The notes under the pieces: model-generated | Told to the model about the DNA's origin: nothing | The model's database searches: none | Seen by the model: only the letters and a program-made list of their open reading frames with translations | Position numbers and translations under genes: made by a program | DNA from: Candidatus Gastranaerophilales bacterium | GTDB lineage: Bacteria; Cyanobacteriota; Vampirovibrionia; Gastranaerophilales; Gastranaerophilaceae | Assembly (NCBI GenBank): GCA_944326515.1 | Contig: CALVEI010000014.1 | Coordinates: 1 to 40,170 of the forward strand | DNA length: 40,170 nucleotides | Direction: 5' to 3' | In this document: positions 1 to 40,170 of the stretch, in pieces | How positions within the stretch are numbered: the stretch's first letter is position 1 | Layout: each line of letters opens with the position of its first letter

Positions 1-741
1 TTTGAAAATATTCCGTTAAACAACGGTCCAAAAGTATCAAACATCAACTATGGAACATTAGTCGGATACGATAGCTCTCTCACACCAATAGCAAAAGGCT
101 GGGAAAGAGTATTAACAGGCTACGTAGGATACAACGGAGCATCACAACGTTATAGCGGAGTAGATGCATATCAAAACGGAGGAATCTTTGGTGGAACAGC
201 AACAATGTATAAAGGCAACTTCTTTAACGCAACAACATTATCAGTTGGAGCAACAGCAGGAGATGCTAGTACAATGTATGGAAATGAAAACTATGCAATG
301 TTGTTAGCAGGAATAGGAAACAAAACAGGATACAACTTTGAATTTAAAGATGGAAGAATAATATTACAACCAAACTTCTTAATATCATATACATTCGTAA
401 ATACATTTGATTACACAAACGGAGCAGGAGTCCGCATCAAGTCAGACCCACTTAACGCAATCCAACTTGCACCGGGATTAAAACTTATCGGAAATACTAA
501 AAACGGCTGGCAACCATATCTAAGTGTAGCAATGGTATGGAACTTACTTGATGACAGTAAGGTAACAGCAAACGATGTAAGATTACCAGAGATGAGTATC
601 GACCCATATATCCAATACGGCGCAGGTATTCAAAAGAGATTCAAAGACAGATTCATAGCATTTGGACAAGCAATGATACACAACGGTGGTCGTAACGGTG
701 TATCGTTAACCGCAGGTATCCGTTGGTCTGTTGGTAAATAA
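1..741 (+). CDS. Autotransporter-type outer-membrane beta-barrel protein, C-terminal fragment
   Basis: The frame is open from the first base of the window, so the 5' end lies outside; 246 codons and the TAA stop are visible. The sequence alternates polar and hydrophobic/aromatic residues with many Gly, Asn and Tyr, as in outer-membrane beta strands. Segments such as GTLVGYDSSL and LTGYVGYNGA, and the closing strand VSLTAGIRWSVGK, resemble the C-terminal barrel of autotransporter (type V) proteins. Such barrels sit in the outer membrane and carry an N-terminal passenger to the surface; the passenger is not visible here. The last residue is Lys rather than the Phe/Trp usual in proteobacterial barrels. 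No particular adhesin or enzyme can be named. The first Met in this frame (205) is internal and should not be taken as the start. Confidence 0.7.
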   Translation, partial: FENIPLNNGPKVSNINYGTLVGYDSSLTPIAKGWERVLTGYVGYNGASQRYSGVDAYQNGGIFGGTATMYKGNFFNATTLSVGATAGDASTMYGNENYAMLLAGIGNKTGYNFEFKDGRIILQPNFLISYTFVNTFDYTNGAGVRIKSDPLNAIQLAPGLKLIGNTKNGWQPYLSVAMVWNLLDDSKVTANDVRLPEMSIDPYIQYGAGIQKRFKDRFIAFGQAMIHNGGRNGVSLTAGIRWSVGK

Positions 742-1013
742 TTTTATATGGCTTCTATATCTTGGCAGTCTATGACGATTAGACACCTAAATCATAGATA
801 ACAAGTCCACTTGTATTTTTTATAGGGCTTCAATATCTTTGTTGACTAAGAGAATTAGACAGTTCAATCATAGATAACAAGTCCATTCACAATTGTTTTT
901 TTCATAAGGCTTCCTTATCTCGGCAGACTATCATAAATTATTGTTGTATGTTTAGGGGCACAGCCCTGCTCTATATTTTTTTTGATAAAAACCTATACTG
1001 CATAAGCAGTAAT

Positions 1014-1026
1014 ATGGCTTTGCCAT
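1014..1026. repeat. Short perfect hairpin ATGGC-TTT-GCCAT
   Basis: Two 5-base arms flank a 3-base loop. Similar small palindromes lie nearby, including CGGC-ATA-GCCG at 1281-1291 and a GGG-CACAG-CCC version near 957-965. The 1281 and 957 examples share a flank of the TTTAG type. They may be variants of one short palindromic element scattered in this non-coding block. Confidence 0.4.
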
Positions 1027-1039
1027 TGTAACCTTGACT

Positions 1040-1117
1040 AGAAACAGTTGTGTTTTGAGGTAATTTTTACAGTAGCATGTCACTGAAAAATTACCGATAA
1101 AACATTTTACTGTTTCT
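1040..1117. repeat. 78-base long imperfect palindrome (29 potential pairs)
   Basis: Three nested arm pairs are visible. AGAAACAGT (1040-1048) pairs with ACTGTTTCT (1109-1117). TGTTTT (1051-1056) pairs with AAAACA (1099-1104). GGTAATTTTT plus CAGT (1059-1073, with A1069 bulged) pairs with ACTGAAAAATTACC (1082-1095). The apical loop is 8 bases, AGCATGTC (1074-1081). As RNA this would be a stable rod with small internal loops; as DNA it resembles a MITE or other mobile palindrome. A T-rich stretch follows on the plus strand (1112-1121), so it could also end transcription. No protein frame explains it. Confidence 0.7.
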
Positions 1118-1144
1118 TTTTACTTAGCGTGTTTTTCTTTTTTG

Positions 1145-1188
1145 GTTCGTTTTTTCTTTTTGCTTCGCGACAAAAAGAAAAAATGAAC
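1145..1188. terminator. 18-bp inverted repeat, possible bidirectional terminator
   Basis: GTTCGTTTTTTCTTTTTG (1145-1162) and CAAAAAGAAAAAATGAAC (1171-1188) are complementary at 17 of 18 positions around the 8-base loop CTTCGCGA. The T-rich arm and the A-rich arm would give runs of U next to the hairpin in transcripts of either strand. It may separate the autotransporter transcript from the respiratory operon. No canonical GC-rich stem is present, so a terminator role is inferred; a small mobile palindrome is the alternative. Confidence 0.45.
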
Positions 1189-1380
1189 ATACAAATTTTC
1201 ATAAGGTTTCTATATCTCTGTGAACTATTACAATTAGACACCTAAATCATAGATAACAAGTCCACTTGTATTTGTTTAGCGGCATAGCCGTTTCCACTAC
1301 TTTTATAAGGTTTCAATATCTTGGCGGACTATAAGAAAAGTAACTGAAAAAAAAGATTATTTTATTTTTTTAATTTGTGC

Positions 1381-1408
1381 TTGATTTTCATTTTTGAAGT
1401 TTCATAAT
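1381..1408 (+). promoter_or_regulatory. Candidate sigma70-type promoter of the Ehr-like operon
   Basis: TTGATT (1381-1386) and CATAAT (1403-1408) are 16 bases apart. The predicted transcription start falls only about 3-5 bases before the ATG at 1419, and no Shine-Dalgarno sequence precedes that ATG. The first gene may therefore be read from a nearly leaderless transcript. This rests on motif matching only. Confidence 0.4.
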
Positions 1409-1418
1409 TAATTACATT

Positions 1419-3371
1419 ATGACATTAATAACATTATCGATTTGGGTTTACACAATCGGTGGGGTTTTGCAACTGTTTTTTAAAGAAAAACATAAATGCA
1501 ATTTTCTCATCTTTATGAATTTTATTGCGGCAGCACTGACGTTCAAGCCTATAGTGTCAATACTGTATGAACGCAATATTTTAGAGACAACTGTTTATAT
1601 GGGACAGTTGCTAAAGGACGTGGCATTCCGTGTAGATGCTTTGAGTGCGTTCTTTATAATGATAATCTGCGGAGTCGGATTATTAGGTACAATATATTCT
1701 AAAAAGTACCTTGAACCATACATTGAACAAGGTAAAAAACTTGGTTCACACCTGTTTTTATTTAATGTTTTCCTTGCGTCAATGTTATTGGTAGTTATGT
1801 CACAAAACATTATTTTCTTCCTCATAAGTTGGGAATTAATGAGTTTTTCATCATTCCTTCTTATGATTTTTGAACACGAAGAAAAAGAAGTAAGACAATC
1901 AGGTATAAACTACTTAATAACAATGCACGTTGGGGTAATGTTCCTTGTTGTAGGGTTTATCCTTATGTATTTAAAAACAGGAAGCTTTGATTTTTCAGCA
2001 TTTGAAGGAAAAATCAGTGAACTTGTTTTTGCAATTATGTTTATTGGCTTTGGTATCAAGGCAGGCTTTGTTCCATTACACAGCTGGTTACCAAAAGCTC
2101 ACCCAGTTGCACCGACTCATATATCTGCATTGATGTCAGGTGTGATGATTAAAACAGGTATTTATGGCATTTTGAGAATGCTTTTATATATGGGCAAACC
2201 TACAATCACTGTTTCTTACTGTGTATTGTTGGTAGGTTTGGCATCAGCATTTTTTGGAATTCTTTACGCAGTAGCGCAAAGAAATTACAAAAAAATGCTT
2301 GCTTATTCCTCTATAGAAAATATAGGTATAATCACAACGGGTATGGCTGTTGCTATGCTTGGATTGGCATATAACAACTTCATTATGACAATGTTTGGAT
2401 TCTTAGGGTGCTTCTTGCACATCTTAAACCACTCTATATTCAAAACAATGATGTTCTTTAATGCCGGAGCTGTTTATACTCAAACCCATACAAAAGATAT
2501 GGAAAAATTAGGCGGACTTGTAAAGCCAATGAAAAATACGGCAATACTTTTCTTGCTTGGTTCACTAGCTATAAGTGCATTGCCTCCATTCAACGGATTT
2601 ATAAGCGAGTTTTTAATCTATATCGGATTTTTAACAAGCTTTTCAACACAAAATTATTTCTTATACACAATAATTATTGCAGCATTTGGAATAATCGCAT
2701 TTGTTGGAGCAATGGCATTGATTGCATTTACAAACGCATTCAGCATTATTTTCTTGGGTTCTCCAAGAACAGAAAAAGCACAACATGTAAAAGAAGATGT
2801 CTCAATATTTATGCAGCTTCCTATTATTGTTCTTGCTTTTTGTTCTTTAGTAATAGGCTTGTTCCCACAAAGGTACATTGATCTTGTTGTTGCACCTGTT
2901 CAACAATTTATACCGTTTAGCGTTCCTTATGAATTGTTGACAGTTATCTCAATATTCAACATAACTCTTTGCGTTGTGATTCTTATCATAATAGGATTAA
3001 GAGCTTTGTTATTGAGAGGCAGAACAGTTGAACACAGAGAAACTTGGGGCTGTGGCTATCAATACCCGACAGCAAAAATTCAATACAGTGCAAATTCATT
3101 CACCAGACCTTTCTTAGGATTTTTAACACCATTCTATAAAAGAGAGTTGAATTTTACACAAATTAAGGAATTATTCCCACAAAAAACATCATTTAAATCA
3201 AGAATTATAGATATCTTTGAATACTACATTATCAAGCCGATTGTAATCGTTGATGAATTTATTATTTCTAAATTCTACTGGATTCAAAGCGGTCACACTC
3301 AAAGATATTTGATATACGGCGTAGTATTCTTAATCGTTGCTATTGCCCTTCTTATCGGAGGTAAAATCTAA
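1419..3371 (+). CDS. hyfB: HyfB/NuoL-type antiporter-like membrane subunit of an Ehr-like complex
   Basis: This 650-residue protein is hydrophobic throughout, with about 14-16 membrane segments, and belongs to the Mrp-antiporter/complex I proton-channel family. The core motif GFGIKAGFVPLHSWLPKAH begins near residue 210 and contains Lys214, with a second buried Lys (Lys245) in MIKTGIYG. In this family such Lys residues line the ion path. Near residue 542 the sequence TWGCGYQYPTAKIQY matches the HyfB/HycC C-terminal signature and separates it from NuoL. It is the first gene of a six-gene operon and its stop shares one base with the next start. Expected role: one of two ion-translocating arms of the complex. 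The start ATG has no visible ribosome-binding site. Confidence 0.88.
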   Translation: MTLITLSIWVYTIGGVLQLFFKEKHKCNFLIFMNFIAAALTFKPIVSILYERNILETTVYMGQLLKDVAFRVDALSAFFIMIICGVGLLGTIYSKKYLEPYIEQGKKLGSHLFLFNVFLASMLLVVMSQNIIFFLISWELMSFSSFLLMIFEHEEKEVRQSGINYLITMHVGVMFLVVGFILMYLKTGSFDFSAFEGKISELVFAIMFIGFGIKAGFVPLHSWLPKAHPVAPTHISALMSGVMIKTGIYGILRMLLYMGKPTITVSYCVLLVGLASAFFGILYAVAQRNYKKMLAYSSIENIGIITTGMAVAMLGLAYNNFIMTMFGFLGCFLHILNHSIFKTMMFFNAGAVYTQTHTKDMEKLGGLVKPMKNTAILFLLGSLAISALPPFNGFISEFLIYIGFLTSFSTQNYFLYTIIIAAFGIIAFVGAMALIAFTNAFSIIFLGSPRTEKAQHVKEDVSIFMQLPIIVLAFCSLVIGLFPQRYIDLVVAPVQQFIPFSVPYELLTVISIFNITLCVVILIIIGLRALLLRGRTVEHRETWGCGYQYPTAKIQYSANSFTRPFLGFLTPFYKRELNFTQIKELFPQKTSFKSRIIDIFEYYIIKPIVIVDEFIISKFYWIQSGHTQRYLIYGVVFLIVAIALLIGGKI

Positions 3372-4246
3372 TGACATTTTTAACGGTTTTACTTTTACCT
3401 TTTCTGTTTATAGGATTAATAAACAAAATGAAAGCTGTATATGTTGGCAAACAAGGTGCACCTATATTACAGCCATATTACGACTTTTTTAAACTTATAA
3501 AAAAAGGTGAAGTATTAAGCGACACAAGTTCTTTTGTTTTTAAAATCGCACCATCTATAAATCTTGCTTGTACAATAGTTGCAGCAATAATACTTACGTT
3601 ATTGAATTTTAATGGAGATTTTATACTTTTTTCTTATGTATTAGCATTAGGAAAATTCTTCTCTGTTATTGCAGCAATGGATACAGGTTCAAGCTTTGAA
3701 GGAATGGGTGCCTCAAGAGAGGTAAGCTACACATCACTTGTTGAGCCGGCTTTCTTTATAATAATAGGTTCAGTAGCTGCTCTTAGCGGAATCCATTCTT
3801 TCAGAAATTTGTATGCATTAATCCAAATTCATAACGAAATAGTTATTTTAATATCACTTTTAGCGATATTTGCATTGTTTATGATGATATTAATCGAAGG
3901 TTCCAGAGTTCCTATTGATGATCCAAAAACTCACTTAGAATTGACAATGATACATGAAGTAATGGTTTTGGACAACTCTGGTGTTGATTTGGCATTTATA
4001 CATTATGCAAGTGCAATGAAAATGCTTTTATTCTCAACATTAATTGCTAATATAATTTGTCCTCAATTTTGGTGGGCATATTGGTTAGTACTTTTAGTTA
4101 TTGCATTTTTAATCGCAACTATCGAATCTATCGGAGCAAGAATAAGACTTACTCACATTATTGAATACACATTTGTAATGATTTCTGTTGCATTAATTGT
4201 GATGTCACTCGTTCTTTTAGTAATGCACGGAGGACACATAGCATGA
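3371..4246 (+). CDS. hyfC: HyfC/HycD/NuoH-type membrane anchor subunit
   Basis: This 291-residue membrane protein of the NuoH/HyfC family connects the peripheral arm of complex I-like enzymes to the antiporter-like subunits. The family motif GSRVPIDDPKTHLELTMIHE starts near residue 177 and carries the acidic residues of the cytoplasmic loop that contacts the electron-transfer module. The N-terminus (KMKAVYVGKQGAPILQPYYD) matches the conserved loop of HycD. A strong GGAGG at 3357-3361 precedes the ATG, and the start overlaps the previous stop by one base. The next gene overlaps as ATGA, so translation is probably coupled. Length is near the family norm. Confidence 0.9.
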   Translation: MTFLTVLLLPFLFIGLINKMKAVYVGKQGAPILQPYYDFFKLIKKGEVLSDTSSFVFKIAPSINLACTIVAAIILTLLNFNGDFILFSYVLALGKFFSVIAAMDTGSSFEGMGASREVSYTSLVEPAFFIIIGSVAALSGIHSFRNLYALIQIHNEIVILISLLAIFALFMMILIEGSRVPIDDPKTHLELTMIHEVMVLDNSGVDLAFIHYASAMKMLLFSTLIANIICPQFWWAYWLVLLVIAFLIATIESIGARIRLTHIIEYTFVMISVALIVMSLVLLVMHGGHIA

Positions 4247-4899
4247 TAAATTTATTAATTGTATTGTTTGGTGTTTCTATGCTTTATATGGCAAGTTCAA
4301 GCCGTATAATGGCACAAATAAATATGCTAAGACTACAAGGTCTTATCCTTTGTTTGATCACAATAATAGCTCACCATCACGCAAACATTGCCGGTATAGT
4401 GTTCTTGTTAATAGAAACATTTGTTGTCAAAGCAGTTATGATTCCTTGGTTTTTGGAAAAGGTTTCTAAAAAGAATAACATAAAAAGAGATAACAACCCG
4501 CAGTTTCCAAACTTTTATACACTCGTTGTATCAAGCTTTGTTTTATTTGCCGGTTTCTTAATAGCAAATATTCATAGTGATTACATGAAGAATATTTCTA
4601 ACTTATATTTTGGTATTTCTATTTCTACAATTATTACAAGCTTTTTATTTGTTGCAGTTAAGAAAAGACTTCTTACTCACGTAATAGGCTTTGCAATGTT
4701 AGAAAACGGTATATTTTTACTTTCATTATCAGTAGCAAAAGAAATGCCTTGGATTGTAAACATTGGTGTATTACTCGATGTATTTGTTGCCGTATTTATT
4801 CTCGGATTGTTAATTGGAGAAATAGGAAGCATTTACGAAAACCCCGGTGTTTGTCACCTTTGTAATTTAAAAGACAGTGAGAGTGAAGAAGATGAGTAA
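4243..4899 (+). CDS. hyfE: HyfE-type membrane subunit
   Basis: This 218-residue hydrophobic protein has about seven membrane segments. Its C-terminal half resembles NuoK: LENGIFLLSLSV near residue 157 keeps a membrane Glu of the kind used in proton transfer. The position between HyfC- and HyfF-type genes is as in hyf operons. GGAGG lies just before the ATG, which overlaps the previous stop in ATGA form. The C-terminus is a soluble acidic tail with a CHLC pair, close to the end of the protein. Assignment rests on topology and operon order more than on strong motifs. Confidence 0.8.
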   Translation: MINLLIVLFGVSMLYMASSSRIMAQINMLRLQGLILCLITIIAHHHANIAGIVFLLIETFVVKAVMIPWFLEKVSKKNNIKRDNNPQFPNFYTLVVSSFVLFAGFLIANIHSDYMKNISNLYFGISISTIITSFLFVAVKKRLLTHVIGFAMLENGIFLLSLSVAKEMPWIVNIGVLLDVFVAVFILGLLIGEIGSIYENPGVCHLCNLKDSESEEDE

Positions 4900-6118
4900 A
4901 TTTTTTGCGCTGGATAGTTTAAATTTGTTATTTATAATAGTTCTCGTCATCGTCACGGGTGCTGTAATGGTTTATCAAGGTAAACAAAATTGGAAATACT
5001 ACACAATTTTCGCTTTGTTTTTCCTTTCTATGACAGGTGCAATATTGAGTAGTCACCTTGGTTTAACTTGGGTATTTGTTGAAGCAACTACTTTAACAAG
5101 TGCATATTTAATTATGCAACACAAAACCCAAAACTCGCTTGAAGCTACTTGGAAATACGTCTTTTTATGTTCAATAGGTATTTCTTTAGCTTTCGTGGGT
5201 ATAATTTTATTGTTGATAGGTTGTGACGGAGTTAACTCACTTGCATACAGTGACCTTTACTCACACGCAACAGCAATAAACCCTTTTTGGTTAAAATTGT
5301 CATTTATATTTATTTTAATAGGTTTTGGAACAAAAGTTGGCTTGGCTCCTGTTCACAGTTGGTTGCCTGATGCTCACGCAGAAGCACCTTCGCCTGTATC
5401 AGCAATGCTTTCAGCCACTCTTTTGAACTCTGCTTTTCTTGTAATTTTAAGATATTACAAACTTATGGAATTGGCAGGAGTACAAGACACAGCAAAAGTT
5501 TTGCTTTTGACAATGGGCTTTTTATCAATATTCGTAACAGCAGTTTATGTTTATAAAATTGCAAACTACAAAAGAATGCTTGCATATTCATCAATTGAAA
5601 ATATGGGTATCATTGCAATAGGTACAGCTCTTGGCGGAGTTGCTGTTTTCGCGGCTGCATTGCACCTTGTTGCTCACTCTTTAATAAAAGCATCGTTCTT
5701 CCTTACTTCCGGTAACGTTTTAAAACTGTACAAAACTAAAGAAGTTGCAGAAGTCAAAGGTATAATAGAACAAGATAAAATAACCGGTTGGTTGTGGGTT
5801 ATTTGCGCGATGCTTATTGTAGCAGTGCCACCATCACCAATATTTATATCCGAATTCATAATGATTAAACAAATGATTGTAGAACATCACTACATCTTAT
5901 GTTTTATATTTATGCTTTTATTGACAGTGGTAATGTTCGGAATAATGAGAGCAGTAGTAAAAACAGCATTTGGTAAATCAAATTTAGAAGAAAAAACAAA
6001 ACTAAACTTTAACAAATACTTACCACAAATAGTATTATTAGCTGCAGCAATAGGACTTTGTGTATATTGTCCAAAGGCTGTTTATGATTTGATTGCAGGA
6101 GCAGCACAATGGATGTAA
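4892..6118 (+). CDS. hyfF: HyfF/NuoN-type antiporter-like membrane subunit
   Basis: This 408-residue protein is the second antiporter-like subunit. The core GFGTKVGLAPVHSWLPDAH is clear, but the membrane Lys found downstream in HyfB (MIKTG) is Asn here (LLNSA). YKRMLAYSSIENMG is the family's second conserved block. It is shorter than E. coli HyfF (about 526 residues), so some terminal helices are missing. I chose ATG 4892 over an in-frame GTG at 4877 because GAAGAAG lies just before it and it gives the usual short overlap (8 bases) with the upstream stop. It should form the second ion-translocation module. Confidence 0.85.
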   Translation: MSKFFALDSLNLLFIIVLVIVTGAVMVYQGKQNWKYYTIFALFFLSMTGAILSSHLGLTWVFVEATTLTSAYLIMQHKTQNSLEATWKYVFLCSIGISLAFVGIILLLIGCDGVNSLAYSDLYSHATAINPFWLKLSFIFILIGFGTKVGLAPVHSWLPDAHAEAPSPVSAMLSATLLNSAFLVILRYYKLMELAGVQDTAKVLLLTMGFLSIFVTAVYVYKIANYKRMLAYSSIENMGIIAIGTALGGVAVFAAALHLVAHSLIKASFFLTSGNVLKLYKTKEVAEVKGIIEQDKITGWLWVICAMLIVAVPPSPIFISEFIMIKQMIVEHHYILCFIFMLLLTVVMFGIMRAVVKTAFGKSNLEEKTKLNFNKYLPQIVLLAAAIGLCVYCPKAVYDLIAGAAQWM

Positions 6119-7557
6119 ATATGAACGTATTGGAATTTAAAAATAATCAAAAAATTAAAAGAGCTGATATTCCTGTTATGGATTTTGAAAGCTTCTCAAA
6201 GAAGATTCTCCCCTATGAAGTTAGAGTTATTAACCTTTTTGTAAAAAAAGAAAATGACAAAAACAGACTATACTGTATCTTTGCAGATGATAAAAACAAA
6301 AAATTGTTTTTAACAACAACATACATAGGCGAATCATATCCGTCATTAACTTTAAGCAAACCTTGCCTTCATATGTTCGAAAGACTTATTTATGAAGAAA
6401 CAGGTATTATACCGGAAGGTCATCCGTTTTTAAAACCAGTTAGAAAACAAGACGGAAACTCATATAAATTTTTAGAATCTCACGATATACAAACTCACGA
6501 AGTTGCTGTAGGTCCTGTTCACGCGGGGATTATTGAACCAGGTCACTTTAGATTTTTGTGTAACGGAGAAAGAGTAAACCACCTTGAAATACAACTTGGT
6601 TTCCAACACAGAGGAGTAGAAGACTTGCTTAGAAAAAGACCTTCTATTCAGTTGGCTGAGTCTATATGCGGTGATGAAACGATAGCCCAATCACTTGCAT
6701 ACGCAAGAGCAATGGAATCTCTTTCTAACATTGAAATAACACAAAGAGAAAAATTAATAAGACTTATTGCCCTTGAAATGGAAAGAATGGCTATTCACGT
6801 TGGAGATATTGGTGCAGTAGCAGGTGACGTTGCTTATTCAATAGGTGCAAATGTTCTTGGCGTAACAAGAACCCTTGTAATTAACACAATGCTTGAATTA
6901 AGCGGAAGCAGATTTGGTAAAGGCTTAATGAAATTTGGTGGCGTAAATTTTGACATCGACCTTACAATGAGAACAAAAATCTTAAATATGCTTGAAGAAG
7001 TCTGCGATAGAACAGACAAAATGGTTAAAGCAATGTTTGCTCACGCAACTGTTATCTCTCGTCTTGAAAACACAGGCTTTGTCGGCAAGAAAAAAGCAAG
7101 AGAAATCGGTCTTGTTGGTATGGCGGCCAGAGCTGCAGGCGAAGAATTCGATGCAAGAGTATTTGACGATTACGAAGATTTTGAAATCACAACGATGAAA
7201 ACCGGTGATGTTTATGCAAGAACATACCTCAGATATCTTGAAATCAAGAAATCAGCCCAAATAATAAAAAATATGTTAAACAAACTCGAAGATACGGAAA
7301 CTGAAATCAATAACAAAAGGTTTAATCTTAACTTAGAACCTGATTGTTGCGTATTTTCAATTGTAGAAGGTTGGAGAGGTGAAGTTGCACACTGTGTAAT
7401 GACTGACAAAAACTCTTACATAGAAACATATAAGATTAAAGGCGCTTCTTTTAACAACTGGTTTGGACTTGCTCTTGCAGTTAGAAATAACCAAATATCA
7501 GATTTTCCTGTCTGCAATAAAAGTTTTAATCTCTCATATTGCGGATTTGATTTATAA
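6109..7557 (+). CDS. hyfG: HyfG/NuoCD-like large subunit lacking the NiFe ligand pairs
   Basis: This 482-residue protein fuses a NuoC-like N-terminal domain (about residues 20-120) to a NuoD/hydrogenase large-subunit domain. HEVAVGPVHAGIIEPGHFRF near residue 130 and LGFQHRGVEDLL near 163 are family landmarks. Active group-4 hydrogenases bind Ni with CxxC near the N-terminus and DPCxxC at the C-terminus. Here the first motif reads ESICGDET (Cys187, with Glu190 in place of the second Cys), and the C-terminus reads KSFNLSYCGFDL with no CxxC. No NiFe site is therefore expected. The protein ends right after this motif, with no tail for a maturation protease, and no hyp genes are nearby. AGGAG precedes the ATG, which overlaps the previous gene by 10 bases. 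It resembles energy-converting hydrogenase-related (Ehr) complexes; the substrate is unknown. Confidence 0.87.
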   Translation: MDVNMNVLEFKNNQKIKRADIPVMDFESFSKKILPYEVRVINLFVKKENDKNRLYCIFADDKNKKLFLTTTYIGESYPSLTLSKPCLHMFERLIYEETGIIPEGHPFLKPVRKQDGNSYKFLESHDIQTHEVAVGPVHAGIIEPGHFRFLCNGERVNHLEIQLGFQHRGVEDLLRKRPSIQLAESICGDETIAQSLAYARAMESLSNIEITQREKLIRLIALEMERMAIHVGDIGAVAGDVAYSIGANVLGVTRTLVINTMLELSGSRFGKGLMKFGGVNFDIDLTMRTKILNMLEEVCDRTDKMVKAMFAHATVISRLENTGFVGKKKAREIGLVGMAARAAGEEFDARVFDDYEDFEITTMKTGDVYARTYLRYLEIKKSAQIIKNMLNKLEDTETEINNKRFNLNLEPDCCVFSIVEGWRGEVAHCVMTDKNSYIETYKIKGASFNNWFGLALAVRNNQISDFPVCNKSFNLSYCGFDL

Positions 7558-7578
7558 TAAATTAAAAAGAGAAAAATT

Positions 7579-8322
7579 ATGCTTGAAACATTAAAAACAC
7601 TCGGATTACAAAAAAATCAATTAATAAAAGACATCAGAACAGCAACACCTAAAGATGGTTTTAGGGGATTGCCGTCTATAGACATTAATGCTGATGAAAA
7701 TTGGCAAGAATGTATGTCTGTTTGCCCTACAGGTGCTTTAAAAGTAGCTGATGGTGAAGCATCAATTGACTTAGGAAAATGCACTCTTTGCGGAGAATGC
7801 GCAAGATACTGTAAAAATGATGGTATCAAGTTTTCAAAATTCCACAAACTCGGTGCAGTTAACAGAGAAGATTTAATTGTTAACGGAGAACTTAATCCGA
7901 TAAAATGCAAAGAAGAAATAAAAAAATTCTTTGGCAAATCATTAAAGTTAAGACAAGTTTCTGCAGGCGGATGCAACTCTTGTGAAATGGAGTTAAATGC
8001 TTGTTCAAACGCTAACTTTGATATGGGAAGATATGGAGTTGATTTTGTAGCTTCCCCAAGACACGCTGACGGTGTGGTTATCACTGGACCTGTAACCAAA
8101 AATATGGCTAAAGCCCTTGAAGATACTTACTTCGCCTGCGCAGAACCGAGAATCGTTATAGTTGTCGGCGCATGTGCAATTTCAGGCGGTGTTTTCCAAG
8201 ATTCTGAAGAGATTGACAGAAGCTTTTTTGAAAGACACAAACCCGATTTATACATACCGGGTTGCCCTGCTCATCCATTGACAATAATTAACGCAATCTT
8301 AGATTTCATCGGCGCAAAATAA
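7579..8322 (+). CDS. hyfI: HyfI/NuoB-like small subunit fused to a ferredoxin domain
   Basis: This 247-residue protein joins a HyfH/NuoI-like ferredoxin domain (about residues 35-85) to a hydrogenase small subunit/NuoB domain. The ferredoxin part has one complete motif (Cys68, 71, 74, 78) and a partial one (Cys45, Cys49-Pro). The first two cysteines of motif 1 are absent, so one of the usual two [4Fe-4S] clusters is probably missing. The NuoB-like part keeps four ligands for the proximal cluster: GCNSC (Cys132, Cys135), VGAC (Cys199) and PGCP (Cys229). It would pass electrons from ferredoxin towards the large subunit. It follows the large subunit by 21 bases, with AGAG as a weak ribosome-binding site, and ends the operon. 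Confidence 0.88.
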   Translation: MLETLKTLGLQKNQLIKDIRTATPKDGFRGLPSIDINADENWQECMSVCPTGALKVADGEASIDLGKCTLCGECARYCKNDGIKFSKFHKLGAVNREDLIVNGELNPIKCKEEIKKFFGKSLKLRQVSAGGCNSCEMELNACSNANFDMGRYGVDFVASPRHADGVVITGPVTKNMAKALEDTYFACAEPRIVIVVGACAISGGVFQDSEEIDRSFFERHKPDLYIPGCPAHPLTIINAILDFIGAK

Positions 8323-8325
8323 TTG

Positions 8326-8347
8326 ACCTTTTGTAAAAATAAAAGGT
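8326..8347 (+). terminator. Weak hairpin after the Ehr-like operon
   Basis: ACCTTTT (8326-8332) pairs with AAAAGGT (8341-8347) around an 8-base A-rich loop, starting 4 bases after the stop codon. There is no run of T after it, so it may slow rather than stop RNA polymerase. Confidence 0.3.
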
Positions 8348-8388
8348 TGGATTACTACGCCAAGTTAATGTAATTTATTATTGTGGTT

Positions 8389-9732
8389 ATGAAAAAGATA
8401 TTAACTATACTGGCTTTTATGTTTTTAATAGAACTTCCTGCGCACTCAGCACAAGAGGTTATTAAACTTGATTTAAAAGATAATCATCAATTTGCAGAAA
8501 ATATAATTGCCAAAAATATGGAAATAGAAAACCCTGTACTTGAAACAGAATCAGAAAGTACAAAAAATCCGTCTGTTTTTCAAGAAACCATTCAAAAAAA
8601 CGAACAGGATAAGGCAGAAACTCAAGTTCAAACTCAAGATAGAAGCGGTATAGCAGATTACGATCCTACGATGGGAGGAACATCTCCAAAGTTTTTTCTG
8701 TTTAATGCAATAACCAAAGCAGCCAATGATGTTTATAAATTGGAGATTGAAAGAACTGATGTTCCTTCACAGCTTTTAAAAGATCAATTAACTTTTAAAG
8801 TAAACAAAGGGCCATTAGACAGTATTCACATTTGGTCTGCATATCAAATGAACTTTTCAACTAATGTACCTGAAAGAGGCGATACCGATTCAAAATTTGA
8901 TGTAGGGTTGATTAATATACTTATTGACGGAAATTTCAAGGGTGGCAAAGAAAATTTCAGAATAATGCTTGACCCAACACACAGAAGCAGCCACCCTGAC
9001 TTTATGCAACCGTTCTTTCAAGATTTGTATATTGAATCACACAGAATACCTCACCATACAATTTTAGTTGGTAACTCTCGCCCTGGCGTTGGTATAGAAG
9101 GAGCACAATCACCTTATACACTTGCATTTATTAACCGTTCACAGATTTCAAGAAACCTTGCGAATATTCGTAAATTCGGTGTAAGACTAAGAGGTGACTA
9201 TTCATTAATGGATTACGACTTAGGTATCTATAGTTCTTCTACCAATTTCACATCATTCTTCCCTGGGCACGAATTTGACGCTTGGATGAACGTAAAACCA
9301 CTTGGTAAAACAGATGGAAAATATGGAAAACTTGTAACTGGTGCAGGTATCCAATCAGGTGAAAAACACGGTACAAGCTATTATTTAACAGGCGTTTACG
9401 CAGGTTATGACTACAAAAAATTCTGGTCAAAATTTGAATACGCAAGAGCAAACGGCTCAAACGGCGGTTCAGGCCTTACTGATAACCGTTCACAAGGTTT
9501 ATTTGTTACTTTAGGTTATCACCTGACAAAAAAACTTGAAATCCTTGCCAGATACGACCAATTTGACCCGGACAGAAGCATAAGAAACAATAACCAAAAA
9601 GAATTCACGTTAGGAACAAACTACTACTTAAAAGGACAAGCTTTAAAACTTATATTTAACTACGTCTACTGCCAAAACGATAATAAAGTGGATTCCCACA
9701 GATTAATGATGGGTACACAAATAGTATTGTAA
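8389..9732 (+). CDS. Secreted porin-like outer-membrane beta-barrel protein
   Basis: This 447-residue protein has a signal peptide (MKKILTILAFMFLIELPAHSA, cleavage expected after HSA), a polar Glu/Gln-rich linker to about residue 85, then a barrel-like region. The last strands (LEILARYDQFDPD, then FTLGTNYYLKGQALKLIFNY and RLMMGTQIVL) look like the end of phosphate-selective porin O/P-type barrels. No substrate can be inferred. I take ATG 8389 because the signal peptide begins there; an in-frame GTG lies two codons upstream. No good ribosome-binding site is seen. Its stop codon directly abuts that of the next, convergent gene. Confidence 0.65.
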   Translation: MKKILTILAFMFLIELPAHSAQEVIKLDLKDNHQFAENIIAKNMEIENPVLETESESTKNPSVFQETIQKNEQDKAETQVQTQDRSGIADYDPTMGGTSPKFFLFNAITKAANDVYKLEIERTDVPSQLLKDQLTFKVNKGPLDSIHIWSAYQMNFSTNVPERGDTDSKFDVGLINILIDGNFKGGKENFRIMLDPTHRSSHPDFMQPFFQDLYIESHRIPHHTILVGNSRPGVGIEGAQSPYTLAFINRSQISRNLANIRKFGVRLRGDYSLMDYDLGIYSSSTNFTSFFPGHEFDAWMNVKPLGKTDGKYGKLVTGAGIQSGEKHGTSYYLTGVYAGYDYKKFWSKFEYARANGSNGGSGLTDNRSQGLFVTLGYHLTKKLEILARYDQFDPDRSIRNNNQKEFTLGTNYYLKGQALKLIFNYVYCQNDNKVDSHRLMMGTQIVL

Positions 9733-10311
9733 TTACCAGTTAGGATAATAATAAAGTTCTATTGTATCTCGTTCTTTGAGTGACGCATGCCCGCCTTTTA
9801 TAAAATTCGTGAATGTTCCTGTTGGTGGGAGAAACGTTAAAGCCCATTTTAAAGGAAATACCCACAAACTTCTATCTTGACCAAATATTTCAATAGTATC
9901 AGTAACTTTAGAAGAATCAATATTATCAAACTTAAAATCACCAATTATTATACTCGCAGGAATACCATTCATACCGCTTCTTATAATAGTTTCAACTCTT
10001 GCATACACAAGGTCATCTTTTCTTAAGACTTTTCTACCGTGAGCATATACATCATGACAAGCTCTAAAAACTATCGTTTCTCCTTCATGTACATATTTTT
10101 CAGATTTTATGTCAGCAATAACTTTTAATTCTATAGATATACGTTTTAAATCCTGATAGTTATACTTGTAATAAGAATAAGGATTTTTTAGATTTTTATC
10201 TTTTAAAGTGCTATCAGCAAAATCATCTTGCAAAAGTGTAGCTGCATTACACATCGATGCACTTAAAATAAAGGGTATTATTAATGTTAAAAGGCGTTTT
10301 TTCTTATTCAT
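9733..10311 (-). CDS. Secreted protein of unknown function
   Basis: This 192-residue protein starts with a signal peptide (KKKRLLTLIIPFILSASMCNA). The mature part is polar, with alternating strands such as ETIVFRACHDVYAHGRKVLR and LVYARVETIIRSGMNGIPAS. That pattern suggests a small beta domain that would work in the periplasm or at a membrane surface. I do not recognise the family. It is the last of three minus-strand genes and overlaps the end of the M48-like gene by 8 bases, so the two are probably translated together. No terminator is visible after its stop. Confidence 0.6.
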   Translation of the reverse strand: MNKKKRLLTLIIPFILSASMCNAATLLQDDFADSTLKDKNLKNPYSYYKYNYQDLKRISIELKVIADIKSEKYVHEGETIVFRACHDVYAHGRKVLRKDDLVYARVETIIRSGMNGIPASIIIGDFKFDNIDSSKVTDTIEIFGQDRSLWVFPLKWALTFLPPTGTFTNFIKGGHASLKERDTIELYYYPNW

Positions 10312-11029
10312 ACTTCAATTCTTTTTTAGATTTTGTCTTAATTTTTTCTTGCAACATTCTTCTGTTTTCCAAAGATGTAAGCAAGAAATTTTGATAGTGT
10401 TCATTAGTTAAATATGTATTGTTAGCTAAAAAGTACGGATATTTAGTATAAATATACTCATATATTATAGCCAAACGTTTTGATGCCAAGTTTTTTGTTG
10501 AAATAGTATCAAACCTTTTTTGGGGACAACTTTTTTGAATAAAAGTTATTAACCCCAAAGGGTTATAACCTGCATTTACCATAAAATCTACAGCTCTTTT
10601 ATCTGCTACAATTTCAAACTTTTTCGGTGCAGCTTTAATCTGTAATGCAGACAAATATCCTTTAAAAAAGCCATTATATGATTTCATAGAAGTCAAAATA
10701 CCTCTTGCAAGGTAAGCAGCAAGCTCGTCATCATTTTGTATGAATTTATAATACTCATCATACAAAACAACTTCTCTACTTGTTACAGTAGGGTCTATTG
10801 TTAAGAGATTCTCTTTTTTATTTTTGTCATATACAAAAACTATTCTATTCTCTATTTTATTTGAGTTTAAAAGTTTAGAACCTATATTATTAACTCTTGA
10901 TTGAATACTTTGTTCTTTTTCTATAGCTTGCTCATCTGTTTGAACATTTACTTTACTATTTGTTTCTTCAGCGCAAACCATAAGTGGAATTAAAAATAAA
11001 CTTAAGACAGCTAGTGTTTTCTTTATCAT
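10304..11029 (-). CDS. Catalytically dead M48-like secreted protein
   Basis: This 241-residue protein has a signal peptide (MIKKTLAVLSLFLIPLMVCA). It is recognisable as M48-like by comparison with the protein at 36369-37211. NDDELAAYLARGILT aligns with NDNELAAVVASEIGH, and VADKRAVDFMVNAGYNPLGL aligns with EADITAVDLLATAKYNPLAL. All three zinc-binding positions are lost: HExxH is replaced by RGILT (residues 109-113) and the third-ligand Glu by Val. It is therefore unlikely to be a peptidase and may bind a partner. ATG 11029 (preceded by TGAGGT) is chosen over a TTG seven codons upstream, which lacks a ribosome-binding site. The gene sits just downstream of a GspF-like gene. Confidence 0.65.
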   Translation of the reverse strand: MIKKTLAVLSLFLIPLMVCAEETNSKVNVQTDEQAIEKEQSIQSRVNNIGSKLLNSNKIENRIVFVYDKNKKENLLTIDPTVTSREVVLYDEYYKFIQNDDELAAYLARGILTSMKSYNGFFKGYLSALQIKAAPKKFEIVADKRAVDFMVNAGYNPLGLITFIQKSCPQKRFDTISTKNLASKRLAIIYEYIYTKYPYFLANNTYLTNEHYQNFLLTSLENRRMLQEKIKTKSKKELKYE

Positions 11030-11046
11030 AATTACCTCAGAATAAA

Positions 11047-12063
11047 TCAAAACATATTAAACATACTACCATATAATCTTTTATAAAACGTTATAGCAAT
11101 ATATGCAACTATCAAACCTACAATTACAATTGTCGCAGGCTGCAACCACGCCATAATAATATTTAGCGTGTCTTTTAACTTGTTTTCATAGTCTTGTGCA
11201 ATATCTTTAAAAGCATTACCTAAACGGCCTGTTTTTTCGCCTACTGAAATCTGAGAAACAGCATAAGGACTATATATCTCAGAAGAAACAAATGCAGAAG
11301 AAACATCACTACCGTTTTTCAACATACTTATTGTTTTCATTGAACCAAGTATGCAACGTTTATTTTTAAACAAAGAAGCGGCTTGATCTACCGCATCAAC
11401 AATAGGAATACCAGCCTCATAACAAGAAGCCAACATATAGAAAAAATTAGTAAAATAAACCCCATTAACAATCGGAGCCAAAAACGTTTTTTCTGTCAAA
11501 TAATCAATTAATTTTTCATATCTTTTTTTGTCAGAAACAAAATAATATACCGCAAAAAATATTAATCCATATGCCAATACAACTTTAAATATTGCAGTTA
11601 TAAACAAAGCAAATTTTGTAGCAGGACACATACCGGTTGTGTACATAACGTCAAAAACTTTAAAGAAAAAAGAATGACAAAATATCAATACACCTATAGA
11701 ACCTAAAAACAACAAAGTAGGATAAGTCAAAGAAGCAATCAAACGGCTTTTAAGCATTTCAGTTCTTTGTATATCCTCTTTTATGCGAGCTATTGAGTCT
11801 TCTAAACGTCCGCTTTTATCACCAGCACAAAACAACATTGCATATTGAGGGCTAACAATGTCTTTGTGCTGTATCATCAATTCAGAAACAGGCATACCAC
11901 TATCTATGCCGTTTCTAAAAATTCTACACAAGTTTTTTATTTTTGTGTTTGTACTTGAAGTTTCTATTGTTTTAAAAACATCAGTATAAGAAAACCCCGC
12001 AGTATACAAACTCTCAATCGAACTAAAAAATTGTTTTTTTTCTGATAAAGTTAATGGTTTCAT
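11047..12063 (-). CDS. GspF/PilC-type inner-membrane platform protein
   Basis: This 338-residue protein has the two-domain layout of the T2SSF family. One cytoplasmic helical domain lies at about residues 5-115 (FFSSIESLYTAGFSYTDVF, CAGDKSGRLEDSIARI). A pair of membrane segments follows, then a second copy (FFYMLASCYEAGIPIVDAV, ISVGEKTGRLGNAFKDIA) and a C-terminal membrane helix. These proteins form the platform of type II secretion and type IV pilus machines. No GspE/PilB ATPase, pilin or secretin gene is next to it, so its machine must be encoded elsewhere or it has another role. ATG 12063 is preferred to a TTG six codons upstream, because that TTG overlaps a TATAAT box. Confidence 0.8.
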   Translation of the reverse strand: MKPLTLSEKKQFFSSIESLYTAGFSYTDVFKTIETSSTNTKIKNLCRIFRNGIDSGMPVSELMIQHKDIVSPQYAMLFCAGDKSGRLEDSIARIKEDIQRTEMLKSRLIASLTYPTLLFLGSIGVLIFCHSFFFKVFDVMYTTGMCPATKFALFITAIFKVVLAYGLIFFAVYYFVSDKKRYEKLIDYLTEKTFLAPIVNGVYFTNFFYMLASCYEAGIPIVDAVDQAASLFKNKRCILGSMKTISMLKNGSDVSSAFVSSEIYSPYAVSQISVGEKTGRLGNAFKDIAQDYENKLKDTLNIIMAWLQPATIVIVGLIVAYIAITFYKRLYGSMFNMF

Positions 12064-12072
12064 AATGAACTT

Positions 12073-12081
12073 ATTATACAA
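12073..12081 (-). promoter_or_regulatory. -10 box almost touching the GspF-like start codon
   Basis: On the minus strand TATAAT occupies 12078-12073, preceded by TTG. The expected transcription start is about 12066, only a few bases before the ATG at 12063. No convincing -35 box is present. This suggests a near-leaderless transcript. Confidence 0.4.
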
Positions 12082-12131
12082 TTTTTTAATTCAAATTCAT
12101 ACTTTTTTCATTCTGTAGTATGATTATCATG

Positions 12132-12137
12132 TATAAA
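12132..12137 (+). promoter_or_regulatory. Candidate -10 box for the small protein gene
   Basis: TATAAA at 12132-12137 stands 24 bases before the ATG at 12162, with GGGGG between them as a ribosome-binding site. The -35 region is weak (TTCATT about 19 bases upstream). Together with the minus-strand box at 12078 it makes a compact divergent promoter region. Confidence 0.3.
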
Positions 12138-12161
12138 TAAACACATACGGGGGATAAAAAC

Positions 12162-12368
12162 ATGATGTATCAGGTTTATACAAAAAAAGGTGGCTCAGAT
12201 TTAACAAAAACGCAAGTCGGTGAATTTTCTGATTTAGAAGAAGCACTTGACTTTGCAGAAAAAACTATAGAGGGCAAACCCGACTTAAAATATATAGTAG
12301 AATCTACTTCAGGCCATTTTAACAGTTACGGAGAATTGCTCGTAGAAGTTATTGCAGAAAGTGACTAA
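12162..12368 (+). CDS. Small acidic protein of unknown function
   Basis: This 68-residue soluble protein begins MMYQVYTKKGGSDLTK and has no signal peptide or membrane segment. A GGGGG run about 7-8 bases before the first of two tandem ATG codons supports translation. The pattern of two beta strands, a helix (DLEEALDFAEKTIEG) and a further strand (KYIVESTS) suggests a small alpha-beta fold. I do not recognise the family. It is 34 bases upstream of the phosphoglucose isomerase gene on the same strand and may share its transcript. Confidence 0.65.
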   Translation: MMYQVYTKKGGSDLTKTQVGEFSDLEEALDFAEKTIEGKPDLKYIVESTSGHFNSYGELLVEVIAESD

Positions 12369-12402
12369 TAAAAATAACTCGACATAATAAGGAGAAAACA
12401 AA

Positions 12403-13716
12403 GTGATTACAAAAGAATCCATCAAAAATTTAGGAATTACAACAAGCTTTACAGGCGTAGATTTTTCAAAATATACAGCTAAAACAGAAGAATTTGTAAA
12501 CGAATTTGCCAAAAGAGCAAATCAAAAAGGCCAATTTTTAAATTGGGTAAACCTTCCACAAGAACAAGCAAAAAGAGTTGATGAAATTTATGAACTTGCT
12601 TCTAAATTAAAAGCTCAAACTAATGCAAAAAAACTTAGCGTAATGGGTATCGGTGGTTCTAAACATACTGTTGAGCATATGCTTTCAATCAACGGATTAA
12701 ATGTTAAAGGTGATTCTGTTGAATTTTATTCTGACGTAGATTCAGCAAGTCTTGAAAGATTCCTATACAGATTAAACGACAACGTGCTCGAATCAAGCTT
12801 TATGATTGCATCAAAATCAGGTTCTACTTTTGAAACAAAAGACGGATTCTTAAGAGTTCTTGCAATGCTCGAAGATGCATACAAAGCAAAAGGTCAAAGC
12901 GAAGAAGAAGCTAAAAAATCAGCAAACAAACACTTCATCGCAGTTACTGACGGAAACGCAGAAAAAAGCGAATTAAGAAGAACATCTAACGAAAACGGAT
13001 GGTTAGGTGACTTGTACATCCACGATGATGTAGGTGGAAGATTCTCTGCTTTTGATGATCACGCATTATTCACACTTGCTTGGGCTGGTATGAAAAAAGA
13101 AGATATGACAGAAATGCTCAACGCTGCTCAAGAAATGTCAACTATAGCATTAACAGCAGATTTAGAAGCAAACGATGCATTAAAAGAAGGTATCTTCTGG
13201 GCTGATGCAAAAGCTAACGGAATAGACGCATCTGTACACCAATACATGGGTTCAATATTTGAAAATACCGTATATTGGCACGCTCAAATGCAAAACGAAT
13301 CAATTAAAGATACACTAAAACAAGTTGCAAAAGTTCCCGATGCTATGCACCACAGTGCAGAAGCTCACTTCAACCCTGCAAACAAACTCGTTTTTGCTTT
13401 AACTGTTCCTGTTGACAAAGGTGTATGCAGAGAAAACGCAGAAGCATACATTGGCGCATTAACAAAATCTTATGAAGTTACAGGTGCTACTTTTGTTGAA
13501 AGAATTGAAACAAGAGGTATGGGCTTAACGCCAAAAGCAGCAGGCGCAATGTCTATGTTAAGAGCTTATGCAACTGTATATCAAGAAATAGTTGAAAAAA
13601 CTATGTCAAATACAGCATTCCCTGAAGTTCTTGAAAGCGTTCTTCAACCTCACGTTGAGTTCTACAAAAAGAACCTCAAAGGCGGAGTTGTTGTACCAGG
13701 TAGAATTTCAAAATAG
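12403..13716 (+). CDS. pgi: Glucose-6-phosphate isomerase, divergent
   Basis: This 437-residue protein carries the two sugar isomerase (SIS) domains of phosphoglucose isomerase, which interconverts glucose 6-phosphate and fructose 6-phosphate in the cytoplasm. MGIGGSKHT (residues 81-89) and SKSGSTFET (137-145) are the phosphate-binding loops. DVGGRFSAFD near residue 210 is the PGI signature. NESIKD (Glu299) fits the catalytic-Glu block and MHHSAEAHF (His316/317) fits the QHS block. The usual C-terminal block with the catalytic Lys is not obvious, so the protein is divergent. The start is GTG, with AGGAG seven bases before it. A strong terminator follows. Confidence 0.8.
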   Translation: MITKESIKNLGITTSFTGVDFSKYTAKTEEFVNEFAKRANQKGQFLNWVNLPQEQAKRVDEIYELASKLKAQTNAKKLSVMGIGGSKHTVEHMLSINGLNVKGDSVEFYSDVDSASLERFLYRLNDNVLESSFMIASKSGSTFETKDGFLRVLAMLEDAYKAKGQSEEEAKKSANKHFIAVTDGNAEKSELRRTSNENGWLGDLYIHDDVGGRFSAFDDHALFTLAWAGMKKEDMTEMLNAAQEMSTIALTADLEANDALKEGIFWADAKANGIDASVHQYMGSIFENTVYWHAQMQNESIKDTLKQVAKVPDAMHHSAEAHFNPANKLVFALTVPVDKGVCRENAEAYIGALTKSYEVTGATFVERIETRGMGLTPKAAGAMSMLRAYATVYQEIVEKTMSNTAFPEVLESVLQPHVEFYKKNLKGGVVVPGRISK

Positions 13717-13737
13717 TTTTTGATTTTATACAGACAA

Positions 13738-13764
13738 ACGCAGGTTTTACGACCTGCGTTTTTT
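13738..13764 (+). terminator. Intrinsic terminator after pgi
   Basis: ACGCAGGT (13738-13745) pairs perfectly with ACCTGCGT (13752-13759) around a 6-base loop, followed by a run of T to 13764. It starts 21 bases after the stop of pgi and closes that transcript. Confidence 0.9.
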
Positions 13765-13860
13765 GTTTTCTTTTATTACGGAAAATGCCGTTAAAAATAA
13801 CACAATATCCTTTTTTATGATTTAATTATCTTAATGATTCTAATGAGAAATAGGAGCGAT

Positions 13861-15138
13861 ATGGAAAAGAATACTAAGGTAAAACTGGGTTTAATCGGTT
13901 TAGGAACTGTGGGAACAGGCGTTGTCAAAGTATTAAAAGATTTTGATAACATAGAAATCACAAAAATTGCAGTTAAAAACATTAACAAAAAGAGAGATAT
14001 AGACAATCTTGACACATCTCTTCTAACAACCGACCCGTTTGAAATAGTTAATGACCCTAATATAGATATGGTTGTTGAAGTTATAGGAGGAATGGATCCT
14101 GCGTATGACCTTTTGAAAACAGCTATAGAAAATAAAAAACATATCGTGACAGCGAATAAAGAACTACTCGCAAAAAAAGGTCAAGAACTCTTCAATCTTG
14201 CAAATCAAAATAACGTTGTTATTCTTTACGAAGCTGCAATAGCAGGAGGCATTCCAATCATTATGCCTATTAAAACAACTCTTGCAGGAAACAAAATAAA
14301 TAAAATAGAAGCTATTCTTAACGGAACAACAAACTATATCCTGACAAAAATGGAAAAAGAAGGTGTTTCGTACGAAGAAGTTTTAAAAGAAGCTCAAAAA
14401 CTTGGTTATGCAGAAACTGACCCGACAGGAGATGTTGAAGGCTTTGATTCTGCTTATAAAATAGCGACATTAGCAACAATAGCCCTTAACCAAAGAGTAG
14501 ATATAAACAAAATTTATCGAGAAGGTATAACAAAAATTAGTGCAAAAGATATGCAAAATGCAAAAGAACTTGGTTATAAAATAAAACTTATTGCACTGGC
14601 AAGACTAACTCAAGATAATAAAGCTGATGTAAGAGTTCACCCAATGCTTGTTCCTGTTAAAGATTGTCTTGCAAGCATAAACGGAGTTACAAACAGTGTT
14701 GTTTTAGAAGGCTTCCCAGTTGGCAGAGTTATGTTTGCGGGCCCAGGAGCTGGTGAATTCCCAACTGCAAGTTCTGTTTTAGGTGATATTCTAGCAATAA
14801 CAAACAGCTTGGGTTCAACAGATATTTTGCCGTTTATGAAATGTAACCACAACAAAAGCGCTGAACAAATCGACATAAACGACACAACTAACAAGTATTA
14901 TCTTTCTGTTACAGCAACCAACACCCCTGGTGTTATAGGTACAATCGGAGAAATTTGCGGACGCCATAATATAAGCTTGGCAAGTGTTCTTCAAAAAGGT
15001 ATTGATGAAAAAAATACTGCAGAAATTGTTGTTATTACAGAAGAATGCAAAGAAAATGATATAAATAGTGCTATAGAGGAAATAAAAAATAATTCTACTA
15101 TAGTAAAAATAAACAATTTGATAAGAGTGATGGAGTAA
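13861..15138 (+). CDS. hom: Homoserine dehydrogenase
   Basis: This 425-residue enzyme reduces aspartate semialdehyde to homoserine with NAD(P)H in threonine/methionine synthesis. It has an N-terminal Rossmann motif ([11 protein letters not shown], residues 10-20). [12 protein letters not shown] and [11 protein letters not shown] are the conserved central blocks, and [19 protein letters not shown] is the family signature. A C-terminal ACT domain (about residues 348-425, from [13 protein letters not shown]) probably senses an amino acid, as in feedback-inhibited bacterial enzymes. ATG 13861 has AGGAG just before it; two upstream in-frame ATGs (13834, 13843) lack a ribosome-binding site. It is followed 4 bases later by thrC. 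No thrB (homoserine kinase) is in the window. Confidence 0.95.
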
Positions 15139-15142
15139 TAAA

Positions 15143-16231
15143 ATGGAAAAATTTCAACAAAAGGGCCACTATGAAGGATTAATCAACAGATATAGAAAAT
15201 ATCTTCCTGTTACAGATTCAACACCTGTTGTTACGTTGAACGAAGGAAATACTCCATTAATAAAAGCAGACAATCTTGCTCAAAAAATCGGTCTAGATAA
15301 ATTAAACTGCGAAATTTATCTTAAGTTTGAAGGTGCAAATCCAACAGGTAGTTTTAAAGACCGTGGTATGACAATGGCTGTAACAAAAGCTAAAGAAGAA
15401 GGTGCAAAAGCAATTATTTGTGCTTCTACAGGTAACACTTCAGCAGCAGCCGCAGCATATGGAGCTAAAGCAGGATTAAAAACTTATGTATTGATACCTG
15501 ACGGTTATATTGCGCTTGGCAAACTGTCACAAGCAATGATGTACGGAGCAGAAATCATTGCAATCAAAGGCAACTTTGACGAAGCACTTGAAAGAGTAAT
15601 AGAAATTTCACAAAAATATCCTGTTACCCTCGTAAACTCTGTAAACCCATACAGAATAGAAGGACAAAAAACAGGTGCATTCGAAATTTGCGAAGCTCTT
15701 GGCGATGCACCAGATTACCACTTCATCCCTGTAGGTAATGCAGGCAACATCACTGCATACTTTAAAGGTTACGAAGAATTCCACAAACTTGGTAAAATCT
15801 CTCATCTTCCTAAAATGATGGGATTCGAAGCAGAAGGTGCCGCTGCAATCGTTAAAGGCGAAAGAATTATGAAACCTGAAACTATTGCAACAGCAATAAG
15901 AATAGGCAACCCAGCAAGCTGGAAACTTGCAGAAAACGCTAGAGATAAATCAGGCGGCGTTATCGATTTTGTAACTGATGAAGAAATAGTTGCAGCATAC
16001 AAGTTAATTGCTTCTTCAGAAGGTATCTTGGCTGAACCAGCAAGCGCTGCATCTGTTGCCGGTGTAATAAAAGCATTAAAACTCGGTCTTGTTGAATCAA
16101 ACAAAAAACTTGTTTGTATATTAACCGGTAACGGATTGAAAGACCCTGATTCTGCTATAAAATACTCAGGTTGTGAAGTTAAAAAAACAACATCAGAACT
16201 CAATGACATTGTGAAGGCTATGGCATTATAA
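15143..16231 (+). CDS. thrC: Threonine synthase
   Basis: This 362-residue PLP-dependent enzyme converts O-phosphohomoserine to threonine. The cofactor lysine is Lys72 in [28 protein letters not shown] binds the PLP phosphate region, and [15 protein letters not shown] and [10 protein letters not shown] are further family blocks. The length is that of the short (class II-like) bacterial form without the N-terminal extension. GGAG at 15132-15135, inside the end of hom, serves as ribosome-binding site, so hom and thrC are probably co-transcribed and coupled. Confidence 0.95.
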
Positions 16232-16269
16232 TTGCCTTACCGACTTATTGGTCATTTTAAATATTTTCT

Positions 16270-16305
16270 GCTAAAATATCCCTATATAAATAAGGGATAT
16301 TTTGC
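16270..16305. terminator. Hairpin after thrC
   Basis: GCTAAAATATCCC (16270-16282) pairs with GGGATATTTTGC (16294-16305), with one bulged T and an 11-base loop. The following sequence is AT-rich but lacks a clean T run. It is the likely end of the hom-thrC transcript, or a small palindromic repeat. Confidence 0.5.
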
Positions 16306-16330
16306 TAAATAATTTATTTAAGGAAGAGAA

Positions 16331-16969
16331 ATGAGTACATTTTCAAAAAGAGATGCAAAAACTTACAATAAATTTAGAACATTTTTTCAATGGTTGGCTT
16401 GCTCTTTATGCTTTGGTACATTTATCAGATTAATGTATGATTACTCGGTAGAAGGCAAAGAAAATATTCCAAAATCAGAAAGATTTATAGTTGCAGCAAA
16501 TCATATTTCCGGCAGAGACCCTTTTTTATTACCATTTGCTCTTGGCTTACCAATTGCTTTTATGGCAAAAGAAGAACTTTTTGAAAAATTCTTTTCAAGA
16601 ACACTAATGGATTTTTGCGGAGCATTCGCTGTAAGACGAGATAAAGTCGAAGTCTCCACAATTAAAACAGCTCTTAATATCAAAAATACAAACTGGATGC
16701 TTGGACTTTTTCCACAAGGAACAAGAGACGCCAGTCACAAAGTAGAAAAAATAACAAAAGGCTTTGCTTCATTTGCAAAAGCAACCAAAACAGGTATCCT
16801 ACCTGTAGCTATCATCGGAACTGATCAAAAACCAAGATGGCCATTTAGCCCGAAATTAACTGTCAAAATAGGGAAAATAATCCCCTACAGTGACGACATT
16901 GACGATATGATGAGACAATGGTGCAACGTAATTTCGGAATTAACAGGCAAAGAATACGTCTTGGAATAA
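16331..16969 (+). CDS. plsC: PlsC-family 1-acylglycerol-3-phosphate acyltransferase
   Basis: This 212-residue protein of the LPLAT family transfers a fatty acyl group to lysophosphatidate at the membrane. Block I is NHISGRD (the H-x4-D catalytic pair, about residues 57-62), and block III reads FPQGTRD where most members have FPEGTR. One hydrophobic segment near residues 20-38 may anchor it. AGGAAG precedes the ATG. It is followed by a paralog with 32 bases between, so the pair is probably one transcript. The substrate could also be another lysolipid. Confidence 0.82.
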   Translation: MSTFSKRDAKTYNKFRTFFQWLACSLCFGTFIRLMYDYSVEGKENIPKSERFIVAANHISGRDPFLLPFALGLPIAFMAKEELFEKFFSRTLMDFCGAFAVRRDKVEVSTIKTALNIKNTNWMLGLFPQGTRDASHKVEKITKGFASFAKATKTGILPVAIIGTDQKPRWPFSPKLTVKIGKIIPYSDDIDDMMRQWCNVISELTGKEYVLE

Positions 16970-17001
16970 AAAGAAAAATATGAAAAAGACAAGGAGCATA
17001 A

Positions 17002-17694
17002 ATGTCTAGGAATTATGCAAGAAGATACGCAAATGAATATAATATATTCAGAATGATATACCAAGTACTTTGGTGTATATTTATTGCCATACCTGTGTTT
17101 TGGTTATTCTACAAGTTTGAAATAAGAGGCAGAGAAAATATTCCAAAAGGCAAAAAGTTCATCTGCGCAGCAAATCACGTGTCACACCTTGACCCGTTTT
17201 TGGTTTCGATTGCGGTTAGAAAACCTATTGCATACATGGCTAAAAAAGAGTTGTTCGAAAACTTTGGATTCTTTACACTCAACATAGATTGGCTTGGAGC
17301 CTTTGCCGTAAACAGACAAAAATTAGAAGTTTCAACAATCAAAACAGTTAAAGAATTATACAAAACTAACTGGCTTCTTGGAATATTCCCTCAAGGTGGG
17401 ATAAGAAGAAATCATACAATAGAAAAAATAAACAAAGGTTTTGCGGTAATAGCAAAAGCCGCAAAATGGGATATTCTTCCTATTTCTATAACAGGTTGTG
17501 AAAAATACAACTGGATACCTTTTAAAGCAAAAGTTATAGTTCAAATAGGCAAACCAATCTCTTATGAGCTTTCACAAGATGAAATCATTGATACTTGGGG
17601 CAAACAAGTTGCATCAATGAGTCATTATCAGTACATAGAAACTGAACCTGAAAATAGTGAAGTTCAAGATCAACAAGAATTTGCGGAAGCTTAA
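17002..17694 (+). CDS. Second PlsC-family acyltransferase (tandem paralog)
   Basis: This 230-residue paralog of the preceding gene has the same block order: NHVSHLD (catalytic H-x4-D), IAYMAKKELF, then FAVNRQKLEVSTIK. Its block III reads FPQGGIRR, with Gln for the usual Glu and an extra residue within the GTR element. An N-terminal membrane segment (YQVLWCIFIAIPVFWLFYKF) is clear. AAGGAG at 16991-16996 is a good ribosome-binding site. The acidic tail after residue 212 is not part of the family core. The two copies may use different acyl donors or acceptors; that is inference. Confidence 0.82.
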   Translation: MSRNYARRYANEYNIFRMIYQVLWCIFIAIPVFWLFYKFEIRGRENIPKGKKFICAANHVSHLDPFLVSIAVRKPIAYMAKKELFENFGFFTLNIDWLGAFAVNRQKLEVSTIKTVKELYKTNWLLGIFPQGGIRRNHTIEKINKGFAVIAKAAKWDILPISITGCEKYNWIPFKAKVIVQIGKPISYELSQDEIIDTWGKQVASMSHYQYIETEPENSEVQDQQEFAEA

Positions 17695-17753
17695 TATTAA
17701 GATATATTACAAACGTAATATAAAAATTTAAAAGTGTACAAAACACAATTTAT

Positions 17754-17786
17754 AAAAAGGAATACGACTAATTCGTATTCCTTTTT
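17754..17786. terminator. Strong intrinsic terminator after the acyltransferase pair
   Basis: AAAAAGGAATACGA (17754-17767) pairs perfectly over 14 bases with TCGTATTCCTTTTT (17773-17786), around the loop CTAAT. The ending T run marks termination on the plus strand, and the A run on the other arm would also work in reverse. Confidence 0.92.
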
Positions 17787-17811
17787 CGATTACTACATGC
17801 CTAGTAGGGTA

Positions 17812-17840
17812 TTGACGAAAATAAAAACAAAGTGTAGTCT
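17812..17840 (+). promoter_or_regulatory. Candidate promoter of the AAA+ ATPase leader
   Basis: TTGACG (17812-17817) is a good -35 box. TAGTCT (17835-17840) is a poor -10 at the ideal 17-base spacing. Transcription from about 17847 would give a leader of roughly 210 bases before the ATG at 18058. Confidence 0.35.
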
Positions 17841-17880
17841 AAAACCTATAAGAAAAATATTGCTAACCAAAAGGATATAA

Positions 17881-17961
17881 ATGATACTTAAAAGTCACAC
17901 AAACTCCAATCATAATTCTATTCGTTTTGTCAAACGAGTAATTTTCGTGCGGCTTTTTTAA
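17881..17961 (+). CDS. Possible 26-residue leader peptide
   Basis: This short frame begins ATG ATA CTT, with AAAGGAT five bases before it, and stops at TAA 17959-17961. The product begins MILKSHTNSN and ends VIFVRLF, rich in Asn, Ser and His and then basic. It spans a small hairpin (TCGTTT-TGTC-AAACGA, 17932-17947) and the left arm of a longer-range stem. It is in the same frame as the AAA+ gene, separated only by this stop, so a short in-frame remnant is an alternative. Translation is unproven. Confidence 0.35.
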   Translation: MILKSHTNSNHNSIRFVKRVIFVRLF

Positions 17962-18027
17962 AAATTGATAGCAATAAAATATATTAAAACAAAGCCGCTG
18001 ATAGAAGTTATTTATCAACGGTTTTTT
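17949..18027 (+). promoter_or_regulatory. Mutually exclusive hairpins, attenuator-like leader
   Basis: GCGGCTTT (17949-17956) can pair with AAAGCCGC (17991-17998). The right arm overlaps CCGCTGATA (17995-18003), which can instead pair with TATCAACGG (18013-18021, one mismatch) and is followed by TTTTTT (18022-18027). The second structure looks like an intrinsic terminator 30 bases before the start codon; the first would act as anti-terminator. A ribosome on the small ORF at 17881-17961 would cover the left arm of the first stem. Confidence 0.45.
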
Positions 18028-18057
18028 AAGGATGACGAAAAAGGGAGAAAAACACTT

Positions 18058-19680
18058 ATGCAAATTTCAGCAATCAAACCTTATTTTACAACTCAGCCAA
18101 AACTCAATCCTCAAAAAAACACTCAAAATCATACAACCCCAAGTATGACTAACAATGGTTTGTCATTGCTGAAGGACACAACTTATGGACAACTTCTTGT
18201 AAAACCTGTATCAAAGAAAGTTTCTTTCACCGGAGTAGAAAAACTTGGAGAAATGGTACCGGAAATAATCAAAAAAATCCCTTTCGAAGAAAGACTTGGC
18301 TCTCTTATGGAAATTATAGACAGCAATGATGTAATTATTGCAGCAAAAACAAAAAGAATAGCCAACAAATTGTTAAACGAATCTATTGAAGCTTTTGACA
18401 AAGTAATAAAAAGAGTATTCTTCCTACCTGAAGAAAAAATCCCAGAAGCTATCGCCATAACAAGAACAGACGTAGCACCAACATTAATAAATTTGGGAGA
18501 TACACCACTACTTGTAAGCAATCTCGAATCAAAAAACTTTCTTGTTGGTAAAAAAGCAGGCGTATGGATAACACCTGAAGCGGTAGTTAATCTGAATAAC
18601 AAATTCAAATTTAGCGTAAAAGAACAATCTACAGAAAATTTAAGTATGATGCGTTCTAAATTTTCAGAACCATACAACCTTACAACGGATGTCCAACCTT
18701 CAATTATGAACGTGAACAAAAAAAGCTTTAAAGACATTTTTTTGGAAGCTACGGCTGCACCCAAAACAGGACTAGCTGACGTTGGTGGGATGGATGATGT
18801 TATCAAAGAATTAAAAAAGAATATCTTATACCCTATCAAAAATCCACAACTTTATGCCAATAGAAAAATCAACCACGGGATAATATTGTACGGCCCTCCA
18901 GGCACTGGGAAAACCTTCTTGGCAAAATGTTTGGCAAATGATGCAAACGCAAGCTACTTTGAAGTAAATGCAGGTTCATTAAGAGGCGGACTTGTTGGTC
19001 AAACAGAGGCAAACTGGAGAAAACTCTTCCAAGAAGCTATTGATAACCAACCAAGTATAATCCTCGTTGATGAATGCGACGCTGTTTTTAAAACAAGAAG
19101 CTCTCTTCAACCTTATGCAGCTGACGAACTCAACCAAATTTTAGGATTAATCAGCAATTTAGAAAAAAGCAACGATCAAGTTTTTGTAATATCAACAACA
19201 AACAAACCAGAATTGCTTGACGATGCAGTACTCAGAGCAGGAAGACTCGGAAAACAAATAAAAATAGCAGCACCTGACGTAGAAGGATTAAAAGATATTT
19301 TTGGCAAGCAAATAAAAAATATAAAAGTAGATGAAAAGTTCAATAAAGATAAGTTTGCAGAAAAATTATATCAAGCAAATCTAACAGGAGCTGACACAAA
19401 CCAAGTTATAGATAACGCCTATGATATGGCATTTGAAAGACTTGGAATATTCGAAAAAATGGAAAGCCCTGACTTTAACCCTGATGAAGTAAAAGATATA
19501 GTTCTAAATGCAGAAGATTTTGAAAAAGGTCTGAAAAAACACTTGGAACAAAACATAAAAGCATCAGGCAAAAACAAAAGAAAACCTATCGGGTTTACTT
19601 CGCCTAAAGGCAATCCCCCGCAAGAAATAAAAGAACAAATCTTAACTAACGACCCACAAATCGCAGCAGCCATGGGATAA
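18058..19680 (+). CDS. AAA+ ATPase with a lineage-specific N-terminal region
   Basis: This 540-residue protein has an unrecognised N-terminal region (residues 1-240), then one classical AAA module like those of FtsH/Cdc48. The module has GPPGTGKT (279-286, Walker A), ILVDECD (Walker B, Asp338-Glu339), STTNKP (sensor 1) and VLRAGRLG (second region of homology with arginine finger). No protease HExxH or second ATPase domain follows. The N-terminus is low-complexity and contains KKVSFTG. ATG 18058 is chosen because GGGAG lies upstream and the frame before it crosses a terminator-like stem. It probably remodels or unfolds a protein partner, which the sequence does not reveal. Confidence 0.8.
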   Translation: MQISAIKPYFTTQPKLNPQKNTQNHTTPSMTNNGLSLLKDTTYGQLLVKPVSKKVSFTGVEKLGEMVPEIIKKIPFEERLGSLMEIIDSNDVIIAAKTKRIANKLLNESIEAFDKVIKRVFFLPEEKIPEAIAITRTDVAPTLINLGDTPLLVSNLESKNFLVGKKAGVWITPEAVVNLNNKFKFSVKEQSTENLSMMRSKFSEPYNLTTDVQPSIMNVNKKSFKDIFLEATAAPKTGLADVGGMDDVIKELKKNILYPIKNPQLYANRKINHGIILYGPPGTGKTFLAKCLANDANASYFEVNAGSLRGGLVGQTEANWRKLFQEAIDNQPSIILVDECDAVFKTRSSLQPYAADELNQILGLISNLEKSNDQVFVISTTNKPELLDDAVLRAGRLGKQIKIAAPDVEGLKDIFGKQIKNIKVDEKFNKDKFAEKLYQANLTGADTNQVIDNAYDMAFERLGIFEKMESPDFNPDEVKDIVLNAEDFEKGLKKHLEQNIKASGKNKRKPIGFTSPKGNPPQEIKEQILTNDPQIAAAMG

Positions 19681-19705
19681 AAAAGAGGCCATAAGGCCTC
19701 TTTTT
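19680..19705. terminator. Bidirectional terminator between the AAA+ gene and rsmG
   Basis: AAAAAGAGGCC (19680-19690) pairs perfectly with GGCCTCTTTTT (19695-19705) around the loop ATAA. It lies between convergent genes and touches both stop codons: the AAA+ gene ends at 19680 and the rsmG stop is 19706-19704. Confidence 0.92.
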
Positions 19706-20423
19706 ACAATGGATTTTTTCGTGCTTGTCCCGACTTACGAGGATAATCCTTTGACGTATTTTTTAATTTTTTAAAGACAAGCAACTCTCTAACAAAATCT
19801 TCTTCTAACGGTAACTCATAGCTTATGCTTTCAACATATTCACAATTTAGTACAGATATAGCATTTTGAGCCATTTCCAATTCTTCTTGTGCATTTTTAG
19901 ACTTAAATGCAACAAAATATCCGCCAGATTTAACAAAAGGTATAGTATATTCCAAAAGAACATTTAACGAAGCAACTGCCCTAGACGTAACTACGTTAAA
20001 CGAGTTTTTGTAATCTCTGTTTAAATCTTCAACTCTTTTACAAATAGGGTTAATATTTTCAAGTCTCAATTCTTTTTGAACAAGTTCTATAAAACCTATC
20101 TTTTTTGCAATAGAATCTATTGCAAAAATCTGCATTTCAGGAAAAACAATACTCAAAGGAACAGAAGGGAACCCTCCGCCTGTACCTACGTCTAGCAACT
20201 TAATATCATCATTTATTTGATACTTTTCAAAAAACTTGTACAAGCATAATGAGTCATATAGGTGTTTTTCGAAAAACAATTTTTCATCATTTTTGCTTAT
20301 CAAATTAGTATGAGAGTTATATATTTTAAATAATCTCTCATAATCACTAAACTGCAGCAATGTATTTTTTGAAAGTTCTTTATTTAATAATTTATTAACT
20401 AAACTAATTTGGTTATCATCCAT
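19704..20423 (-). CDS. rsmG: 16S rRNA (guanine-527 N7) methyltransferase RsmG
   Basis: This 239-residue protein of the RsmG/GidB family uses S-adenosylmethionine to methylate G527 of 16S rRNA. KLLDVGTGGGFPSVPLSI (Asp78-Val-Gly80) is the SAM-binding motif I in the form typical of GidB, VTSRAVASLNVLLEY is the following conserved block, and the C-terminus YPRKSGQARKNPL matches family ends. It overlaps the upstream P-loop/TPR gene by 8 bases (ATG 20423, upstream stop 20416-20418), indicating one operon with waaA. Confidence 0.93.
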   Translation of the reverse strand: MDDNQISLVNKLLNKELSKNTLLQFSDYERLFKIYNSHTNLISKNDEKLFFEKHLYDSLCLYKFFEKYQINDDIKLLDVGTGGGFPSVPLSIVFPEMQIFAIDSIAKKIGFIELVQKELRLENINPICKRVEDLNRDYKNSFNVVTSRAVASLNVLLEYTIPFVKSGGYFVAFKSKNAQEELEMAQNAISVLNCEYVESISYELPLEEDFVRELLVFKKLKNTSKDYPRKSGQARKNPL

Positions 20424-22830
20424 TTTTATTCACTTCATCCGTTATCTTATCTATTAAATCTTGTGATACATTTGCTTTTATATCATCAATTCTTAAATCT
20501 ATGCTTGAAGAATCATCATCTTCTGATATATGTTTTTTAGCCAGCAAAAATGATTTCAAAGCTTTTGCATAACTTTCTTTTCCAAAATAATAATCACCTA
20601 ACTCTATATAAGCATTAGTTATATATATAGGTTCTTTAGTTCTTTTTGCAGCAGACAAAGATTTGAGCAGGTAGTCTAAAACTTTTTCAGGCAAACTTGT
20701 CTCGTATAGTTGCGCAAGTTTCAAACAAATATAATACATTCCTTCATAGTTAGAACGTTCAAAATCAATTTTAAGCCCCAATTTATAATAATCGGCTGCT
20801 TTGGTCGTATTACCTGAAGCTTTAATAATTTCTGCAATATTTGTATATGCTGCAGACAAATAAATATTTCCATCCTTTTCTGTTCTTATACTTCTTTGAT
20901 AAAAATCAAGAGCAGCTTGTGTCTGGTTAAAATCATCCAATATCAAAGCATATTTAAAATAAGCTTGCGCAAGTGCATCCGGTTTAATTTCTACACCATC
21001 ATTTATATAAGCAAAAGCCTTTTTAAAATACTCAACAGCCTTATCCGTATTTGACAAATCCTCTTCTATCCCAGCAAGTTCTATGTAAGAACGAGCAAGA
21101 ATACTATCAGAAGCAGGCGACTTTTTGTTTATAAAATTTTCATAAATCACACGCGCGTGGTTAATTTTATAAATTTCTTTATAAATTTGAGCAATCTCAA
21201 GACGAATCTCATTCATATTTTCAATCTGATTGCGTTCAGAATACAAATCTATAAGTTTGTTATAAAAATCTATTGCATCAGTTGTTTTATTCATTTTTTT
21301 AGCACATATTGCTAATTTTTCCAGCAACAAAGGTTCATACTCATAAAAAGCGTCGTCCATACGTAAAGCCAAAGCCTTTGCGTAAACAATAAACGCTGTC
21401 TCAAAATCGTGAGATTTTTCCAATTCCAAAGCTGTATTATAGAGTTCTCTTATTTTTTGCTGTTCTTTTTCTTGCTTGAGTTCTTCTTCTTTTTGCTCAA
21501 ATGTTCTATGCAAAGTCTCTCGAGCTGCATTTTCTTGTTTTTTACGCATATCAACAGGAACACTCAACAAAGAAAGCTCTTCTTTTGTTAGTGCATATTT
21601 TTCAAAATTACTGCTTTTATCTTTTTTACTATCTGTTTTTTTAGTTCTTTTTGATTCTTTTTTATCATCGTCATCAATGTTTGTATTTTTTATATTCCAC
21701 GCAGTCAAATTGCTATTTAAATAGCTCATCAACGACATATCAGCAGGTTCAAGATCTTTAGATTTTTGGGTTATAACAAAAGATGAATGATACTCAATCT
21801 GTGCTCTCATTGTATCACGCGAAATCAGCATAGCTCTTTCATTCGGTTTTAAAGGAAGCTGCGATGTATAAAAATCACGCCACAAAGTGTGATATTTTAT
21901 TTTTTCAAAATGAGCCACAGTGCTTTGCAGATATTTTTTTAATGAATTTTTCAAAAATACAACACCGTACTCACTTGAAATAATACCTTTTTCTTCCATG
22001 TAAGAGAGTTGTTCAGACGTAAAAAATCCCTCTTGTATCAAATACTTTGGACTAATACCTTCATTAAAAACCGACAAAATACAAAGAGTCTTTTTTACAT
22101 TTTCAGGTACAAAAGTTACCAATTTTTGCAAAATAAAATCTTCGTAAAGGATTCTTTTTCTATTAAATTCAACGACCAAAGCATCAGGCGAAATACCCAG
22201 TGTAGTGATAATGTTTGCCGTTGTATAAATATAGTTTTGGTTGCCACGTGTTATTGAATATAAACTTTCAAGAGTTTCAGAATTTATAGAAATCCCTCGC
22301 GACGCAAAATACTCATTTATTTCTTCTTTGTCAAAAGGTTCTGTTTTTATGCTGACTACATTTGGCAAATCCAATTCAGACTGAGCAAAAGAGTTTGCAA
22401 TCAGTATGATTTTAAATTTATTCATTGAATTCAAATGTTCAATATAACGGCAAAACTCTTCCTTTTCTGTTGAATATTTTTTATTGAAAATATTTTCTAA
22501 AGAGTCAATCACAATAACAGCCGGCAAGTTTAATCCTGACAGATAACTGTTAATCCTTTGTAAAATTGAGCTAGTTTCAATTTTTGCAAGCGAAATTCTT
22601 TTTTGTTGAGAATATTTTTTTAAAGACTCAAAAAAAGCAAGATAAATATCATCTAAAGTTGAACCTTCAAAACATTTGAAAGCAAACAACAACATTTTAT
22701 CAGACACAGACTTATAAGCATCTTTTACCAACTGTGTTTTAAAAGATCCTGTCTGTCCTTCAAAAAAACATACGCCAGAGGCTTTTGTATTCAAAAATTC
22801 TGATAATGCATTAAGTTTATCCTGATTCAT
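20416..22830 (-). CDS. P-loop NTPase with C-terminal TPR array (STAND-like)
   Basis: This 804-residue cytoplasmic protein has an N-terminal P-loop domain: FFEGQTGSFKT (residues 22-32) as Walker A, with Phe30 where Gly is usual, and AVIVIDSLENIF near residue 100 as Walker B. ILIANSF follows as a sensor-like strand. A winged-helix-like region may span about 230-310, then a charged low-complexity linker (about 385-460) and at least seven TPR-like helical repeats to the end. This order resembles STAND signalling ATPases, which bind a ligand through their repeats. No effector domain is visible. It lies between waaA and rsmG; the start has no clear ribosome-binding site. Confidence 0.72.
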   Translation of the reverse strand: MNQDKLNALSEFLNTKASGVCFFEGQTGSFKTQLVKDAYKSVSDKMLLFAFKCFEGSTLDDIYLAFFESLKKYSQQKRISLAKIETSSILQRINSYLSGLNLPAVIVIDSLENIFNKKYSTEKEEFCRYIEHLNSMNKFKIILIANSFAQSELDLPNVVSIKTEPFDKEEINEYFASRGISINSETLESLYSITRGNQNYIYTTANIITTLGISPDALVVEFNRKRILYEDFILQKLVTFVPENVKKTLCILSVFNEGISPKYLIQEGFFTSEQLSYMEEKGIISSEYGVVFLKNSLKKYLQSTVAHFEKIKYHTLWRDFYTSQLPLKPNERAMLISRDTMRAQIEYHSSFVITQKSKDLEPADMSLMSYLNSNLTAWNIKNTNIDDDDKKESKRTKKTDSKKDKSSNFEKYALTKEELSLLSVPVDMRKKQENAARETLHRTFEQKEEELKQEKEQQKIRELYNTALELEKSHDFETAFIVYAKALALRMDDAFYEYEPLLLEKLAICAKKMNKTTDAIDFYNKLIDLYSERNQIENMNEIRLEIAQIYKEIYKINHARVIYENFINKKSPASDSILARSYIELAGIEEDLSNTDKAVEYFKKAFAYINDGVEIKPDALAQAYFKYALILDDFNQTQAALDFYQRSIRTEKDGNIYLSAAYTNIAEIIKASGNTTKAADYYKLGLKIDFERSNYEGMYYICLKLAQLYETSLPEKVLDYLLKSLSAAKRTKEPIYITNAYIELGDYYFGKESYAKALKSFLLAKKHISEDDDSSSIDLRIDDIKANVSQDLIDKITDEVNKNG

Positions 22831-22857
22831 AAACTTATCATATCATATTTTAAATTA

Positions 22858-24132
22858 TTATTGTTCCTTTAAAACGTTTATAACAAAGTCGACGGCGCCA
22901 GAATTTTCATCAAAAATTTTGTGAGTGTCATCACAAGCCTTTTGATAAAATTCATCATCTGCCAAAAGTTTTGTCATATCCTCTTTAAGTTCTTGAGGAG
23001 TTGATGACAATTTTGCAGCTTTAGTTTGTGTTAAAAACGCATAAATATCTTTAAAGTTGAATACACAATCACCAGACACAACAGGCTTACCCCAGATATT
23101 TGCCTCTAAAGGGTTGTGCCCGCCTGTTGTTGAAAAACTGCCGCCTATGAATGCAAAGTGACAAATTGAGAACATCTTCATCAATTCACCCATTGTATCA
23201 AGCATAATTATGTCATTATTTTCGAAAGTATCATTTTGACTACGTTTGCCAAAGCTAAAACCTGATTGAGCAATCAACTCTGAAACTTTTTCATATCGTT
23301 CAGGGTGTCTTGGAGCAAGCAACAGTTTAATTTCAGGGAACTGAGCTTTTAACTCCTTAAAAGCATCTAAAACTATCTCATCTTCGCCTTTATGAGTACT
23401 TGCAGCTGCAATCATTCTTGCGCCGTTTAGCTTTAAACTTTCTGCCAGTTCTGTTATTTGAGAATCACTCAAAGTCGGTTTTATATCAAACTTTAAGTTG
23501 CCCATACATTTTGTGATATCTTGTTTTGCACCAACATCAAGAATTCTTTCAACATCTCCTTGAGTCTGCATATATATGCCTTTGTACTGAGCAAGTACAG
23601 GTTTGAAGAAGAAAGAAAACTTTTTATAACCCTTATAAGAATTTGGTGACAGTCTTCCATTTACGATATAAACAGGGATATTTCTTCTATTTGCCAGATA
23701 AACAAAATCGGGCCATATTTCTGTTTCTGCGATAACAATTTTGTCAGGTTTTACAGCATTCAAAAAAGAATTTATGCTAAAGAAAAAGTCAAACGGAAAA
23801 TATGTAATAGCATTAACAGTTTTTTCCAATTTTTTATGTGCAATTTCCTGACCTGTTTTTGTTGTTGTAGAAAGAACAATATTGGCATCAGGGAAATTTT
23901 CTCTTGTCTTTTTTATAAGAGCTTCCACTGCATTAACTTCTCCAACAGAAACAGCGTGGAAAAATATTGTTTTTTTATTCCTATCAAGATTAAAATCAGG
24001 ATAAAAGCCCAATTTTGTAAACAAACCGGCTCTAAACTTTGGGACCAAAGCCAAAGCAATTAATATCACAGGCAAAAGAATCAATGCCAAAGTAATCAAT
24101 AAAAAATTATAAATAACGCAAAGTAAAAACAT
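22858..24132 (-). CDS. waaA: 3-deoxy-D-manno-octulosonic acid (Kdo) transferase
   Basis: This 424-residue inner-membrane-anchored GT30 glycosyltransferase moves Kdo from CMP-Kdo to lipid A precursor, the first step of LPS core synthesis. The N-terminal hydrophobic segment (residues 1-30) is the membrane anchor. FFHAVSVGEVNA, IVLSTTTKTG and IAETEIWPDFV are the conserved donor-side blocks, and FIGGSFSTTGGHNPLEA near residue 330 is the family signature. ATG 24132 is preferred, with GAGGG five bases upstream; an in-frame GTG lies two codons earlier. The next gene follows after 27 bases. It shows that the organism builds an LPS-bearing outer membrane. Confidence 0.93.
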   Translation of the reverse strand: MFLLCVIYNFLLITLALILLPVILIALALVPKFRAGLFTKLGFYPDFNLDRNKKTIFFHAVSVGEVNAVEALIKKTRENFPDANIVLSTTTKTGQEIAHKKLEKTVNAITYFPFDFFFSINSFLNAVKPDKIVIAETEIWPDFVYLANRRNIPVYIVNGRLSPNSYKGYKKFSFFFKPVLAQYKGIYMQTQGDVERILDVGAKQDITKCMGNLKFDIKPTLSDSQITELAESLKLNGARMIAAASTHKGEDEIVLDAFKELKAQFPEIKLLLAPRHPERYEKVSELIAQSGFSFGKRSQNDTFENNDIIMLDTMGELMKMFSICHFAFIGGSFSTTGGHNPLEANIWGKPVVSGDCVFNFKDIYAFLTQTKAAKLSSTPQELKEDMTKLLADDEFYQKACDDTHKIFDENSGAVDFVINVLKEQ

Positions 24133-24191
24133 AAACACCCTCTACTTATAACCAATACATAAAGTTTATAAAAAACAAAATATCTGTTCAA

Positions 24192-24929
24192 TTAAATTTT
24201 TACTTTAGAGTATGTATTATAACCGTTAAAAGCTTTGAAAGACAAAGGTAACGGATTTAACATTGTAATATTGCGTTTTATTTGTGTTTTTCTTATTTCA
24301 GAAGTTTCTTTTTCTAACATATGATTTTGAATTTTAGAAGCTACAATATTTCTCACATAAGGAGTAACAATATTGCAAGCAATAACAGAAGCAACTATTG
24401 CAGAAATAACTCCCACGTTATCTTTGTGGTCTTCCAATTTTTCCAATGCTGCAGCTATAAGTTTTTTTGCCTGAGCTTTTTCATCAATACTTAAGCCTTT
24501 CAACATATCAAGATTATCAGGATCTTTTAAAAGTTTAGAAAGTGCTGTTTTTAATTCATCTTTGGTAAAAAGATTTTGCCAATTTTTATAATCCAAATTC
24601 ATTGAAGGCTTAATAGCTACAAGAGCTTTAGCAACATCATCGCTTAGCAATTTGCCTTTTTCAACAAGCTGATCAGCACCTCTTTTTATTGCTTCACAGA
24701 TTGTATAATACATTGCAACGTTAACCGCAGCGTCAGCACCTTCTTGAGGAAGCAAAAATCTTTTTTGTTCTTTGTCAATGTTTTTGTCACCAATAACAGC
24801 ACCTATCTGAGCAGCAGAGCCTAAAACCCAGCCCAATGCGCCCAAGTGCACAAGCAACTTGCCACTATCTTTTGAATAGTTGTCAAACATATATTGAGAA
24901 ATGTTTTGCACCATCTTAGACAATGACAT
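24192..24929 (-). CDS. Membrane-associated protein of unknown function (pair, downstream member)
   Basis: This 245-residue protein has a hydrophobic stretch around residues 28-46 (LVHLGALGWVLGSAAQIGAV), another near 70-80, and a third at about 172-190 (VGVISAIVASVIACNIVTPY). They are separated by charged helical segments. The C-terminus contains PLSFKAFNGYN. I do not recognise the family. Its start overlaps the stop of the upstream gene by one base (TAATG), so the pair is coupled. The two share a similar layout: a hydrophobic helix, an (N)KDxD/NIDKEQ-type charged turn, then another hydrophobic helix. They may be distant paralogs. Confidence 0.65.
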   Translation of the reverse strand: MSLSKMVQNISQYMFDNYSKDSGKLLVHLGALGWVLGSAAQIGAVIGDKNIDKEQKRFLLPQEGADAAVNVAMYYTICEAIKRGADQLVEKGKLLSDDVAKALVAIKPSMNLDYKNWQNLFTKDELKTALSKLLKDPDNLDMLKGLSIDEKAQAKKLIAAALEKLEDHKDNVGVISAIVASVIACNIVTPYVRNIVASKIQNHMLEKETSEIRKTQIKRNITMLNPLPLSFKAFNGYNTYSKVKI

Positions 24930-25522
24930 TATTTATTAACCTCCTTTTCTTGTGTTTGAGAAGGAGTATTAATATGTTTTTGAAAAACATTTGTAAAATA
25001 TTTAGTTAACGGAGCATCTAACAAAAAGTTTGTAGCAACCATTGCTATAGTCGCAACCAATGTCCCCATTGCTTTTCTGTATTTTGTCATACGCTTCATT
25101 AACTCTTTATCTGATATAGGAAAAATTGATTTTTGTGAAAATAAAGGAGTTAAGAAACCTTTTTTAGCATCAGGAATAATTTCTTTAACAATAGTTTTTT
25201 GCGCATCTGCAAAAACTTTTTCAAACTGAGAATATCTGTTAGCAAACCATATACCTGCATATCTCACAGCAACACCTACAGCAGTACCCGCAATAATTTT
25301 AGCGACAGTTCTTGCTGCAGAAAGTTTTCTTGTTTCTTCATCAACATCTTTATTATGCAAATCAATAAACGGCTGTGTTGCAAGAGCAGTAGCCCCAAGA
25401 ACAATCCTTTGCTCCGGTGCGTGCAAACGTCTGCCAGCCCACGCCAATCCGTTTTTTACATGTTCATTGCTAATAATCACAGTAGTGAGACCTTTCACAC
25501 TTAGCCCATCTGCTTTTGCCAA
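24929..25522 (-). CDS. Membrane-associated protein of unknown function (pair, upstream member)
   Basis: This 197-residue protein has hydrophobic segments near residues 38-52, 70-92 (VAKIIAGTAVGVAVRYAGIW) and 150-168 (LVATIAMVATNFLLDAPL). A positively charged segment (GRRLHAPEQR) and the turn NKDVDEETRKLSAARTV lie between the first two. No known domain is recognised. No ATG is available; the longest frame begins at TTG 25522 without a ribosome-binding site, and a stop lies a few codons upstream. A GTG at 25498 is another possible start, so the N-terminus is uncertain. It is coupled to the next gene by an overlapping TAATG. Confidence 0.6.
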   Translation of the reverse strand: MAKADGLSVKGLTTVIISNEHVKNGLAWAGRRLHAPEQRIVLGATALATQPFIDLHNKDVDEETRKLSAARTVAKIIAGTAVGVAVRYAGIWFANRYSQFEKVFADAQKTIVKEIIPDAKKGFLTPLFSQKSIFPISDKELMKRMTKYRKAMGTLVATIAMVATNFLLDAPLTKYFTNVFQKHINTPSQTQEKEVNK

Positions 25523-25606
25523 AAACAGATTAAGCTACACCATACAAGACATGTAAAACAAAACACACTTTGGAATTTACAAACAAACCGTTATTGTAAA
25601 GGTTTT

Positions 25607-26026
25607 TTAACGTTTTTTATTATCTAAAAATTCACTAAATTTTTTATTAATTTTAATGCTGTATCCGCAAGTATCAAAAGTCTCACAGCCACCAAGTCTT
25701 ATTTTAGAATCAACCATCGGATACATTCTGCAATATATAGAACGAAACATATAATCTCTACATCTGTTATTTTCATCTAACGATTTACATTTGAAAAGCA
25801 AAACACCTTTGTCATTTTTGCCTGCTATTTCAAAACAATTGTATTTTTTATCAAACTGTTTTAAATCTTCAAACTGTTTTTCGTCCCTGACATATTCGTC
25901 CTCTATCATAAACACGATGTTACGACAGCAAGCACCGCACTGAAGACATTTGCCCTCTATTTTGTATTTAGAAGAAAAAAATTTATCAAAATAAAATTTT
26001 AGGTATAGAAAAAAATCTCTAAACAC
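25607..26026 (-). CDS. YkgJ-family CxxCxxCC cluster protein
   Basis: This 139-residue protein has the metal-binding motif CLQCGACC (Cys27, 30, 33, 34) followed by the family's second half, FKCKSL...NRCRDY and RSIYCRMYPMV. Members (Pfam YkgJ, CxxCxxCC) are predicted to bind zinc or an iron-sulfur cluster; their reaction is mostly unknown. The start is GTG, sharing a base with the TAG stop of the upstream gene, with GGTAAG as a modest ribosome-binding site. A hydrophobic N-terminal stretch may lie on the membrane. It ends a minus-strand run of three overlapping genes. Confidence 0.8.
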   Translation of the reverse strand: MFRDFFLYLKFYFDKFFSSKYKIEGKCLQCGACCRNIVFMIEDEYVRDEKQFEDLKQFDKKYNCFEIAGKNDKGVLLFKCKSLDENNRCRDYMFRSIYCRMYPMVDSKIRLGGCETFDTCGYSIKINKKFSEFLDNKKR

Positions 26027-26454
26027 TACTTACCAATCCAAAAATCGTTTCTTATAATAGGCCAATCGAAATCATCAAAGGAAAATATTTGCATAAAATA
26101 ATACCCTGGTTCTCCAATAACAAAATAAGATTTAAAATATTTTAAAGACGTATCAATTTGATAATCTTTTGACCAATATACCTTATAACCCCAGTGGTTG
26201 GTTTTTTCTTCTTTTTTTACAATCTGTACTCTTATATAGTCATCCTTAAAACCTTCATTGTTTAAAAGGATATAATAAACTTTTTCGCCTACAGGAAAAT
26301 GCCTACCTGCGTTGTTAATTGTTTGATTTGTTATCGGCTGACTATTAAAAAGCAATAAAGCATCACGTTTTCTGCATCTAAAGCCAAAACCGCAGCAAAC
26401 AAAAACACTAACTATACATAAAAGAATTAAACTGTATCGAGCCTTATTGTTCAT
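26026..26454 (-). CDS. Small secreted or membrane-anchored protein of unknown function
   Basis: This 142-residue protein starts with one hydrophobic N-terminal segment (YSLILLCIVSVFVCCGFGF), which is a signal anchor or signal peptide. The remainder is rich in aromatic residues and looks like beta strands (VGEKVYYILLNNEGF, YIRVQIVKKEEK, FVIGEPGYYFMQIF). A Cys near the hydrophobic core does not fit a clean lipobox, so lipoprotein status is doubtful. It overlaps the preceding TPR gene by 11 bases and the following YkgJ-like gene by one base. The three are probably expressed together. Confidence 0.6.
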   Translation of the reverse strand: MNNKARYSLILLCIVSVFVCCGFGFRCRKRDALLLFNSQPITNQTINNAGRHFPVGEKVYYILLNNEGFKDDYIRVQIVKKEEKTNHWGYKVYWSKDYQIDTSLKYFKSYFVIGEPGYYFMQIFSFDDFDWPIIRNDFWIGK

Positions 26455-28453
26455 TAACTTTTGTTTTTAAATACTCAATCTGTCTTTTAACATCAGCTTT
26501 AACAGCAGCATCTGTTGTTAGACCAACAAACTTTTCATAATTAGCAATAGCTTGAGAATAATCCTTTTCCTCCTCGTATGCAATACCTAAAGCATAATAA
26601 GCATAAGCATATTTAGGATTTACAGAAATAACTTTATTAAAAGTATCTTTTGCCTTGTTTTTTTGTTTTAGCTCTGCATAGCAAAGCCCTGCATTAAACA
26701 TTGCATCCACGTTTTTAGGGTTCAATGTCATTACTTTTTCGTATTGCAAAAGCGCATTATTTGTGTCATCAGCCGCTTTATATGTATTACCAAGTTTTAT
26801 TAAAACAGGCTCATTGTCAGGATCAAGATTCAAAACTTTTTGATACTCTGCAACTGCTTTATCTAACATTTTTTCTTTAAGATACAAATCAGCAAGAGCC
26901 TCATGTGCTCCTAAATTTTTAACATCTGTAGCAAGCACCTTGTTATATGCAACTATTGCATCTTGATTTCTGCCATATTTGCTAAGCAATCTTGCATAAT
27001 CCAAATTGATTTGAGCATTTTCAGGGTTTATTTCAAGAGCTTTTTCAAATTTTTCCAAAGCCTTTACTCTAGCACCCATCGAATCATAAACACCAGCCAT
27101 AGCTACTAGAGCAACCGAATCGTTAGCATTCAAATCTGCGGCCTGTTCATAATAAGAAAGAGCCTTCTTTGTCTGACCATTTTTCATTAAAGAATCACCT
27201 TGAGCAATATAAGCTTTACCAAGATAATCTCTTACCTTTGGCTCATTTCTTTGTGCGTAAAGATTTTTATATATAGCAATAGCTGACTCATAATTACCAA
27301 GAGCGTGCTCAGCAATTGCTTTATTAAACAAAACATTGTAATCACTCTTATCAACAGTAAGCAACTCATCATATAATTTAATTGCTTCCGGATAATTTTT
27401 AGAAAGATGATAAGTCCTAGCCAACTCTTTTTTCACATCAACATTAGATGAATTTATTGCAAGGGCAGACTTAAATGTATTGATTGCATCTGCATATTTC
27501 TCATTCTTTTGATATACAAGACCAAGATTATAATATGCTGCTGCATCTTTTGGCTTGTACTGAATATACTCTTTATACATAGCAATAGCATCTTGAGTCT
27601 TACCCATATCAGCAAGCAAATTTGCATAATCGAGTTTTAAATCGTTTAAATCAGGTTTGATAGAAAAAGCATTTCTAAACTCAATCAAAGCCAACTCGTC
27701 CTTAGACAATCTGACATATGCCAATGCCATATTAGCGTGAGAGGCATAGTCTGTAGAGTCATTTCTGACGGCTTTTTTAAACATCTCTACGGCATTTGTA
27801 TAGTCACCTGAGCGAAGCAATGCCAAGCCATAATTAGGATATTCTTTAAAAGTAGCCGGATTTTTTGTGTACAAAGTAGCGTACTCATCCGCCGCATCTT
27901 GATACTTATCCATCTTCAAATAAATAGATGCAAGATTAGCTCTTGCTTCAGTATCATCAGGATAATAACCTAAAAATGTTTTAAAATATTTTATTGCTTC
28001 CTGATCATCACCCTGCAAAGATTTAACACTGGCAAGATTTAAGTAATTGTATTTATATTCAGGAAAAATAGTTAAAGCTTGGTTATATGCAGCAAAAGCA
28101 TTTTCATAATCGTGTTGTTGTTGCAAAATATTACCGATACTAATATAAACAACAGCATCATTAGGTTTGAGTTTAACAGCTTTTTTGTATGCAATCAAAG
28201 CATTATCCCAATCCCCCATTTCTGAATACAATCCACCAAGTTTTATGTATAAAATAGGTTCATCTGGAGATAAATCTATAGCACTTTTTATCTTTTCTAT
28301 TGCCATTGAATAATTGCAATCTTTTTCCAAAACATTAGAATCTTGATAAAGTTTATAAGACTCGGGGGACATTTTTGCTGAAGCACTAAAATCCGAACAT
28401 ACCGGAGTAAGAGCCAACATCAATGATAATGCTATAGTCAAATTTTTTCTCAT
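26444..28453 (-). CDS. Secreted protein made of TPR repeats
   Basis: This 669-residue protein has a signal peptide (KNLTIALSLMLALTPVCSDF) and then about 17-18 consecutive 34-residue tetratricopeptide repeats covering nearly the whole mature chain. Typical repeat cores are WDNALIAYKKAVKLKPND, YADAINTFKSALAINSSN and LDKAVAEYQKVLNLDPDN. No catalytic domain is visible, so it is probably a periplasmic scaffold for a multiprotein machine. ATG 28453 has AGGA five bases upstream; a TATAAT lies at 28469-28464. The next gene overlaps its end by 11 bases. Confidence 0.85.
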   Translation of the reverse strand: MRKNLTIALSLMLALTPVCSDFSASAKMSPESYKLYQDSNVLEKDCNYSMAIEKIKSAIDLSPDEPILYIKLGGLYSEMGDWDNALIAYKKAVKLKPNDAVVYISIGNILQQQHDYENAFAAYNQALTIFPEYKYNYLNLASVKSLQGDDQEAIKYFKTFLGYYPDDTEARANLASIYLKMDKYQDAADEYATLYTKNPATFKEYPNYGLALLRSGDYTNAVEMFKKAVRNDSTDYASHANMALAYVRLSKDELALIEFRNAFSIKPDLNDLKLDYANLLADMGKTQDAIAMYKEYIQYKPKDAAAYYNLGLVYQKNEKYADAINTFKSALAINSSNVDVKKELARTYHLSKNYPEAIKLYDELLTVDKSDYNVLFNKAIAEHALGNYESAIAIYKNLYAQRNEPKVRDYLGKAYIAQGDSLMKNGQTKKALSYYEQAADLNANDSVALVAMAGVYDSMGARVKALEKFEKALEINPENAQINLDYARLLSKYGRNQDAIVAYNKVLATDVKNLGAHEALADLYLKEKMLDKAVAEYQKVLNLDPDNEPVLIKLGNTYKAADDTNNALLQYEKVMTLNPKNVDAMFNAGLCYAELKQKNKAKDTFNKVISVNPKYAYAYYALGIAYEEEKDYSQAIANYEKFVGLTTDAAVKADVKRQIEYLKTKVNEQ

Positions 28454-28463
28454 AATCCTAATT

Positions 28464-28469
28464 ATTATA
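28464..28469 (-). promoter_or_regulatory. -10 box of the TPR gene
   Basis: TATAAT reads on the minus strand at 28469-28464, about 10 bases before the ATG. A TTGATT lies only 14 bases upstream, too close for a standard -35, so the box is supported mainly by its own match. Confidence 0.35.
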
Positions 28470-28502
28470 TGATTTTAAAAAAAAATCAATAATACCTCTC
28501 TA

Positions 28503-28961
28503 TCACTTTGAATTTAGTTCTTTTCTTGCCTCTTCTAAAGACATTTTTGTTATCATTTGTTTTTTATTCTTTTTAAAAATATCTTTGCTATACACAGCTA
28601 ACCAATATTTGTCTCCTGAACCGTTAACAACAAAAGATATCTTTTGGGTAACAGGTTTATTAAACTTTAACGGCCTAAAAAACACTATAGATTCTTTATT
28701 TTCTGGAGTATAAACTTTCCCTTTATTGTCTGTGAGCTCTACATATACGGCTTGACTAAGTATAGATTTATTTTTTGCCTGAACAGTAACACTGACTTTT
28801 TTAGAAGAAATTAAAATCTCATTAATTTTAAAGTAAAGTCCGTTAGAAACAAAACCTGTATTACCAACACCTGTAACAACACGTTGTCTGGCTTGTACAG
28901 AGGGGACAAAAGAGACAAAACCAATTAACAGAATCAAAACTGTAATAAACACTCTTTTCAT
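28503..28961 (-). CDS. Secreted beta-sandwich-like protein of unknown function
   Basis: This 152-residue protein has a clear signal peptide (MKRVFITVLILLIGFVSFVPSVQA). The mature domain is beta-rich: LYFKINEILISSKKVSVTVQ, QAVYVELTDNKGKVYTPEN and PVTQKISFVVNG resemble the Ig-like fold of DUF4352-type extracytoplasmic domains. No active-site residues stand out. GAAG precedes the ATG. It lies between other minus-strand genes for secreted proteins with its own gaps (49 and 44 bases), so it may be a separate unit. Confidence 0.65.
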   Translation of the reverse strand: MKRVFITVLILLIGFVSFVPSVQARQRVVTGVGNTGFVSNGLYFKINEILISSKKVSVTVQAKNKSILSQAVYVELTDNKGKVYTPENKESIVFFRPLKFNKPVTQKISFVVNGSGDKYWLAVYSKDIFKKNKKQMITKMSLEEARKELNSK

Positions 28962-29005
28962 ATCTTCATTCTATAAATTTTATAACATATTGTCAACGAA
29001 ACCGA

Positions 29006-29575
29006 CTACTCAGGGATTTCTTCAACAACTTCCCTTTTTGCAATAGGCTTGCCTTTAGCGTTATAACCTATATTGCCTATCCAATGGGCTTTCAATTTTC
29101 CGTTTTTAGTATATGCATACTGTTCTTCATCAGAAACATACAGCCCAATAGAAATAAGGTTTCCCGTTACGGGATTATATTTTCCCACTCGGTATGGATA
29201 ATCTTCTCCAAAATGTTTATCTACATCAACAGCAGCAAGGTATCCGCTTGTAGTGTAGTAATACGCGTATTCAGGTTTGTCGTCATAAACGATAACATAA
29301 CCTTTAACAAATCCTCTTATATTGAAAGACATTATACTGCGGCCTTCAATTTGTTTGCCGTTTTTTAGAGCTTCTCTATTTTCTTTATTGTTTGCATCAA
29401 CAAGATAATCCTCGAGTAGTTTTTTATCTAGTTTTAAATCCAACCCTTCAAAAGCAAGTTTTCTAGCAGACTCTTCATTATACAAAACACTCCCTTGCAA
29501 AACCTTCTCCTGTGACAAAGCAGGTGTAACAAAAGATAAAAACAATACTAAAACTATAAAAAACTTGTTAAACAT
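29006..29575 (-). CDS. Secreted protein of unknown function downstream of the flippase
   Basis: This 189-residue protein has a signal peptide (MFNKFFIVLVLFLSFVTPALS). The mature part is acidic at first (residues 30-85), then rich in Tyr/Gly strands (YYYTTSGYLAAVD, YRVGKYNPVTGNLISIGLYV, YAYTKNGKLKAHWIGNIGYN). These repeat a pattern of turn plus strand, somewhat like MORN or YwqK-type repeats; that similarity is weak. The start lies 2 bases after the flippase stop, so it is translated from the same transcript. Confidence 0.6.
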   Translation of the reverse strand: MFNKFFIVLVLFLSFVTPALSQEKVLQGSVLYNEESARKLAFEGLDLKLDKKLLEDYLVDANNKENREALKNGKQIEGRSIMSFNIRGFVKGYVIVYDDKPEYAYYYTTSGYLAAVDVDKHFGEDYPYRVGKYNPVTGNLISIGLYVSDEEQYAYTKNGKLKAHWIGNIGYNAKGKPIAKREVVEEIPE

Positions 29576-29577
29576 TA

Positions 29578-31032
29578 CTACTCCAATTCATCTTTAAAGA
29601 CGCCTTTTGTAAAGTAATAAAGAACATAATACAAAGTCAAAAGAATATAAATTTGTACAACTGGCAATATAGGGCTGCACTTTAAATAATACCACGCAAT
29701 ACCTGATGGTACAAAACACAATAATATGTGGAATAGTCTTCTGTATGGAACCTGCCAATTTAAACCTGGCACTATAACAACAATAGTAAGCAAGAAATAT
29801 AGTATATTAGATATCAAAGTTGCAATACCAACCCCAACAAGGCCAATCTCTCTAATTAAATAAATATTTAATGCCAAACCAATAATAGCAGAAACTACTT
29901 TTAACGTTGTTAATACGTAAGTTTTTCCGGAAAGATGATATTGATATGTTGTATAATCCGTAAAACTCAAGAAAAACGCACTAAAGGCCAAATATGGAAT
30001 CAAAACAAAAGCATTATGATACTCGCTATTTGCAAACAATGTTATTAAATCTTTTGCATACAAAGACATAATAACAACAATAGGTAGCGAAATCAGCATA
30101 TAATAGCCTGTTAACTTTGATATCAGAGGTCTTACATCTGTTTTTTCTTCATACAGATTAATTAATCTCGGATAAGCTGCTATGGTAATAATTGCAAACA
30201 ACGTCATCAAGATAGGGAAAGTCATATTGTAAGCTACCCCTACAAATCCTGCATCTACAAGGCCATGAAAATGACTTGTAATAAATTTATTACTTTGATT
30301 AATTACCCACAAGCTTAATGAAGCAATCGCAATAGGAATACCGTACAGAAATAGTGTTTTAATCATTGAAAAATCAGGTTTTTCAAACTTTAACAACCAT
30401 AAAATGTCTGTTTGAAAAACGAGAACAACGTCAATAATCGTAATCGAAATTGCCATCGCAATTAAAACAGAAACAGCCCCAAAACTAGTAAACTTTAAAA
30501 GCAAAACAGCTAAAACAATTGTTAAAATCTGGTTAATAATCGTTGTAACAGTAAAGGCCCCGGGTTTTATTTGCGCTCTCAAAACCTGGAATAAAAGTGC
30601 TCTTAATGCAACTGGCACTATCAAAACTAATACAAAAAGAAATATTTTGGGTGAAATATTAAAATACTGGTAAAACTGGTTTCTTAACAACATTGATATG
30701 ACAAACATAACAACAAGGTTTGATGCTAAAATCATCACCAATGTGGAAACATACTTTGGAACCAAACCTTCCAATTGATTTTTTCTAAAGAATCGTAAAC
30801 CTGAAAGCCCTATCCAGTCTGAAAAAATTATACATAAAAAGCTTAAAACAGCTAAAGATATTGCATAAATCCCGTATTGATCGGGCGACATCAGATTTGT
30901 ATAAACTGGAACAATCAATATATTCCCAAACAAACCAAATATCTTAGACGGCGCATATTTAAGCATATCCTTAAATACAGCCTTCATCGGCAGCGCTACC
31001 TCTTTAATATATTTATTTACTTCTTCTGTCAT
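29578..31032 (-). CDS. Polysaccharide flippase-like membrane protein (Wzx/MATE-like)
   Basis: This 484-residue protein has about 12-14 membrane segments in the MOP/Wzx (polysaccharide biosynthesis) fold. The N-terminus SKIFGLFGNILIVPVYTNLM followed by SPDQYGIYAISLAVLSF is the conserved first pair of helices, where the P-V-Y-T-N-L-M motif and G-x-Y are usual. Such proteins flip undecaprenol-linked sugars, teichoic or lipid-linked oligosaccharides across the inner membrane. No glycosyltransferase cluster surrounds it, so its substrate is unknown. It begins 3 bases after the stop of the OmpH-like gene. Confidence 0.85.
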   Translation of the reverse strand: MTEEVNKYIKEVALPMKAVFKDMLKYAPSKIFGLFGNILIVPVYTNLMSPDQYGIYAISLAVLSFLCIIFSDWIGLSGLRFFRKNQLEGLVPKYVSTLVMILASNLVVMFVISMLLRNQFYQYFNISPKIFLFVLVLIVPVALRALLFQVLRAQIKPGAFTVTTIINQILTIVLAVLLLKFTSFGAVSVLIAMAISITIIDVVLVFQTDILWLLKFEKPDFSMIKTLFLYGIPIAIASLSLWVINQSNKFITSHFHGLVDAGFVGVAYNMTFPILMTLFAIITIAAYPRLINLYEEKTDVRPLISKLTGYYMLISLPIVVIMSLYAKDLITLFANSEYHNAFVLIPYLAFSAFFLSFTDYTTYQYHLSGKTYVLTTLKVVSAIIGLALNIYLIREIGLVGVGIATLISNILYFLLTIVVIVPGLNWQVPYRRLFHILLCFVPSGIAWYYLKCSPILPVVQIYILLTLYYVLYYFTKGVFKDELE

Positions 31033-31035
31033 AAT

Positions 31036-31509
31036 TTACTTTACTTCTTTCACTATTTCGTTTGTTATATCTTCTCCGCCATATAACACGGAATCTGTTG
31101 TAAGTATCAAATCGTACTGTCTTTGTTTACCAATTTGAGTAATCTCTGAAATAATTTCTTTATTGGCATTTAATAGCTTTTCTTGATACTGTTTATCAAA
31201 ATTTTGTGTCATTAATTTAAAATCATTATTTAATTTTTTCTTTAATTCAGCTTTTTTAGCTTTATCTTTTTCTGCATTTAATTGAGCATTACCCTCTTTT
31301 AAAAATTTATTGATAGCTTCTTTTTGAGCAGTTCTTTCTTGTTTTAATTCTTTAACACTTTGAGAACTGTTAACAACCTTGGTAACATCAACCACTGCAT
31401 ACTTCTTTGATTGTTGAGAATTATCAGCAGCAAAAGAACAACTTTGAATTGCACAAACAAAAGACAGTAATACCACTACAGAAAACACTATACCTTTAAA
31501 ATTTTTCAT
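31036..31509 (-). CDS. OmpH/Skp-family periplasmic chaperone
   Basis: This 157-residue protein has a signal peptide, cleavage expected after SCSFA. It then has the OmpH pattern: a short strand (KYAVVDVTKVVNSS), a long charged coiled coil (about residues 45-120, including KELKQERTAQKEAINKFLKEG), and a final YDLILTTDSVLYGG-like strand. Skp proteins hold unfolded outer-membrane proteins in the periplasm. ATG 31509 is preferred over an in-frame ATG six codons upstream (31527) because the signal peptide starts there. It heads a tight run with the flippase and a secreted protein. Confidence 0.85.
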   Translation of the reverse strand: MKNFKGIVFSVVVLLSFVCAIQSCSFAADNSQQSKKYAVVDVTKVVNSSQSVKELKQERTAQKEAINKFLKEGNAQLNAEKDKAKKAELKKKLNNDFKLMTQNFDKQYQEKLLNANKEIISEITQIGKQRQYDLILTTDSVLYGGEDITNEIVKEVK

Positions 31510-31545
31510 CCAACAATTCCTATCCATCTAAATAAATTTGAACAA

Positions 31546-31551
31546 ATTATA
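31546..31551 (-). promoter_or_regulatory. Extended -10 promoter of the OmpH-like gene
   Basis: TGTTATAAT on the minus strand (TATAAT at 31551-31546) is an extended -10 element with no strong -35. It would start RNA near 31539 and give a leader of about 30 bases. Confidence 0.45.
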
Positions 31552-31604
31552 ACATAAATCGTTTATGAATACATAGAACACCAAAATTATATAGGTAATT
31601 TAAA

Positions 31605-31620
31605 TAGCTCTAAAGAGCTA
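31605..31620. promoter_or_regulatory. 16-bp inverted repeat in the divergent region
   Basis: TAGCTCT (31605-31611) and AGAGCTA (31614-31620) are perfect inverted copies with 2 bases between. It lies between the OmpH-like gene and the efflux operon. The short spacer fits a dimeric repressor site better than an RNA hairpin. No regulator gene is adjacent. Confidence 0.35.
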
Positions 31621-31697
31621 GTGTAGAAAAATTAAGATAATAGGATGATTTAATAATAGAAAAAATTTTCTAAAATAAGCATACAAGGTAAATAGAG

Positions 31698-33227
31698 TTG
31701 AACAGATTTCTTCGTATAAAAATAATACCAACGGTTTTAGCGTTGTCATTCACGTTTTGTCAGCTATTTTCTTGTGCCTACGGTTTTTCAATACCATTTA
31801 AAAAAGATAAACAAACAAAAAGCAACGAAAAACCAGCTGTACAAATGAAAGCAGAGGTAAACAAAACAGTAGAATACTCTCTTGAAGATTGCATTAATAT
31901 TGCATTGGCAAACGACCCGAGTATAAAAATAGCAAATACACAAAAAGATATCGCAAATTCACAGGTAGGTCTTGCCAAAGCTGATTATTTTCCGAACTTA
32001 ACTGTAGGCAACGGCTTCACATCCCAACACAACAAAAACTCCGGTCACGGTGGTGGGTTTTACAACCAAGGCGGAAGTACATCATCTGACAACAACTATT
32101 ATCAATTAAACCTTGGAGTTAACCAACTTATATGGGACTTTGGCTCAACAATAGCTCGCATTAATATGCAAAAATATAACAAAGAATCAGTTGGTTATGA
32201 CTTAGAAAATACTATTTTAAACACTATATACAGAGTAAAACTGGCTTATTTTGAAGCATTAGCAGCACTCGCTAATCAAGATGTTTTTGAACGTTCGGTA
32301 AGAATTAACAAATTAAATTACAAAAGAACAAACGCTCTATTTCAAGAAGGATTAAAATCAAAAATCGACGTTGTTAACGCACAAGTTTATTTAACAGATG
32401 CGGAAATATCACTACTAAATGCTCAAGGACAGTATCAAAACGCAATTGTGAACTTAAACAATGCAATGTATTATCCTGACGCACCTGATTACACATTAAA
32501 AAATACAGAAAGTTTTAACTTCCAAAGAACAAAACCGCAAAAAACACAAGTTAACGTAAACACAATCAAAAAAAGCGGCAGCAAAGAGTACGAACAAACC
32601 GCAATCCTAACATCAGGTATCGAAAAACAAGACATTTTACAAGATTACAAATTTCAACCATTAATCATTCCTGTTGATGAAGCAATCCAAATAGCATATG
32701 AAAACAGACCTGATTTAAAATCACTGTTAATGGTGGAAAGAGCACAAAAAGAATCACTAAAAGCGATAAAACGTTCTTACTTCCCTGTATTAAGCGCAAG
32801 CTCAGGATACAACTACAGAAAAAACAGTGACGTATCTAACACAGGTTTTAATATCGGTGTATCCCTAAATTTCCCAACCCTAAACTTTATGGATATGAAA
32901 TACAGTATCGAACAAGGTAAATCATATCTGCAAATGGCAGGAGAAAACATTGACTTATCTAAAAAAAATATACATTTTGAAGTTAAAAACAACTACGTAA
33001 ATATGGTTGTTTTGCAGAAAAAAATCCCGCTTATGGCACAAAAAGTTCAACAGACTTTAGAAAACTTTGAACTCGCTGACGGCAGATACACTGTAGGCCT
33101 AGGCAATTTTATAGAACTTCAACAAGCACAAACAAACTATAACAATGCTCAACTATCTTTTGTACAAGCAGTCTTTGACTATAACGTTGCAAAAGAACAA
33201 TTTCAAAAATCCATGGGGGTAAGATGA
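31698..33227 (+). CDS. tolC: TolC-family outer-membrane efflux protein
   Basis: This 509-residue protein has a signal peptide, then two outer-membrane efflux protein repeats (about residues 55-255 and 325-505). Each opens with a conserved helix start (YSLEDCINIALANDPSIK; VDEAIQIAYENRPDLKSL). The central helices EGLKSKIDVVNAQVYLTDAE and GLGNFIELQQAQTNYNNAQL match the family's long coiled-coil barrel. It forms the exit duct for the MacAB-like pump encoded next. The start is TTG, with AAGGT eight bases before it. The two domains are linked by a polar region near residues 275-310. Confidence 0.88.
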   Translation: MNRFLRIKIIPTVLALSFTFCQLFSCAYGFSIPFKKDKQTKSNEKPAVQMKAEVNKTVEYSLEDCINIALANDPSIKIANTQKDIANSQVGLAKADYFPNLTVGNGFTSQHNKNSGHGGGFYNQGGSTSSDNNYYQLNLGVNQLIWDFGSTIARINMQKYNKESVGYDLENTILNTIYRVKLAYFEALAALANQDVFERSVRINKLNYKRTNALFQEGLKSKIDVVNAQVYLTDAEISLLNAQGQYQNAIVNLNNAMYYPDAPDYTLKNTESFNFQRTKPQKTQVNVNTIKKSGSKEYEQTAILTSGIEKQDILQDYKFQPLIIPVDEAIQIAYENRPDLKSLLMVERAQKESLKAIKRSYFPVLSASSGYNYRKNSDVSNTGFNIGVSLNFPTLNFMDMKYSIEQGKSYLQMAGENIDLSKKNIHFEVKNNYVNMVVLQKKIPLMAQKVQQTLENFELADGRYTVGLGNFIELQQAQTNYNNAQLSFVQAVFDYNVAKEQFQKSMGVR

Positions 33228-34390
33228 AAAAACGAATAATTATAATAACAAGCGTAATTGCTGCCATATTTTTTGTTAGCGGTTTTGCATTTTTCTTTGG
33301 AAAAAACCCAAACGCCGACTACATCACAGTCCCCGTAAAAAGAAAAACAATAATAGAAGCCGTAGAAGCATCAGGTACTGTTAACCCTGTAAACACTGTT
33401 GACATAGGTTCTCAAGTATCAGGTATGATTAAAGATATTTATGTTGACTACAACTCTAAAGTAAAAAAAGGACAACTCCTTGCACAAATTGACCCCTCTC
33501 TGTTTCAAGCACAAGTTGACAAAGCAAGAGGTGACTTAGAAGCAGCTCGTTCAAACAAAGCAAAAATTGAAGCAATGCTTGTTTATGACAAAAAAAATTA
33601 CGAAAGATACAAAAAATTATATACAAAAAACTATGTAGCCAAAAGTGATCTCGACCTTGCAGAAGCAACTTACAAATCCGATTTGGCACAAATTGCCGCA
33701 GCTCAAGGCACAATTAACCAAGCTCAAGCAACATTACAAAACAATTTAACAAACTTGAGATACACAAGAATCGTCTCTCCTGTAGATGGTATTGTTGTTT
33801 CAAGAGCGGTAGATGTTGGTCAAACTGTTGCAGCTAGTTTTCAAACACCAACATTATTCCAAGTTGCGCAAGATTTAACAAACATGCAAATAGAAGTAAA
33901 CGTATCAGAAGCTGATATTGGCAGAATCAAAAAAGGACAAGAAGTTGAATACACTCTTGACGGATACGCTGATGAAGTATTCCACGGGAAAGTTACAGAA
34001 GTCAGAATTGCACCAACAACAGTGTCCAATGTTGTAACATATACCGTCATCGTTGATGTTGATAACAAAGATCAAAAGATGATTCCAGGTATGACTGCTA
34101 ACGTTTCTATTATTACTAATAAAAGAGAAAACGTAATCTGCGTTCAAACAGACGCCCTAAAATTTACAGACAAAGAACTTACAGGCGGCAAAAAATATAA
34201 AGACCAAGGTTTATGGGTTATAAAAGACAATAAACCTCAAAGAATTACAATTAAAACAGGTGCCAAAGATTCTGACAGAACAGAAATCATATCAGAAAAC
34301 CTTAAAGAAAACGACAGAGTGATTCTTAAAAAAAGAAATGAACAAGATAAAAAAACACAAACAAGAAAACCTCGAATGAGAATGTTCTAA
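33224..34390 (+). CDS. macA: MacA-type periplasmic adaptor (HlyD family)
   Basis: This 388-residue membrane-fusion protein has an N-terminal membrane anchor (IIIITSVIAAIFFVSGFAFF) and a lipoyl half-motif with the MacA/HlyD signature SGTVNPVNTVDIGSQVSG. A coiled-coil hairpin (about residues 90-170), the second lipoyl half RIVSPVDGIVVSRAVDVG and beta-barrel segments follow. It bridges MacB in the inner membrane and TolC. The start overlaps the tolC stop (ATGA). The Lys/Arg-rich C-terminus (KKTQTRKPRMRMF) is unusual and of unknown effect. Confidence 0.9.
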   Translation: MKKRIIIITSVIAAIFFVSGFAFFFGKNPNADYITVPVKRKTIIEAVEASGTVNPVNTVDIGSQVSGMIKDIYVDYNSKVKKGQLLAQIDPSLFQAQVDKARGDLEAARSNKAKIEAMLVYDKKNYERYKKLYTKNYVAKSDLDLAEATYKSDLAQIAAAQGTINQAQATLQNNLTNLRYTRIVSPVDGIVVSRAVDVGQTVAASFQTPTLFQVAQDLTNMQIEVNVSEADIGRIKKGQEVEYTLDGYADEVFHGKVTEVRIAPTTVSNVVTYTVIVDVDNKDQKMIPGMTANVSIITNKRENVICVQTDALKFTDKELTGGKKYKDQGLWVIKDNKPQRITIKTGAKDSDRTEIISENLKENDRVILKKRNEQDKKTQTRKPRMRMF

Positions 34391-34394
34391 TAAC

Positions 34395-35102
34395 ATGAAA
34401 TTAATTGAAATAAAAAATTTAATAAAAACTTATTCAACAGGAGAAACATCATTTAACGCACTGAACGATGTTTCTCTAAGCATTGAGAAAGAAGAATTTG
34501 TTGCAATAATGGGAGCTTCCGGCTCAGGAAAATCCACCTGCATGAATATTTTAGGCTGTCTTGATAAACCAACTTCAGGCAGTTATTTTCTTGACGGAAT
34601 AGACGTCAGCCAAATGTCTATGGATGAACTTTCGACAATCAGAAACCGAAAGCTCGGATTTGTATTCCAAGGTTTTAACCTTATCCCAAGAACATCAGCA
34701 ATAGAAAATGTAGAAATGCCAATGATATACAAAGGCATACCACCAGAAGAAAGAATAAAAAGAGCAAAAGAAGCCCTAAAAATTGTAGGACTGGAAGCAA
34801 GAGAAACGCACCTGCCAAACCAAATGTCAGGCGGACAACAGCAAAGAGTTGCAATAGCACGTGCAATAGTAAATGATGCCCCAATTATCCTTGCAGATGA
34901 ACCTACAGGAAACCTCGATACAAAAACATCAATAGAAGTAATGGAATTTTTTGTCAAACTGAATGATTCAGGTAAAACAATCATTCTTGTAACGCATGAA
35001 CCTGATATCGCTCAATATTGCAAAAGAATAGTAAGATTTAAAGACGGAAACATAATAAGTGATGAAATAAACACTAATAGAACGGAGGTTCGAAACGTAT
35101 GA
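34395..35102 (+). CDS. macB: MacB-type ABC transporter ATPase
   Basis: This 235-residue ABC ATPase of the MacB/LolD group has Walker [10 protein letters not shown] (residues 40-48), the LolD/MacB-type loop [20 protein letters not shown], the signature MSGGQQQR and Walker B ILADEPTG, with the switch His in LVTHEPD. It couples ATP hydrolysis to long-range movements that drive export through TolC. In proteobacterial MacB this domain is fused to the permease; here it is a separate gene that overlaps the next by 4 bases. Confidence 0.93.
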
Positions 35103-36328
35103 TAGATTTTGAATCGACGCTAAAAATTTCACTTCGTTCCCTAAAAGTAAATAAAATGCGCTCTATACTAACCAGTTTAGGCATTATTATCGGTGTAAGC
35201 GCTGTTATTATAATGCTTTCCATAGGTGAAGGAGCAAAAGAAAGGATAAATAAAGATATTGCCTCAATGGGATCCAATGTATTGATGGTTTTATCAGGTT
35301 CTACAACCTCAAGCGGTGTAAGAATGGGGAGTGGAACTCAACCGACTTTAACCATTAAAGATTCAGAAGCTATGCTAAAACACTGCCCATCAGTTTTAGA
35401 AGTTGCTCCAACAGTCGGCCAAGTTCAACAACTTGTATATGCAAACCAAAACTGGTCAACAACAGTAAACGGTATCACCCCTGGTTATATGCCGATAAGA
35501 ATGTGGGAAGTTGAGTCAGGACGAGGCATAACAGAAGATGACCTTAAAAACACAACAAAAGTTGCTTTACTCGGTTCAACAGTAACAGAAAATCTGTTTG
35601 GTGATATGGATCCACTCAACAGAACAGTTCGTATCGGAGGTATGCCATTTAAAGTAATTGGCATACTAAAATCAAAAGGTCAAAACGGTATGGGACAAGA
35701 CCAAGACGATACTGTGTTAATTCCCATTACAACAGCACAAAAAAAATTATTCGGCTCTGATTTTCCGGGAATGGTTAAACACATAAACGTACAAGCTAAA
35801 GATGCAGAAAGCCTTGATTCTGCTCAGCAAGAAATAACAGAACTGTTAAGAGAACGACATAACCTTGGAAAAAACAAAGAAGATGACTTTAGCATAAGAA
35901 ACTTTACTCAAATGTTAGAAACAGCAAAACAAGCCTCTAACACAATGGCTATTTTACTTGGCTCTATAGCTTCGGTTTCACTTCTTGTCGGTGGTATAGG
36001 CATTATGAACATTATGCTTGTATCAGTAACAGAACGTACTAAAGAAATCGGTATCCGTATGGCAATAGGTGCAACAGCAATGGATATAAGAATCCAATTT
36101 TTATTTGAAGCATTGCTATTATCGCTAGCAGGTGGTTTTATAGGTGTCTTAATAGGTGTTTTAGGAAGCAAAATTGTCGGACTTTTCTCTGAAATGACTG
36201 TAATAATTTCCCCCATACCTATTTTAATTTCATTTGGATTTGCGGGGATTGTAGGCATAGTATTTGGTTATTATCCAGCTTATAAAGCGTCATTATTAAA
36301 CCCGATTGAAGCTTTAAGATATGAGTAA
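35099..36328 (+). CDS. macB: MacB-type permease (FtsX-like)
   Basis: This 409-residue permease has one N-terminal helix (SILTSLGIIIGVSAVIIMLS), a periplasmic MacB core domain of about 220 residues, then the three-helix FtsX domain. SLLVGGIGIMNIMLVSVTER is the conserved transmembrane/cytoplasmic coupling block and TKEIGIRMAIGA follows. The C-terminus (PAYKASLLNPIEALRYE) is the family end. With the preceding ATPase it makes a complete MacB. GGAGG precedes the ATG, which overlaps the ATPase stop. A terminator follows. Likely cargo: a drug, peptide, lipid or toxin. Confidence 0.93.
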   Translation: MIDFESTLKISLRSLKVNKMRSILTSLGIIIGVSAVIIMLSIGEGAKERINKDIASMGSNVLMVLSGSTTSSGVRMGSGTQPTLTIKDSEAMLKHCPSVLEVAPTVGQVQQLVYANQNWSTTVNGITPGYMPIRMWEVESGRGITEDDLKNTTKVALLGSTVTENLFGDMDPLNRTVRIGGMPFKVIGILKSKGQNGMGQDQDDTVLIPITTAQKKLFGSDFPGMVKHINVQAKDAESLDSAQQEITELLRERHNLGKNKEDDFSIRNFTQMLETAKQASNTMAILLGSIASVSLLVGGIGIMNIMLVSVTERTKEIGIRMAIGATAMDIRIQFLFEALLLSLAGGFIGVLIGVLGSKIVGLFSEMTVIISPIPILISFGFAGIVGIVFGYYPAYKASLLNPIEALRYE

Positions 36329-36361
36329 AAAGAAAGGCCGCAAACGCGACCTTTTCTTTTT
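36327..36361. terminator. Terminator at the end of the efflux operon
   Basis: AAAAAGAAAGG (36327 on) and CCTTTTCTTTTT (to 36361) can pair across a short CGC-AAAC-GCG apex with small mismatches. The end is a run of T. It starts at the last base of the stop codon of the permease gene and may also work for the convergent M48-like gene. Confidence 0.75.
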
Positions 36362-36368
36362 AATTTAA

Positions 36369-37211
36369 TTAATTGTTAGATTGCAACAAACTATATGCAG
36401 AACTCCAAGGATTAGTTGATTTAGCCATGTTTCTTGCTCTTTTTAATTTATCTTTTTGCAATTTCTCTTGTTCTTTTTGTGCTTTTTCAAGTTTTTTAGG
36501 GTCAGCTTTTCTGATTTTTAAATTAGCATAAATCAGATTTAAAGCACTTTGATAAGACTCAGTCTTGTAATTTGCTTTAACAATATCAGGATAATTATAA
36601 TTAGCGTAATCATAAATATTCATAATTCTGTCTTCGCAAGAAAGTTTTTCATCCATCAAACCACCAACATTGGCTAAATCTGACTTATAAACAACAGAAA
36701 TCAAAGCTAAAGGGTTATATTTTGCAGTTGCTAACAAATCAACAGCAGTGATATCTGCTTCTTTTTGATTATCTCTGCTTACTTTGCTGGAAGACATTGT
36801 CTTTAAAATATTAACCGTTGTAGCACCTTTACCGGTTCCGCTTGTTGGAGCGATAGAAGAAAGTACATTGTTAAACATAGTTGATTTTGCATAATGCCCG
36901 TTCACTAAATGACCTATTTCTGAAGCTACAACAGCAGCAAGCTCGTTGTCATTTTCTACATACTTTAAATCTTCTCTGTAAATATAAACAACCTTTGTAT
37001 AAGTATCTTCAGAATTCATATTCTGATTGTCAGTAACTTTAAAAGTAACCGTTGTAGGCATTTTATTTGCTTTAATAATATTTTGCCCAATAACATTCAA
37101 ATGGCTAACATTTTTTGTATCGAACCAATTTGTTGATGTATTATACGAAGCGGCAAATGCCCCTGAAGTCAACAAAAACATACTCAACACAATTCCAAAC
37201 AGTTTTTTCAT
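36369..37211 (-). CDS. M48-like secreted protein with HExxH changed to SEIGH
   Basis: This 280-residue protein has a signal peptide (MKKLFGIVLSMFLLTSGAFA). The M48 peptidase core is recognisable: NDNELAAVVASEIGHLVNGH (residues 87-106), where active enzymes have HEIGH. Here the first zinc-ligand His is Ser97, while Glu98, His101 and the third ligand Glu151 (KEADITAVD) remain. With one ligand missing it is probably inactive or binds metal poorly. YNPLALISVVYKS follows as in M48 proteins. The C-terminus is a Lys-rich helix. It pairs with the fully degraded paralog at 10304-11029. A TATAAT at 37246-37241 and GGGAG support this start. Confidence 0.78.
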   Translation of the reverse strand: MKKLFGIVLSMFLLTSGAFAASYNTSTNWFDTKNVSHLNVIGQNIIKANKMPTTVTFKVTDNQNMNSEDTYTKVVYIYREDLKYVENDNELAAVVASEIGHLVNGHYAKSTMFNNVLSSIAPTSGTGKGATTVNILKTMSSSKVSRDNQKEADITAVDLLATAKYNPLALISVVYKSDLANVGGLMDEKLSCEDRIMNIYDYANYNYPDIVKANYKTESYQSALNLIYANLKIRKADPKKLEKAQKEQEKLQKDKLKRARNMAKSTNPWSSAYSLLQSNN

Positions 37212-37240
37212 ACCAAAACTCCCTTTCTATTCACAGAGAT

Positions 37241-37249
37241 ATTATACCA
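37241..37249 (-). promoter_or_regulatory. Extended -10 promoter of the M48-like gene
   Basis: TGGTATAAT on the minus strand ends at 37241, about 30 bases before the ATG. No good -35 is present; the region upstream is the terminator of rpoC, so the promoter sits between the two genes. Confidence 0.5.
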
Positions 37250-37255
37250 AATAAC

Positions 37256-37287
37256 AATAAAGCCGTCCCAAAAGGAACGGCTTTATT
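37256..37287 (-). terminator. Intrinsic terminator after rpoC
   Basis: AATAAAGCCGT (37256-37266) pairs perfectly with ACGGCTTTATT (37277-37287). On the minus strand it starts 18 bases after the stop of the RNA polymerase gene. The apex can add two more G-C pairs. Confidence 0.85.
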
Positions 37288-37305
37288 AATTTATTTTAAT
37301 AAGAA

Positions 37306-40170
37306 TTATTCACCAATTGTGAAATCTGGTGCTCCGAACATACCTTCAATTTCTTCCAAAATTGCAGAAGGTTTTCTTGCATTGTTCTTTTGAGCTGCTC
37401 TTCTTTGAGCTTCTTTATCTTTTTCTTCAGAAGCGTGAGTTAAGTGGTAGTAACCAGTACCAGCAGGAATCAATCTACCGATGATTACGTTTTCTTTAAG
37501 ACCTCTTAACAAGTCTTTCTTACCATCAACAGCTGCTTCTGTAAGAATTCTTGTTGTTTCTTGGAAAGAAGCTGCTGAGATAAAGCTTTCAGTGTTCAAA
37601 GAAGCTTTTGTGATACCGAGCAATACAGGTTCGTAAGTTGCAATCTGTCCGCCAGCTTCTTCAACTGCTTGGTTTTCAAGTTCTAATGACTGAATTTCAA
37701 CCAATTCACCAGGAAGAAGTTTTGTATCACCTGAATCAAGCACTTTAACCTTCTTAGTCATCTGACGTACGATAATTTCAACGTGTTTATCAGCAATTTC
37801 TACACCTTGAGAACGATATACTCTTTGTACTTCATCTACAAGGTATTGTTGAGCAGCTTCAATACCATTTAATCTGATAACGTCATGTGGGTTCAAAGGA
37901 CCACTTGTCAAAGGTTGACCTACGTGGATTTTTTGTTTGTCTTGAACAATGATATTTGAATCGATAGGATATTTAATTTCTGTTCTACCGTTTTCGTTAA
38001 CCAAGTATAATCTTGGAACATCATCTTCAATTTCGATTTCAGCAACTGCGTCAAATTCAGCAAGAATAGCAGAATCTTTAGGTTTTCTACCTTCAAGAAG
38101 TTCTTCTACTCTCGGAAGACCTTGTACGATGTCACCTGTTTTTTGTCTTTCAAATACCAAGTTAGCTAACATATCGCCTCTTAGTACGAGAGAACCTGAA
38201 TCAACCTGCAACATAGTACCTGGGCTGATTAAGTAAGGACGACCGATACGGATTTTTACCGAACCTTTTTCAACAGCTACAACTCTACCAGATGTAGGGG
38301 TTGTTTCTCCACTTTCAGAGATAACACCGTCACGTCTTACAAAGTCACCTTCTTTAACAACAGGTTTTGTTTTTAATTTAACAACTTGTTCTACATTATC
38401 AGAAATAAGAAGCAATCTTCTTAAATCTTCTTTGTCTGATTTAATGCTAGCAACACCGTCGTTAACAGCCAATACCTGAGTTTTGGCAACAGGTTCTTTA
38501 GGTGCGATTGTTTGACCATCTTCAACCAAAAGTTCAGTTTGTAATGAAGCTTTATTTGTACCTTCAACTTCACGTCTTACAATCAATGTTTCAAGAACAA
38601 CAACCTTCAAAGCGTTATCTTTTGTCATTTCTACCATACCTTTTAGGTGGCTTAAATAACCTTGCATTTGAAGAACTAAACTTGTTCTTGTCAAAGTAGA
38701 ACCATCAAGGTTTCTAACTCTTGCACCATCTTTGTATTGCAACTGAGTTACAGGAACTATACTAATTGCTTCATCTGTACTTTCAAATTCAATGCTTACA
38801 GATTTTTGTTTAATTTCAAATTGTTGAACAGGTCTTACCAAGATTTGGATTGGTTTATTTGTTATAGCTTCTTCATCTAAAGAAGTAACATCAATTTCTT
38901 CTTCCAAATCATCTATTGGCAAGCTGTCGTCTTCTGATTCAAGAATTGTAACGATAGAAGTCTGTTTAGCTTTAATTTTACCAGCAATTACAGTACCTTT
39001 TTCAACAACTTCACCTTCTTCAACTTTAAGGTCGCCGATAGAATCAAGTGTATAAATTTCACCAGGTCTAACAACAACTTCGTGAATGATGTCGTTAAAT
39101 TCTTTAATTTCAACAATACCGTCAATGTGAGTATAAAGGTCTTTAACAACCTCTGTACCTGCAGTAACAAAAGTATTGTTTTCTACCATTTTCAAAGCAA
39201 CGTCTTTGCTTATTTGGTGTACTTCTTCAGGAATAAAGATTACAGAACCAGGTTTTGTGATAATTTGGTTTTCATCTACCTCGATACCTTGGTATCTGAT
39301 TTCACCTGAAGAGCTAACTGCATATTCATCATCTATTAACTCAGCGATAATCATTCCGTTTTCAACAGAAGTATCAGCTGGAGATTTAACGATATATTTT
39401 TCACCAGTTGAATCAACTGTCCAGAATTGTTCTTTCTTAGTTGTTTCAAATGTAGCATTAGAAGGAGCGATAGAAGCGATAACAATTGTCAATTCTTTAC
39501 CTTGGACAATTTTCTTAATCTTCTTGCCGTCAAACTTAACTTCTTCTACAACAAGATTGTCGCCAACTCTAACTTCACCACCGTGTTCTGATGAAATATG
39601 AGTTTCTGCAAGTTTTTCACCGGTTTTAATTTTTTCACCGTCTTTAACAAGAATCTTAGAACCACCAGGAAGGTTGTATACGTCACCACCTAATACCCAA
39701 ACAATACCGTTTTTGTTAGCTGTTCTAGATACGTTACCTTGTCTGTCTTTCTTTTCATCGGCAACAAAATCTTCAAAGTAAACTTCACCTGACAAATCAG
39801 CGTTAATATCTTTTGTTGCTTTTTCTGTCAAACGGCTACCATCACCGGTAGAAGCAGGTTCAAATTCAGCAATCATATCGCCTTTTTTGATGCTCATACC
39901 ATTAACAACAAACATCTTAGCCCCAGTAGGTACGTGATATTTTCTTGTTAATTTAGCACCTTTAACTTCAAGATCACCTTCTTGAATGTTAACTTGTACA
40001 ATATCACCGTGACGTGTTCTCATTTCTTTAGTTCTAAGCTTAGAAACAACTTCCCCGTCAATTTCAGAGTTAATGTGTTTCATAGCACCTGAACCTTTGA
40101 ATACCCCACCTGTGTGGAAAGTTCTCATTGTAAGCTGTGTACCAGGTTCACCGATTGACTGAGCAGCGAT
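37306..40170 (-). CDS. rpoC: RNA polymerase beta' subunit, C-terminal part, with cyanobacterial-type insertion
   Basis: The frame is open to the window edge and the first visible residues are IAAQSIGEPGTQLT, so the gene starts outside; the Met at 40128 is internal. The trigger-loop half MRTFHTGGVF is followed about 655 residues later by DIVQGLPRVEELLEGRKP, the other half. Between them are repeated short beta units of the form V-x-x-G-x-x-I-x-x-G-x-x-I/L-A (for example GAKMFVVNGMSIKKGDMIAE), as in the sandwich-barrel hybrid motifs of SI3. LRGLKENVIIGRLIPAGTG marks the conserved C-terminal region. Cyanobacteria have such a large SI3 on RpoC2; whether the gene is split here cannot be seen. A terminator follows. 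Confidence 0.93.
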   Translation of the reverse strand: MAAQSIGEPGTQLTMRTFHTGGVFKGSGAMKHINSEIDGEVVSKLRTKEMRTRHGDIVQVNIQEGDLEVKGAKLTRKYHVPTGAKMFVVNGMSIKKGDMIAEFEPASTGDGSRLTEKATKDINADLSGEVYFEDFVADEKKDRQGNVSRTANKNGIVWVLGGDVYNLPGGSKILVKDGEKIKTGEKLAETHISSEHGGEVRVGDNLVVEEVKFDGKKIKKIVQGKELTIVIASIAPSNATFETTKKEQFWTVDSTGEKYIVKSPADTSVENGMIIAELIDDEYAVSSSGEIRYQGIEVDENQIITKPGSVIFIPEEVHQISKDVALKMVENNTFVTAGTEVVKDLYTHIDGIVEIKEFNDIIHEVVVRPGEIYTLDSIGDLKVEEGEVVEKGTVIAGKIKAKQTSIVTILESEDDSLPIDDLEEEIDVTSLDEEAITNKPIQILVRPVQQFEIKQKSVSIEFESTDEAISIVPVTQLQYKDGARVRNLDGSTLTRTSLVLQMQGYLSHLKGMVEMTKDNALKVVVLETLIVRREVEGTNKASLQTELLVEDGQTIAPKEPVAKTQVLAVNDGVASIKSDKEDLRRLLLISDNVEQVVKLKTKPVVKEGDFVRRDGVISESGETTPTSGRVVAVEKGSVKIRIGRPYLISPGTMLQVDSGSLVLRGDMLANLVFERQKTGDIVQGLPRVEELLEGRKPKDSAILAEFDAVAEIEIEDDVPRLYLVNENGRTEIKYPIDSNIIVQDKQKIHVGQPLTSGPLNPHDVIRLNGIEAAQQYLVDEVQRVYRSQGVEIADKHVEIIVRQMTKKVKVLDSGDTKLLPGELVEIQSLELENQAVEEAGGQIATYEPVLLGITKASLNTESFISAASFQETTRILTEAAVDGKKDLLRGLKENVIIGRLIPAGTGYYHLTHASEEKDKEAQRRAAQKNNARKPSAILEEIEGMFGAPDFTIGE

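Follow-up and report, generated by a model that had tools for sequence, protein, structure and literature searches.

Six open reading frames on the forward strand of a Candidatus Gastranaerophilales genome (positions 1419-8322) were found to encode a complete Ehr-type complex, which we read as an ion translocator of the complex I type whose hydrogenase module lacks the NiFe site. For the clade to which it belongs, a ferredoxin-linked ion pump is our best guess at its function, one that we hold tentatively and at a little short of even confidence. The genes lie in a window of 40,170 nucleotides, by which we mean the whole stretch of DNA that was analyzed (contig C14), from a host assembly of 2.2 Mb that is 97.8% complete. 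The organism is a gut bacterium with a kinship to cyanobacteria. Named relatives came mostly from metagenome-derived Candidatus Gastranaerophilales genomes, the nearest copy being 97% identical. Ehr complexes have a complex I/Hyf-like architecture, have lost the NiFe ligands, and are of unknown function (PMC6349859, PMC7894505, PMC10284858, PMC10432482). Their presence in Gastranaerophilales-type bacteria has already been published; what is new here are the constraints on their partners, the losses of an iron-sulfur cluster, and a link to formate/nitrite transporter (FNT) channels.

All six subunit types named in a preliminary description of the locus were identified by family searches (Table 1). 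The single overlapping operon of that description holds for the first five frames, while the last, encoding the small subunit, follows a 21-bp gap. The six-gene order was kept in nearly all related loci of sufficient length, and all six genes are under purifying selection (dN/dS 0.00-0.10). Additionally, the protein cluster to which the downstream porin belongs was represented at 13 of the 44 loci inspected (duplicates among them), and there was no terminator-like site on the forward strand between 8322 and 8383.

Table 1. Features of the Ehr locus and its downstream neighbor, in window coordinates.
Feature	Position	Strand	Evidence or remark
HyfB/NuoL-like antiporter subunit, 650 aa	1419..3371	+	NF005086 HyfB, 536 bits (cut-off of 667 not reached); PF00361
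HyfC/NuoH-like membrane anchor, 291 aa	3371..4246	+	PF00146, 93 bits
HyfE-like membrane subunit, 218 aa	4243..4899	+	NF008556, 57 bits, under cut-off; operon position kept in nearly all related loci
HyfF/NuoM-like antiporter subunit, short form, 413 aa	4877..6118	+	NF005044 HyfF, 326 bits, from profile position 110 onward
Large subunit (NuoC-NuoD/HycE-like) without NiFe ligands, 482 aa	6109..7557	+	Profile matches; predicted fold
C187-G-D-E190 at the N-terminal CxxC site	6667..6678	+	Alignment
C-terminal SFNLSYCGFDL at the DPCxxC site, no maturation tail	7522..7554	+	Alignment
Small subunit (NuoB/HycG-like) fused to a ferredoxin domain, 247 aa	7579..8322	+	PF01058, 93 bits; Fer4
Ferredoxin-domain [4Fe-4S] ligands C49, C68, C71, C74	7723..7800	+	Conserved in 39/39 clade entries
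Proximal (N2-like) [4Fe-4S] ligands C132, C135, C199, C229	7972..8265	+	Conserved in 39/39 clade entries
Outer-membrane porin (Porin_O_P), frequent operon neighbor, not a subunit	8383..9732	+	PF07396

The profile of the relatives' large subunits matched HycE of the E. coli formate hydrogenlyase (E = 1e-62), MbhL (1e-57), and NuoD (9e-41). The large subunit as modeled by AlphaFold (pTM 0.84) had its best fold match in HycE (7z0s_E, TM 0.80). Residues 110-145 and 462-482, to which parts of the pocket belong, were modeled with low confidence. Alignment with HycE and relatives over both ligand motifs confirmed the two substitutions reported earlier, namely CGDE for the N-terminal CxxC and an altered C-terminus for DPCxxC. 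Specifically, N474-L-S476-Y-C478-G479 aligns with the HycE DPCxxC, such that S476 and G479 are at the ligand positions, and the protein terminates at L482. Among relatives, position 187 is occupied by C, S, T, A, V, or N and position 478 by C, S, or A; with neither cysteine conserved, the idea that the two are left over from a metal site was ruled out. Hardly any variation is seen at G188 and D189, and the C-terminal signature of the relatives is NKSFxLSYxGxDL. By these alignments the pocket is strongly conserved despite the missing NiFe ligands, and it has no recognizable catalytic ligand set. Sequencing error or a pseudogene was ruled out, since the 97%-identical copy from another, independent assembly and all other related loci share the cysteine loss and dN/dS is low.

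A cryptic NiFe hydrogenase was ruled out by the missing ligands together with two absences from the genome: there was no match to PF00374, the [NiFe]-hydrogenase large subunit family, and no HypD. The statement that hyp maturation genes are lacking is borne out for HypD, the one Hyp protein searched. Both CxxC motifs and the cleavable C-terminal tail of group 4 [NiFe]-hydrogenases are missing, and the assignment to an Ehr-type complex without a NiFe site agrees with published descriptions (PMC6349859, PMC10284858, PMC10432482). In a phylogenetic reconstruction that was built without published reference Ehr such as Geobacter EhrL, the NiFe-less relatives formed a supported clade apart from HycE/HyfG.

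The small subunit matched MbhJ (6e-26) and HycG (1e-21). Its fused ferredoxin domain has one full ligand set, and the ligands for a second cluster are incomplete; from what is known of complex I NuoI, we take the full set to be N6b-like, adjoining N2, and the incomplete one to be N6a-like. The proximal site has four cysteines in CxxC spacing, not the tandem cysteines of complex I N2. All eight cluster cysteines are invariant across the window clade, whose 39 entries represent 35 distinct loci (four being the same contig fetched twice) from Gastranaerophilales and one class-level relative, and the other cysteines of the ferredoxin domain vary.

In the membrane arm, the TM5 Glu, TM7 Lys, and TM12 acidic residue of HyfB are retained, as is the HyfC residue aligned with NuoH E157. 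Moreover, equivalents of the key Glu and Lys of NuoL/NuoM and of NuoH E157 were retained in nearly all members compared, including cluster-less ones; the comparison was informative for the NuoL-, NuoM-, and NuoH-like subunits and uninformative for HyfE/NuoK. HyfF of the window clade is about 65 N-terminal residues shorter (roughly two membrane helices) than in other Ehr types, with an in-frame stop at 4868, ahead of the gene, and alignment with longer relatives supports the short form. This shortening and the fusion of a one-cluster ferredoxin domain to the small subunit go beyond the preliminary description.

The ferredoxin-linked pump that we favor for the clade would run as follows. Reduced ferredoxin made by PFOR, which is present in the genome, would deliver electrons to the ferredoxin-domain cluster, in the N6b place of complex I, from which they would move to the proximal N2-like cluster and finally reach a small acceptor within the pocket; this electron flow would drive ion export. 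We infer ferredoxin as the donor; as acceptors, protons at a NiFe site are excluded and menaquinone is improbable. The two intact cluster sites, which would form a plausible wire, together with PFOR and the retained ion-path residues support ferredoxin-driven pumping as a possibility, and the strict conservation of both [4Fe-4S] sites in the window clade leaves room for it there. To this extent the earlier proposal of electron flow from ferredoxin to an acceptor with ion pumping stands as a possibility; as a general Ehr mechanism it is made doubtful by the loss of the proximal cluster in three lineages.

These losses were found in Bacteroidota, where the proximal ligand set reads D-C-D/E-N in all five loci, in Allomeiothermus (T-D-E-S), and in M. 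branderi (N-D-D-A), each of which retains the ferredoxin-domain set. The Bacteroidota were nested among cluster-bearing relatives, and Allomeiothermus and M. branderi were on separate branches of the tree. Based on these placements, the proximal cluster was likely lost at least three times independently, although long branches make the deep placements unsure. The Bacteroidota are the nearest of the three lineages, and their large subunits retain the pocket motifs of the window. Rhizobium-type complexes are reversed, in that the proximal cluster is retained and a ferredoxin domain is lacking, with no separate one in the operon. Genes downstream of the Bacteroidota loci appeared by eye to be housekeeping or unrelated and were set aside as partners. 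We infer that in a member without the proximal cluster electrons could not get to the pocket by the usual route, so that redox chemistry in the pocket would not be universal among NiFe-less lineages; its loss in at least one lineage (Bacteroidota) that has the same pocket motif speaks against such chemistry as the core function.

A close rival, doubtful but by no means negligible, is a non-redox or redox-gated translocator. Its membrane arm would transport H+ or Na+ to keep pH or weak-acid levels in balance, and the role of the clusters would be limited to stabilizing or gating it. The lineages just described, both those without the proximal cluster and the Rhizobium type, favor it, as do the ion-path residues kept in cluster-less members, the co-occurrence of FNT with Ehr (see below), and distant NiFe-less complexes downstream of fluoride riboswitches, fluoride and formate both being weak acids (PMC11139923). 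However, the invariance of the eight cluster cysteines in the window clade suggests that electron transfer still matters there. A broader version, which we consider unlikely, would make Ehr in essence no pocket oxidoreductase but an ion translocator, derived from complex I, that serves under weak-acid stress from formate or fluoride, with clusters that gate where kept and were repeatedly lost elsewhere.

Regarding fluoride, riboswitches were located just upstream of a NiFe-less operon or gene set in B. cenocepacia, B. multivorans, Alicyclobacillus, and M. branderi plasmids. Formate hydrogen lyase has been reviewed as among the commonest fluoride-riboswitch genes, as have sodium/proton antiporters (PMC11139923). 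The complexes examined here are unlikely to be hydrogenases, because their large subunits, which are related to Ehr, lack NiFe ligands as in the window. They differ from it in forming a separate deep branch and in having another C-terminal motif and fluoride control, and this distance weakens their bearing on the translocator alternative. Scans of the window and of a set of Gastranaerophilales loci revealed no fluoride riboswitch, and such control of the window operon was rejected.

Two further alternatives draw on known relatives. The MBH and MBS complexes of Pyrococcus furiosus place a ferredoxin-side module on an antiporter-type membrane arm, as in the window; the NiFe site of the window is lost, unlike that of MBH. 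MBS likewise lacks NiFe ligands as well as equivalents of E21, H38, and Y87, and its proximal cluster, the site of its activity, has three cysteine ligands within a loop that is shortened (PMC7684303). Given the four cysteines in hydrogenase-like spacing at the window's proximal site, a sulfane sulfur reductase resembling MBS is very improbable here. A quinone reductase resembling 11-subunit complex I, for its part, would have the same fold, and a futalosine-pathway marker was present in 6 of 9 Ehr-positive genomes outside the window's family. Yet the His38 and Tyr87 equivalents are missing, like the tandem N2 cysteines: the residues aligned with quinone-binding NuoD H38 and Y87 are I142 and G188, the H38 alignment being uncertain by one position. 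Moreover, neither MenD over the cut-off nor MqnA/D was found in the genome or in searched members of the window's family, which makes a quinone acceptor improbable for this genome, unless the genes fall in the portion that the assembly lacks or the quinone is scavenged (uptake from other gut bacteria is possible). We regard this reading as quite improbable. Neither menaquinone markers nor complex I were associated with Ehr, and both were rejected as co-occurring features. Besides the Ehr complex, we could find nothing akin to complex I, Rnf/Nqr, or Ech in the genome, which has no Rnf/Nqr and no second NuoD-like match; three [FeFe]-hydrogenase-family genes are present.

We also considered a partnership with formate dehydrogenase (FDH), which would feed electrons to Ehr. 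An FDH-Ehr complex has been proposed for Margulisbacteria, Saganbacteria, and some Melainabacteria (PMC6349859), and a higher abundance of Ehr on formate has been reported for Geobacter (PMC7894505). In the present genomes, a FocA-type channel accompanies Ehr, and a pyruvate formate-lyase (PFL) gene is near it in one relative (G028). On the other side, molybdopterin oxidoreductase (PF00384) was absent from the genome and detected in only 1 of 58 relatives searched, as opposed to 11 of 14 control genomes, and the genome has no PFL. The absence of this oxidoreductase excludes the published idea for the genome, so that an FDH partner was rejected here and the proposal is already contradicted, except if the gene is in the 2% that the assembly lacks or the FDH is of another kind; we consider it exceedingly improbable. 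As a general Ehr partner, PFL was rejected for want of association (2 of 17 Ehr-positive genomes).

The channel link emerged from the neighborhood of the operon in four genomes of the genus, in which an FNT gene adjoins Ehr, mostly in divergent orientation. Its best match was FocA (263 bits, cut-off 290), and it exceeds the general FNT family cut-off. Across the genus, the gene was present in 6 of 6 Ehr-positive and 0 of 17 Ehr-negative genomes (Fisher p 1e-5), a test that was prompted by the neighborhood in four of these six and in which related genomes are not independent; across the family, the counts were 7 of 8 and 0 of 28. The window's own genome, where the channel is on a different contig (C102), and two others (G006 and G030) are the cases found without adjacency. 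The single Ehr-positive family member without FNT is G028, in which the PFL gene is about 1.5 kb downstream of the operon. Other families showed no such association. Two Ehr types, 52-53% identical, are both paired with FNT, and identity between the channels that accompany one type and those that accompany the other is 71-74%; it therefore seems that the pairing persisted through either an exchange or an ancient divergence of Ehr. Co-occurrence with a FocA-type channel suggests that Ehr works in situations in which the cell has to deal with formate or some other small weak acid.

Relative to known systems, the window shares with Ehr complexes a group-4/complex-I-like subunit set in one operon, the loss of the NiFe-binding cysteine pairs of the large subunit, and antiporter-like membrane subunits with conserved ion-path residues. 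It differs from published Ehr in the absence of FDH from the genome, the one-cluster ferredoxin domain of its small subunit, the shortened HyfF, and the co-occurring FNT gene, features that were compared with other Ehr across the loci fetched here. E. coli Hyc/Hyf (formate hydrogenlyase, hydrogenases 3 and 4) has a HyfB-, C-, E-, and F-type membrane arm in common with the window, and HycE is the closest solved fold and sequence to its large subunit; the window lacks the NiFe ligands, the tail, HypD, FDH, HyfA, HyfD, and a separate HyfH.

Ehr complexes occur widely, and genome surveys in the literature list them as being of unknown function. For one small fermenter, our analysis takes FDH and H2 out of consideration and leaves quinone an improbable candidate, which narrows the question of what these complexes do. 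The recurrent disappearance of the proximal cluster, in at least one case without loss of the pocket motif, and the links to FNT and fluoride together yield a concrete, testable alternative, namely a complex I relative that would translocate ions without redox chemistry in the pocket, and the finding may be most useful as a lead on Ehr function.

Ligands of the proximal [4Fe-4S] cluster were absent from the small subunits of three lineages of NiFe-less complexes, namely those of five Bacteroidota loci (L069-L073), Allomeiothermus (L075), and M. branderi (L091), and in every one of these lineages the third ligand position was occupied by an acidic residue. The M. branderi complex was also among four NiFe-less complexes that fluoride riboswitches preceded, together with those of B. 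cenocepacia and B. multivorans (L092, L111) and an Alicyclobacillus plasmid (L109), and crcB, DUF190, pyrophosphatase, or enolase genes were located close to these complexes. A small subunit was not found on the Alicyclobacillus plasmid stretch.

Gastranaerophilales-like Ehr loci were present in two records whose titles name a Fusobacterium sp. (L050) and a Muribaculaceae bacterium (L057), and these titles may therefore be wrong. Additionally, a Variovorax plasmid (L074) carried an Ehr operon followed, approximately 3.4 kb on, by a second Hyf-like operon.

Features of the window outside the Ehr operon
Feature	Position	Strand	Remark
Porin_O_P porin	8383-9732		adjoins Ehr
Outer-membrane efflux protein, membrane fusion protein, ABC ATPase, MacB-like permease	31698-36328		consecutive; by eye
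Two peptidase-like paralogues	10304-11050 and 36369-37211	minus	by eye only

The four consecutive genes were assigned by eye to a putative MacAB-TolC-type exporter. A FocA-type channel (L032, L038, L040, L043, L104) shared genomes with Ehr in the genus of the window organism. Finally, the porin, which adjoined Ehr in two distinct Ehr types, is possibly on one transcript with Ehr in the window.
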